Shown piece after piece: positions 1-64,000 of a stretch of DNA of 64,000 nt (its first letter is position 1; each line of letters starts with the position of its first letter). The position numbers were made by a program, and so were the translations under genes. The stretch spans positions 930,001 through 994,000 of the forward strand of contig KV748192.1 of the NCBI GenBank assembly GCA_001692895.1, given 5' to 3'. A model generated the notes under the pieces. The model was not told the DNA's origin. It searched no databases and saw only the letters and a list, made by a program, of their open reading frames with translations. This stretch comes from Cenococcum geophilum 1.58. Lineage: Eukaryota; Ascomycota; Dothideomycetes; Gloniales; Gloniaceae.

Positions 1-1239
1 AGGTATTGTCTGTAACCTACAGTAGACTTCTTAGAAGTACTTATATTAATTATAACGCTATAGAATTTTTTAGGGGTATAGCGTTCTGTAGTAATATATG
101 TAAATGGGTCCTATTCGCGGTCTATAACGTCTATAGCGGGTCTAATAGGTGTGCTTACGGGCTGGTTTTTGGGTGCAATTAAGTATATAAAGGAGCGGTT
201 GGCTAATACGGTCATAGTATTAAAGGCTTGGCTGTCTATAAAAGGTCTGAAAGTGGTTAGGAACGTCTTTAAGGTCTTCTATACCTAAGTATCTAAGTTA
301 AAGTTAATTATAAGGGCTTCTATTGACTTATTAAGGGACTCCTCTACTTCCTCTCCTTTGTATTCTAAGATAAACTAGTTAATTCGTTTATTAAATCTCT
401 TCTTAGACCTATTACGTTCTTCCTAGGTATGCCTTATAGACTAATATCCTTCCTTACCACATACGAAGTATTTCTGGCTTATTTGTTTATGGGGGTATGC
501 TTTTATATAGGAGTTACTGCGGGGGTTACGGGTGGGGCTTAGTCGGTATGGATACTGCTAGCAGTAGCGGCGGTCCGTAAAGTAGGCATCTAAGTTAGTT
601 TATGGGTTTTGTAGGTCCGTAATAAAGGCTTAAGTACTGCCTAGCAGGTTTAAGACTTCATACGTTGCAATGGAGGACCGTAAATTATTAATAAGGCCGG
701 CTATAGTGTTTATAGGCTTATAATAGGCGTATTTATAGGGTTCTATTTCCTAGTAAGCTATAATAAGCTTATTATGCAGGAAGTCGTCCGTTTAAAGCTT
801 AATATTAAGGCCGTGCTATAGGTGCCGGAGGTCTTTAATAAGAATTTGCAGGCACTCTATAATCGATTTTTTGGTATTCTTATTAATTACGGTCCGTAAC
901 TTAATTGTATTCTATTGGGTAAGGATATTACACTTATATTTGGGCCCTTTAAAGTAGTTACGTATAGCCTTATATAGCCTATTAAAGGGAACACTAAGGG
1001 GGTTGCTCTTAAGGTTAGTATAGTAGTGGTTAAGTGCTAGGCCGCGTAGTATGGTAGAGTAGGCTTAGCTAAACTCCTATTTAGGAATATTAGCCTTCTA
1101 ATAGAGGTCCGTAAAGATAGTTAGTTTAAAGTTAAAGTTGTTATTTTTACCGCTATACTTAGATTCGTCGGTGTAGAGCTTAGCTAGGTTGGCTAGTTCC
1201 TTACTATAGGTCTTTACTTGGTTAGTTTGCGGATCTATA

Positions 1240-1359
1240 ACTTAAGTAACGGAAGGGTTTTAGTCCGTATTTTAATTTGCGGGGGTATTTTAGTCCATAA
1301 TTTAGGTTACGGGGGTATTACGGTCCGTAACTTTAGTACTGGGTATACTTTGGCCTATA
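1240..1359 (-). repeat. Four 30-bp tandem repeats inside gypsy-1 gag
   Basis: Four back-to-back units of exactly 30 bp (1240-1269, 1270-1299, 1300-1329, 1330-1359), each ending in a GTCCGTA/GTCCATA/GCCTATA-type heptamer. The 30-bp period equals ten codons, so on the minus strand it would give a ten-residue repeat in Gag. Units differ mostly by transitions. The related string GGTCCGTAA also recurs many times elsewhere in 1-2000. Confidence 0.75.
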
Positions 1360-2237
1360 AGATTAATTCCAAAATCGCTTAGGTTTATAGGACGAATTTG
1401 GTTAAGTAGGTTAGGTATAAGGCTAGCAATGCTATTAAGTTTAGGAGAAGTAAAGAGTTTATTAGTGGCTTTAACCTAATCTAGGATTTCCTCTTTAGTC
1501 CATTCCGTTTAGTCCTCTTTGTATAATATATTATATAAAGACCGTATAATAGTAACTTGTTTATCCTTCTTAACCTATATACCTTGGTAACGTAAGAGGG
1601 TCTATAGGTTGCGGGTAGCTACAAGGTTGTAAGCCTTAAAGATAGCTTCCGTAAAGTCCGTAAAGTCTTCCTTATATTATTCCTATAGATTATTGTTTAG
1701 GAGGTTAAAGTGTCCGTATTTAAGGATTTTAAAATTAATATAGTTATTGACGCCGTCCGTAGATGTAAGGTCGACTCCCTAACTCTACTTCTTTTAACCT
1801 TCGCTAATTTGCTTACTTAGGTCTGCCATACTATATGTGGTGTAGTATGTAGTAGGTGGAAGAGGTTTTATAGTGGTCCGTAAAGGCGATTAACAGGTCC
1901 GTAAAAGTGATTGGCAGGTCCGTAATGGTTTATAGGAGGGCGGGGGGTTTCTATAAGGGGTCTAAAAAGAGGTTGGGGGTATTAAGGGAGGGTGTAGTAG
2001 GAATAGGGGTTTAAGGTTTAAGGATAGGGGGTTCTATAAAGGTCTGTATTCGCGTCTATTATACTTCCGGTAAACCGTACTAAGACTTAAATAAGTATAC
2101 AGAGTTAGTGATAGGTCTGTAATCCCCAACTTCCGACCTTCTAGTAGGTCGTACTAGGATTAAACGGGTGGTCGCTGTTGTGTATCGCTTAGGGGAGGTG
2201 TTAAGTAATTGCTGATCTGTGCGCGCTCACTAATTAG

Positions 2238-2457
2238 TGTTTATATTAACTTAATAATACAATTAAGTTATATCCAGGGGCACGAAATACGTATAGTATC
2301 GTATGCTCTTTTGGATGGTGGTGACTGTCGATTTTATTGAGGTAGACTACGTGGTCTATATACTGACGCGCCTCCCCCCTAATTAGTTAGTACGCAAGTG
2401 GTTGGTGCACCAAACGCGTAACTACGCGTTTGGTATACCACGTGCTGTAATTATACA
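2238..2457 (-). repeat. Putative 5' LTR of gypsy-1
   Basis: On the minus strand the segment begins TGT and ends ACA and lies between the gag leader and unrelated copia sequence, as expected for a 5' LTR of 220 bp. It contains an inverted repeat at 2404-2439. The partner LTR would be left of the window, so neither ends nor target duplication can be confirmed. Confidence 0.4.
2404..2439. repeat. 17-bp inverted repeat (hairpin) in the gypsy-1 LTR
   Basis: Arms 2404-2420 and 2423-2439 pair at 15 of 17 positions around a 2-bp loop, and both contain the core CCAAACGCGTA. The two mismatches are in a TGCA/TATA core, consistent with RIP on one arm. Confidence 0.7.
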
Positions 2458-5400
2458 GAGAGTTTTACGTTCTCCTTTAATAATAGATACTTGGCGAATG
2501 TCTTTTATAGTATTATACTAGATATGGGAGCCGCAGGAGTATCTATAGCAGGAGAACCTTAAGTTTAAGCCCTTTAGCAGCTTAATAGCTTTGTTTAGAT
2601 TAACTATTTAACGGTAGGCTAATATATAATTCGTTTTAGTAAGGGTACTATAATTTCTTTTAGCATAATTAGGGTTTAAACCCCCTTAGGGTATATTACT
2701 TTTTATATTATTCCTATAAATACCTTATTTTTATTTTATATTAGAGATATAGATAAATTAGGCGTTAAGCTTAATAACCTTAAGAATATACTTATTTAGG
2801 GAGATAATTAGGTGCCCGTTATGCGCAAGTAGGGTTACCCTTAGTTGCTCCTTTATTAACTAGAAAAGAGTGTTACTTAAAACCACTTAACTAAATTAGA
2901 GTTACGCTAACTATACCGTTATTTTAGCCACATATCCATTTATTAATTGCTTAGGGTTCTTTAGTAAGTAGGCTATAAAGTTAAAATTAAGGCAATTAAG
3001 TATCTTATAAAGTACTGCTATTACTACTAAATAAACNAGAAGTCCCCTAGNCNATTTAAGTTNACCCTTAAAGATAACTANAACTNTAACTTCTGTATTA
3101 TTGTTAACGTTATATATCTTAGCGGTAAGCTAGTACTCTAAGTTATTAACTTCTTAACCTTCTTTTAAGCCGTATAATTTTTAAAGGATATATTAGCTAG
3201 GAACGTATAGGATACCCTTTAATTATACTAGATTAATATCTACCTAGGACCCCCTAATTAAATTGTTTATAATGTAGGAAAGAACTTCTTATCTATAGAG
3301 TTTTAATAATAAATAAAGGCAATGGCAATTAAGGTTAAGGAAGTCCCTATTAAGGTATATAATAATATTAGAAAAGTAAAACGATATTATACGCTATTAC
3401 GCCGCGTATATAAGATTATCTCTTTAGAACTAGAGGACGTTAGCGAAGAACTTACCTTATAAATGGCTGTTAAAGCCGTTAATAATCCCGCTAGCCCAGA
3501 TGGACTCGTACCTATATTACTAGTCTTTAGCGCCTACCCTTAAATAACTAATAATTCTTTATTATCTCCCTTTATTATATAATAAGTTAAGGCTATTCGC
3601 AAGGCAATAAAGGAGGTATAATGTCTCTACGCTATACGCTAGGTTAATAATATACTAGGAATAAGAAATGGCCTAAATACCTCTACTACGCTTGATTTGC
3701 TACTTTAGTTAGAGGTACGCGTATGGCGTGAAAAGGGAGGGTAGTTAGGCCTATATTAACTTATTACAATTAATAGTTAAACTTATACTATTTAGATGCC
3801 TTATAGACCCACTTAATTCTATTTAACTGTTATTAAGCCTTACTATAAAGATAATAGTTTTAAGCCTTTATAAGATGCCATAAAAGATGCCTTAGAGGAG
3901 AACTATAATTAGCGTGCTCTAGAAGGCGACTATAATTCTAATATAATTGTAGTAAATGTGCTGCAACTATGACGCGGTAAAGGTCGCCTAAAGGGATTAT
4001 AAAATTGCTAATACCTTATTAATTTTAAAGAGTAATTTGTTACCGCTATTAAGAATAGAGTTAAGTTATTAATGGCCTTTATAACAGCTAAAGAGAAGGC
4101 TAACTTTAAGCTCGCGAAATAGCTCTAAAAGAAAGGTCGTATTATAACTTTAGGAGCTCCTTTCTAAGCATCTAATAAGTAGGAGATCGATAGTCTTATT
4201 ATAAGAGGAGTCTTTAAATTTAAGAAGTATAACCCTACTAAATTTAATGGAGTTCGCATCTTTAAGTTAAGAATAGTTAATGAGATTAAGGGCAAAGCTA
4301 CTAACGCCCTATTTAAGAAATTAAGGCTTATTATTTAAGGCTATAACGATAATAGTAAGGAGGTAATTCTTACGCAGTTTTCTATAATTTAACGAGCTAG
4401 TTAGCGAGTTATTATTGCGCTAGCTCCCTCCTTAATAAAGAATAAAATGGCGGTTTATTTATAAGATATTACTTAGGCCTATACCTAATTAGAAACGCAC
4501 CTTTAGCGCTTAATACTGGCATACCTTCTAGAGTAAATTCGCTACTAATATCCCGAAGATACGATTATGGTTATACTTAAGCTATTATATAGAATTGCAG
4601 AGGTAGGAACTTATTAGTGGGCTATCTATAGCAAGTACTATAAAGAAAAGCTTTTAATAACTACTTCTATATTTAATTTATACTTTTTTATTATAACTAT
4701 AGGAACCCTATTTAGAATTATTAGTATATAAACTAATAATACAATTATCTTAGGAGACGACTAATTTTTAGCTCTTAAAGAAGATAAGCTAGCGAAGGTA
4801 AATCTTATAGTAAAGCTAAAGGAAAAGCTTAATTTAATAATACTATTACTTTTTAATAGATGCATCCTCTCCCTAAATGAGGATTCTATTGCTTTGCGCC
4901 AGAAGGGTTAAGGTAAGAAGATTAACGTTATTAACGTTAATTCTCTAAAGTAAGGATACGTGGAGTAACGCGCTTGTAAAGCTTATATTATTTTTATCTG
5001 TTAACCTAAGGCTTTATTTAATCTCTCTGTTACTACCTAATACTAGGAACTAACTAAGGATGACGTTTTTGCCCTAAATAAATGTCTTTTTTAGTAAATA
5101 AACCATCTTAATTGGGGACTACTCTATATGCCTATTAATCTTCCCACTATTAAGCTCTTTGTATTTATTAATGGATCGTTTATAAATAATAAAGATTTTA
5201 GCTCCTAGTTAGGATATAAGATTATTATCGCAAACAAATCTACTAGAGAGAATAACTTTACGATCTATAGTAATCTTATCTATTAGAGCTTAATTAAGAG
5301 TAAGTGTGTTACTTAAAGCGTTCTAGCGTTAGAGATATATAGAATAGTTAGCGGAGTTAATATAGTAATCGCAATTGGAACTACCCTAAAAATAATTATA

Positions 5401-5711
5401 GATTAACTCGAAATTCCTATTATCCCTATAATTATGTGTACTAACTTATACTCCCTTTATAAGTGTTTAGTTAAGCTTAGTACTATAAAGAAGAAGCGCC
5501 TTATAATTAATATTATAGTATTTCAGCAGTCCTATAAACGGCAAGAACTCTTTAAGATTTAATAAATTAATAGCTAAAATAACCTAGTAGATATAATAAT
5601 AAAGGCAAACCTAAACAAGGCTCTAGAAACGTTCGTTAATATAAATACTCTATATATATAAGTTAAAGGTTGGGTTAAAAGGGAGTAGGAGCGAGACTTC
5701 GTGACGATGCT
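2458..5711 (+). mobile_element. Ty1/copia fossil 'copia-1', protease to RNase H
   Basis: Plus-strand copia pol in the order typical of Ty1/copia: a protease-like start near 2520, gag-pre-integrase and integrase near 2740-3560, a reverse transcriptase from about 4150 to 4900, and RNase H from about 5140 to 5650. The integrase C-terminal segment near 3460-3540 matches the same segment of copia-2 near 62650-62740 closely, which fixes the family. The left end is cut by gypsy-1 and the right end by gypsy A; the 3' tail resumes at 14641. The copy is broken in very many places by RIP-type change. Gag and the 5' LTR are not in the window. Confidence 0.8.
5707..5711. repeat. Target-site duplication ATGCT, left copy, for gypsy A
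   Basis: ATGCT directly precedes the left LTR of gypsy A and recurs at 14636-14640 directly after its right LTR, as expected for a 5-bp integrase-made duplication. Confidence 0.9.
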
Positions 5712-5898
5712 TATTATAGTGCTGTAATAAAGTAGACTAAATAACTACGTTGTGGTATAAAGAGGAGAAGAAGGTGGAAAGGGGGTATTATATATAAATA
5801 GTAGTGCCGGTTGCTGAGGCACTAGTAGTAGGCTAGCTAATAGTAGGAAATAGTATGAGATAGTATAAAATAGTATGCGTTAGGTTAGTGCCGTAATA
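5712..5898 (-). repeat. Left (3') LTR of gypsy A, 187 bp
   Basis: Aligns end to end with 14449-14635, equal length, differing mainly by C/T and G/A. This copy is the more RIP-altered of the two. Confidence 0.92.
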
Positions 5899-5973
5899 GT
5901 ACTCCTCTCCCTTAGATGGTTTGGTCCCTAAACTAAATAGATAACTCTAAAATAGGCAGTATACGAGGTCGCC

Positions 5974-6001
5974 GGGTATAGAAAATCCTAATTGGTTAGT
6001 T
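5974..6001. repeat. 28-bp block matching the copia-1 tail in inverted orientation
   Basis: The reverse complement of 14680-14707 matches this block at 26 of 28 positions, including the core TAGAAAATCCTAATTGG. It lies about 75 bp inside the 3' LTR of gypsy A. Confidence 0.75.
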
Positions 6002-6085
6002 TAGTAAGTAAGGTCGGCAGAACTTTATACTGCCACTCAGATTAATCCGCGTAGCGTTTCTTGGCAAGAATCTAGCTAATTAGAC

Positions 6086-6108
6086 AACTTTAACCGCCAG
6101 TTAAAGTT
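6086..6108. repeat. 23-bp palindromic block shared with gypsies B and E (copy in A)
   Basis: AACTTTAAC, a 5-bp centre, then GTTAAAGTT. The same block with the same flanking CTAATTAG and CTTGGC strings occurs in gypsy B at 16895-16917 and, in opposite orientation and less perfect, in gypsy E at 24086-24108. In all three it lies in the last 80-190 bp before the 3' LTR. Confidence 0.8.
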
Positions 6109-9100
6109 CCGTAATATCTTAACCACTATAAATTTTAATACGGTAGTTGGCTATAACCTTAGCGTAGCTTTTTCTTATCTTGTACCCAGTCTGGGGGTTC
6201 TAGCTTTTTAGGGTGTTGCTTATAGAAGCACTATATAGCTTGTTTATAACCCTTTAGGTCTTCTTTTGGCTGCTAGGTTATGTCCTTATAATATTTCTAT
6301 TTAATTTTATAAGTTAGGCCTTTAGGGTCTTTGTTATATATATTAAGGATTTTCTTAAACTCTTATTTGTCTTCTATGTTACCATTATCGTCTTTCTCTA
6401 CTACTCGTCCTTGTATATTGCGGCGCTCTATAGTATTAATATTTGCTTAGTTAGGGATCTTTTTAGTAGCCTAGAGGCGGACCTTAGATGTGTAAAAGGA
6501 TTTGTTTACTTAGATGTGGTCCAGGAGGTCTACTATAACTACCCCTTAGTATACTGTAAGTACGGGGTACAGGCCGTCCTATTTGTTGTCCCATTTCTTC
6601 TTAGGTCTATTTGTCTTTATATTTTCTAAGCTAATTATAACTATATCGCCTTTGTAGAATAACGCGCTCTCGTCCCTATGGGTATTGGTATTATTTTTAT
6701 AGCGTTACTATGAAATTTAGGCTAGGGCCTTAAGCTATATTAATATCCGCTTAAAGCGGTTGGCTATAGAGTCTACGCGGAAGAACTTTTTCTTTACTTA
6801 TGCTAATAGCGTTAGTAGGCGGGGGCTAGTAGGCTTAATTCCGAGGTGAGGGTTAAAGCTATAGTTTGTAAAAAATGGGGAGATACCTATACTCTTGTTG
6901 ATTTAGTTATTTATAGTATACTTAGCAAGCGGTAGGTAGTTAACCTAGTTATTCTATATAGAGCTAATAAAAGTACAGAGGTACTTATTTATGGCAGCGT
7001 TAATAATTTTGGTTTAGCCATCCGTTTCTGGGTGCTAGGCTAAGCTTAGTCTTAGGGTTGTCTTAAGGTGTTTACTTAGTTGTTACTAGAAGTCGCTAAT
7101 AAATTATATGCTATAATTGGAGATAATCGTGCTTAGTATACTGTGGAGCTTATATACGTTATTAATAAAGCCGTTAACTAGCTCCTTTATTAAGAGTCCT
7201 ATTACTAGAATAAGGTGTTATATTTTAGTTAGGCGGTCCATAATAATAAGGATATATTTATATGCCTTACTATAGCGTTGGCATACCGGCAGCGTTGTGA
7301 TATAGTTAATTAAAATATTGGTTTATAGGCGAGCGGGTAGTTCTAGTGGCTTTAAGAAACTAGGTAGGGTAGAATGGGGGGTTTTAATACAAAAGTATAG
7401 AGTACAGTCTTTAATAAAGGTAGCCGTAAATTAGGAGATTCCTAGCCACTAGTATATTTGGTTTAAGAGGTTAAGGGTTCTAACCCGGCTAGGGTGACTA
7501 GTGGGGCCGCTGCTATAAGAGTAATAGATAACTTCTAGGTAGAGGTCTAGGGCGTTAGGAATAAAGAGACGTTAGCGGAAGTAGATCTGTTTATTAATAA
7601 TACTATATTCTAACTTATTATAATAGAGTAATTTCCTAATCTTCTTTGGCTACTAGTAAGCTTTCCGATTACGTAAGGCCGCTACTATATTTTTTATAAG
7701 TTTGTTCTCCTGGTATCCTAACTAGATTAACTTATCTAGTGACTTTTCAGCTATTTTAGGGTCTAGAGCAGCTATAAACTCCGCATTATTAAGGTTACGG
7801 GACTTATATAGTAATTTTTCTAAGATTATAGGGTTAACCTTCTAGGGCGGTATAATAACTTGGGCTTAGTGGCGGAGGCGTTTATTATTAGCGTCCTTAG
7901 GCCTTATTCCTAGTAGCCGGCTTAGGGCGTTAGGGAGCGTAGCTTTGCTGTTAGGTCTGTATATAATTATAAAGTTAAACTATAAAAGGAACTCTGCCTA
8001 CCGGACTTAGCGCTAATTTAGCTGCTTGGTAGTTATAAACGTCTATAGGTTCTTATAGTTAGTAATAATTTTAAACAGCTTCTTAGTCCCTTGTAGCTTA
8101 GGATACTATTCCTCTAAAGCCTTAATAATAGCTAAGAGTTCTTTATTGTAGATTTTATAGTTATACTTTAGCGCAGAGTGCTTTATGGAGAAGAATATAA
8201 CCGGTTTTAATTTACCGTTATTGTTATATTAGAAAAGGACTCCGCTAGAAGCCTAATTTAATACGTCTGTTTCTGCTACTGTTTTCTTTATATAGTTATA
8301 GTATACTAGTACTGGTGCTAAGGTAAAGGCTCCCTTAAGGGCCTTAAATGATTTGGCTTGTTCTAGTCCCTATAGCTATTTAATATCCTTCTTTAGGAGT
8401 TTTATTATAGGTGTAGCGACGGTAGAGTAGCCTTGGATAAATTGTTAATAGAAGTTCGCAAAGCTAAGAAATTGTTGTAGTTCTTTAATTAATGTTAGGT
8501 CCTTCTATTTCTGTAAGGCCTATACCTTCTTAGGGTCTATAGTTATGTTATTAGTTAAGATAATTAAGCTAAGGTATTTCGTTTTGGTAGAGTAGAACTT
8601 AGACTTATTAATATTAATTTAAAGTCCAGCATTACCGAGTCTTTGGATGACTTTATTTATATACTTAGTATGCTTAGCACGTGTTTTAGAAAAAATAAGG
8701 ACGTTATTAAAGTAGGTAGTGTAGTAGTTGTTAAGGGCGTTGTGTAAAATATAATTAATATAGTTCTGGAATATAGCGGGTGTGTTGTAAAGGCTAAATA
8801 GTATAACTAGTATCTTATAGAGTCCGAACTGGGTAATAAATGCTGTAAGCTATTTATGGCCCTTTGTAATCCGGATCTGGTTAAACGCAGTAATTATATT
8901 AAGTTTAGTAAAGTACTTAGCACTATAAAGTGCGTTAAGTGTCTCGCGGATTAGTAGTAGTGGGTACCGATTCTTAATAGTAACTGTGTTTAGGCCTTAG
9001 TAGTTATGGTAGATTTATACACCGCCGCTAGGCTTAGCAGCGAGGAGGAGTAGTACGGTAGCTAGTAAGGTTGATTTGCGGATAAAACCCTTATCTAGTA

Positions 9101-10820
9101 TCTTATTAATCCATTTCTTTATACACCTAAGTTTAGTAGGTAAGAGTGGTCTATTTTTATAGTATGGGGCCTGGTTTCTAGGGATAATCTTAATTTTATG
9201 GTCCTATAGTTAGTAAGGGAGCAGCTTATCTACGTTTTTAGGGAGGAAGTGCTTAATATATTTACGAAACTCCTTTAGTAGGCGTTATAGAATATCTTTA
9301 TAGGTTAATCCTGGTTTACCTTTTAGGAATTTTTTAATATTAGTGTTAACTATCTTCTGGCGTAGAAGCTCGGGCTTAGTTTTTAAACTTGTTTTAAGAA
9401 AGTTGTGGAAATAGGGGGGCAGCACTTTACGGGCTTTTTTTATTATATAGTTGCCTTCTACTAGCCGGCGGAAAGACCTTTTTAATAGGTTTAGTACTTC
9501 TATTAGGCCTATAGGCAGCTCCTTAAGTAGCTATTAGTGCTTTTCTTATTTGACCAGTTCTACTAGCTCTGCTATATAAATCCTTATTGCTATTATATCT
9601 TTTTATTTATAGAACTGGGTGAAATTAATGGTACGAGTGTATTTAATATTGTCTAGGTTAGGGCGTGTCTAGTTCTCTGGTGCTATGGCTGGGCTAATAT
9701 AGCTCGGTTGGCCCGGGGGGGCGGAAATAAGGTGGCGGCCCTATATGGTACGCGCGGGAGATGGGTGTAAGGTTAGGTGTTACGGTGGCGCGGTTTCTAT
9801 AATCCGAGTCTTAGTAGTTCTATGGCCAGTTCTTGCTATAACGCGAGCTGTAGTATGCGTATATAGCATATGGCTTAGTTTTAGGTATTGGGTTGGGCGG
9901 TTGGGGTTAGATTCTTAGTAGTAGTAGCGTAAAGTGGACCTTTTTTCTTAGTCTTAGTAGGGCTGGCTGGCCTATTGTTTTGGTCTTAAGTACTAGGGTA
10001 GTCTAGTCTTTTACTATCTTATTGCTTTACAGCTATATAGGCTCCCCTTTATTAGGAACGTCTTTTACTATTAGGGCTTTATATATAGTCCTAGGCACTA
10101 GGCTTAGTAGTGCTGAGTATTTATATAGGGCGTCCCTACTACCGTTAGTTATCCCCTATGGGAGGTAGTACCTAGAGTAGTAGTCTAAGTTAAAGTGGAT
10201 TTTAAGCTTCCTAAAGCTAGGGCGGGGCTTATGCTTCTAAAGCTAAGGCATACCTAGGATAATTAGGGTAGTAGGTAAGAGTTTGGTAATAAAAAAGAGT
10301 ATGGCTTTAGTATAGAGGCTAATTAATATTTAGGTGGTGAAGTAGTCTGTAATAAGCGAAGTTAGAATACTGCCTGCGAGGCGCAGTGGCCTAGGTGCTA
10401 GTAGCTTCTTAGTTATAACGTTATACTTTCTTATAATAGACTCTATGTTAGTAAATACTATTATAGTACTACTAGAGTCTACTAGGCTTACTATATTAAT
10501 ATAAACTTAGGGGTATAGGTTACGTAATAAGGAGAGTTGGGTTTAAATAAGGATTAATTTCTTATTACTGTTTACTAATCTAAGATTAATTAGCAGCTTA
10601 CTAATAGAAAGGACTAATTGATTTAGTAATAGGGACCTAATTCTCTTATTTTCCTCCTTATATAGTTTGGACCCTTAAACGCGACTTAGTTTAAGGGTTT
10701 GCCTTTTAATAACTGGGGTATAGGGCTGTCTTGGTGGGGCGGTCTAGTGTCTATCTAGCTGGTGGTGTTGGTTTTAGTTTTGGTTGGGGTATAGGAAGAT
10801 AATACCTCGCCGATAACGTG

Positions 10821-10830
10821 GTCGTGTTTG
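10821..10830. repeat. Target-site duplication of LINE-1, left copy
   Basis: GTCGTGTTTG here and again at 12921-12930 bracket LINE-1 exactly. The left copy abuts the poly-T that is the minus-strand poly-A tail. Confidence 0.92.
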
Positions 10831-10858
10831 TTTTTTTTTTATTTTATTTTTTTTTTTA

Positions 10859-11129
10859 GGTCCGTTGTATTATACTACGTACAATACTGCGTATGCAGCC
10901 TCTAGGCTATGGCGCTATAGTTCTATATACATAAATCCTTTCTAGGCAGCTTAATATATACTAGTAGCTATGTCCTAGTAGTTTATAAACCCCTAAATTA
11001 GGAGTTTATAGTTTCCTAGTAAAATACTAAGATACTACAACTACTAGGGAATGAGAAAATGGTAAGAAAACTATAAGAAATCCTAACCCCTGTCCCTGTC
11101 CTTTTGCTCTCTAATATCATTTTAAGAGC
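10859..11129 (-). other. LINE-1 3' untranslated region
   Basis: Matches the plus-strand 3' untranslated region of LINE-2 over about 270 bp, including the strings GGACAGGGACAGG, TAGGACATAGCTACTAGTA and CTATGGCGCTATAG-like segments, and leads into the A-rich tail. This identity is what shows the two elements belong to one family. Confidence 0.85.
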
Positions 11130-11505
11130 CTAGTAGGAGTTGCCTCCTTCTAGAATCCTATCTGTTTTTTTCTTCCATAGATCTTCTTCGCGTACTAGTT
11201 TAGCAGCTTTAAGAGTTTTGCAGTCTTTACTATTAGTAAAGTGTTTTTCTTTACAATTAATGCAAAGAGGGGTAGTATGCTGGTAAGGCTTGCCTGTTAT
11301 TATATAGGTAGAACAGGAATGGTCTTTAGATAAATGTGCAGCCGTATAGTATCTATAGGCCCTAGTAGAGCACCTGTCTCCTATATGGCCAAATTTTTGG
11401 CAGCTCGTACACTGCGTAGTAGGAGAGACTTTGAGGTATTTTACTACCTTAGTAGCTGTACCTGCAATTGATATCTCTTTTTGCTTAAGGATTTCTTGTC
11501 TTTTT
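11130..11505 (-). CDS. LINE-1 ORF1 C-terminal part with CCHC zinc knuckles, joined in frame to the ORF2 end
   Basis: An open minus-strand frame of about 125 codons ends at the stop at 11130-11132. It carries a classic knuckle (CTSCQKFGHIGDRC), then a stretch with spaced His/Cys (HLSKDHSC), then CINCKEKHFTNSKDC. Zinc knuckles of this kind in ORF1 bind the element's RNA in the Tad/Jockey group. The frame ends ...LEGGNSY, the same seven residues that end ORF2 in LINE-2 (stop at 59286-59288), and in the same reading frame. I infer a deletion whose junction falls near 11155, leaving a Gag-like protein without polymerase. The whole ORF1 is not open, because stops occur between this part and the 5' part. 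Confidence 0.8.
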
Positions 11506-12661
11506 TCTTCGTTTTCTATAGTAAAACTATAGAGCCGAATCTGGTCTGTGGATTGTGTTTTTTTACACTAGATGAGATCCCATCTAGGTAGTCCTTGTAT
11601 CCTTATAGGATTAAAGGTCTCAATTTCTTCTTTAGAAGCTTAGAGGCCTCCTTCTCCTAGGAAAGGTAGGGGTAGGAACCCTATGGGCTATAATTTGAAC
11701 CCATGGTTCTAGTTTTTGTTCCTCTTTAAAAAAGTAAAGCAATTATACCAGATTTCCTTGTATTTAACTAGGAAATCCGTATGTATACCCTTCGCGTAGT
11801 TAATAAGAAGAATATTTTGGTTTTTCCTTTAGTTCTAGCTATAGAATGCTAAAACAGGTTTTTCTACTTGGCAGTTTTAAATGCAAAATAGTAATTGACT
11901 GTTGTTTCGTATAGAGAAGGTATCTAGAGGTTGGTCCTTTTTGGTCTGTAATTAAGGACTAGCTTCCTTTCTTATAGACTGCTTTTTCTTACTTCTAGTA
12001 GAAGTTAGAAGGGGTAGGAAGATGGTGTTGGTAAAGGAGGGCAGGGGGGACGAGGAAGGGAGGTTCTTTCTTTAGTCTCTCTGCGTAGGTTTCCTTATAG
12101 TAGGAGCTACCTCCTTACGGAGAGCTCTTACTTCTTCGACTAATCCTTGTAAGGATATTCTTGTTGCTTTTCCTTTCCTTTTATAAAGGGATTTTCTCTG
12201 CTAGAATACTCTGTGTATAGTCCTCTAGCTGTTTAACTTGTTCTTTTTCTTCCTTTTTTTTTTTCTTCTTCTTTTCTTTTTCTTCTAGCCTTTTATAGGC
12301 CTGTATTAGGCTTTCTTAGGCCTTTTATAGGTTGTTGTTTAGGAGAAAGGGGAGGGAAAGATATACTAGGTATACCAGCCGTAAAAGTCATTAATTTGTT
12401 GTCTTTTTTGCAGGTTTTTGGTTTCTTTTTCAGTAGAAGACTGAGGATGTCCTCTTTTTTCTCCTGTCCCAAATAGGCCAGGAGAAGGAGAAAGGGCAGA
12501 AAAAAGTGAATGTAGTCATAGACTCATTATCACTTATTTCTATAGGAGGTTTTTTTTTTATGCTATTAGACTTTGGCATCTTATAGGGGGGTTTCCTAGT
12601 TTTTTTTTCCTACCCTTATACCTTTCTCCTTACTAATCCTACTAGAAGATTTCTGGGGAGA

Positions 12662-12904
12662 TTAGGCTAAAAGGAGTAGAAAGACTACCCTATTGGTATT
12701 AGTATTGGTTGGTAGTAGTAGTGGTTTAGTGTTCCTGTCCGTGCCTCGCTTATAAGCTAGGACCACCCCTAGGAGAAAATTTTCTGTTGGGATAAGGGGG
12801 TAAAATGACAAAAAATCCACCTCTAGCTCGCTAGGCGGTTTTTGATGGTAAGATGGGTATGCGTAAGTTTTAGAGTGTGGCGCTACCTTTTGGTAAGGTT
12901 GCAT
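12662..12904 (-). CDS. LINE-1 ORF1 N-terminal part, 80 codons, ends at a premature stop
   Basis: Minus-strand frame starting MQPYQKVAP at 12904, only 16 bp from the 5' end of the insertion, the position expected for the ORF1 start of a full-length LINE. It is Pro-, Ser- and Asn-rich with no recognisable domain, as is usual for the disordered N-terminus of LINE ORF1 proteins. It stops at a TAA that would be CAA before RIP. Between 12661 and about 11505 I see no long open frame, though the sequence still looks like degraded ORF1. Confidence 0.55.
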   Translation of the reverse strand: MQPYQKVAPHSKTYAYPSYHQKPPSELEVDFLSFYPLIPTENFLLGVVLAYKRGTDRNTKPLLLPTNTNTNRVVFLLLLA

Positions 12905-12920
12905 GTGCGGTGAAGGTCTA

Positions 12921-12930
12921 GTCGTGTTTG
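12921..12930. repeat. Target-site duplication of LINE-1, right copy
   Basis: Second copy of GTCGTGTTTG, immediately outside the 5' end of LINE-1. Confidence 0.92.
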
Positions 12931-14448
12931 TATTTGCTAGCGTAGAGTCACTAATGCTAGGCGTTGTTAACGGGTTGGGCTCCTATATAGGGTATTATTT
13001 GGAGTAACTAAGCTATAGGGTTAAAGGGGGGGGGATTATCCGCCGCGGCCATAATAGGCTCTGTAGTTGCCGCGTCTATAATAGACTCTACGGTTACTAT
13101 ATCCGCGGTTATTAGTTCTTATTGTTTAATGGGGTGGCATTAGGACTAGGTTTACTGTCTTAGTAGGGTTATAGGCGTCCTTCTAGTAGCTAGGCAGGCT
13201 ATAGGCAAGGTATAATCTATTATTAACGCGGCGCTTACGCTCCGTGTTTAAGATTCTATTAAGGTCTATAGGTTCTCTAGTTGCTGCTAGGGTTGGGGTT
13301 AATATAGGGGCAGGGGCTTAAGTAGGTAGGCGGTGGTTAGCGTTCTTCTTAAGGTTGGCTTGGTGTATATAGTTTGCGAGGTTCTTAGCGAATATATCTA
13401 TTTGCTTATTCTAACCTATATAGTTGCTATTATTAATTTCGTGGGCAAGTTTAAGTACTAGCTCTTCTATTTTCGGAGAGATAAACTTTTAGAGTAGGTC
13501 TACCTTCTGTTTATCTGTCTTCTTAATACAGACTATTAGCTTATTAAGCTCTCCCTTCTAGGACTAGTAATTACGCTTGCCCTAGGGGAAATAGTTAAGC
13601 TTATTCTTTGCGACCTGGGTTATATTAAGGACCTTATAGTGGGTAGTAAGGTCTTTAAGTATATCTTCTTTAGCGGGCCATTTTTATATAAATGTGTTGT
13701 TTAGGTTCTCGTGTATAAGCTCTAGGCCCTATTTAATAAACTTATAGGCCTTATTCTTTAGCATATCCGAGATGTAAAGGATCTAGGACTAAACTGTGTT
13801 AAAGTAGTCCTAGTTATAGTTAAAGACTCCCTTAATCTTAATATGCTAAGTCTTAAAATTAGCTTATTGTTCTAGCGGGGTGCCTTTTCCGCTAAATATT
13901 GGCGGGTCTTTAGACCTCCGTTTTTTCTATTAGGTTACTACTATTATTGTAAAAGTTAATTGTTTTAGAACGGCGATAGTCTCTGCCTAGGAGTTAATAG
14001 TTTCTGTTTAGGAAGCAATAAGGGTACTAAGGTTTTTATTAGCTTTTTTATTGGCGGTGTTTGTGTTATATATATACTATAGTCCTACTTTAATATTGTT
14101 AAGGAACTTATTAGTATAGTTAATAAGGGTAAGGTAAGCTTTACTAGGCTTAAAGATCTTAGGGTACGGTAGGGAGCGGTAGATTGTTTACGCGATATTG
14201 GGGTATGTCTATATAAAGAGGTCTATAAAAACGTCGTGGGGGTTCTAGGTTTTGGCTATTTTAGTGTCGTTGGTATTGTCTATTTAGGCGCTAGGTAAAA
14301 ACTAAGGATTGTTTTAGGACTATGCTGGGGACGTGTTGGTTTTAGTAGAGGTGTGTGTAGGTCGCGATTACTCTAGGGTAGAGGTTAATTGGCTAGGGTA
14401 TGGGGAATTAGTGATTATAATAGGGCGCAAATTAAAGATACCACAAAC

Positions 14449-14635
14449 TGTTATAGTGCTGTAATGAAGTAGACTAAATAACTACGTTGTGGTATGAAGA
14501 GGAGAAGAAGGTAAAAAGGGGGTATTGTATACAAATAGTAGTGCCGGCCGCTAAGGCACTAGTGGTGGGCTAGCTAACAGTAGGAAATAGTACGAGACAG
14601 TATGAAACAGTATACGTCAGGTCAGTGCTGTGACA
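14449..14635 (-). repeat. Right (5') LTR of gypsy A, 187 bp
   Basis: Partner of 5712-5898. On the minus strand it begins TGTCACAGC and ends TAACA, then leads into the internal region. The second ATGCT follows at 14636-14640. Confidence 0.92.
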
Positions 14636-14935
14636 ATGCTGGAGTACGCCACCTGCGATATTCTGCGGACCCTGACTTTAACTAGCCAATTAGGATTTTC
14701 TATCCCCAGGATGGAAAATCGCTATTGGCTTGCTTATAACTAGCGCCCTGGCGGCCCTAATATAATATCCACCTACGACTTCTAAGTAAGAAAGCACTAC
14801 GTGCTAAGAGGCAAATTTTAGGACAGCGAGACTTATATTATAATAGCAATAGTAAGTAAGGAGGATTAATATTTAGTACGCTAGTTAAGCAGTATTTATA
14901 TATATAGATGGCAACTATAAAAGAAGAGTTGCTAG
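14636..14935 (+). mobile_element. copia-1, 3' tail resumed after gypsy A
   Basis: After the second ATGCT the sequence continues the end of the copia-1 coding and 3' region interrupted at 5711, which follows from the clean target duplication. It keeps more CpA than the copia pol. It includes 14680-14707, the partner of the inverted 28-bp match in gypsy A, and a short A/G-rich stretch (about 14917-14930) close to the presumed 3' LTR. Confidence 0.65.
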
Positions 14936-15049
14936 TGTCGGGAATGAGGTAAGCGGTCGTCACGTGTCGCCGCCGCACTAGTGTAGCGAGGAGTCTTAAG
15001 CTCCTCGCCCTTCCTCATTCCAATGAAATAAGTATATTAACTAACATCA
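14936..15049 (+). repeat. Putative short 3' LTR of copia-1 with hairpins
   Basis: Starts TGTCGGGAATGAGG and ends AACATCA, with piggyBac coding sequence starting directly after it. Inside, GGAATGAGG (14941) pairs with CCTCATTCC (15012), and the GCGAGGAG...CTCCTCGC palindrome lies at about 14988-15010. The 5' partner is not in the window, so the 114-bp length is a proposal. Confidence 0.45.
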
Positions 15050-15880
15050 CTGTAACCTACTCGAGTAGTCGTTATTGGTAAGTCACCCTATGTGACTAAT
15101 AAAAATAATTAACTCCTCTTTTATAGGTTGTCTTCTAATAGTCCTTAATATCCGATTCCAGTAATAGCCCTATATAAATTATTACTGCCAAGTATGTAAG
15201 AAACTCCCTTATAGTAGTTAGCTTCTATTTATAAGGACTTTAAACTTTCTCCTTTTATCCTTATATTCTTAGTAGGGATAAAGCTTTATATACTCATTTA
15301 TATAAACTGCTAGCTCTTTAAGTAAATTATCTGTCTATATAAGCTTAAATAAGGCAAGAGGATCGGTAGGATCTATATAAGGTGGTAGATCTAAAGCGCC
15401 ATTGGTAAGAGAAAGATTAATAGGTAAGGGATTAAATTCTAGCAGTAGCTAGGGCTCTAGCGGTGGAATTTTAGCCCGCTTGTTCTTTAAAATAATATAT
15501 TTATTAGGTTGCACAAGATCTATATTATTAGAAGTACGTTTACGACCTATTATAGTAATATAATTAAGGTAGGAAGCTATATAGTTTCTATAGTGGAGAT
15601 ATTTGTTAATGTTTTGGTGTTCGCGCACGGACTACATTTTTATTGCGCCTTGACTACGTATGGGATACTAGTCGCGGCGGTGTTTTGCAGACTAATATGA
15701 TCTATACATAGTACTATTAAGTCAAGAAAGGGTAGAAAAGACTTGTACATAGCTATATAATTTTACGGAGTTACTATGCTACGTTTAGTAGATAGAATAG
15801 GAGGTGTGAGTGGGTAGGCGGGAGGAAAGAAATAATAAAAGCCGGCACGCTTCTTACATTTGTATATAAAATATCTTTAA
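15050..15880 (-). pseudogene. piggyBac-like transposase remnant (DDE_Tnp_1_7), N-terminal half
   Basis: Minus-strand frames give the start of the piggyBac transposase domain. Between about 15470 and 15270 one reads DLPPYIDPTDPLALFKLI followed by LLKELAVYINEY, the usual 'DPxxLFxLFxTDxLLxxLxxxTNxYA' lead-in. Between about 15180 and 15060, in another frame, one reads IYIGLLLESDIKDY and then KTTYKRGVNYFY, the conserved 'IYMGLxxxxxIxDYW' block. So there is at least one frameshift plus several TAA/TAG/TGA stops of the RIP type. The catalytic Asp residues are missing because copia-1 cuts the gene at 15049. Upstream (about 15500-15880) I see only weakly protein-like sequence and no clear terminal repeat; a TTAA occurs near 15880. 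A plain DNA transposon fossil, older than copia-1. Confidence 0.78.
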
Positions 15881-15901
15881 TTCAAAAAGAGAAGTACTAG
15901 A

Positions 15902-16024
15902 GTATCAGTGGTTTAGTGGTAAAATGTAAGTTACCAATCACTTTATAGTTACTTAAAGTGGAAAGTTAATTTGATAGCCATCGTTGCCATCGATGGGCCC
16001 CGCCTTCGATTCGCGGCTGATGCA
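15902..16024 (+). tRNA. tRNA-Gly(GCC) with a 52-bp insertion; possibly a pseudogene
   Basis: All cloverleaf parts of a eukaryotic tRNA-Gly are present. Acceptor strands are 15902-15908 (GTATCAG) and 16017-16023 (CTGATGC), with one T-G pair. The D arm is TGGTTTAGTGGTAAAAT (15909-15925). The anticodon stem-loop CATCG/TTGCCAT/CGATG (15979-15995) has anticodon GCC at 15986-15988. The T arm (16000-16016) has loop TTCGATT but a C-C mismatch at its last stem pair, which also spoils the B box. The discriminator is A16024 and eight Ts follow. Between D arm and anticodon stem sits 52 bp of foreign sequence. No intron is seen at the standard 37/38 site. The gene could be functional only if the insertion is removed or tolerated. 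Confidence 0.85.
15926..15977 (+). other. 52-bp GT...AG insertion inside tRNA-Gly
   Basis: Starts GTAAGT and ends GATAG, lying between tRNA positions 25 and 26. It contains a perfect 7-bp inverted repeat, CACTTTA (15939-15945) and TAAAGTG (15954-15960), with an 8-nt loop. Removing it restores a continuous, standard-length tRNA-Gly. It could be an odd intron, a small structured insertion, or part of a tRNA-derived element. Confidence 0.7.
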
Positions 16025-16027
16025 AAA

Positions 16028-16035
16028 TTTTTTTT
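16028..16035 (+). terminator. Pol III terminator after tRNA-Gly
   Basis: A run of eight Ts begins 4 nt after the tRNA 3' end, the normal RNA polymerase III stop signal. Confidence 0.75.
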
Positions 16036-16534
16036 GATCAGGTCTTCAAAGTCGGGCCAAAGTTTTAAAAGGGAAAAGTGGATCTACTCGATCACGAAAT
16101 GGACGGCGAGGACGAAGACTACAGTTCTTTAGAACTGGCTTAAGGGAGCTCTAGCCGTGCATTGCCAGAGCAGATACAGGTCTCTGGGCGCTTGGTAAGA
16201 TTATTTAGAAGACTCCTATCGCCGATTATAAACTTACCTCTAACGGAAAATATATATGCCCACCTTGCGGAAGGCTACAGATTTATTCGGGTGGGTAAGA
16301 TAAAATTAACGATAAAAGTAGACGAGTTTAGCTAAGCAAAAAGTGCAGAATTATAAGAAGTATGTGTTGAGGGAGAGGCAGCACACATAGCTAAACTAGG
16401 CGAGAATTTACCAGTATATTTAGATCTACTAATCGCGGAGTATAAGCGGTTCTGGGCATATCGTCTTAAAATTATAATTTAGGATCGTAAGTGTAAGAGA
16501 ATAGCGAAAGGCAGACCGCCTCTTAGGAGGTATA
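16036..16534 (+). other. Weakly RIPped stretch with a degraded, unidentified reading frame
   Basis: This 500-bp stretch between the tRNA and gypsy B has more balanced base composition and keeps many CpA sites. From an ATG at 16099 one plus-strand frame reads MDGEDEDYSSLELA, then continues with only a few TAA/TAG codons to the edge of gypsy B, ending in a basic segment (KGRPPLRRY). In the pre-insertion locus it would continue at 36951. Another frame near 16220-16290 contains a Cys-x2-Cys string (YICPPCGRLQ). I do not recognise it. It may be a host gene relic or another transposon piece. Confidence 0.3.
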
Positions 16535-16539
16535 CTGCG
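16535..16539. repeat. Target-site duplication CTGCG, left copy, for gypsy B
   Basis: CTGCG abuts the left LTR of gypsy B here and the right LTR at 36946-36950, twenty kilobases away, showing that the two LTRs belong to one insertion. Confidence 0.9.
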
Positions 16540-16732
16540 TGTCACGGGACGGGGGCAGTGGCTATAAAGCGTATGTATTTAAGGAGTCTACAAGACGTTG
16601 CGCGATCAATCGTAAGGGTCGAGGGCGTAAGGAGGTGATATACCTACGCGTAGCTGACATAAGCTGTACGCGAGGTGTATGCAAGAGCACGGGGCTCTCC
16701 TATAGAGGCCCCTGCGGTGGGGTTCTATAACA
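16540..16732 (-). repeat. Left (3') LTR of gypsy B, 193 bp
   Basis: Equal in length to and near-identical with 36753-36945. The outer end (TGTCACGGG) is unaltered while the inner end is RIP-altered; the other copy shows the mirror image. A 63-codon open frame inside both copies is a by-product of the LTR sequence. Confidence 0.92.
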
Positions 16733-16894
16733 CTACCCCCCCTCCTATAGAGGCGGAGCTCCGGCGACGCTGTGGTTACTATATATATATAAAAGGGACA
16801 CTTAAGGTATAGAAAAGAAGAAAAAGGGGGGTATTGCTAAAGAAAATAATATTATATAATAGGGCTTGGCGTCTAAAAATCTAATTAATTAGAT

Positions 16895-16917
16895 AACTTT
16901 AACCGCCGGTTAAAGTT
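16895..16917. repeat. 23-bp perfect palindromic block (copy in gypsy B)
   Basis: AACTTTAAC-CGCCG-GTTAAAGTT, about 160 bp inside the 3' LTR, flanked by CTAATTAATTAG and CTTGGC. See the copies at 6086 and 24086. Confidence 0.8.
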
Positions 16918-17580
16918 CCTAAATATTTTAATAATATTCCGGTTATATAATCGTACTTTACTATAATCTAACGGTAATTTAATGGTAATTTGCCCTTATA
17001 TGGTAATATATAACGGTTTAACTCTATAAGGGCTCCTATAGAGGATTAGGTATAAAGTCTTTGCTTAAGCCTAGTTTTTATAAGTTTGCGTAATAAAAGT
17101 CGCTAATTAAATCCTTTATATTTTTAAAGTCTTTCTATAGTTGCTATTCTAGCTAATCTATATTAAATCCTATATATATAGCTCTATAGTAAAGCCGTTG
17201 TCCTCTGCCTTTGCTAAAGTATTTAGAGTTAATAATTTATTTAATAGTCTACTCCTTGTGGTTCTTATCTTTATTCTTATCTTAAATTAGTACTAATAAG
17301 GGTTTAGGCTATATCTACCCTAGTAAGGGGTTAGGCTAATAGAGGTGTAGTAGCTATAGGTAAAATATAGGCTATATTTTATAGGTGGCTAGGGTAGGTA
17401 GGAGTTCTAGCTTATATACAGCTCCCCTATTAATAACTTGTTTAATTAGATAGGGGCTAAGGTTCTTATAATTAAGTAACTTTATAGGCCTTTATATAGA
17501 GATATTACGTATATCTAGCTATACCTAGTTGCTAATACGCATCTCTAGTAGTAGCGTTTTATAATAATTGGTAAAGTAGG

Positions 17581-17585
17581 CCTAC
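17581..17585. repeat. Target-site duplication CCTAC, left copy, for gypsy C
   Basis: CCTAC here and at 31627-31631 flanks the two LTRs of gypsy C. Confidence 0.9.
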
Positions 17586-18011
17586 TGTAACGGAACCTTG
17601 TAGCAGGAACTACGATGGGCTCGTTAATGGGCTAGGTGTGTAGGAAATGCAAAGACAGTAGTTAACAACGTAATAACAACTGGTGGAGTGGTTGCCTAAT
17701 AGATTAACTCTAATTATATTCTGAGAATTACTATAAGGAAGGAACTATCTAGGTAGGGACTAAGGGTCCTTAAATACACAACCGTACTCCTATAAAATCC
17801 TTCTTATACGTAATATACGTGCGCTCTATCTACTCTATTACGGATTATATAGATCCTATAGATTATATAGATTATATTATATAACCTTAGTTACTATTCC
17901 TTATTATATAGCTTTACCAGATCTATCTTAGACCGTACTCTTATTAACTAGCTAGCTTCTTCTAACTCCTCTTTAAGTAGTTATAATATTGTACTTAAAG
18001 CATCCGTAACA
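17586..18011 (-). repeat. Left (3') LTR of gypsy C, 426 bp
   Basis: Matches 31201-31626 over its whole length and, inverted, the gypsy D LTRs. The outer third is lightly and the inner two thirds heavily RIP-altered. Confidence 0.92.
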
Positions 18012-18432
18012 CTATCTCCCTCCTCTCTATCTTTATCCTTAAAGATTTCTAGTATCTCTAAGTTGTTTACTAGAGGTGTAATATCCGTCTAATTAATTTG
18101 GTTAATATTATTACTTATAATACCTAAAGCAATTTCTTCTTCTTTAACCCTTTGTTGTGCGCGTATAGTTGCCTCTATATTATTGCTGGGTAAAATAATA
18201 CCGTCTCCTTATTCTCGTTGTATAAAAGAGGGGTTAGTTTATATTACGCTAGCAAGTCCTTTATCTTAGCAACCATCCTCTTATTTAGAGTGTACTAAAG
18301 CAAATATTTAATTGTCTTACGATGTTTGCTCTGTTTCTAACGCTAAATATACGCGCCCTATAACTCTTAATAGTCTTTAAGTTCCTTAAGTAATCTGTTA
18401 TAGGGTCTTATATTTAATTTACTACTATGAAG

Positions 18433-18659
18433 TGTTATGGCACTGGCAGAACTTGGCAGAACTACGCACTGGCAAGTTGCTATAGATTGCCGCATATTGC
18501 GGTTATGTGACGCGAAGATCGTATATAGCTTTGAGCGGCGCTCCCCTTCTTCTCCTTTCCTTTCTTTAGCTTTAGATTCTNGTTTATAGACAATCTAATT
18601 GTATAGGCTTGCACGTCCCTTATACCGTGCTTATGCCTCAATTGACTAAGTCGCTAATA
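18433..18659 (+). repeat. 5' LTR of gypsy E, 227 bp
   Basis: Pairs with 24186-24412. Nearly every difference from its partner is a T here against C there, or G here against A there, so this copy was altered on one strand only. Confidence 0.93.
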
Positions 18660-21600
18660 TTATCTAAAGCTTACTCTACTCTTTTTTCCTGAGAAGGAAC
18701 TTAAATATATCTACGAGAATACAGAATAGGACCCTAAGGACATCACTAGGACTACAAGGATAGGACCTAAAAGAAAAGAACAGAACCCTAAGGAAAGGAC
18801 CTATAAGACACACACAGACTAGAACCCTTGAAGAAATTACCCGGAATTATCTAATACCCCTACTACTATGCCACGAACTATAGCTGTAGGTAAAGCAGCT
18901 GTAGGACCCTTAAATACTTTAGACGAAGAAATAATTAATGTTTTAACCCCCTAGGCGGAGCTTGCGGCTGCTAATGCCGAAATTGAATAATTGCGAGAGC
19001 TGCTTGAAGCTAGAGATACCCCTATATCTAATAATGAGTCATTATTAGATAACTAAAGACTTACTATAGTCCTTTAGGCCCTATTTTAGCGCCTTAGTGG
19101 ATCTACCGAGGCCTATGCAGTACTGAAGCGGTTAGCAAAGGTCACGGACCCCCTACTACTTACAGACGGAACCAACCCTATATTTGATAATTGGAAGCTC
19201 TAATTATGGGATAAGCTTGAAGTTAATGCAGACTACTTCCCTAACGCCCGAGCCAGAATGGCCTATGTCTTCGGCCGTACTGGCGGAGACGCCTAGACGC
19301 ATTTACGCCCGTGATACACTAAAGACTTAGCAGACCCCTTTATCTCTAAAGAAGAAATGATTAAATACTTGTCTTCTATTTATGAGGACCCTTTTAAAGT
19401 ATAGAATGCCTGCCTTGGCTATAAAAGCCTAAATATGAAAATAACGGAGACCTTTTTGGCCTTTTAAACCCGCTTTCTATACCTGGCCGGACAGGCCTAG
19501 ATCCCCCAGGAAGACCTACTACTAGACCTCTTTGATAAGCTTACCCTGGACCTACAGCGGGCCGTATTGCTAGCTTATACTATGGCATAGACGTTAAAGG
19601 AACTTATGGACTATTGCCTAGCTATTGACTAAGGCCTCCGTCGAATTAAGGCATGCGCTGACTGGCTGAAAACTAGAAACCTTGCAAACCAGGCCGTAAG
19701 TACTATAAGTACGGCCCGTAGTGCCCTGGCATAATTGGCAACTCTTACAGCTAACCTGGTAGCTGGCCGCGTAGCTACCCCTGCTGCGGGCCCGGTGTAC
19801 ACCCGGCCTATATATAGCGACCCCTGTATATAGGCCCTTAGCGATTAAGGAGCTTGCTTTTTGTACGGTTAAATAGGCTACCCTGCAAGGAACTGCCTAA
19901 TAAAGGTAAGGATAAATAAGGTTCTATTAATTTAGGAGGACAGTACGGAGCCAGAAAAAGAGGAACCCTAGAGGAAGACTCCTCTCTAGGGTTAAAAGGG
20001 ATTGATATGTTATATATCGATCTGGGTCGGCTAGTTGGTAAAAGAAGCTGCACTATCCCTTATACTTTATTTCGCAATGGATATTAAGTTTTAACCTCTG
20101 CTTTAGCTGACTTAGGAGTAAATGCCTTTACCTTAATTGATATAAAGTGCGCTGTAAAACTGGCTGACTTTTTAAATGCACCCCTTGAAGAACTGCCTAA
20201 ACTAATCCCTATTTGCGGTTATAACGGATGGATAGGGCCACCTATTATAACTATCTTGCGGATCTACCTCCGCGTTGACGGATAAAGGTAGTATAACGTC
20301 CCCTTTCTTATTACGGACTTAGGAAGCCACGATATAATCTTAGGAAGAAAATGGCTAGCCTATTTAGGCTTGTAGCTTAAAGTACGGAGTAGACGGCTTA
20401 TCTGGCCCGAAACTCTACCCCTAACCCCTTCCTTTATAAAAGAAATTAGCATTATAATGGAAAACCTTGTACGGCCCTAGATTAATACTATTTACTAGGC
20501 CGATGCTATGCGTAGAGACTAGGCCTTTGAGAAGGATGTATAGCTTGACCCGCAACGGATCTGTATACTATGCCGCCCCTAGACTATCTATGTTATGCCA
20601 CCTGCACTAGAGACCTAGGAAGTTGGTAGTGACCTAGCTAAGTTCCCTATGGAGAACCTTATAAAGCTATAAAGGAAAGCCAGGGATATTGGACGCTATA
20701 CTGAACTAATAGATAGGAAGGACAACTTACGGAAAATGGAATGTGAGCTGAGGAAGACTATAAACCCTATACCGCAAACCACGGCCTAATAGACGCTAAA
20801 GAAACCTACGGACCTTTTACTAGTTGATGTCTGCTGTATTGGCGCTGTAGGATTCTACCGGAACCTGGTTCAGCCTAATACCGTTGCCTTTATGACTAGC
20901 CTATACAAAATTAACCGAATGATTGAGGAAAAGGAAAGCGAGCTTAGTGGGTAGGAAAGCGGGCTTACAGATGAAGAACTAGTGGAGCAAAAACTGCTTG
21001 ATTGACACCGGAAATTTAAGGACGTATTCTCTAAGGCAGCGTCTGATATGCTTTTACCCCACTAACTGTATAACTATAAGATTAAGATCGAGCAAGATAA
21101 GGGAAGCACCCTTAGCTTTAGCCCTCTCTACCTATAGTCTATTGCCGAATTATAGGCCATAAAGTAGTACCTTATTAATAACTTAAATAAGGGCTTTATC
21201 AAGCCTAGCTAAGCCCCTTTTAACTTACCTATTCTCTTTATTAAAAAGCTAAATGGAGGACTGCGCTTCTGTATTAACTACTGTAAGCTAAATAATATAA
21301 CCCGCAAGGACCGTTACCCGCTGCCCTTACTTGATGAGACTCTTACCTGAATGAGTAGAGCTAAGGTTTTTATAAAGCTTGATATCCGCCAGGCCTTTTA
21401 CTGAATTAGGATAGACCCTAGGTCTGAGGATCTTACTATATTTTAGACCCGTTACGGGACGTATAAATGTAAGGTACTTTCTTTTAGACTAACTAATGGA
21501 CTAGCTATGTACTAGCGGTATATGAATGATGTACTCTTTGACTACCTTGATGACTTCTGTATGGCCTATCTAGATGATATTATGATCTATTCGGAGAATG

Positions 21601-24085
21601 AACTGGAATACGAGGAGCACGTCTATAAAGTCCTACAATGGCTCTATGAAGCTGGCCTCTAGGCCGATATTAAGAAGTCGGAATTTAGTGTTAAGCGTAC
21701 AAAGTACCTAGGTTTTATTATCAGCACGGATAGAATTAAGGCCGACCCAGAGAAAACGACTGTAATTAACCAGTGAACGCCCCCTCAGACCGTAAAGGGG
21801 GTGCAATTATTTTTAGGTTTCTATAACTTCTACCGACGCTTTATTAAGAACTACAGCAAAATTGCCCAGCCTCTTAACCGCCTTACTAGGAAAAACCAGC
21901 CCTTTTACTTTGACGCTATATATATATAGGCCTTTAATAAGCTTAAAAAACGGCTAGTATTAGCCCCCCTACTTGCCTATTTTGACCCGGAACGGCCCTC
22001 GATGCTAGAAACTAATACTTTAGACAGCGCGATAGCCGGTGTTTTTTCCTAAAAGCAACCGGACAGAGAATAGCACCCTATCGCATACTATTTAAAGACT
22101 ATAATAGATGCTAAACTAAACTACCACATCCATAATAAAGAAATGCTGGCTATTATCTCTAGCTTTCAGCACTGGTATATATAGCTAGAGGGGACCCCTA
22201 AACCTATTAAAGTAGTATCAAATTATAAGGCCCTAGAATACTTCATAACAACCAAGGCCCTTATGGCCTGGCAGGCACACTAGGCGGACGTCCTATCTCA
22301 GTTTAACTTCTTAATTATATATAGACCAGGCGCTACAAACTGTGCGGATACTCTTACTAGGCGTAAATAAGACCTAGGTGACCATACGGCTACAAAGATC
22401 TTATTACGGACCCAGACGCTACTACAACCAAAGTACCTTAACCCCTAAATATAGGCAGAACTAAGTACAGACCCCTTAGGCGCCAAGATGTATCCTATTG
22501 ACCCTTCAGGACTTGACTTAATCAACAAATTGCTGCAGATAAACCGTACGGCCCCTTCTCTACAGGAGTACCATAAAAAGGCAAAGAATATTACCAGCCC
22601 ATAGTCCTTTGAAAATGGATTACTTAAGCATCAGGAACGGCTGGTAGTGGCAAAGGAATAGAACTTATGGACTTGGCTTATTGCTAAAGCACATACCTAG
22701 GTCTCTACGGCCCACCCTAGAAAGAATAAGACCCGCAGGATTATTAGCGACCGCTACTATTGGCCCGGAATGGTTACAAATATCGACCGCTATATACGGA
22801 ACTGCAACAACTGCCGTAGGTCTACAATCCCACGAGATAAGACCCTAGGACTATTGAAACCCCTCCCAATACCCGACCGCCCCTAGCAATATATCTCTAT
22901 AGACTTTTATAAGCTACCTCCAGACCGTGACGGATATGATATAGTTATAATCCTGGTTAACCGCTTCGGCAAGCGCCCGTTCTTAATTCCCTGTTATAAG
23001 AATATTGATGCTAAAGAGGTAGCCTAACTGTATATCCACTACGTCTACCGAATTTACGGACTACTAGACACTATTATATCTAACCGCGGGCCGTAGTTTA
23101 TATTAGCCTTTTGGAATGAGTTTACCCAAATCCTAGGCATTAAGCTAAAGCTTTCTATAGCATATCACCCCCAAACAGACGGTTAAACGGAGATTGTGAA
23201 TTAATACTTAGACCAAAGACTCTAGCCTTTCGTTAACTACTTCTAGGATAACTGGGCTAAACTATTGCCCTTAATAAACTACACCTAAGCGACCCTACCC
23301 CACAACTCTACCGGATTTACCCCTATTTAACTAGAAATGGGTTACCTACCCTATATAAGCTTTGACTGGGAAAGACCAAAAGGGCCCCAGACTATACGCG
23401 AAAAACTATCTTATAAGGAAGCCTAGTAGTACGCTAAGCGCTTAGAAGAAGCTTAGAAAGTAGCCTGTATAAACCTAGAAAAGGCCCAGAAATTAATGAA
23501 ATAGTAGGTAAATAAGCATAGGCGCGAGCCTGACTTTACTGTAGGTGATATGGTCTGGGTCACAATAAAGAACTAGAAGATAGAATGGCCTAGCCGTAAG
23601 CTGGACTATAAGATGGTAGGACTATATAAGATTCTTAATAAAGTAGGTAATTTGTATAAGGTTAAGCTCCTAGACTCAATTAAAGTCCACCCTATCTTCT
23701 TACCGGACAAGCTACGGAAAGCTGTAAATAACCCACTACCCAGACAAAAGAATAAACCTCCCCTGCCAATTTAAGTTAACGACAATAATAAATAAGAAAT
23801 TAAAGAAATACTAGCCTATAAACTTGTAAAGGGAACGTTAAAGTATTATATTAGTTGGAAAGGATATAACCCGGACCCCACTTAGTACCCTACATAGAAC
23901 TTTATAGGTAGCCCCTATAAGCTTTAGGAGTTCCACAGCCATTACCCTAACAAACCCAGACCGCCAAAGTACCTAAATAAGTAAATAGAATGCTAGCATA
24001 ACAAAGACAATAAGCTACCAGAAGAACATAAGGACAAGAACGCCCCAGAAATTTCTTAGTCACGTAAGGTATTAAGATATCCAAG

Positions 24086-24108
24086 AACTTCAACCAGCAG
24101 TCAAAGTT
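24086..24108. repeat. Palindromic 3' block, copy in gypsy E
   Basis: AACTTCAAC...GTCAAAGTT followed by TCTAATTAG and CTTGCCAAG, about 80 bp before the 3' LTR. Same block as in gypsies A and B, with a less perfect palindrome. Confidence 0.75.
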
Positions 24109-24185
24109 ATCTAATTAGTCAGATTCTCTTGCCAAGACTTTTAGCAGCAAAGCCTAAGGGCAGGCTTTTTTAGAGGGGGGGGTAA

Positions 24186-24412
24186 TGTTACGGCACTAGC
24201 AGAACTTGGCAGAACTACGCACCGGCAAGTTGCCACAAATTGCCGCATATTACAGTCACGTAACGCGAAGATCGTATATAGCTTCAAGCGGCGCTCCCCT
24301 TCTTCTCCTTTCCTTTCTTTAGCTTTAGATTCTCGTTTATAGACAATCTAATTGTATAGGCTTACACGTCCCTCATACCATGCTCATGCCTTAATTGACT
24401 AAGTCGCTAACA
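24186..24412 (+). repeat. 3' LTR of gypsy E, 227 bp
   Basis: Partner of 18433-18659. Starts TGTTACGG, ends CTAACA. Confidence 0.93.
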
Positions 24413-27400
24413 CGAAGCTTAATAATAAGCTCTTAGTTATATTAGTAGAACTTTATTATTCCCGGGACACTAAAAAAGAGGCCGCCGATACTTAGTAACG
24501 GGCCCTTAAATCTCATCTTACTGCGTTTACTTAGCTAATTTGTCTTAAGAAAGTGCGTAAGAAGGTTCGTTTTAAGGAGTGGAAACTTATAAAACAAGGT
24601 CTTTAGGAACTTAGTGACAAAAGAACTGACTCTCTTTTTGTAAAGGAAACAACTCCAAGTAGTTCGGCAGTCGCTCTTCCTAGGTTCCCCTTAAGTAACT
24701 CATTTTTTAGCAATTCTTCTTTATCGATATTACCTAACCTATTTTCTTCTAATACTCCTATACCTTTCCTATAGCGTTCTTTAAATTCTCTAGTAGCTCC
24801 TAGGTAGTCTTAGTATAGCCTATCCACTTAGCCTTATACTATATTTTATTGTTAATATCCTCGTAACTAATAATCCTTAAAACTTACTATTTATCCTCTT
24901 CCTGTCCTCTATACATGTCTGCTTTATAAACTAGTGGCTTACCATTTCTATATGCTAGCTCTAGCATCGCGATATACTATATAGGGTAGATCTTCATTTT
25001 GGCTAGTAGGTTTAACTTAAACATAACTAGTAAAATCCTTTATATAATTTTAAAAGGTCCTAGTCTAACATAGTCTAACTTCTTACTTAGTCGTTAACTT
25101 TTGAAATTTTTGTATAGTAGCTATACTTTATCTCCCTCCTTAAGATCTAGTCCCTCAGATCTCTTAGCGTCGTAGTATTTTTTTATTCTCTGCTATACTA
25201 CCTTAGCTATTTCCGTAAGGTTTGCATAAAGATTTATTAAAGTCTCTATCCTTTACTTAGCTCTACTACTCGTTTTCTTTGCTTAATATAGCAATAATAA
25301 TGTTCTTGGCTTATATCTATAATTCGCCTTAAATAGTAACGTGCCTATTCCTTCTTATGGTGTTATATTATATATAAATTATATAACTAGTAATAGCAAT
25401 ACCTAATTATTCTATACGTTATTAATATAATGCCTTAGATACTACTCTAGTGTCTAATTTAATCTTTTTGTTTAACCATCTGTCTGCGGGTAATATGCGG
25501 TAGAAATTGCTGCTTAAACTCCTTGCTCCGCCAAGAATACCTCCTAGAATGCTGCTATAAATCTTAAATCTCTATCTAATATAATCTTATTTAATGCTCT
25601 ATGTCTTATAAACACTTTTTTAACATAGATTCTAGCGATATCTTCCGCTAAGATTTCTTCTATATAGGCTATAAAGTATCCCTACTTCGTAAGCTTATCT
25701 ACTATTACTAAGATTATGTTATAATCTTGTCCGGTAATAGAATCTCTTAACTTTAGTAACTTAATAATAAAGTCCTATAATATAACCTCCTATAGTCTCT
25801 CTAGTGTTTTAATAGGTTGTAGCCCTCTATACGGCTTATACCTCATTAGTTTGTTCCTTTAGCAATTTAAACACTCCTTAGTAACCCTTCTAGCTATTCT
25901 TTAGATTCCGTTAATAATATACTCCTCCTAGAGTCTTAATACTAAGCCCGTGGCTCCGTTATGTCCTTAAGTTAGTCCCTTATAGAAGTCCTCTACAAAC
26001 TACTCTGCTATGCTTCTTAGGATGTACTTCGCTTCTCAGTTTTCGTATATATCCGTCTATAGATCTTCTAGCTGTGCTTCTAGAATTCTTTATGCCTAAA
26101 AGCTTTCTAGTGTCTCGTAGACCTTTTCTAACTCATTCTCTTAAGTTACTGTAATTTTTGGATAATTATACCTAATTAATCCATCTATATCCTTTTACAG
26201 TAAAGCCCCTAATAGCTTTTCGTTATTTTATAGTTTAGCCTAGCCTTTTAACTTAACGTATCGGCTCGCGTGTTATCTATACCCTTAGTATACTAAATCT
26301 TAAAATAGTATTCTATAAGCATCTCTACCCATCTAACCTATCTTTAATTAAGTTCCTTTATTATTAGGAATCCTATTAGGTTTTTATAATCTATCTTAAC
26401 TATAAATGGTTTCTCTATGCCTTATAAGAATGCTCTCTATTTCCTTAGTACTATAACTATACCTAATAACTCCTTATTGTAAATATTATAGTTTAACTCT
26501 AGTGGTGTTATTTTCCGACTATAATATACTACTGGATGCTATCCGTCTGGATGATTTTATATAAAATATGCTCCTAGTACAAAGTCTAATATATCTATTT
26601 CTATAACCGTTTCTAGTCCTAGTTAATAGATCTTAAGATCTAGCTCCTAGGTGAATAACTCTTTAACTTTTTTAAAGAGTTCTTACTGTTCCTCTCCCTA
26701 TACCCATAGTTCTTCTTTCTTTATTAATCGCGTAAATGGTTTAATGTCTTTTAACCACTGCGCTATAAACCTTCTACAGTAATTGCAAAACCCTAGGAAC
26801 GATCTTAACTGCGTAACATTCTCTAGTTCCTACCAATTTACTATAGCCTCGATCTTTTTTAGATCTATACTAAGTTAGCCTAGTTTAATAATAAATTCTA
26901 CGAAATCGGTCTTCCTAGTAAAGAACTCGCATTTCTTAATTGCTACTGGCATTTATTCTTTTTATAGTCTCTCTAAAACCCATTTAACGTGTCTTCCATG
27001 TTCTTCCTTAGTTATTAAGTAGATGATAATATCGTTAAGATATACCATAATAAATTCATCTAAGTGTTCTCCTAATATATTGTTAATACGCTTTTAGAAC
27101 GTTGCTAGTACGTTTATAAGCCCAAATTGTATAACTAATGGTTTATATAGTCCTTCCTTTGACCTAAAGGCTGCCTTCTATTCGTTGCCTTCCTTAATTC
27201 TAATCTAATAGTACGCCTATCTTAGATCTATCTTTATAAAGATTTGCGCATTGCCTATCCTATCTTAGATTTTGCTAATTAAGGGTAAAAGATACCTATC
27301 CTTTCTAGTAATACTGTTTAACTGTCTATAGTTAATATACAGCCTTAGTTTGCTATTCTTCTTTAGTATAAACAGTACTAGATAACCCGCTAATAACTAT

Positions 27401-30400
27401 AATGGTCTAATATATCCCTTTTATAAGTTTTCCTAGACAAACTCTTTTAATACTCTACCTTCTTTTTCGGTAAGCTTATAGATTGGAAAGAACCTTAGAC
27501 TTATTCCTAGTTCTAATTCTATTTTATAGTCCTATACTATATACTCTAATAGCTTTTTACTCTCTAGTGACCATAATTTCTTACCATACTTATGGTATCT
27601 CTTTAGTATATAGCTTAGCCCTTTTTCTATTTCTTTATAGGTTGCTTCTACTTAGTACCATACTAACTTGGCTTATTATTATATCTTGCGGCATTAAGTA
27701 TTTCTAATATTAACTTAACCTGTAATCCAATTAATTTTTAGATTGTATTCCTATAACTAAGGCATTCCTAGTACTGCCTTATTATTCCCTAATAGTAATA
27801 TATTAAAAGACATCTTAATTTATCTTCCCTTAATGGTTAATTAAATAGGTCCTGTTTTAAGATTAATAATGCCTCCTCTATAGGCTATCAGATCTCCTAA
27901 AATTGTCACTAATAGGTAAGGGTGCTCCTTTTATCTATATAGTAACCATATTCTTTTAACTACTATTAGCAAGATATAGTTTCTTATTGCTCCACTATCT
28001 ATTAGTGCCTTAAACTATTAATCTTGCCATTTAACTTGTAAATTTAGGTGTTGTCCTTAAATTCCTTTAAGGGTCTAAGGCTTTACTACTGGCTTTTTCT
28101 AGTCCTATAAGCCTCTACTTTTCCTAACTATTAGTTACTAGATCCTATTTATACTTAGTCTAACTTAGGCTAATACTTAGTTTGCTTTTTATCTTTAATG
28201 TGCTATAAATAGGTATTTTCTAGATATTCCTACCATTGTCGTCCATCTAGGCATTCTTCCGTAAGGAATCTTCCTAGTTAAAGTATTAAGTCCCCTTGTT
28301 CTTAAACTTCTACTAGGTGCTAACTATATATATACTTAGCGTTTTGATACTTTACCTTGTCCGTTATCTAATACATCCTTATTAGATACTTCCGATTTTT
28401 ATCCTTTAGTGCTCTATATATGTTACATGTATTATCTATATATGCTATCTATAATAGTATATAATATGCTTAATATCTTGGGTTAACTCTTAGCTCGTCT
28501 TCGTCCTTAAGTTTAAACCTTTCTCGTGTTAATATAAGCGTCGCAACTTCGTTTGCAGGTACTAAGATTTGCCTCTCGCTTCTCTAGTTCTCTAATTACT
28601 CCTCTAGATCCTTTAATGTTATAATTAAGGCCCCCTTAATATAAGTTATAGCCTTCTCTGTAATCAGGTAGTCTTAGATAACTTTTTCGTCTAACTATAT
28701 ATAGAAATCTTCCTACTTATTATTGTGTCGTTGCCTATACCACTTTTAGTACAGCTGCTTAAGTATATATAGCTTATTTGTAAGGAAATATCTCTTTATT
28801 ACTGCATCGTAACAGCCTTTAGTATGTCGTTCCTTAAACCTAGTTAGAATCCCTAGATCCTCTTCTTGTTCTAGTTCGGTAAGCTACTTAGCTTTTAATA
28901 TACCTACTTTCGGCCTATTAGTAATTCTTTATACTGGCGCTCTGTCCCTTATACGTCCTAATATACTAGATCTTTTATCTAGTTTCTGCTTTTGCTATAA
29001 GGTAATTCTCGCTCTAAATTCCTCTATGGTTTCTTTTCTTTCTTATCTCGCGAGTGGATCCTTAAAGTCTTCTTGCTTCTTAATTTTAGTATTAAACTTT
29101 TAATCTTTAGGCTGAACACTGCGTTCCCCTGGTAGGTCCTCTAGGTCTATATATTTATCTCCTAGTCTAACTGCTGTTTGTATTATAGATTCTCTAATCT
29201 ATAAAGAAGCCTCTTACCTCTTACCTATGGGTGTTCTTATTTATACTCCGAATTCTTAGTCCCTTAGATTCTTTAATCCTAAGCTTGCTTCTAACTTAAG
29301 CTTAGCTCCCGCCTTAGTCTAACTAGGCGTCTATAGTGTTCTTATCTCGTCTTATCTCGTCTTAAATCTTACTTATCTCGTTTTAAGAATCTTGTGCCGT
29401 TAGGAACTCTTATCCCGAGCTCATTCGTATATCTTTAAACTGAGCTACTGCTCTACTCCATCGGTTTTTATCCATTGTGGGTCCTTAAGCTATCCTCATC
29501 CTGTCTTTAGAATCTTGGATCTCTTTTATCTCGTCTTAAGAATCTTAAGCCTTTGGCCTTTTACCTTTATTAAGTGGTAAGCTAGCACTAGTAGTCGTCT
29601 ACTTACTTAATCATCTTTAGATATTGCTCCTTCCGTCTTATAAAGCGATGGATGCCGTATCTAATGGTGTTATAATACCCGTTACTAAACCTTGCTCTAT
29701 AACGGTCTCAGTCTCTGCTTCTATTACGTTATTAAGGTTTAAATACCCCTAGTTAGTTCCTTTACTATCCTCGTCGCTGTTAATTAATAAGTACTCTGAC
29801 TCTATTGTTATTATTACTAATTATTATCTATATATTGTTATGATATTTTAATCTAGCTCGTAGAGTCGATCTTATTCTTCGTCTAACTCTTAAGTCCCTT
29901 TAAGTCCTTTTAACTCTGGTTCCTATGGCCAATAGCTTACACCGTACTTAGCGTCTTTATAAATTTAGCATGCGTTATTATAACAAAATGCGAAACTTCT
30001 AATTAAATACTCTTTTGTTCCTCGCAGTATACTATTATCCCTCTGTATGTGTGTATCTTCTACTGCTAGTCTCGTTCCCTTTATTATATAGTAACTCTAA
30101 CTATCTTTACAATCCCTTACAAAATAACCTTATTTCCCGCAATTTATATAAGCTTCATCCCTAAACTACTAACTCTATTATAGAGTCCGCCTAAACGTCT
30201 TCTGCTAATGAGATCCCTAGTTTGGCCTATACTCTTTAGTCCTATAATTACTAGATCCTTAACCTCTAGGTTTCTATAGTTTTTTACTCCATCTCTTATG
30301 GGCTTCTTTAGTACCACTTAGGTCTATTAACTCTGCGCCATACCATAGTTTTTAACTTAGCTTTTGTCGTTGCGTATTCTACGCCTTATACGACTATAGA

Positions 30401-31200
30401 ACTCTATCCTAACCTCTCTTAGTCTATTCCCTTTAGAAGATCCTATTATTAATCTTAATCGCTTAATCTATTAATTCCCTTAGGGTATCCGTATCTTTTA
30501 TCAGAATAATTACGTTCTGGACTTTAGCCTTAAGTCCCTATTTGTACTGTGCTATAAGCGCCTTATTATTCCACTTAACTTATATTGCCAATGTTTAAAA
30601 CTATATTATGTACTTAATTACTAAGGTTTGCTGCGTAATGTCTTAGAGTTTTCTTTTCGCCGTAGTTACTGCCTCTGGGTCTTTAAACATTTATATAAGT
30701 TGCTCTATAAATCTGTTCTAGCTTAAAAACATAAACCGTACCTCTTATTTCGTAGTTATTATTCTATTTACTTGTATCTCTATAAGGTAAAATTTAAACT
30801 ATTTAAGTGCTCTTCCTGTTAAGAATAACCCTGTATACGCTATTTAATCTATAAGTGTCACTAGCTTTGCTCCCTCTTACGCAACCTTAAAGTGTATTTA
30901 CGTAAGGAATCCTTTAAGCTTCGATCTCTCTCCTAAGAATCTTTTAATTAATAGTAACTTAACCTTTACTGCGCCTATTCCATTAATTCTTTATTTAAGT
31001 GCCGCATTGTTCTCTATTAACTGGTTAACTATTTCTTATAATTATCCTACCGTCACAGGTTATTACGAGTCAGTGTCCGCCATACTAGTGTCACCCCCTA
31101 ACCTTAACGTAGTTGCCGCCGTCGATAGCGTTATGGTGGCTGCTTTTGGTGGCATGTTGTTTGACTTTCTATATTTAATACTATAACTGGGTAGTAATTA

Positions 31201-31626
31201 TATAACGGAACCTTATAGTAGGAACTACAATAGGCTTATTAATGGGCTAGGTGTATAGGAAATGCAAAGATAGTAGTTAATAACGTAATAACAACTGGTG
31301 GAGTGGTTGCCTAATAGATTAACTCCAATTGTATTCTGAGAATCACTATAAGGAAGGAACTATCTAGGTAGGGACTAAGGGTCCTTAAATACACAACCGT
31401 ACTCCTATGAAATCCTTCTTGTACGTAATGTACGTGCGCTCTATCTACTCTGTCACGGATTATACAGATCCTACAGATTATATAGATCACATCATGTGAC
31501 CTTAGTTACTATTCCTCGTTATATAGCTCTACCGGATCCATCCTAGACCGTGCTCTTATCAACCAGCTAGCTTCTTCCGACTCCTCTTTAAGTAGTCGTA
31601 ACATCGTACTTAAAGCGTCCGTAACA
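31201..31626 (-). repeat. Right (5') LTR of gypsy C, 426 bp
   Basis: Partner of 17586-18011. Here the inner third is heavily altered and the outer part is light, the mirror image of the left copy. CCTAC follows at 31627-31631. Confidence 0.92.
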
Positions 31627-31631
31627 CCTAC

Positions 31632-34600
31632 TTTACTTAAGCCTAGGCCATTTCTCCCTTATAGTAGTTAAGTAGATTTTTTATATAGTCTATATGCTAG
31701 TTAGTAAGTAGTATCTTAAGGCGTTTTTTATATAGCAGTTTCTTATTAATAGGTTCTGGTGGCTTTATGCTAGATTAGGGGTAATAACCCTTATTCGCGA
31801 AGAATAGGGTAAGTCCTGTAGTAGTTAAGACGTAGTTATTTACTGCGAATTTACCTAGTAGGAGGTAATTTACCTAGTTATCTTAACTATAGGCGACTAC
31901 CTGTCGTAGGTATGCTTTTATACTAGCATTAGCATTTTCTGGTTACCTAGTAGTTTTATAGTAGAAGGATATAGATATCTTAATAGAGATGCTAAGGCGT
32001 TAGCAGATTCGTCTCTATACATTAGAGTTAAATTATATGCCTTAGTTAGACGTAATTAAGTCAGGTAACCTATATAGTTAGTAAACTTTATAAAGAAAGG
32101 CGTTAATAACGTCGCTAACGGCTACGCCTTTAGTTAGGACGTAGTGGCGCTCTTTTATAAGTCGGTATATTATTATAAGGATNTNNTTNNAGGTACNGCC
32201 GTNTNNTTTATAGNGTNGTAGGTTAATAANNAAATCTATNGCNATATCTGCCTATTATTATATAGGTACTAGTAAAGGGTATAGTAGTCCTTAGTACTTT
32301 ATATTAAAGGCCTTAGCGCGCTTATAACTATAGCAGACGCCTATAAAGCATTTAACTAAGTCTATTATTTTTAGCTAGAAGTAGTATTGGCTAAGAAGCT
32401 TGTAGGTTCCTCTTTAGCCTAGGTGGCCGCTTAATCGGAGGTTGTGGGCTATTTAGATTAGTTACCGTTGTAGATTTTCTAAGTTAGGGATAAATAGGCA
32501 GCCTCTATAATAGAGCCTATTCTCTTTTACTTCTAAGGCTACTATATTAATCTAGCCTAAGCTTTAGAGGTTAGTAGGCAGCGTATAGGCGCTAGCGGTT
32601 TTTGTAGTAATAAGTTAATATAGTAATAGGTTAATAAAGGCGTTATATACTGTAGTAATAAGCTTATTAATTTTAGGAGGTAACTATAGTTCTATAGTAT
32701 AAAGCTAGGGTATAGTTAGCTCTATTATAGGTAGTATACCTAAGGCTAAATTTTGTGCTTTTAGGATTGTTTATTATTGGAACTAATTATAGGGGTTATT
32801 TTTAGACTAAGGAAGGTCTTATAAGCGGCGTATTAGGCTATTAGGTTTAGTACCTTATACTCCTAGTCTATATATAATTTTAAAGTTAAAACTAGAGAGG
32901 AACTCGTTCTAATATACTTAGCGTTAGTTTAGCTACTTTATAGTTATAAAGTACTTAAGATTATAATAGTCCGTAAGGACTTTAGTTGGCTAATTAGGCT
33001 CTACTAAGGAGAGTTCTAGTTAAAATTCTTTAAACGCTTATATAATTATAAGGAGTTCTTTATTATAGATCTTATAGTTACACTCTTATAGTATAAGCTT
33101 AGATAAGTAGAATATAACTAGGTAAAGGAGACCGTTATTACCTATCTAGGAAAGGACGCCTGCGTTAACATAGTCTAAGGAGTTGGTTTTAAAGTAGAGT
33201 TGTTGTCCTAGTATAAAGTAAGCTAGGATAGATGCTTTAGTAAAGGCATTTTTAAGGTCTTAGAACGCCTTTTTGCATTTAGGCGTTTAGGTAAAGCGTA
33301 AATACGTTTTTCTTCCTTTTATAGAAAGGCCCTTCGTTTATATTATTGCTGTAAGTAGTGCTACTACGCCTAAGAAGTTGTATATAAATTTCTAATAAAA
33401 GTTAGCGAAACTAAGGAAGGCTTATACGTCCTTAATGCAGTTAGGGGCTTACTATTTAGTAATTATATATACCTTCTTAGGGTCTATACAGACACCCTTA
33501 GTAATAATAATTAGTCTAAGGTATTTTACTTCTATAACTAAGAATTTATATTTCTTTAAATTAATATAAAGTCCTGCGTCCCTAAGGCGCTATAGGACCT
33601 TTTAAACGTGTTCGGTATACTTAGAGGGGTTATTACTATAAATAAGTATATTATCTAGGTACGCAGAGTAGAAGTTATTAAGGTAGTCCTATAAGGCGTT
33701 ATTAATATAGCTTTAAAAGGTGCCTGGGCCGTTATATACGCTAAAGGGTATAACGGTATATTTAAATTGGCTAAAGCGCGATACAAATACGGTTTTTTAT
33801 TTGTTACCTTCCTGTATTTAGAGATAGTTAAAGGAAGCGATAATATTAAGCTTAGTATAGATTTTGGCTTAACTAAGCCGCTTAAGGGTCTTACGTATAA
33901 GCGGTACTAGGTATTAGTTTTTAATTATAATAGCGTTAAGTCCTCTATAGTTAATGTAGAATTAAATACCTCCTTTTAGCTTTTTAGCGAGAAGGATAGG
34001 GGCGGCTGCTAGTAATATGCTAGGATAAATAAATCCTTTATTAAGGTACTTGTCGATATACTTTTTTATAACTAAAAGTTTATCTTTTAATATTAAGTAG
34101 GGTCTCTTATAAGGTGGCATTTTTCCTTATTTAATATTAATGGTATAGTCATTAAGTTAATATAGGGGGAGTATATCTACGCCCTTTTATAAGTATATGT
34201 CGGTAAAGTTATAGTACCTCTTAGGGAGGAGCTTATAGAGTTCTTTATTAGTAAGTCCTTTTTTAAGCTTTATAAACTTCTTAAAGTTTAAAAGTAAAAG
34301 TCCGTAGAGTTTTGTAAGGGCGTTGTCTTTTAAAAGGTTAACTATATCTATTCTATTACTATAGAGGACGTAGTCCTATTCTTTATTAAGCTTATATAGT
34401 TATAATTAGGAAGCTGTAGTAACAGTTTAGCCTTTTCTATATACTATACGGTAGAAGGCTAGGGCACTTATATAGTAGTAGTTAGTTATAGATAGAATAA
34501 TAAGGGGTTTCTTAGGTTAATATCCTGGGGAGTAAATAGAGGCGGCTAGGCCATGCTCTAGGCAGGTCTCTTTATAGTATTTAGAGTTAAAGGTTACTTC

Positions 34601-36752
34601 TCTCTTCTTCTAGTTAATGGTAGGGTTATATTATTTAAGCTAGTTTATTTTAAGGATAATAGGGTAGTTAGCAAGTAGTATAATATAGGCCTAGAGTTCT
34701 TCCTGGTGCCTATTTATGTCTAGGTAAAGTTATACTATATAGGTAATCTTCTATACGGTATAACTACCGTTAGCGAGTTATAGGGCGCGGGCTTTAGTAA
34801 GGGGTAAGGTAGGTAGGTTATAAGTATATACAAATTAAGTATCTATAAATTTATTAGTAGCTCCGCAATTAATTATAGAACGGCTTTTATATTGTTTTTT
34901 AGCAGTAGTTCCTATTATAGGTAAAACTATCTATTTCCGTCTATTTATCTTTATAGAGTTATCTATTAAGTAAGCTAATATATAAATCCCTCTATTATTA
35001 GGGCGTCCTAACCCGCAACTTAGGGCTAGGACTTAGTGTTTTCCGCTTCTGTATCTAACTCTACCGTTATTACTACGTCTTTGTTTTATATAGTAGTGGC
35101 GTATAGTAATATATTTAGTGTTTGGGGTATTAGGTTAAGTATTAGGCGGCAGCTACTAAACCTAGCTATTAAATAGTTTAGGTTATCGCGATAATAGCCT
35201 TTTTAATAGCATTTATAGTAGCGTCCTAGTTTCTAGAGTAGCTCGCGCTCTCTATTTAGGAGTTTTTATAGGAAGGTTAGTATAGAGAAATTAATATTGG
35301 TTTTAATAGTACTTAAGGTAGTAGGTATCGGTGGCTTAGTATATATAGGTTTAGTAAGCCCGGAGGGCTTCTATAGAGAGGTCTTTAGGTAAGGGTTAGC
35401 AGTAGCAATCTAATTTAGTTATTATTCAATCTTCTATAGAGCTGCTACTATATAATAAATATCGTTATAGTTATAGCTGGCGGCTGCGTAATTAAGGTAA
35501 TAAGTAACTTTTTTAAGGAGGTCCTTTTAATCTTTAGTATTGTCTTAGGCGAGGGCTCTAGTATATTCCTGGAATTTAATATAGAATTTATTAAATAATT
35601 TAGTAGGGCTTATCTTTAGGGCACATAGTTTAGCTTAGTTAGTAGCTAGTAGGTTATAGTCGTGGTATATTAAGTTAAGATTATTAAGGACTTTTTAGTA
35701 GGACTGCTACTTTTAAGAGCTACTAGTCTCCTATTAGGCGAAGAGTCTATTAAATAGTATACCCTTTATTCGCCCAATAATATAGCCAATCTTAGTATCT
35801 TCTGTAGGAAAAAGGTAGGCGCTCTAAGTTAGTTTCTTATAGATTTACATCTTCTAGTAGCTGTATTCCTTACGGTCTCCCTAAAAGACTAGGGGATTAG
35901 GGTAGCGTATATTAGACCCTATAGTAGTAGTTTAAATCCAATTATTATAGCTTTTATTATTGCTACTTTAGTAGGGGTTCCTATTAGGTAAAGCTACTTA
36001 GCGCTAGCCCTCTATTAAGCGTTAAGTAGGTAAAGTTACTAGGGGCGTAGAGACTTGGGTGGCGTTATATATAATAAAAAGGTATCTAGCGTTATTATAA
36101 ATGTGCTTATTAAGCTAAGATTATAGGTATTTAATTATACCTTCTCTTTTAGTAACCGTAGCAATTAGTGCAATCTTAGCCTTTTTTAACTATTAGACGT
36201 CGCGTTTAGACACGTAGAGGTTATCTTTGGTTTCTTAACATATGTTATCGGCGAGCGCCTTATAAGCTTGTAAGTCTTAGATAATATCGCGATCTTAGGC
36301 AGTACGTATCTCGGCTTATATAAGCTTTAGGTAGTAGTTCTATAAAAGGCGGTAGTATTTATTAGGGTCTCGTGCTACTATTTTTACAAATATCTCGGCG
36401 TCTTATATTTTAATTTTAATAGGTAGTAGCCCTTTTATTTACTTATCCGTAGTTATATAGTTAATAAAAGATAAAACATTATTAGTGTCTGTCTCCTTAA
36501 GGGTTAAGGCTAAGGCTAATAAATTAAATTCTCCTAGGATTAATTAGCGTCGTAAGTTAAGTATAGGTATTAGATTGTTCTTTAGGTTTAATATAATAAC
36601 TAGTAAGGAATATTGTCTTACTATTATAGGTTCCTTAGAAGTATAAAGTAAGGTAATTTATAGATACGCTGCTTNTNGCAGCGCCTNTAGTATTNNANAG
36701 ACGTAGAATTNGTNNTAGGNTAAGNGTTNGTAGTAAAAAAGGCGTAACGTAA
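31632..36752 (-). mobile_element. Gypsy B body, main part (gag to integrase)
   Basis: This is the part of gypsy B right of the gypsy C insertion, listed so that the stretch is not read as empty. Integrase and RNase H lie on the left (about 31700-33200), RT about 33200-34150, protease about 34700-34950, and gag with the CCHC-like knuckle about 35000-36700. Undetermined bases cluster at 32183-32240 and 36675-36730, making those parts unreliable. Confidence 0.85.
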
Positions 36753-36945
36753 TGTTATGGGACGGGGGCAGTGGCTATAAAGCGTATGTATTCGAGGAGT
36801 CTACAAGACGTTGCGCGATCGATCGTAAGGGTCGAGGGCGTAAGGAGGTGATATATCTACGCGTAGCTGATATAAGCTGTACGCGAGGTGTATATAAGAG
36901 CACGGGGCTCTCCTATAGAGGCCCCTGCGGTGGGGTTCCGTGACA
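36753..36945 (-). repeat. Right (5') LTR of gypsy B, 193 bp
   Basis: Partner of 16540-16732, followed by CTGCG at 36946-36950. Confidence 0.92.
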
Positions 36946-36950
36946 CTGCG

Positions 36951-37309
36951 TTAGAGCGGCTACTATAACTCCTACTTATAAGATAGTTAATATAGGATTA
37001 CTAGCGAGTAAGAGTTTTTTTAGCACTAGAATAAGCTCCTAGGAGCCAGAATTGGCGGCTATAATTACGTAAGGAAGTAGTAAGAATATTAAAGGCTATA
37101 TACTAATAGATTTCTATTTTAAAAACGCAGAGCGTAAACTTCTTGGTTAGGTACGCTAAACTTATAACGGAAGTTCGCCTAAATACGGTTTGCTATCTTA
37201 AGTTACTAAATAAAAAATTAGATATTTAAATTTATAAATACTATATTAATTAAAATAGATATAGATTTAGTAAATAATTATAAATAGAGATACGGAAGAC
37301 TATATCTAC
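36951..37309. other. Unidentified AT-rich stretch between gypsy B and repeat F
   Basis: In the pre-insertion locus this joins 16534. It holds no open frame that I can recognise and no RNA gene. It becomes very TA-rich toward repeat F. Confidence 0.4.
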
Positions 37310-38665
37310 TTATATATATATAAGGAGAGCAACCGTACCACTTTATAGCTTATAGATGGTAATAAGGTAAGCTAGTATTTATAGGGCCGTTATATTAGCC
37401 TCTCTAGGGCTATTTAGCGGCTATTTAAGTTTCCTATTTATAAGGAGTTCCCCTTATAGTCTAGCTTACGGTATACCTTCTAGGTAAGTAGCCTATATAT
37501 TTTTAGCCTAATTAGTCCGCTAAAAAGATTTAATAGTATCTTAAGCTCTTTTACTCTATACTAATAGCCTTCTTTAAGTATAATATAGAGTATAAAGATG
37601 GCCGTAACCGCCTATATTAAGACTTCCCTAAGTAGTATACCTTTATTTTAAAGTAATAAGAGTAGCGTTTATACTAGTAAGGCTTTGTAATAGGCCGTAT
37701 ATATTACTATAGTTCTATTATAGGTAAGAGGTTCTACTTATAGCTATTATTGACGTTTATTCCTAGCCCTACCTCCTTTAAAGACCTCTATACTATTGCT
37801 AATATAGTTTATCTAACCTTTTAGGCCGCCTGCGTGGCCTTAAGGCTACTAAAGGATAACTATAAGTAGATTAATTACTTAATAAAGGCCGCCTTTTTGA
37901 TATTAGCACCTAGCTATGCTCCTTATTTATAACTACTTTATTTTATAGCCCTATTATAGAGCTAGTTACTTTATAGGATTGCTTTAAATAGTTTATTAAT
38001 AATAATCTATCTTACTTTCTAGCCCGCTAACCTAATACTCCTTCTATAGTTAGCGAGAATAATAACACCTATCTTAATTACAGCCTATACCTTATTTATT
38101 AAATACTTCTAAATTAGTAAAAGATACTTATAGACTATAACCTACCCTAGTTTTAGTATTAGTAGGGCGTTATTATAGAGGGAAGTAACCCGCTTTTATA
38201 GTAGAGCTACTATAATATAATTATATAAAGGAAGAACGCTAGTTTATTAAGCTACGCTAGCAGCTAAATACGGATTAGGCAGCGTACTTTAATATTATTA
38301 TTACCGTTATAGATACAGATCTATAAACTACCCACTTCTTTCTTTAGGGCCCTATAAATACTAATAAAATCTTTCTTTATTACTACCTTTACTATTACTA
38401 CCGCTTATATAATAAGATTATTCTTTATATAGCTCCTTTTAGTATTATAGCCCTTTTACTACTTAGCGGCTATACTACCTACTTCCGTTTTTAGATACTT
38501 ATTAATTTATATAAAGAGTCTACTTATAATATCTCTAAAAGGTTAAATTTAGCTAAGCTTCTATACTATACCTCTCTACTTATTTAGGATAAGGTGCTAA
38601 TATAATACCGCTACTACTTTAAAGCCGTATACTATATACTTAAAGACATCCATTCTAATAACTCT
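37310..38665 (-). repeat. Repeat F, left arm (F1), outer part
   Basis: The reverse complement of this stretch matches about 50320-51690 along its length, for example ATAACGGCCCTATAAATACT next to the outer end in both arms. F1 is cut by gypsy D at 38665 and resumes at 46498. I do not recognise the family. On the minus strand (plus strand of the other arm) one frame looks hydrophilic and protein-like between stops, but I find no motif I can name. The two arms differ mostly by transitions. Confidence 0.7.
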
Positions 38666-39086
38666 TATTACGGACGCTTTAAGTACGATGTTACGACTAC
38701 TGGGAGAGGAGTTGGAAGAAGCTAGTTGGTTAATATAAGCACGGTCTAGGATGGAACCAATAGAACCATGTGACGAAGAATGGTAAGTAAGTCACGTAAG
38801 GTAATCTGTATAATCTATAGGATCTATAAGATCTGTAACAGAGTAAACAGAGCATACGTATATCACGTACAAGAAGGATTTCTTAGGAGTACGGTCGTGT
38901 ATTTAAAGGACTACGGTCCCTACCTAGATAGTTCCTTCCTTATAGTGATTCTTAGAATATAATTAGAGTTAATCTGTTAGGCAACCACTCCACCAGTTAT
39001 TATTACGTTGTTAACTTCCTACTTCACCTATACACCTAGCCTATTAATAGGACCCACCGTAGTACCTGCTATAAGGTTCCGTTACA
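38666..39086 (+). repeat. 5' LTR of gypsy D, 421 bp
   Basis: Matches 46072-46492 and, inverted, both gypsy C LTRs. Ends GGTTCCGTTACA. The 60-codon open frame at 38780 is LTR sequence, not a gene. Confidence 0.93.
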
Positions 39087-42000
39087 TAATTACTACCTAG
39101 TTACGGTAATAGAAGTTAAACAATATGCTACTAAAAGTAGCCGCAACGACGCTATTAACGGCAGCAACGACCTTAGGGTTAGGTAACGACACTAGTATAG
39201 CAGATACTGACTTACAATTAGTTACAGTTAGATAATTACAGGAAATAGTCGATTAATTAACAGATAATAATAGGATACTTAAAGATAGGATTAATGGAAT
39301 CGGAGCAGCTAAGATTAAGCTACTATTAATTAAACGATTCTTAGGGGAGAGATTAAAGCTTAAGGGATTCCTTACGTAAATGCACTTTAAGGTTACGCAG
39401 GAAAGAGCGAAACTAGGAACGCCTATAGATTAAGTCGCTTACGCAGGATTATTCTTAATAGGAAGAGCACTTAAGTAGTTTAAGCCTTACCTAACGGAGG
39501 TATAGGAGTATGGTATAACAACTACTAATTAGGAGGTACGGTTTATGTTTTTAAGTTAGAACGGGTTTATAGAATAACTTACGCAAATATTTAGAGACCC
39601 AGAGGTAATAACTACGGTAGAAAGAAAACTTCAGGACCTAGTACAGCGAACTTTAGTAATTAAATATATAACGTAGTTTTAGACGTTAACTATATAGGTT
39701 AAATAGAATAATAAGGCATTTATGGCACAGTATAAATAGGGACTTAAGGTAAAAGTCTAGGACGTAATTATTCTAATAAAAGATACGGACACCCTAAGGG
39801 AACTAATAGATTAAGTAATTAAGACTAATAATTGGATCTACTAAAGGGAGCAGGCTAAGAGAGGCTAGGATAGAGTTTTATAGTTGTATAAGACGTAGAG
39901 TACGTAATAACTAAAGCAGAATTAGAAAATATGGTATAGCGCAGAGCTAATAGACCTAAGCGGTACCAAAGAAACCTATAAAAGATGGGCTAAGAAATTA
40001 TAGAAACTTAGAGGTTAAGGATTAAGTAATTATAGAACTAAGGAGCAGAGGCTAAACTAGGGATCTTAACAGCAGAAGACGTTTAGGCGGACTTTATAGT
40101 AAAGTTAGTGGTTTAGAGACAGAGCTTATATAAATTACGGAAAACAAGGTTACTTTGCTAGGGATTATAAAGATAGTCAGAGTCACTATACAATAAAGGG
40201 AACTAAATTAGTAGATAACATATACGTATAAAGGGATAATAGTGTACTATAAGGAATAAAAGAGTGTTTAATTAACAGTTTTGCATTTTATTATAATAAT
40301 ACATACCAAATTTATAAAGACGCTAAGTATGGCGTAAGCTATTAGCTATAAGAGCTAGAATTAATAAAGTTTAAGGGAATTAACGAACCATCACGCAGAT
40401 TGGATATTGAAGATGATGAGTTTAATATAGGCGATATATTTAGCGACAATAAGGTAATAAGGGCAGCTTACTAAAAGCATGCAGACCTTAAGGGCGCAGC
40501 AATAGAAGTAGAAACTAAAACCGCTATAAAGCAAGGTTTAGTAACGGGAATTATAATACTATTAGATACGGCATCTATCGCTTTATAAGATGGTAGGAAG
40601 AGTATCCTAAGAGGATTAAGTAAGCAAACGATTGCTAGTGCTAATTTACTACTTAATAAAGGCAGAAGGCCAAAGGCTTAAGAATCTTAAGAAGAGATAA
40701 GAGATAACTAAGATTCTTAAGATAAGATAAGGTACACCTAAGGACCTATAACGGACAAAAACCAATAAAGTAGGGCAGTAGCTTAGTTTAGAAGCATACG
40801 AATAAGCTCGGGATAGAGTTTCCCACAGGTATAAGATTCTTAAGACGAGATAAGTAAGATTTAAGACTCTTAAGACGAGATAAGAACACCTAAGCCTAGT
40901 TGGACTAAGGTAGGAGCAAAGCTTAAGATAGAAGTAAGCTTAGGATTAAGAATCCTATAGAACTAAGACTTTAACACCCAAATAAGGACTATTAAAGGAG
41001 GAATTAAGAAGTAAGAAGACTTTAAGGATCCACTTATAAGACGCGAAAAGAGAGAAACTATAGAGGAATTTAGAGCAAGAATTACCTCATAGCAAGAGCA
41101 GAAACTAGATAGAAGATCTAGCATACTAGGTCGTATAAAGGACAGAGCACCTATATAAAGAGTTACTAATAGGCCTAAGACAGGTATACTAAGAGCTAAG
41201 TAGCTTACTAAATTGGAATAAGAAGAGGATCTAGGGATTCTAACTAGATTCGAAGAACAATATATAAAAGGCTGTTACAATACAGTAATAAAGAGATATT
41301 TCCTTACGGACACGCCGTATACACTTAAAGGGTTATACTAAAAGTGGTATAGATAACGACACAATAATAAGTAGGAAGATTTCTATATATAGCTAGATAA
41401 AAAAGTTATCTAAGACCACCCATTTATAGAAAAGGCTATAACTTATATTAAAGGAGCCTTAATTATAACATTAAAAGATCTAGAGGAGTAATTAGAGGAC
41501 TAGAGAAGCAAAAGGCAAATCTTAGTACCTATAAGTAAAGTCACAACGCTTAAATTAACATAAGAGAGGTTTAAACTTAAGAATAAAAATAAGCTAAGAG
41601 TTAACCTAAGACACTAAGCGTATTATATATTAGTATAAATCGTATATATAGATAATACGTGCAATATATATAGAACACCAAAAGATAAGAACCGGAAATA
41701 CCCAGTAAGGATATATTGGGCACTGGATAAGGTAAAGTACAGAAATACTAAGTATATATATAGTTGGCACCCTATAGAAGTTTAAAGCTAAGGGGACTTA
41801 ATACTTTAATTAGGAAGATTCCTTACGGAAAAATGCCTAGATGGATAATAATAGTAGGAATGTCTAGAAAACACCTGTTTATAGTATATTAAAGACAAAA
41901 AGTAAACTAAGTATTAGCTAAAAGTAGACTAAGTATAGACAGGATCTAGTAGCTAGTAGTTAGGAAAAGTAGAGGCCCACGGGACTAGGGGGAGCTAGTG

Positions 42001-45000
42001 GTAGAGCCTTAGACCCTTAAAGGAATTTAAAGACAATACTTAAACTTATAAGTTAAATAGTAAGATTAGTAGTTTAAAGTACTAATAGATAGTGGAGTAA
42101 TAAGGAACCATATCTTATTAGCAGCAGTTAAAAGAATAGGATTACTATACAGAAAGAAGGAATATTTTTACCTATTAGTTACAATTTTAGGAGATCCGAT
42201 AGCCTACGGAGGAGGTATTATTAATCTTAAAATAGAACCTATTTAGTTAACTATTAAAGGGAGACAAATTAAAATGTCTTTTAATATATTACCATTAGGA
42301 AATAATAAGGTAGTACTAGGAATGCCTTAGTTACAGGAATATAATCTAAAGATTAATTAGATTATAGGTTAAGTTAATATTAGGGATACTTAACGCCGCA
42401 AAATGTAATAACAAACCAAATTAGTATAGTACTAAGTTAAAGCGATATATAAAGAAACCGAGAAAGGGATAAATTATATACTAAAAAGATACTATAAGTA
42501 TGGCAAGAAGCTATGGTTACTAGAAAGTAAGAAGCTATTAGAGTATATAGTATAGGACTATAAGATAGAATTAGAACTAGGAATAAGTCTAAGGTTCTTT
42601 TTAACCTATAAGCTTATAAAAAAAGAATCTTAAGCATTAAAAGAGTTTGTCTAGGAAAACTTATAAAAGGGATATATTAGACCATCGCAGTTATTAGTAA
42701 GATATCTAGTATTGTTTATACTAAAGAAAAATGGAAAACTAAGGTTATATATTAACTATAGATAGTTAAACAGTATTATAAGAAAGGATAGGTATCCTTT
42801 ACCCTTAATTAGCAAAATCTAAGACAGGATAGGCAACGTATAAATCTTTATAAAGATAGATCTAAGATAGGCGTACCATTAGATTAGGATTATGGAAGGC
42901 AGCTTTTAGGTCAAAAAAAGGACTATATAAACTATTAGTTATATAATTCGGGCTTATAAACGCACCAGCGATATTCCAGAAGCGAATTAATAGTGTGTTA
43001 GAAGAACACCTTAATAAGTTTATTATAGTATATCTTAATAATATTATCATCTACTTAATAAGTAAGGAAGAGTATAAAAAATATATTAAATAGGTCTTAA
43101 AGAGACTATAAGAAGAGCAGATGCTAGTAGCAATTAAGAAATGCAAGTTCTTTATAAGAAAGACCAATTTTGTTAGATTTATTATTAAGCTAGGTAAATT
43201 AAGTATAGACCTAAAGAAAATTAAAGCTATAGTTAATTGGCAAGAACTAGAGAACGTTACGCAGTTAAGATTATTTCTAGGGTTTTGCAATTACTATAGG
43301 AGGTTTATAGCACAGCGGTTAAAGAATATTAAGCCGTTTACTTAATTAACAAAGAAAGAGGAACTATAGGTATAGGGAGATAAATAAAAGAAGTTATTCG
43401 TAGAGCTTAAAGAATTATTTACCTAGGAACTAATCCTTAAAATCTACTAACTAAAGCTAGAAACGGTTGTTAAGATAAATGTATTAGACTTTATACTAGG
43501 AGTATACTTTATATAGAAATATAAAGATGGATAGCATCTAGTAGCATACTATAGTCGAAAGATAATACCACTAAAGTTAAACTATAACATCTATAATAAG
43601 GAGTTATTAGGTATAGTTGTAGCACTAAAAAAATAGAGAGCGTTTTTATAAGGTATAGAGAAACCATTTATAGTTAAAATAGACTATAAGAACCTAATAG
43701 GATTCCTAACGATAAAGAAACTTAACTAAAGATAGGTTAGATGGGCAGAGATACTTACAGACTACTATTTTAAGATTTAGTATATTAAAGGCACAGACAA
43801 TACATAAGCAGATGCTTTAAGTAGAAAGGCTAAACTATAAAACAATAAGAAGCCATTAGGGGCTTTACTGCGAAAAGATACAGACGGATTAATTAGGTAC
43901 AATTATCTAAAAATTATAGCTACTTAAGAAGATAAGTTAGAAAGAGTCTATAAGATACTAGAAAGCTTTTAGGTATAAAGAATTCTAGAAGTATAGCTAG
44001 AAGATCTATAAATGGACATATATAAGAACCGAGAAGCTATATATATCCTAAAAAGCATAGCAGAATATTTTATAAAAGATTTCTATAGGGGAATAACTTA
44101 AGGACACAACGGAGCTATAGGCTTAGTATTAAGACTTTAAGAGGAATATATTATTAATAGAATCTAGGGGATTGCTAGAAGGATTACTAGAGAGTGTTTA
44201 GATTGCTAGAAAAACAAACTAATAAGGTATAAGCTATATAGAGGGCTATAACTAGTTAAGATACCAGAGAGACTATAGGAGGTTATATTATAGGACTTTG
44301 TCGTTAAGTTACTAAGATTAAGAGACCCTATTACTAAATAAGATTATAACGCGATCTTAGTAATAGTAAACAAGCTTATAAAGTAGGGATACTTTATAGT
44401 ATATACAGAAGAAATCTCAGCAGAAGATGTCGCTAGAATCTATGTTAAAGAAGTATTCGCAAAATATAGGGCACTAAGTAAAATTATATCGGATAGAGAT
44501 CTAAGATTTATAGCAGTATTTTAGGAAGTATTCTTAGCGGAATAAGGAGTTTAAGCAGTAACTTCTACTATATATTATCTACAGACAGACGGTTAAACGG
44601 AAAGATTAAATTAGACACTAGAATAGTATCTAAGGTATTATATTAATCACGTATAAAATAATTGGGTATTGTTATTACTAGTTATACAGTTTATATACAA
44701 TATAACACCACAAAAAGGAATGGGTACATTACTATTTAAGGCGAATTACGGATATAAGCTAAGAATATCGTTATCGCCATAACAAGTAAAGAAAATAAGT
44801 AGTATAGCTAAGTAAAGAATGGAGACACTAATAAATCTTTATATAGACCTTACGGAAACAGTAAAAGTAGTATAATAAAGAATAAAAAGGTATTATAATG
44901 CTAAGAGATCTAAGGGACCAGATCTTAAGGAGGGAGATAAAGTATGGCTACTATACAAAAATTTCAAGAGTTGACGACTAAGTAAGAAGTTAGACTACGT

Positions 45001-46071
45001 TAGACTAGGACCTTTTAAAATTACGCAGAGGATTTCACCGGTTATATTTAAGTTAAACCTACTAGCTAAAATAAAGATCTATCCTATATATTATATCGCG
45101 ATGCTAGAACCAGTATAAGGAAATATTAAGCCACTAGTTTACAAAGTAGACACGTATAAAGGATAGGAAGAAGACAAATAGCAAGTTTTAAAGATTGTTA
45201 GCTATAAAGATGTTAATAATAAAATATAGTACGAGGTTAAGTGGATAGGCTATAATAAGACTACCTAGGAACTACTAGAAAATCTAAAGAACGCTATAGG
45301 AAAGGTACAAGAGTATCAGAAGAGATTAGGTTAGGCAATATTAATAAAGAAGGATTATTAAAAAATAAGTCACTTAAGGGGGACCTAGAAGGAACAGCTA
45401 CCAAGCTATTTAGAGTTATTTCCTTCTTAGCTAAGGGAGGATCAGTCCTCTTATCACCAAGTTCCTACAGACCTTATTTTATAAGTTTCTACTCCTTAGA
45501 ACGGACCTTCTTATAAACTTTCTTAAGACGGATTAACTGGGTAGATGTAGCAAGATAAGAATCTAGGGCGCGTTGCTAGGTATTAGTAGCCTTTTACTCT
45601 ACGTTATAAGAATAACAAAGCTTAGCGAGAGCCACTAATAGCTTATCATCTAGCTTCGTAGCAGCAGTTTAAATATAAGACCCTAAGACAGATTAACCGG
45701 GGCACTTAAAGACTATTAAGAGTTATAAGGCGTGTATACTTAGCGTTAGAAATAGAACGAACGTTATAAGAAGAACGGATGTTTGCTTTAGTATACTCTA
45801 AGCAAGAGGAGGGTTGCCGAGATAAAGGACTCGCTAACGTAATATAAACTAACCCCTCTTTCACATAATAAGAATACAGAAATAGTATAATTTCACCTAG
45901 TAATAAGATAACAGCAATGGTACGAGACCGACAAGCTATAAAAGAAGAAGAAGCTTTAGGTATAATAAGTAACAATATTAACTAAATTAATTAGACGGAC
46001 ATTACACCTCTAGTAAACGACTTAGAGATATTAGGAATCTTTAAGGACAAAGATAAAGAGGAGGGAGATGG

Positions 46072-46492
46072 TATTACGGACGCTTTAAGTATAATATTAC
46101 GACTACTAGGAGAGGAGTTAGAAGAAGCTAGTTAGTTAATATAAGCACGGTCCAAGATGGAACCGATAGAACCATATAACGAAGAATAGTAAGCAAGTCA
46201 CGTGAGGTAATCTATATAATCTGTAGGATCTATAAGATCTATAATAGAGTAGATAGAGTATACGTACATTATATACAAGAAGGATTTCTTAGGAGTACAG
46301 TCGTATATTTAAAGGACTACGGTCCCTACCTAGATAGTTCCTTCCTTATAGTAATTCTTAGAATACAATTAGAGTTAATCTATTAGGCAACCACTCCACC
46401 AGTTATTATTACGTTGTTGACTTCCTGCTTCACCTACACACCTAGCCCATTAACAGGACCCACTGTAGTACCTACTACAAGGTTCCGTTACA
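46072..46492 (+). repeat. 3' LTR of gypsy D, 421 bp
   Basis: Partner of 38666-39086, followed by the second ACTCT. The outer end retains more CpA than the inner end. Confidence 0.93.
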
Positions 46493-46497
46493 ACTCT

Positions 46498-47397
46498 ACC
46501 TTTAATAAATTCCCTACTATTTTAGGTAGTAACTTTATTTAAATACCACCTATTATTCTATAGGGGAACTGCGTAGCTATTATAGGTACTTACCTATAGT
46601 AGTTATTTTTCTAACCTACCTTCTATATACTATCCTTATAATTAAATATATATATTTACTAGGGCGAGATAAATTAATAGTTTATAGCTTAAGTATAAGC
46701 CTTATTCTATAATCTAGCCCTAGTTAGCAGTATTACTATCCCGCTTAGTATAGCCCTATTCTAATCCTAGGAACCCCTTTACGAGTATATATACCCTCTA
46801 TAACTGCTTACCTAGGTATATACTACTCCTAATACCTTCTGCGATTACGCTATCCTTATATAGCTCTACGGCTCCCTAAGTAACTTTTATTTTATAAACT
46901 TTATAAAGTAAAGTAGAGAAGAGGATTATATAGAACTGCTACTAGTAGAGCTCCTATAGATATTTAACCCTAATAGCCTACCTTCGTTAAAGCTTTCTCT
47001 AAAGGTAGGCGCGCCTATAATCCTTTTATAAAACCTCTACCTTAAGAAAGGGCTCTATAACGGCACCTATATAGTTATTACGCGCCTAGGCCGCCGCTAT
47101 ATTAAAGCCTAAATACTTAGCAGTAGCTTTTATAGGTAGTTACGGCTAATCTCTTATATTAAGCTTACCTCTATAAAGGGAGAACTACTATTTATTATTA
47201 GTAGAAGGCAGTTTCTAATCCGGCTATACTTTACTGTAACTATAAATAAGTCATAAGGGCAGTCTTTTAACTTTATTAGTGTTAATTTATATATACTAGT
47301 CTTTACGTATAGGTAGCTATATATTATACTATTAAGAGTAATAAATATACGCGGGCTTTCGCTATTACTGCTATCCCTTAACACGCTTGCGTCCTAC
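46498..47397 (-). repeat. Repeat F, left arm (F1), inner part
   Basis: Continuation of F1 after gypsy D. Its reverse complement matches about 49390-50310, including a near-identical segment around CCTTCTACTAATAATAAA. It ends in an inverted-repeat arm at 47371-47397. The open frame 47154-47384 on the minus strand has no recognisable content. Confidence 0.7.
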
Positions 47398-47524
47398 GAG
47401 GCGGGCCGTGCGCGAACACCAGAATCAAAAGTACGCGTATGGTCACGCAGCCTTGATCCTACTGATTCTATTGGCTAGCTCTTATCGATAACGGTAGGAC
47501 GCAAACCAGCGTGTTAAGGGATAG
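47371..47524. repeat. Inverted-repeat centre of the F pair: 27/31-bp arms around a 96-bp spacer
   Basis: The left arm (47371-47397) reads CTATCCCTTAACACGC then TTGCGTCCTAC. The right arm (47494-47524) is its reverse complement with 4 extra bases in the middle. The 96-bp spacer between them keeps CpA and CpG sites and is not AT-biased, unlike everything around it. The arms look like the terminal inverted repeats of two facing elements, or the two sides of a foldback. Confidence 0.8.
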
Positions 47525-47589
47525 GGAGGTAATGCTACTATTACTAATATTATATATCTAGAGGTGTTGCTATAGAATAGTATAACAGC

Positions 47590-47985
47590 AGTAGTAGCTA
47601 TAGGGTAGTAGTATAATAGTAATAGGGTAGTAGTAGGGTAGTAATAGGGTAGTAGTAGGGCAGTAATAAGGTAGTAGGGCAGTAGGACAGTAGGGTAGTA
47701 GGGTAGTAGGGTAATAGTAGGGTAGTACTTAGTTTATAAGAAATAAGCAAATTTTCTAAGGAAAATTTAAAATTGCCGACTTATAGCCAGCAATTTTGTC
47801 CTCAGAAAATTTATATATTTTTTACGCCTACGGTAGGCTTTTGTCCTTTTAAACTAAGAGCTGCTATACTACTACCCTAATACTGCCTACTACTGCCCTG
47901 CTACTACTCTGCTACTACCTACTACTGCCCGCTACCACCCGCTACTATACTACTACTACCCTACTACTATATTACTATAGAATTT
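47590..47985. repeat. Large imperfect palindrome of TAG/CTA simple repeats with an AT-rich centre
   Basis: The left half (GGGTAGTAG arrays, then CTTAGTTTATAAG, then AAATTTTCTAAGG, then AAAATTGCCG) is mirrored on the right (AGCAATTTTGTCC, CAGAAAATTT, CTTTTAAACTAAG, then CTACTACCC arrays). The centre is near 47790. Loop and arms are imperfect but the order of blocks is kept. Confidence 0.65.
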
Positions 47986-48968
47986 ATATAGCTACCTTAT
48001 AGTAGTGGCGTAAGGCTACCTTTATATAATAATCGCGTAATATAGATTTATATAATTAATTACGTAACGTATATTAATAATAGCTATTTATATTATCGTC
48101 GTTATCTTCTTCTTCCTTAAGTAATAGTACTACCACTATTACCACTACTACTGCTACTGCTGCTACTGCTGCTACTATATTATCTACTCTTGCTCCTACT
48201 ACCACTGCTATTCTTACTATTACTATTACCCCTACTCCTACTCTACTACTATATTACTACTACCGCCACCACCGCCACTATATCTGCGCCCAGCTACCGC
48301 TTTTTATTTATACCGCCACTATCTTAGGCCAGGCAGCCTATATATAGGACTTTAGTCCTAGTAAATAAGCGTACTAGTAAGTATTAGTACTATAAAAGAA
48401 TTTAAGAATTTAAGAATTTAAGACGATACTAATATATAAATAGCTGCTGCGGCTACTGCTGCCGCCAGGCCCCTCCCCACTCCTACTACTACCGCTACTA
48501 CTCCCCTAGCTGGGTTTACGGCCATTAATTAGCCCGCCGCCGCCCTCCCCCCTACTACTCTCTCCCCTTAAAATCTCCCGCCCGCCGCGCTTACTACTAC
48601 TATACTCGCTACTACTACTAACACGGCTATAATATGGGCGCTACGTCCCCTACCGCGCGTTTAAGATATATCTCTATACTAGGTTCCTAGCCTAAGTAGA
48701 GCTCCTAGGGTTTACTAGGGGGTCTATTTAAAGGCTAGGGCCCTAAATATAGAGGCCGCCCTAGCGTAAAGCTGGGGTATAGTAGCCCTATAGGCTTATA
48801 CGTTATATATATAGGGTAGTGGCCTATTTATAGAGTATGTGCTAGTTATGGGCTAGCTGCGCAGTAGCTGCGCTAACTACTACTATAGCAGTAAAGGGGC
48901 GTACTGCTCCTTCTAGGCTTATAAGTTAGTAAGGTAAATAGTAAAAAGTATAACTAATAGAGATAATA

Positions 48969-49226
48969 GTGTCTGCCCCTACCATAGCTACTACTACTAC
49001 CGCTATTACACTACTAGTCCGCCGCGGCCGCGCTTCCTCCTACGCCTCAGCGCCTCCTACCGCTACTACCGCTGCTAATAACGATGATAATAAGGAGGAG
49101 GAAGAGGAGGCCCTACCTACCCGTGCCTATTCCCGCCCTAGGCGGCGCGGGCAAATTACGGGGCTGCTCCGCCATTTAGCGGCGGTTTTTAAGAAGAAGT
49201 TATTAGAGAATAAGGATAAGGAGTAG
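48969..49226 (+). CDS. Hypothetical 85-codon frame in F2, unrecognised
   Basis: Starts MSAPTIATTTTAITLLVRRG, then a Ser/Ala/Thr-rich part, an acidic run (DDNKEEEEEA) and a basic end (SRPRRRGQ... VFKKKLLENKDKE). No domain is recognised. It is open and less AT-biased than its surroundings, and precedes the F part that reads in a protein-like way on the same strand, so it could be the first exon or N-terminus of an F-encoded protein. Low-complexity composition and the nearby trinucleotide tracts make a chance frame equally possible. Confidence 0.3.
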   Translation: MSAPTIATTTTAITLLVRRGRASSYASAPPTATTAANNDDNKEEEEEALPTRAYSRPRRRGQITGLLRHLAAVFKKKLLENKDKE

Positions 49227-49389
49227 GGGAGGGGGGGGTAAAGGGGGGGTTTACTAGGCCCTATAGGGCATTTATAAAAGTTTTACTAGCCCTATAGGGT
49301 AGTTATAGAAGTAGTTATATAATAAAATAATATACCGTATTACGAAAGTAAAACTTCTAGCTAAATAATATTATCTATCTTTATTTAAT

Positions 49390-51690
49390 TTAGGGGAAGC
49401 AGTACTAAAATACTATTTATAGTAGTAACCCAAGATAGGGCAATATAGAGCTAACTGTATGTAAAAACCGGTATCCGTAAATTAACGCCTATAAAGTTAA
49501 AAGACTAACACTATAATTTATTTATAGTTATAGCAAAGCATAGCTAGATTAGAAACTACCTTCTACTAATAATAAACGGTAGTTCTCCCTCTATAGAGGT
49601 AAGCTTAATATAAGGGATTAGCCGCAGCTGCCTATAAAAGCTACCACTAAGTATCTAAGCTTTAATATAGCAGCGGCCTAGGCGTGTAATAACTATATAG
49701 GTGCCATTATATAGGCCTTCCTTAAGGTAGAGGTTCCGTAAAAGGATTATAGGCACGCCCACCTTTAAGGAAAGCTTTAATAGAGGTAGGCTATTAGGGT
49801 TAAATATTTACAGAAGCTCTACTGGCGGCAGTTCTATATAATCTTCTTCTCTATTTTGCTCTATAGAGTCTATAAAATAAAAGGTACTTAGGGAGCCATA
49901 GAGCCGCATAAAAATAGCCTCGTTAATCTTAGCTATAGTATTATTATAAATAGTTAGAATAGCGTAATTGTAAAAGGTATTAGGGGTAATATATATCCAA
50001 ATAAGTAGTTATAGAGGGTATATATACCCGTAAAAGGGTTCCTAGGACTAAAATAGGGCTATACTAAGTAGGATACTAATACTATTAGCTAGGGTAGTAT
50101 TATAGAATAAGCCTTATACCTAAGCTATAAACTACTAATTTATCTCGCCTTAGCGGATATATATATTTAACCGCAAGGATAGTATATAGAAGGTAGGCTA
50201 GAGGAACAACCGCTATAGGTAGGCACTTATAATAGCTATACGGTTCCCCTATAGGACGACAGGTAGTATCTAAGTAAAGCTACTACCTAAGATAGTAGGA
50301 AGTCTATTAAAGGTAAAGTTGTTAAAACGGACGTCTATAAGTATATGGTATGCGGCTTTAAAGTAGTAGCGGTGTTATATTAGCGCCTTATCCTAAATAA
50401 GCAAAGAGGTATAGTATAGAAGCTTAGCTAGATTTAAGCTTTTAGAAATATTATAAGTAGACTCTTTATATAGATTAATAGGTATCTAAAAATAGAAGTA
50501 GATAGTATAGCTATTAGGCAGTAAAAGGGCTGTAATACTAAAAGAAGCTATATAAAGAATAATCTTACTATATAAGTGGTAGTAGTAGTAAAGGTAGTAA
50601 TAGAGAAACGTTTTACTAGTACCTATTAGGTCCTAAAGGAAGAAGTAGGCTATTTATAAATTGGTATCTATAGCGGCAATAATAGTATTAAAGCACGCTA
50701 CTTAATCCGTATTTAGCTGTTAGCGTAGCTTAGTAAACTAGCATCCTTCCTTTATAGGGTTATATTATAGTAGCTCGGCTATAAGTAGCGGGTTACTTCC
50801 CTTAGTAATAATACCTTACTAGTACTAGAACTAGGGTAAGCTATAGTCTATAAGCGTTTTTTGCTAATCCGTAAGTATCTAATAGATAAAGTATAGGCCG
50901 TAATTAAAATAGGCGTTATTGTCCTTGCTAACTATAAAAGGAGTATTAGGTTAGCGGGTTAGAAAGTAAGGCAGATTATTATAAATAGACTATTAAAGCG
51001 GTTCTATGAAGTAACTAGCTCTATAATAGGGCCGTAAAATAAAGTAGTTATAAATAAGGAGCGTAGCTAGGCGTTAATAGTAAAAATAGTGGCCTCTGTT
51101 AAGTAATTAATCTACTTATAATTATTCTCTAGTAGCCCTAAGGCCATATAGGCAGCTTAAAAGGTTAGATAAACTATACCAGCAATAGTACGGAGGTCCT
51201 TAAAGGAGGTAGGGCTGGGAATAGACGTTAATAGTAGCTATAAGTAGAACCTCTTGCCTATAATAAAACTATAGTAATATATATAGCCTATTATAAAGTC
51301 TTACTAGCATAGACGCTACTCCTATTACTTTGCAAGAAAGATATACCGCTTAGGGAAATCTTAATATAGGCGGTTACAGCTATCCTTATACTCCGTATTA
51401 TACTTAAAAAAGGCTATTAGTATAAAATAGGAGAGCTTAAGGCGCTATTAAATCTCTTTAGTAGACTAATTAGGCTAAAAGTATATAGGCTACTTGCCTA
51501 AAAGGTATACCATAAGCTAGATTATAAGGGGGAACTCTTTATAAATAGGAAACTTAAATAGCCGCTAGATAGCCTTATAGGGGCCAATATAACGGCCCTA
51601 TAAATACTAGCTTACCTTATCGCCATCTATAAGCCGTAAAGTAGTATAGTCGCTCCCCTTATATATATACTTATAGATATACTTAACGGA
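49390..51690 (+). repeat. Repeat F, right arm (F2)
   Basis: Inverted counterpart of F1 (47386-46498 plus 38660-37310), about 2.3 kb. The plus strand shows protein-like stretches rich in Lys, Arg, Gln, Leu and Ile over most of its length, interrupted by RIP-type stops. No motif lets me assign a family: I do not see an RT, a DDE core, a helicase or a tyrosine recombinase box that I would defend. It could be a coding DNA transposon, a duplicated host gene family, or the arm of a long foldback element. Confidence 0.65.
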
Positions 51691-52192
51691 CTATATAGAG
51701 GCGTAGACCTTAATATTTATATAGGTATAATACTTTATAATTAAATATAGGGAGTATGGAATAATCTAGCGGTTATCTATTTTAAATGTAGCTTTAATAG
51801 GCCTTAGTAAGCAGACAGGCTAGAACCGCAGATTATTTTAATAGCGGTATTTTAGATAGCCGTCCTTATATATAACAGTAGTAGGGTTAAAAGGCTAGGG
51901 TACTACTTTAAGCAAGTTAGTAGAAGGCCTAGCCTTAATATAACTATATAAGGAGCTTACGGATTCTAGGAGCTATAAGGGCCGTAAACTATTATTAACT
52001 TTACAATCTTAGTAAGATGACTAATAAAATCGTCCTCTAGCTATAGAAGCTCTATAGATATAAAACGGTTAATAACGGTTAGGTTTAGTAGCCTATTATA
52101 ATTATACGGATATAAGAAGAGTAATAGGTATAAATAGGGTAGGCTCTATTTTTAGTACTTATGTAATAGGACTAGCCCAGTTACAGTAGGAA
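51691..52192. other. Unidentified AT-rich stretch between F2 and gypsy G
   Basis: The similarity to F1 fades here. It holds no recognisable gene. It may still belong to F2, whose outer end I cannot place. Confidence 0.35.
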
Positions 52193-55100
52193 TGTCTTGG
52201 TAAAACACTTAATAGATAAATTCCGACGCTTTAATCGAATTTTACTAAAGTCTGTCGAAGACCGCGTGCGTATATGCGCACGTATCGACTACTAATCCCC
52301 TAACTATTTAATTATATAATTCTCTCGTTATTCCTTTCTCTTCTTTACGCAACGTCTTGTTCTTAGCGAGAGCTATATACCCTTAGATTTAGATAAAATT
52401 TATATTATTCCTTTAAAATTTCCCCAAAGTCTCTTCGCGCCCTTATATTACGTTGCGTTAAAACAACTATTATTAAAATAGTAAATAAACTCGAACCTAC
52501 CGCGTTAACTATAAGCATTATAGCCCTAGTTAGGGAATAGTTAACCATAATATAACAGTCCTTTATAGATACTTTAGCCTAATAGCGAGCGATATTAGAA
52601 GCTTGGTACTAGTAATTAATGGGAGCAATCTACAAAAAACTCCATAACCTTAAAGCACTTATATTAAAGACCCTAATAGCAATACCTATAAACAAAATTA
52701 AAATAACTATATATAAACCCGGCCCGTTAAATACGAACCCTAAACTAGTAATAGTAGCTTAACCTATACCTATAACGAACCTAGTACCTACTATAAAATC
52801 TAAAAAGCTCCCTAACCCTCTAATGTTTAATAGAAATTAAAATAACTTACATCCCTTTATAACTAAGCTCCGTCTTAAACTTTTAACAAACTATAACTAA
52901 TACCCTACTAAAGCTAGCAAGATTAGCTATAGAATATCTTATTTAAGTAAAGACGCTATATAAACTATAGACCTATTCTTCTATAACGGCACCTTTATTA
53001 ATTTTAAAATCTTTATCTCCCTATTAGAATAAATATATAATAACGCTAGCCGCGAATATACAGCTGTTATTAAACTTAAAACCCTATAATAATAGAACTA
53101 AGACTTTACTAGTTTCTTTTCGGAATTTTTAGGCCTTATTAGTAAACTAGATTAGAATAAAGCCGCTAGAGTTACTACTCTCCATTAAGCTATTTCAGAT
53201 AAAATTAGAGTATAGTTGGTAGGCAGAGAACTGCTAAAAAACTTACCTAAATTTACTATAATATATTAACGAATTAATAAAGACCTCTAATATAATAAGC
53301 AGACTCGTTCTCTAAAGCTAACTATATCTTATATTTAAAACTCTACGAAACCAATATATACTCTAAAGCGTAATCCGTTTCCAAACGATAAAAGCCCTAT
53401 ATATAACCCTATAGACCTTAATACTACTTAATCCTATATACCCTTAGGAACTAATAAATAAAAAACCTAAGCCGTAAATAGAGAATGCTTTAAATATAGT
53501 AAAAAAGAATATATTTAAAGAAATTACCAAACTTACCCTTTTAAAAAGGTCCGCCGTAGTTCCTCCTAATCCTTAAATTATACCCATTTTATAAATTATA
53601 CTTAGTTACTATAAAGTATCTTACCTTTAGTTAACTTAGAAAACGAATCATCCTAGGGCTAAGTTGCGCCTTAGAATAAAAAGTAGAAGAGTATAAGTAT
53701 CTAGGCTCTTTTAGCGCTAATATATAATATAACTCCCTTAATATACTTAGCGAAATTTAAATACTTAGAAAATAGAAGGAAGTATAAATCCTTATAGATA
53801 GCGGAGCTACTAGTATAGGCTTTATTAATACAAACTACGCAAAAACTTAATGCTTAAATTTAAAGAAACTTAATAAGCCTTAAGGCCTATAAGGCTTTAA
53901 TAGTAAGTCTTTAATATATAGCGAACTAATATACTACACTCTTATAAAGATGCGGATAAGCAAATACCTTAAATACGTTTCCCTATTTATAATACCCTTA
54001 AAGTATTATAAGGTAATACTTAGATACGGATAGCTAAAACAACACAACCCTTTAATTAGCTGGGTTAAAGAAATACTAAAATTCCGTATAACCTATTGCC
54101 GAAGTTATTACTTAAAATACCACTTGCCCTATAAATATATACACAACTATTTAAATTTAATATAATAAAAATTACCCTTACTATAAACCCTAAACTAATA
54201 TAATAAAGTTATAACTGCTAATTGCGGTAAAGAATGCGAAGATAATATATTAAAACCCTTTAAAATTCGTATAATATAAGCCGCACCCTTTTATTTATTA
54301 GTAAGAAAACGAGACTATAAGATCTTTACTATAATACTAAAAGATATTAAGAAGGCGTTAGAACTAAAGTAATATACTAACCCCTAACCTCTTATACCTA
54401 AAGAATATTATAATCTAATTAATACGTTTAAGAAACAATTTATAGACTAACTACCCCCATATTAAGACGAGCATAATTTTAAAATAGAACTTAAACCTAG
54501 TATAATGCTAAAGTTTAGCCCGTTATATAGTATATCGTGAGAAAAGCTACTTATAATGTAATAATACCTTAAAAAGCACCTAGAGAAAGGATTTATTTGC
54601 CCTAGTTAATTACTATTTATCTTACCTATACTATTCGTTAAGAAACCTAAAGAAGGCTTAAGGTTCTATATTAATTATTAAGCCCTAAATATAATTATAA
54701 TTTAAAATTAATATCTAATTCCTCTACTTTAAGAAACGCTTAACTACTTAGTAAAAGTATAATACTTTATAAAGCTTAACGTAGTTGCTGCCTTTAATTA
54801 AATTCGTGTTTATAAAGGAGATAAGAAGTATATAGCTTTCCGTATATAATAGGGACTTTTTAAATACCTAGTAATACTATTTAGTATAAAGAACGGTCCT
54901 AGTATATTTTAGTAATATATTAATAATACGCTTTACAAATTCCTTAATATATTTGTTACCGCGTATATTAATAATATCTTAATTTATTCGTCTTTACTTT
55001 CTAAATATTAGAAGCACGTCTAAATAGTCCTTAAACGCCTATAAGATATAGACTTATAATATAATATTAAGAAATATAAGTTTTACGCGTCTAAAGTTAT

Positions 55101-56532
55101 ATACTTAGGCCTAATTATATCCCGTAACGGAATTAAAATAGACCCTAAGAAAATTGCTATAATTATAAACTAGGAAAGTCCTAGTAGTATATAAAATATT
55201 TAAGGATTTTTAGGATTCGTAAATTTCTATTATTAATTTATTAATTACTTCTTAAAAATTATTTAGCTATTAGTAAACTTAATAAGGAAGAATATAAGAT
55301 TTAAATAAACTACTAAATATAAATAAGCTTTTAATGACCTAAAATATCGTTTTATAACTACTCTAATTCTTACCTATTTTAATCCGGACCTTAAATATAT
55401 TATTAAAATAGACTCGTCTAATTATATACTAGGAGGAGTGTTATCGTAATATAATAAGAATAGCGAGTTACGCCTAGTAGCCTTTCTCTCCTAGAAACTT
55501 ACCCCTACTAAATTAAACTATAAGATTTATAATAAGGAACTGCTTATAATTATTAAATATTTTAAATAATGGCGTCTAGAACTTAAAGGATCGTTATTCC
55601 TAATATGCGTATTAACAGACTATAAAAACCTGTAGTACTTTATAACTATAAAGCAATTAATATAACACTAAATTTGTTAGGCTAAATACCTCTTATAATT
55701 TAACTTTAAGATTATATATTAACCTAGTAAACTTAATTAAAANCCTAACTTATTAATATAATAATTATAGAACTTACCTACTAACGCCTCTAATAAACAA
55801 ATTATAAATTAATTATAAATTCTATTGCCCCCTAAACACTTTAAGAAACTACACCTTATATTTTTAAATGTGGAGCTTATAGGAATAAATTAGAAATTAA
55901 TAAGTGGGATATAGAAATTGATAAATTAATAGAGCACGAATATAAGAACGACCCCTAAATAGTAGATATAATAAAAGTAATTTAAATAGGGAAACGGCAA
56001 TATAAGGATATTACACTCGCTAAATGCGAAATCTATAATAATCGGTTATACTATTAATAGAAGATAGTAATCCTAAATTCCAAACCCTTATAATTTAAGA
56101 TACTTAAATTTATATACGATTCCCCTATAGTAGGGCATCCTAGCTATATAAAGACCTATAAAATTATCTAACGAGTATATTACTAGCCTATAATGTATAA
56201 CTATATACGAAAATATATTTAAGTATGCAGAATATACGTATATAGGAAGACCTCTTATATAAAGAAGTAAGGAGTACTTTAACTATTACCAATTCTAATA
56301 TAAAGATGGCAAGATATCTTAATTAACTTTATAGTTAACCTACTTAATAGTAATAGGTTTACAAATATTATAGTAGTTATTAACTGTCTTATAAAAATAT
56401 AATATATAATTCCTATAGACTTAATCAATACAATATTAGTAGCCGAATATTTTATTAAGTATATCTTTAAGCTATATAGACTTTCTAATTTGATAATATC
56501 TAACCGCGGAAGCTAGTTTATTTTTGTCGGAA
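52193..56532 (+). mobile_element. Ty3/gypsy fossil G, 5' LTR to integrase; 3' end displaced by copia-2
   Basis: A putative 5' LTR (about 52193-52465, TGTCTTGG...AAAACA) contains the short hairpin CGTGCG...CGCACG near 52264. Then come gag (about 52510-53560, CCHC-like knuckle near 53490), protease about 53780-54030, RT about 54440-55200 with a YxDD-type segment near 54970, RNase H about 55360-55740, and integrase from about 55900 with an H/C zinc region near 56120-56270. The integrase core breaks off where copia-2 begins. The 3' LTR is not in the window. Among the most heavily RIPped elements here, with very many breaks. Confidence 0.85.
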
Positions 56533-56934
56533 TGTTAGTTATATAACATGGTCACGAGACTACGAAGCGAGACTAGCCAATCTGACCTTGGAGCAACCCC
56601 TTACTTCTAAACAATAATAAATACCAACTTTAACACCGCATACGTACCACTACAAGTGATATTCGTGCACGTTAATAATGCGAGTATACCAATACTGATT
56701 AGTAGACGTACAAATTAGGAAATACGCAATAGCAAAGCTTAAAAAACAGCACCACTTACCCAGTGTTTAATGATCGCAGAGTTATCGCCCTATTTTAGTT
56801 AAAGAAGAAAGCCATATTACCCTCAAAGCTCGAGACTACGTATTAGCTTAACTGCTAACGCGTTAAATCGCCTAGAGAATTATATCTTTACTTAGAGAAG
56901 ATTACAACTTCCCTTAAGCTTAAGAGAATTTATA
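56533..56934 (+). repeat. Putative 5' LTR region of copia-2, part before LINE-2
   Basis: About 400 bp of CpA-retaining sequence between gypsy G and LINE-2, continuing after LINE-2 at 59635. It starts with TG as an LTR should, with CGGAA before it as a possible target copy. No partner is available for comparison. Confidence 0.45.
56922..56934. repeat. Target-site duplication of LINE-2, left copy
   Basis: AAGAGAATTTATA here and at 59622-59634, the latter immediately after the A-rich tail of LINE-2. Confidence 0.85.
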
Positions 56935-57359
56935 GCCCGCGAAGCCCTACTGCACGCGTCCACGTCGCCGCGGGTGGAAACATCATCTGGAATCCGTTCC
57001 TCTTGATGGCCAAGTGCAGAGGCGATGGTAGAGAGCCGTCGCAGCGCGCGCAGCGCGCTGTCGTTGCGACTCGTGGTGTTGAGCCCGCGACGCGTACATC
57101 GCCCTCAACAACACCAGGAGCCTCACTGCCTCCGCTTGGAGCTCCTGTCATACCATCTAGGGAGGCCTATCAAGGGAAACTGGGATACGAAAACCACCCG
57201 ATATACGACTACCTGGCTCGTAGCCAGGCCCGAAACTGGCCTTATCGTCTAGCCAGTCGACGTGGACGCGTCCTAGTCGTATAACAGGACACCCTTGGGC
57301 TTGCACTAGCTCTGAGACCGAGAGGATACGGCGAGGGCGTAGGGAACCTCTTTTTATAA

Positions 57360-57470
57360 GAACTTGTTAAGGTTAACGCGTNGNAGATACTTCGTACGAA
57401 ACTTGTTAAGGCCCNAAGGCCACCGCGAAGAACTTGTTAAGGCCCTGCCTAGAGAACTCGTTAAGGCCCC
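57360..57470 (+). repeat. Four copies of GAACTTGTTAAGGCC at decreasing spacing
   Basis: Copies start near 57360, 57400, 57430 and 57454 (the last with CTCGTT). The spacing shrinks from 40 to 30 to 24 bp, so this is an interspersed rather than strict tandem array. Confidence 0.75.
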
Positions 57471-57499
57471 TCTACGAGGGCCTATCTGGTATACGACAC

Positions 57500-57745
57500 C
57501 CAGGTGACTCAGAAGAGGGTCTTAATAGGCGTGGTGCGCGCGACCTGGTCGANAGCAACAGCNACGCGACGGCGACGCGATGGCNACGCGACGGCAACGC
57601 GACGGCAACNAGANGGCTTAACGAGGTGGAAACACGGGCAAAGCTCTAGGCAGCGGAAACACAGGCCAGCTTCGACGGCCCCATGGCGTCAAAAGGTGAC
57701 TCACAGGAGGGTCTTAATAGGCGTGGTGCACGCGACCTGATGCAT
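57500..57745 (+). repeat. Direct repeat of about 50 bp, copies 192 bp apart, with a short GC-rich tandem array between
   Basis: Copies at about 57501-57552 and 57693-57744 share GGTGACTCA, GAGGGTCTTAATAGGCGTGG and CGCGACCTG. Between them, 57560-57612 holds four or five units of about 11 bp (CGCGACGGCAA type) with undetermined bases. AACACAGGCCAG recurs near 57658 and 57771. Confidence 0.75.
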
Positions 57746-58652
57746 ATATATATGGGGGAGGCTATAGGGGAAACACAGGCCAGTCGGACGAGGACTCGAC
57801 AGTTAGAGACACAGGCTAGCTTATAAAAAGGGGGGACACAAGCTTGGTTAGTAGGAGAGGGGGGAGCAGGTCGCCCGGCACGGGACCTGGTCTATGGCCC
57901 CCTCCTGTAAGACACGGTCGGCCTATTATGAGGAGACTCTTATAGGCAACGCGAAACGACTATCTAGAGTAGTCGCGGGGCGTAGTGCGTAGTAGCCACT
58001 GCTGGCTCTAGGGACCTCACCCCTTAGCTGGGCTCTGACCCCTAGTGCACCTAGTAGGCAGGCAGGATCACGTCCTAGCCGGAGAGACTACTACGTGGCT
58101 CGAGAGAACGGATGCGCGTGTCGGTGTACCAATAGATAGGACTGCTCGCTAGGGCAGTACGCTGGTGAGGTACGCTTAAGGAGCAAACAGGAGTTACTCA
58201 GGCGGGAGAGGATTGGCTAGCCTTGACCGTAGAAGGTACCTAAGGCTTCCATATTAAAGGATGCAGCCACNACGCCCTNATAGGATTACGCCAGTAGTAG
58301 GCGCGTAAGACGGGAGTTGCGACCCCTGCAAATGGCAGCTTATGCCCGTGCCGGCGGAAACGATAAAGAGAGGCGTGAAACTAGAGGCTATGGAAGGCTC
58401 CCAAGCCGTGCGAAAGCGTACCAACTCTAGGAGGAGACTCTTATATAGACTGCTGGGGGGCAGACTAGTACTTAGGCTAATAACCTATTATAAGATACCC
58501 GAGAGAACTGGTGAAACTCCCCGTGTTATTGGTGGTGGCAGCTAACTGCTTATGGAAAGCCCCAGGCCCTTAGGCTTGGTAAGGGAGAGCTACTCGAAAA
58601 CTAAGGTAGAGGCCTGGATAAGCAGGTATGTTGAACTCTACTATATTACTAG

Positions 58653-59288
58653 CTAATATATAACTACCTGTCCTACTTAGCTAGTAAGGGTATCTCTATT
58701 AACTTCTATTGGGTTCCTAGCCATTTAGGAATCTATGGAAATGAAATAGCAGATAAGCTAGCTAAAAAGGGCCTCTCTAGAAGAAAACTACAATCTTCTT
58801 ATACTTCTTTAGCCTACCTAGGGAGACAAGCAAGAGAAAAGATACTAGAACAGTGGAAAGACAATTGGCAACAGAATAAAAGTAAAGGAAAACACTATAC
58901 TAGAATCTGTAAAGGAAACTACCCCTTTTCTTTTAAAGCCCCTAAGGATAAATATCCTAAAAGGCTACAATCAGCTCTCTTCCAACTAAAAGTAGGAAAA
59001 GGCTTCTTTAAATCCTTTTTTAAAACAATAGGGAAGGATAAAGAAGGTAGATGCTTTAGGGACTGTACCGCGGTACAAACCCCTACGCATCTATTACTAG
59101 AATGCAGACTATATTGGGAAGATAGAAAGGAAATGCAAAGACAAATAGGCTCTTCTCTTTCCCTAGAGAAGCTTTTTTGCACAAAAAAAGGAAGAGGGGC
59201 GCTTTTTCTATTTTTAAGTAGGACAAAAATAGCTACTGGAAAGTGGCTAAGAGCAGCAGGATCTCTAGAAGGAGGTAACTCCTACTAA
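58653..59288 (+). CDS. LINE-2 ORF2 C-terminal part: RNase H end and Cys/His motif
   Basis: An open plus-strand frame of 211 codons from just after a TAG at 58650-58652 to the stop at 59286-59288. It has no start of its own, being the 3' end of ORF2. FYWVPSHLGIYGNEIADKLA (about 58707-58766) is the last conserved block of the LINE-type RNase H domain. A cysteine-histidine motif, C-x3-C-x7-H-x4-C (CFRDCTAVQTPTHLLLEC, about 59053-59106), is typical of the ORF2 end in Tad-type LINEs. The frame ends LEGGNSY as in LINE-1. The endonuclease and reverse transcriptase parts are absent. The long undamaged frame in this RIP-scarred region implies a recent insertion or protection from RIP. Confidence 0.85.
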   Translation, partial: LIYNYLSYLASKGISINFYWVPSHLGIYGNEIADKLAKKGLSRRKLQSSYTSLAYLGRQAREKILEQWKDNWQQNKSKGKHYTRICKGNYPFSFKAPKDKYPKRLQSALFQLKVGKGFFKSFFKTIGKDKEGRCFRDCTAVQTPTHLLLECRLYWEDRKEMQRQIGSSLSLEKLFCTKKGRGALFLFLSRTKIATGKWLRAAGSLEGGNSY

Positions 59289-59621
59289 AGTCCTAGTAGA
59301 TAGACTATAGAAAGCAAAAGGATAGAAATAAACTACAAATAGGACAGGGACAGGCGTTAGGATTACTTTTATTTCAATTTTTTTCTACTATTTTCCTACT
59401 GTTTTCTCACTACCTAATAGTTGCTAGCAACCTAGTATTTACTAGGAAGCTGTAAATCCCTAATTTAGGGATTTATAAACTACTAGGACATAGCTACTAG
59501 TANATGTTAAGCTGCCTAGAAAGGATTCATGTATATAGAACTATAGCGCCATAGCCTAGAGGCTGCATGCGCAGTATTGTACGTAGTATAATACAATGGA
59601 TATAAAAAAAAATAAAAAAAA
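59289..59621 (+). other. LINE-2 3' untranslated region and A-rich tail
   Basis: Matches the minus-strand 3' region of LINE-1 and ends in AAAAAAAAATAAAAAAAAAA-like sequence (about 59604-59621) directly before the target duplication. Confidence 0.88.
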
Positions 59622-59634
59622 AAGAGAATTTATA
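59622..59634. repeat. Target-site duplication of LINE-2, right copy
   Basis: AAGAGAATTTATA, identical to 56922-56934. Confidence 0.85.
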
Positions 59635-59722
59635 CTAGCCTTACAGCTAATATAACAGATCGCTAAGAGAATAGCAGTCTTGCTAAGAACACTTTATAGG
59701 CCCGACGGCTGTAGAGGACGTA

Positions 59723-59788
59723 CACACCCTTATACTACCCTTATACCACCCTTATACCTACCCTTACACCTACCCTTATACCTACAAC
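59723..59788 (+). repeat. 11-12-bp minisatellite just upstream of the copia-2 gag start
   Basis: About five units of ACCTACCCTTAT type end two bases before the ATG at 59790. The open frame on the other strand (59741-59932) is an artefact of this repeat. Confidence 0.75.
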
Positions 59789-62700
59789 TATGGCACTAAT
59801 AGAGGAAGAATGGGCCGCAATGGCCAGTAAATATAGATACGGAATTGATGCAGATAAGGCTATAAAGGACGAACTGATAGAGTTCGTAGAAACGATAATA
59901 TATCTATATAAGATATAAGACCTTATAGACAACGACTTGTGGGCCGTCTTTTAAGAGCAGTTTGAGGGATTTACAGTGGAGAGCTTTAAGAAGATACGCA
60001 CAGATATTAGATCTAAACTGCGAAGACATTTCCTTAAAAGAGGTGTTTACGTAGGCAAACATAACAGTAGAGTTACCATATCTAAGCTGCTATTTAAAGT
60101 TATACAATAAGAAGAACTATATTAATGGATAGATAAGGAGATCGTGGTAACTATTAAGGAGTTAGCAGAACTACTAGCTACGAGAGTACTACAAAACAGG
60201 TTGAACCACACTTATAACGGTCTATCGTCTTAGCCTATAGCTATAGTTGCAATACTACCTAGGTCTAGTACGCAAACACCTATATCTACGCCTTTACTAC
60301 CCCCACTACCTCCGACGCCTGTTATTTAGCCCGCTATTTAGTCTACTATTCAGCCTACCCCTATTTAGCCTACCTCCAACTATAGGTAAATACACACCCT
60401 TATCGACCAATTGCTATAGCTAAGAGAGCAGCAACTATAGTAGCCGCAGCAACCGTAGTAGCTATATATATATACACCACCTAAACTGGCCGTGCCTAGT
60501 GTGGAGTAAGGACCTAGGTAAGGACCTAGATATAGTAAAGAGGTAGCCACAATTATAAAGATCTACACAGACGACTAAAAGTATAATGGAGTTAGTGATA
60601 GCTTTGACTTTAAGTTAACCATTTTCTATAATATCTGTAAGAGATCTAGCTTACCACTAGAAGGCTACGTAGTAGCATTCCCTAGCATGCTAAAAGGGCT
60701 TGCTTAGGATTACTACTACAACAGCGACCTTAAGTTAAGACCTTTTACTAAAGCCTATAACTACATGCGATAGTTCTTTAAAGGGCCAGAATACTACCGT
60801 AAGAACCTTATGGAGTGGAACAGTATAACCCTCTAAGGAGTTATGGACGAGAACCCTAATAAGTTAATCTATTAGAACTTCCAACTGCTTATAGATAAAC
60901 TACTAAAGCAACGTTATGGACTATATCTAGACTTTTATACAAACCGCATTTTTATAAATAAATTAGTTACTGCTTGCTAGGGAGTGCTAATATGCCATAT
61001 CGCTGTCTCTAACCCTTTAGAAGACCTTTTTTAGTTAATTAGCAAGCTACAATCCTCTATTATTACGTGGGAAAAAGAACACCCCTTATAAGCCTTAATA
61101 AGACCGTCTCACTAAGCCTTTTTTACAGATTGACGCTACTATTGGAACGACTAGAGTTAAGACCAAAACACTAATTGCTATAGTAGTAATCGCTCTTATA
61201 GAACTAATAACAGACTAAAGGCTAAGTACTATGTCTATAAGAAGGAGAACTGCCGTTCTTAGAAATATATAGAAGAGGAGCGTAGTTGGTTTAGAGACGA
61301 CTATAGGAGACGCTTTATTAATATTAAGGGCCGCAATAAGGGTAACTTTAATAACTACTTTAAGCAATACATCGCTGCTTGTAAAAGAGATAAAGATAAA
61401 GATTTAGACTTTAAAGCCTATATATAAGACACTAATAACTCTAGAAGCGATGCTAGAGAACCTAACAATAGTTCTGCCTATATTACTATTTTTAAAACAC
61501 TTACTATAGAGGAAGCAACCTCTATAAATATAGAGCTAGCTAATAAGGCTTATATATACCTGCTTACGGCTTTAGAACTTACTACTACGAAACCCTATAC
61601 GGAGACTAACCTATTCGACTATAATACGGCCACAACTATAGCGTTATGATACACCTTAATGGTCTTTATAGGAATTATAATTAATATAGGTACTTTACGT
61701 AAGTTTATGGCTGGCTACAGCCAATTCTAAGCCCTATAGGCCGTAGATAAGTCCGTAAGTCTTAATATATTAACTAAGGGCTAAGTAACTATCTAATTTG
61801 GGATTGGAGCCTCTACGTCTATCGGAACTATAGACGTTAACAGCCCTATAGGTAAGGTATAATTCTATATTATTAAAGCAGATACTTCTTTCCTACTTTA
61901 CTTAGCAGATATAGATAGACTCTATATTAAATACGATAGCCTAAAGAACGTTATTATCACTCGTACTAAAAAGGTGCCAGTAGTTAGACGATTTAGCCAC
62001 CCGTTCCTTATATAGAGCTTCTCTTTATAGTCCTATTTAGTTAAGTCTTTTAAGGTAAACCCTTACTACTTAACTAACGTAGAGCTATAACGTTTATATC
62101 GTTGATTTGGTTACCTATTAGTTAATAAACTATAAAAGCTTCTTAATAAGATTGACTACGGCTATAATACTAATAGATCTGCTATTAAAGAGCTAACTAG
62201 ACTCTATCACTACTGCTAGAAGTTTAGTAGATCTCTAAGTAGATTTCGCTTTACCTTATAAGACAACGTTAATTTTAATTATAATATTATCGTCGACATT
62301 ATATATATTAGCGGCTCCCCCCTATTATACGTAGTTGATAAAGTAACTTAATTTTAAGCTGGCAGATGGCTATAAAATATTAGCGCTAAGCATACTTAGG
62401 ACGTTCTACGAATGTGCTAAATTGATAGCTATTTAGGACTACTAGATTTAATCACCATAGATACTAGGAAGAACTTTATTAGTAAGGAGTTTAAGCACTA
62501 CGCTGTTACTATAGGGGTAACTATAAAGTTAGTTTTAGTTGAATTATATAACTCTATTAGAATGGTAGAGCGCTACTATAGTCCGCTACGACGAGCCTAC
62601 CAAATCATTACAATAGAAATCTCTGAAATTAGTAAGGAGATGGCCCTATAAATGGCTTTTAAAGCCATTAATAATATGGCTAGCCCAGAAGGCCTAGTCC

Positions 62701-64000
62701 CTATACTCCTAGTCTTTAGAGCCTACCCCTAAATGGTTAAATTGGATATACTATTACCTTTAGTTATATAGCAAGCTGCGGCCATTAAGAAAGCAATAGT
62801 GGAAATCTAGAAGCTATGAGCTAAATAATAGATTACTAACGCTCTTAATATGCGAAATAGATAACGAACTAACGCTATTTATAGCCTCCCACCTAGTTCG
62901 CCTATCTTAGTCTAGAGAAAAGGTAATACTAGCTAAAGTGGTTATTGGGACGGGCTACATATGCTGTTTACCGTCGATGGTAAGACCTATACTGTAAAGC
63001 TACTAAATAAGCCTATGACCTTTTGCTTTACGGTTGTAAAACCTTACCTACTAAACCTATAAGACTTAGTTAAACCACAAGAGTCTGTTAAATTAGCTAA
63101 ACTAGTACCTTTACTAGCTAAACCTTAATTGTTACCTAAAGCTAAACTATAGCTACCGCTAAAGCGAGGCAGAGGTTGCCCCTATAAATACCTATTACTT
63201 ACAGCTATTATAGATACGGCTGTTATAGACGCTATAATAAATATAGGTGCTCTTATAGGTAATATTGTAGATATAGCTGATATCGCTATTTACTTATAGG
63301 ACGATGATACCGTAGATATAGCTAATACTACTATTTACTTATAGAACGATGGTAATACCTAGTTTGGCGCTTTACGGTAAAAGGAGGTTATAGGCCTACT
63401 TAAGAAAGGTGTCTTTAAGATTATTAAGCTATATAATATACTAAAGGGGGTCAGACTCTTTAATTTACGGTTTATTAATAGGATTAAAAATAAGGGAACT
63501 GATAAAGCCTTTAAGAAATCACGACTTATTATATAGGCCTATAATAATTTAGAGAAAGAGCTAGTCCTTACTTAGTTACTAATAATTTAACGAGTTAGCT
63601 AGCGGCTAATTCTCTATATCGCTGCTATATTACTATAGACATGACTTTACCTCTAAGATATCTTATAAGCTTATATCCAGTCTACTACGAACCTAAACCG
63701 CGAGTTCTATATATAACTACTATATAAGCTAAATAAACAATTGAGAATTAATAAGGACTCTGTTTTAAAGGTTGTAAAGCCACTTTATAAAGTGCCTAAA
63801 GCTAGAAACCACTGGTTTAAGACCTACTATTTATACTACGTTAATTAGCTGTAAATAAACCAATCTATGTACAACCCTTACTTACTTTATAGCAATAAAC
63901 CTTTTAGAATTATTGGCCTATAGACTAATAATACACTATTTTTATAGATAATACCTTTATAGAGGCTAAATAAAGTAAACTATATAAGGTTAAGTTTATA

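Follow-up and report, generated by a model that had tools for sequence, protein, structure and literature searches.

Putative spliceosomal introns in nuclear tRNA genes of Cenococcum geophilum

The 52 bp that interrupt a tRNA-Gly(GCC) gene of Cenococcum geophilum 1.58 are very probably a minimal spliceosomal (GT-AG) intron, one of a set that extends over the genome. We placed 16 GT-AG inserts in 13 tRNA genes, which between them cover eight amino acids and 11 contigs of the searched assembly (177.19 Mb, 162 contigs). They suggest an exception to the textbook rule that the spliceosome plays no part in making tRNA. An earlier note on this DNA had left the choice among an intron, a small insertion and a dead tRNA. 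Because the intron reading extends across the genome, the insert is unlikely to be damage, and of the three options the intron is favoured; the argument of the note that a T-stem mismatch speaks for a pseudogene bears on this copy alone. The finding is stronger than the note held: the inserts appear to be a whole class of tRNA-gene introns of the spliceosomal type.

Results

The window is the whole stretch of 64,000 nucleotides analyzed here (contig KV748192.1, positions 930,001 to 994,000). By direct reading of the sequence, its split tRNA-Gly(GCC) gene occupies 15902-16024 on the plus strand, where the other features of the gene described next also lie. Exon 1 (15902-15925, tRNA positions 1-25) contains the A-box region (positions 8-19; 15909-15919), which was directly read as intact. 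Exon 2 (15978-16024, positions 26-73) contains the anticodon GCC at 15986-15988 and the B-box region (positions 52-62) at 16003-16013. Position 53 (16004) is C, not G, and it stands unpaired opposite C61; this is the T-stem mismatch that had been noticed before. The 52 nt between positions 25 and 26 (15926-15977) begin with GTAAGT (15926-15931), which resembles a 5′ splice site, and end with TAG (15975-15977), which resembles a 3′ splice site. Of the branch-type motifs they have only the weaker TTAAT (15966-15970), a branch-point-like YTRAY word whose second A lies 8 nt before the intron end, and no CTRAY. A TATA-like word, TATATAAAA, is found at 15863-15871, at -39 from the first tRNA base. 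A T8 run similar to a Pol III terminator follows at 16028-16035, with AAA between it and exon 2. Folding of the uncut gene reproduced the 7-bp hairpin reported within the insert, at 15939-15960.

ARAGORN called no tRNA when given either the window or the uncut stretch. Only after the 52 bp were removed did it call a 71-nt tRNA-Gly(gcc), with a score of 110.8 compared with 111.0 for L012, a tRNA-Asp gene. The description of an interrupted tRNA-Gly with anticodon GCC and T8 thus held when the layout was read again. A search of Rfam over 15700-16250 gave no family at its gathering score, and the sole listed match had 18 bits against a cut-off of 90.

The borders of the insert were placed by means of two paralogues, L018 and L019, which were found by a search with the joined tRNA and carry an uninterrupted GTGGTTTAGTGGTAAAATCCATCGTTGC. 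The window has the same sequence except for the 52 bp between AAAAT and CCATCG. Because neither border can be shifted against L018 and L019, the insert is GTAAGT...GATAG to the base, at the 25/26 site that the earlier note had proposed. The two loci (L018:1495-1570 and L019:1495-1570) are Gly-like and have two odd features in common: the anticodon loop has 14 nt and yields no GCC at 37/38, and the T loop is just 5 nt long (TTATT, lacking CG). With the 14-nt loop set aside, 61 of 62 bases agree between them, although their 5′ flanks are unrelated. They may be copied pseudogenes or an odd working tRNA.

The other loci were gathered by pattern searches, one RF00005 search and reading of the loci, and insert positions and isotypes were read by eye from the spliced forms. 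The RF00005 search of the genome scored 63 of 10103 candidates, so the tRNA catalogue is not a complete one. One insert each was placed in a second Gly(GCC) gene, L078 (20/21), and in Val(CAC) L048 (24/25), Arg(TCT) L015 (15/16), Arg(CCG) L076 (25/26), Asp(GTC) L081 (45/46), initiator Met L102 (26/27), Ala(TGC) L029 (57/58, within the B box) and the two Glu(CTC) genes L051 and L069 (26/27 in both). Three genes have two inserts: Arg(ACG) L094 (19/20 and 46/47), Pro(AGG) L024 (30/31 and 43/44) and Glu(TTC) L071 (16/18 and 26/27), in which the middle exon is 10 nt long. L029 was read as Ala: with a 37/38 intron its anticodon is TGC, and it has a G3:U70 pair, the alanine mark of tRNA. The inserts are located in the D arm, anticodon stem, variable region or T loop, and none of the 16 is at 37/38. 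An ordinary 37/38 intron is also present in 11 of the 13 genes. The two intron classes differ in position, length and ends.

Two B-box searches revealed 25 distinct places, comprising 18 tRNA genes, four tRNA-like repeat copies and three other sequences. GT-AG introns were found in nine of the 18 genes (L051, L069, L071, L076, L078, L081, L048, L015 and L094) and are probable in L054; the remaining eight (L005-L010, L012 and L064) have none. The survey is blind to introns that split the B box, to other B boxes and to tRNAs lacking a nearby T-run. Within it, Glu(CTC), Glu(TTC), Arg(ACG) and Arg(CCG) were seen as interrupted copies only. For a genome of 177 Mb tRNA genes seem few, with 18 in this non-exhaustive survey and mostly one per anticodon.

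Several loci were left out of the counts. L054, L028 and L101 are interrupted tRNA loci on the reverse strand whose inserts were not placed; L054 is Leu(CAA)-like and probably has two GT-AG introns, and L028 contains a GTATGA...ACTAAC...AAG stretch. L047, L014, L018, L019 and L098-L100 were omitted as degenerate, and L026, L027, L030, L053, L067, L072 and L082 as tRNA-like repeats. These repeats form two families with A- and B-box-like stretches (L053/L067/L072/L082 and L026/L027/L030) and are possibly SINEs. L098, L099 and L100 resemble one another (GGGTTGGCGCAATGGTAGCGCG...): all three are degenerate and tRNA-like, and the sequences downstream of them are related too. They are perhaps another tRNA-derived repeat. 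L004 and L013, from the RF00005 search, look mitochondrial and are outside all counts. Further weak pattern matches, likewise left out, were fetched in part: 30 loci of 105 matches in one search, and 14 stretches from two more.

The inserts are 47-60 nt long and all 16 are GT...AG, a property known beforehand when they were chosen by eye. In the interval 5-35 nt before the 3′ end, 10 of the 16 inserts have CTRAY (2.4 on average after shuffling; none of 2000 shuffles reached 10) and 14 have YTRAY (shuffled mean 5.2; none of 2000 as high). Chance as the source of these signals was rejected by the shuffle tests. The branch motif is weak or absent in two of the 16 inserts, and the L102 intron has TACTAAC. 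As a small reference set, we took five mRNA introns, assigned by eye, four from an actin gene and one from a DnaJ-like gene; they are 53-139 nt long and all five have GT...CTRAY...AG. The likeness of the window insert to a minimal fungal spliceosomal intron, remarked on in the earlier note, is strengthened by the whole set, most of which has branch-point-like motifs.

We also placed the inserts by structure only: all cuts leaving 70-73 nt were scored on pairing and invariant bases alone, after the 37/38 introns and second introns had been removed by curation, and with one genomic base added at the 3′ end of L029. The best-scoring set included a GT-AG cut in 15 of 16 cases, and 0.3 would be expected with the letters of the inserts shuffled (P ~1e-28, an optimistic value because the inserts had been picked by eye). 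The exception was the first L094 intron, for which the GT-AG cut scored 30 and a non-GT-AG cut 31. Of 31 pairs and invariant bases, the spliced form of the window gene has 29, lacking G53 and its pairing to C61, and the others have 30-31. In an alignment of 12 distinct spliced tRNAs (L069 is not included, its spliced form being identical to that of L051), the acceptor stem is paired in 100% of cells and the T stem in 98.3%, and bases vary on either side of these stems. For the D stem the value is 56.5% and for the anticodon stem it is 63.3%, in part because D loops of unequal length bring columns out of register; the per-gene counts are free of this fault. A scan of segments with ARAGORN was too permissive: some GT-AG cut came first in one of 10 genes and within the first 12 ranks in all 10, and several genes received higher scores as other isotypes. 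Therefore, the cloverleaf count was used.

Related genes with and without introns coexist in the genome. The Asp L081 intron is absent from L012, and their mature forms are equal in 72 of 72 bases; the border in L081 can slide owing to repeated bases, and GT-AG is one of the solutions. Initiator Met has a copy with the intron (L102) and a copy without it (L002), with eight of 72 bases differing between the mature forms. At position 26, an AG...CA cut of L102 matches the intronless L002 and the GT-AG cut does not, a small point against the latter. L078 has the same D arm as the window gene and is fully paired; its own GT-AG insert is 47 nt long, and it has an 8-nt 37/38 intron in addition. The two Glu(CTC) genes have identical 72-nt exons, the same intron site and GT...TAG in both introns. 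Between the two genes, the likeness of the introns is 58% (mean of shuffles 50%, 95% limit 56%) and that of the 5′ flanks is 53% (shuffled 52%). Such a pattern would be expected from selection acting on the exons and splice sites.

The window gene and all 12 others have at least four Ts in a row in the 30 nt that follow their 3′ end. Seven of these 13 had first come up in searches whose pattern included a T-run; the other six (the window gene, L015, L024, L029, L048 and L102) had not. TATA-like words at -55 to -20 were found in 12 of 24 other tRNA or tRNA-like genes, compared with 69 of 443 background windows. Inside the introns, T-runs of at least four are not significantly depleted (two observed, 4.2 expected; 355 of 2000 shuffles as low). 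In some genes the A or B boxes are split by introns, and transcription of these genes therefore needs explaining.

Discussion

One rival reading takes the interrupted genes for pseudogenes disrupted by short insertions, with intact genes elsewhere doing the work. C53 of the window copy and the degenerate tRNA-like copies (L018, L019, L047 and L014) are in line with it, and a tRNA catalogue that is not exhaustive leaves room for intact genes. However, the spliced forms keep 29-31 of the 31 pairs and invariant bases, and the Glu(CTC) exons stayed identical though their introns and flanks had drifted to near the shuffled level. Moreover, the inserts are GT...AG throughout and mutually unlike, and for four anticodons the B-box survey saw interrupted copies only. 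We thus consider general decay very unlikely. It is another matter whether the intron class is real and the window copy itself is failing or dead, with L078 supplying tRNA-Gly(GCC). We regard this as quite possible, if somewhat short of probable. Among the 60 T-stem cells of the 12 aligned tRNAs, C53 against C61 is the only one left unpaired. C53 also alters the B box, and either that box or the tRNA itself may be weakened by it. The second Gly(GCC) gene, L078, is fully paired. Against this, the rest of the cloverleaf, the splice signals, the TATA-like word and the terminator of the window copy are in place, and its joined form has nearly the same ARAGORN score as L012. A fault of this copy leaves the reading of its intron untouched.

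A mobile element or MITE that inserted with a footprint is hardly credible, although the inserts are short and the window insert contains a hairpin. The earlier note had considered that the 52 bp might recur as a mobile repeat or be flanked by a target duplication. A genome search with a 211-base stretch, in which very common words were skipped, matched only itself, and no insert matched another place at E 0.01 among the DNA stretches compared. No target duplication was found at the window site, where both borders are fixed. It is also improbable that a relaxed tRNA splicing endonuclease cuts bulge-helix-bulge (BHB) structures at odd positions. The 4-bp central helix, flanked in such structures by 3-nt bulges, is found in none of the 16 inserts, but it is equally missing from the 11 37/38 introns, the expected endonuclease substrates, so it does not discriminate. 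In the fixed BHB geometry, the 3-bp outer helix is full in three of 16 inserts and in 10 of 11 37/38 introns. BHB introns do not need GT-AG ends or the branch-like motif that most of our inserts have, and as placed, none of the 11 37/38 introns is GT...AG. Self-splicing group I or II introns were rejected; their ribozyme core takes hundreds of bases compared with 47-60 nt, and no Rfam family reached its gathering score over 15700-16250.

Spliceosomal introns thus remain our preferred reading of the inserts. The data fit transcription by Pol III followed by passage of the precursors through the spliceosome, both of which we infer from sequence. The interrupted gene would be transcribed by Pol III through its internal boxes, which are sometimes split, perhaps aided by an upstream TATA. 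The GT-AG intron would be taken out as a lariat by the spliceosome before the tRNA folds, and the 37/38 intron, where present, would be removed by the tRNA endonuclease and ligase. The joined RNA would then fold as an ordinary tRNA. Judging from the surveyed genes, about half of the nuclear tRNA genes probably yield no tRNA without the spliceosome, and single precursors are probably cut by two machineries unrelated to each other, the spliceosome (at GT-AG introns) and the tRNA endonuclease (at 37/38).

If this is true, pre-mRNA splicing factors are needed for the supply of tRNAs for Glu, Arg, Asp, Gly, Pro, Val, Ala and initiator Met, and Pol III transcription tolerates splits in the A and B boxes. 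Spliceosomes are generally seen as coupled to Pol II, a point against this reading. Several questions become testable here: whether the spliceosome acts routinely on Pol III transcripts, how it would handle exons of 10-25 nt, how TFIIIC would cope with split promoter boxes, and whether tRNA supply is tied to splicing. The entry of introns into such small genes can also be addressed, as filled and empty copies coexist in this genome. In addition, tRNA finders can miss such genes, as the absence of any ARAGORN call in the window indicates.

Canonical introns of nuclear tRNA genes lie at 37/38 and are removed by the tRNA endonuclease. They share the host genes with the inserts described here, being present in 11 of the 13, but they are 7-22 nt long, whereas the GT-AG inserts lie elsewhere, measure 47-60 nt and carry splice-site and branch-like motifs. 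The U6 snRNA genes of some yeasts contain mRNA-type introns. These are spliceosomal introns in a Pol III transcript, as is proposed here for tRNA, although U6 is itself part of the spliceosome. The single U6 match in the present genome covers the model without a break, unlike the U6 of those yeasts. Odd-position BHB introns have been described in Cyanidioschyzon merolae (PMC4090602). The introns of C. merolae and archaea resemble ours in occupying odd tRNA positions and in occurring several per gene, but they are recognized by their BHB structure (PMC4090602), whereas ours have GT-AG signals and no strict BHB fit, by a weak test. In another source, nuclear tRNA introns are counted as archaeal-type, and all four intron classes are said in general terms to be known from all major RNA types (PMC11782384). 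Among the open-access titles and abstracts listed by our searches, we found no report of spliceosomal introns in nuclear tRNA genes.

Among the papers compared, the nearest precedent appears to be the ectopic spliceosomal introns in the nuclear rDNA of lichen fungi, one of which was removed from Pol I transcripts in yeast (PMC8527467). These are likewise short spliceosomal introns in a structural-RNA gene that is not made by Pol II, and the intron used there has 57 bp and yeast-like splice signals (PMC8527467). They differ in residing in rRNA transcribed by Pol I (PMC8527467), whereas the introns proposed here reside in tRNA genes of several isotypes, with exons down to 10 nt. Because the parts are known separately, and because our introns are predicted from DNA sequence, we regard them as kin to the ectopic spliceosomal introns of structural RNA genes and not as categorically new.
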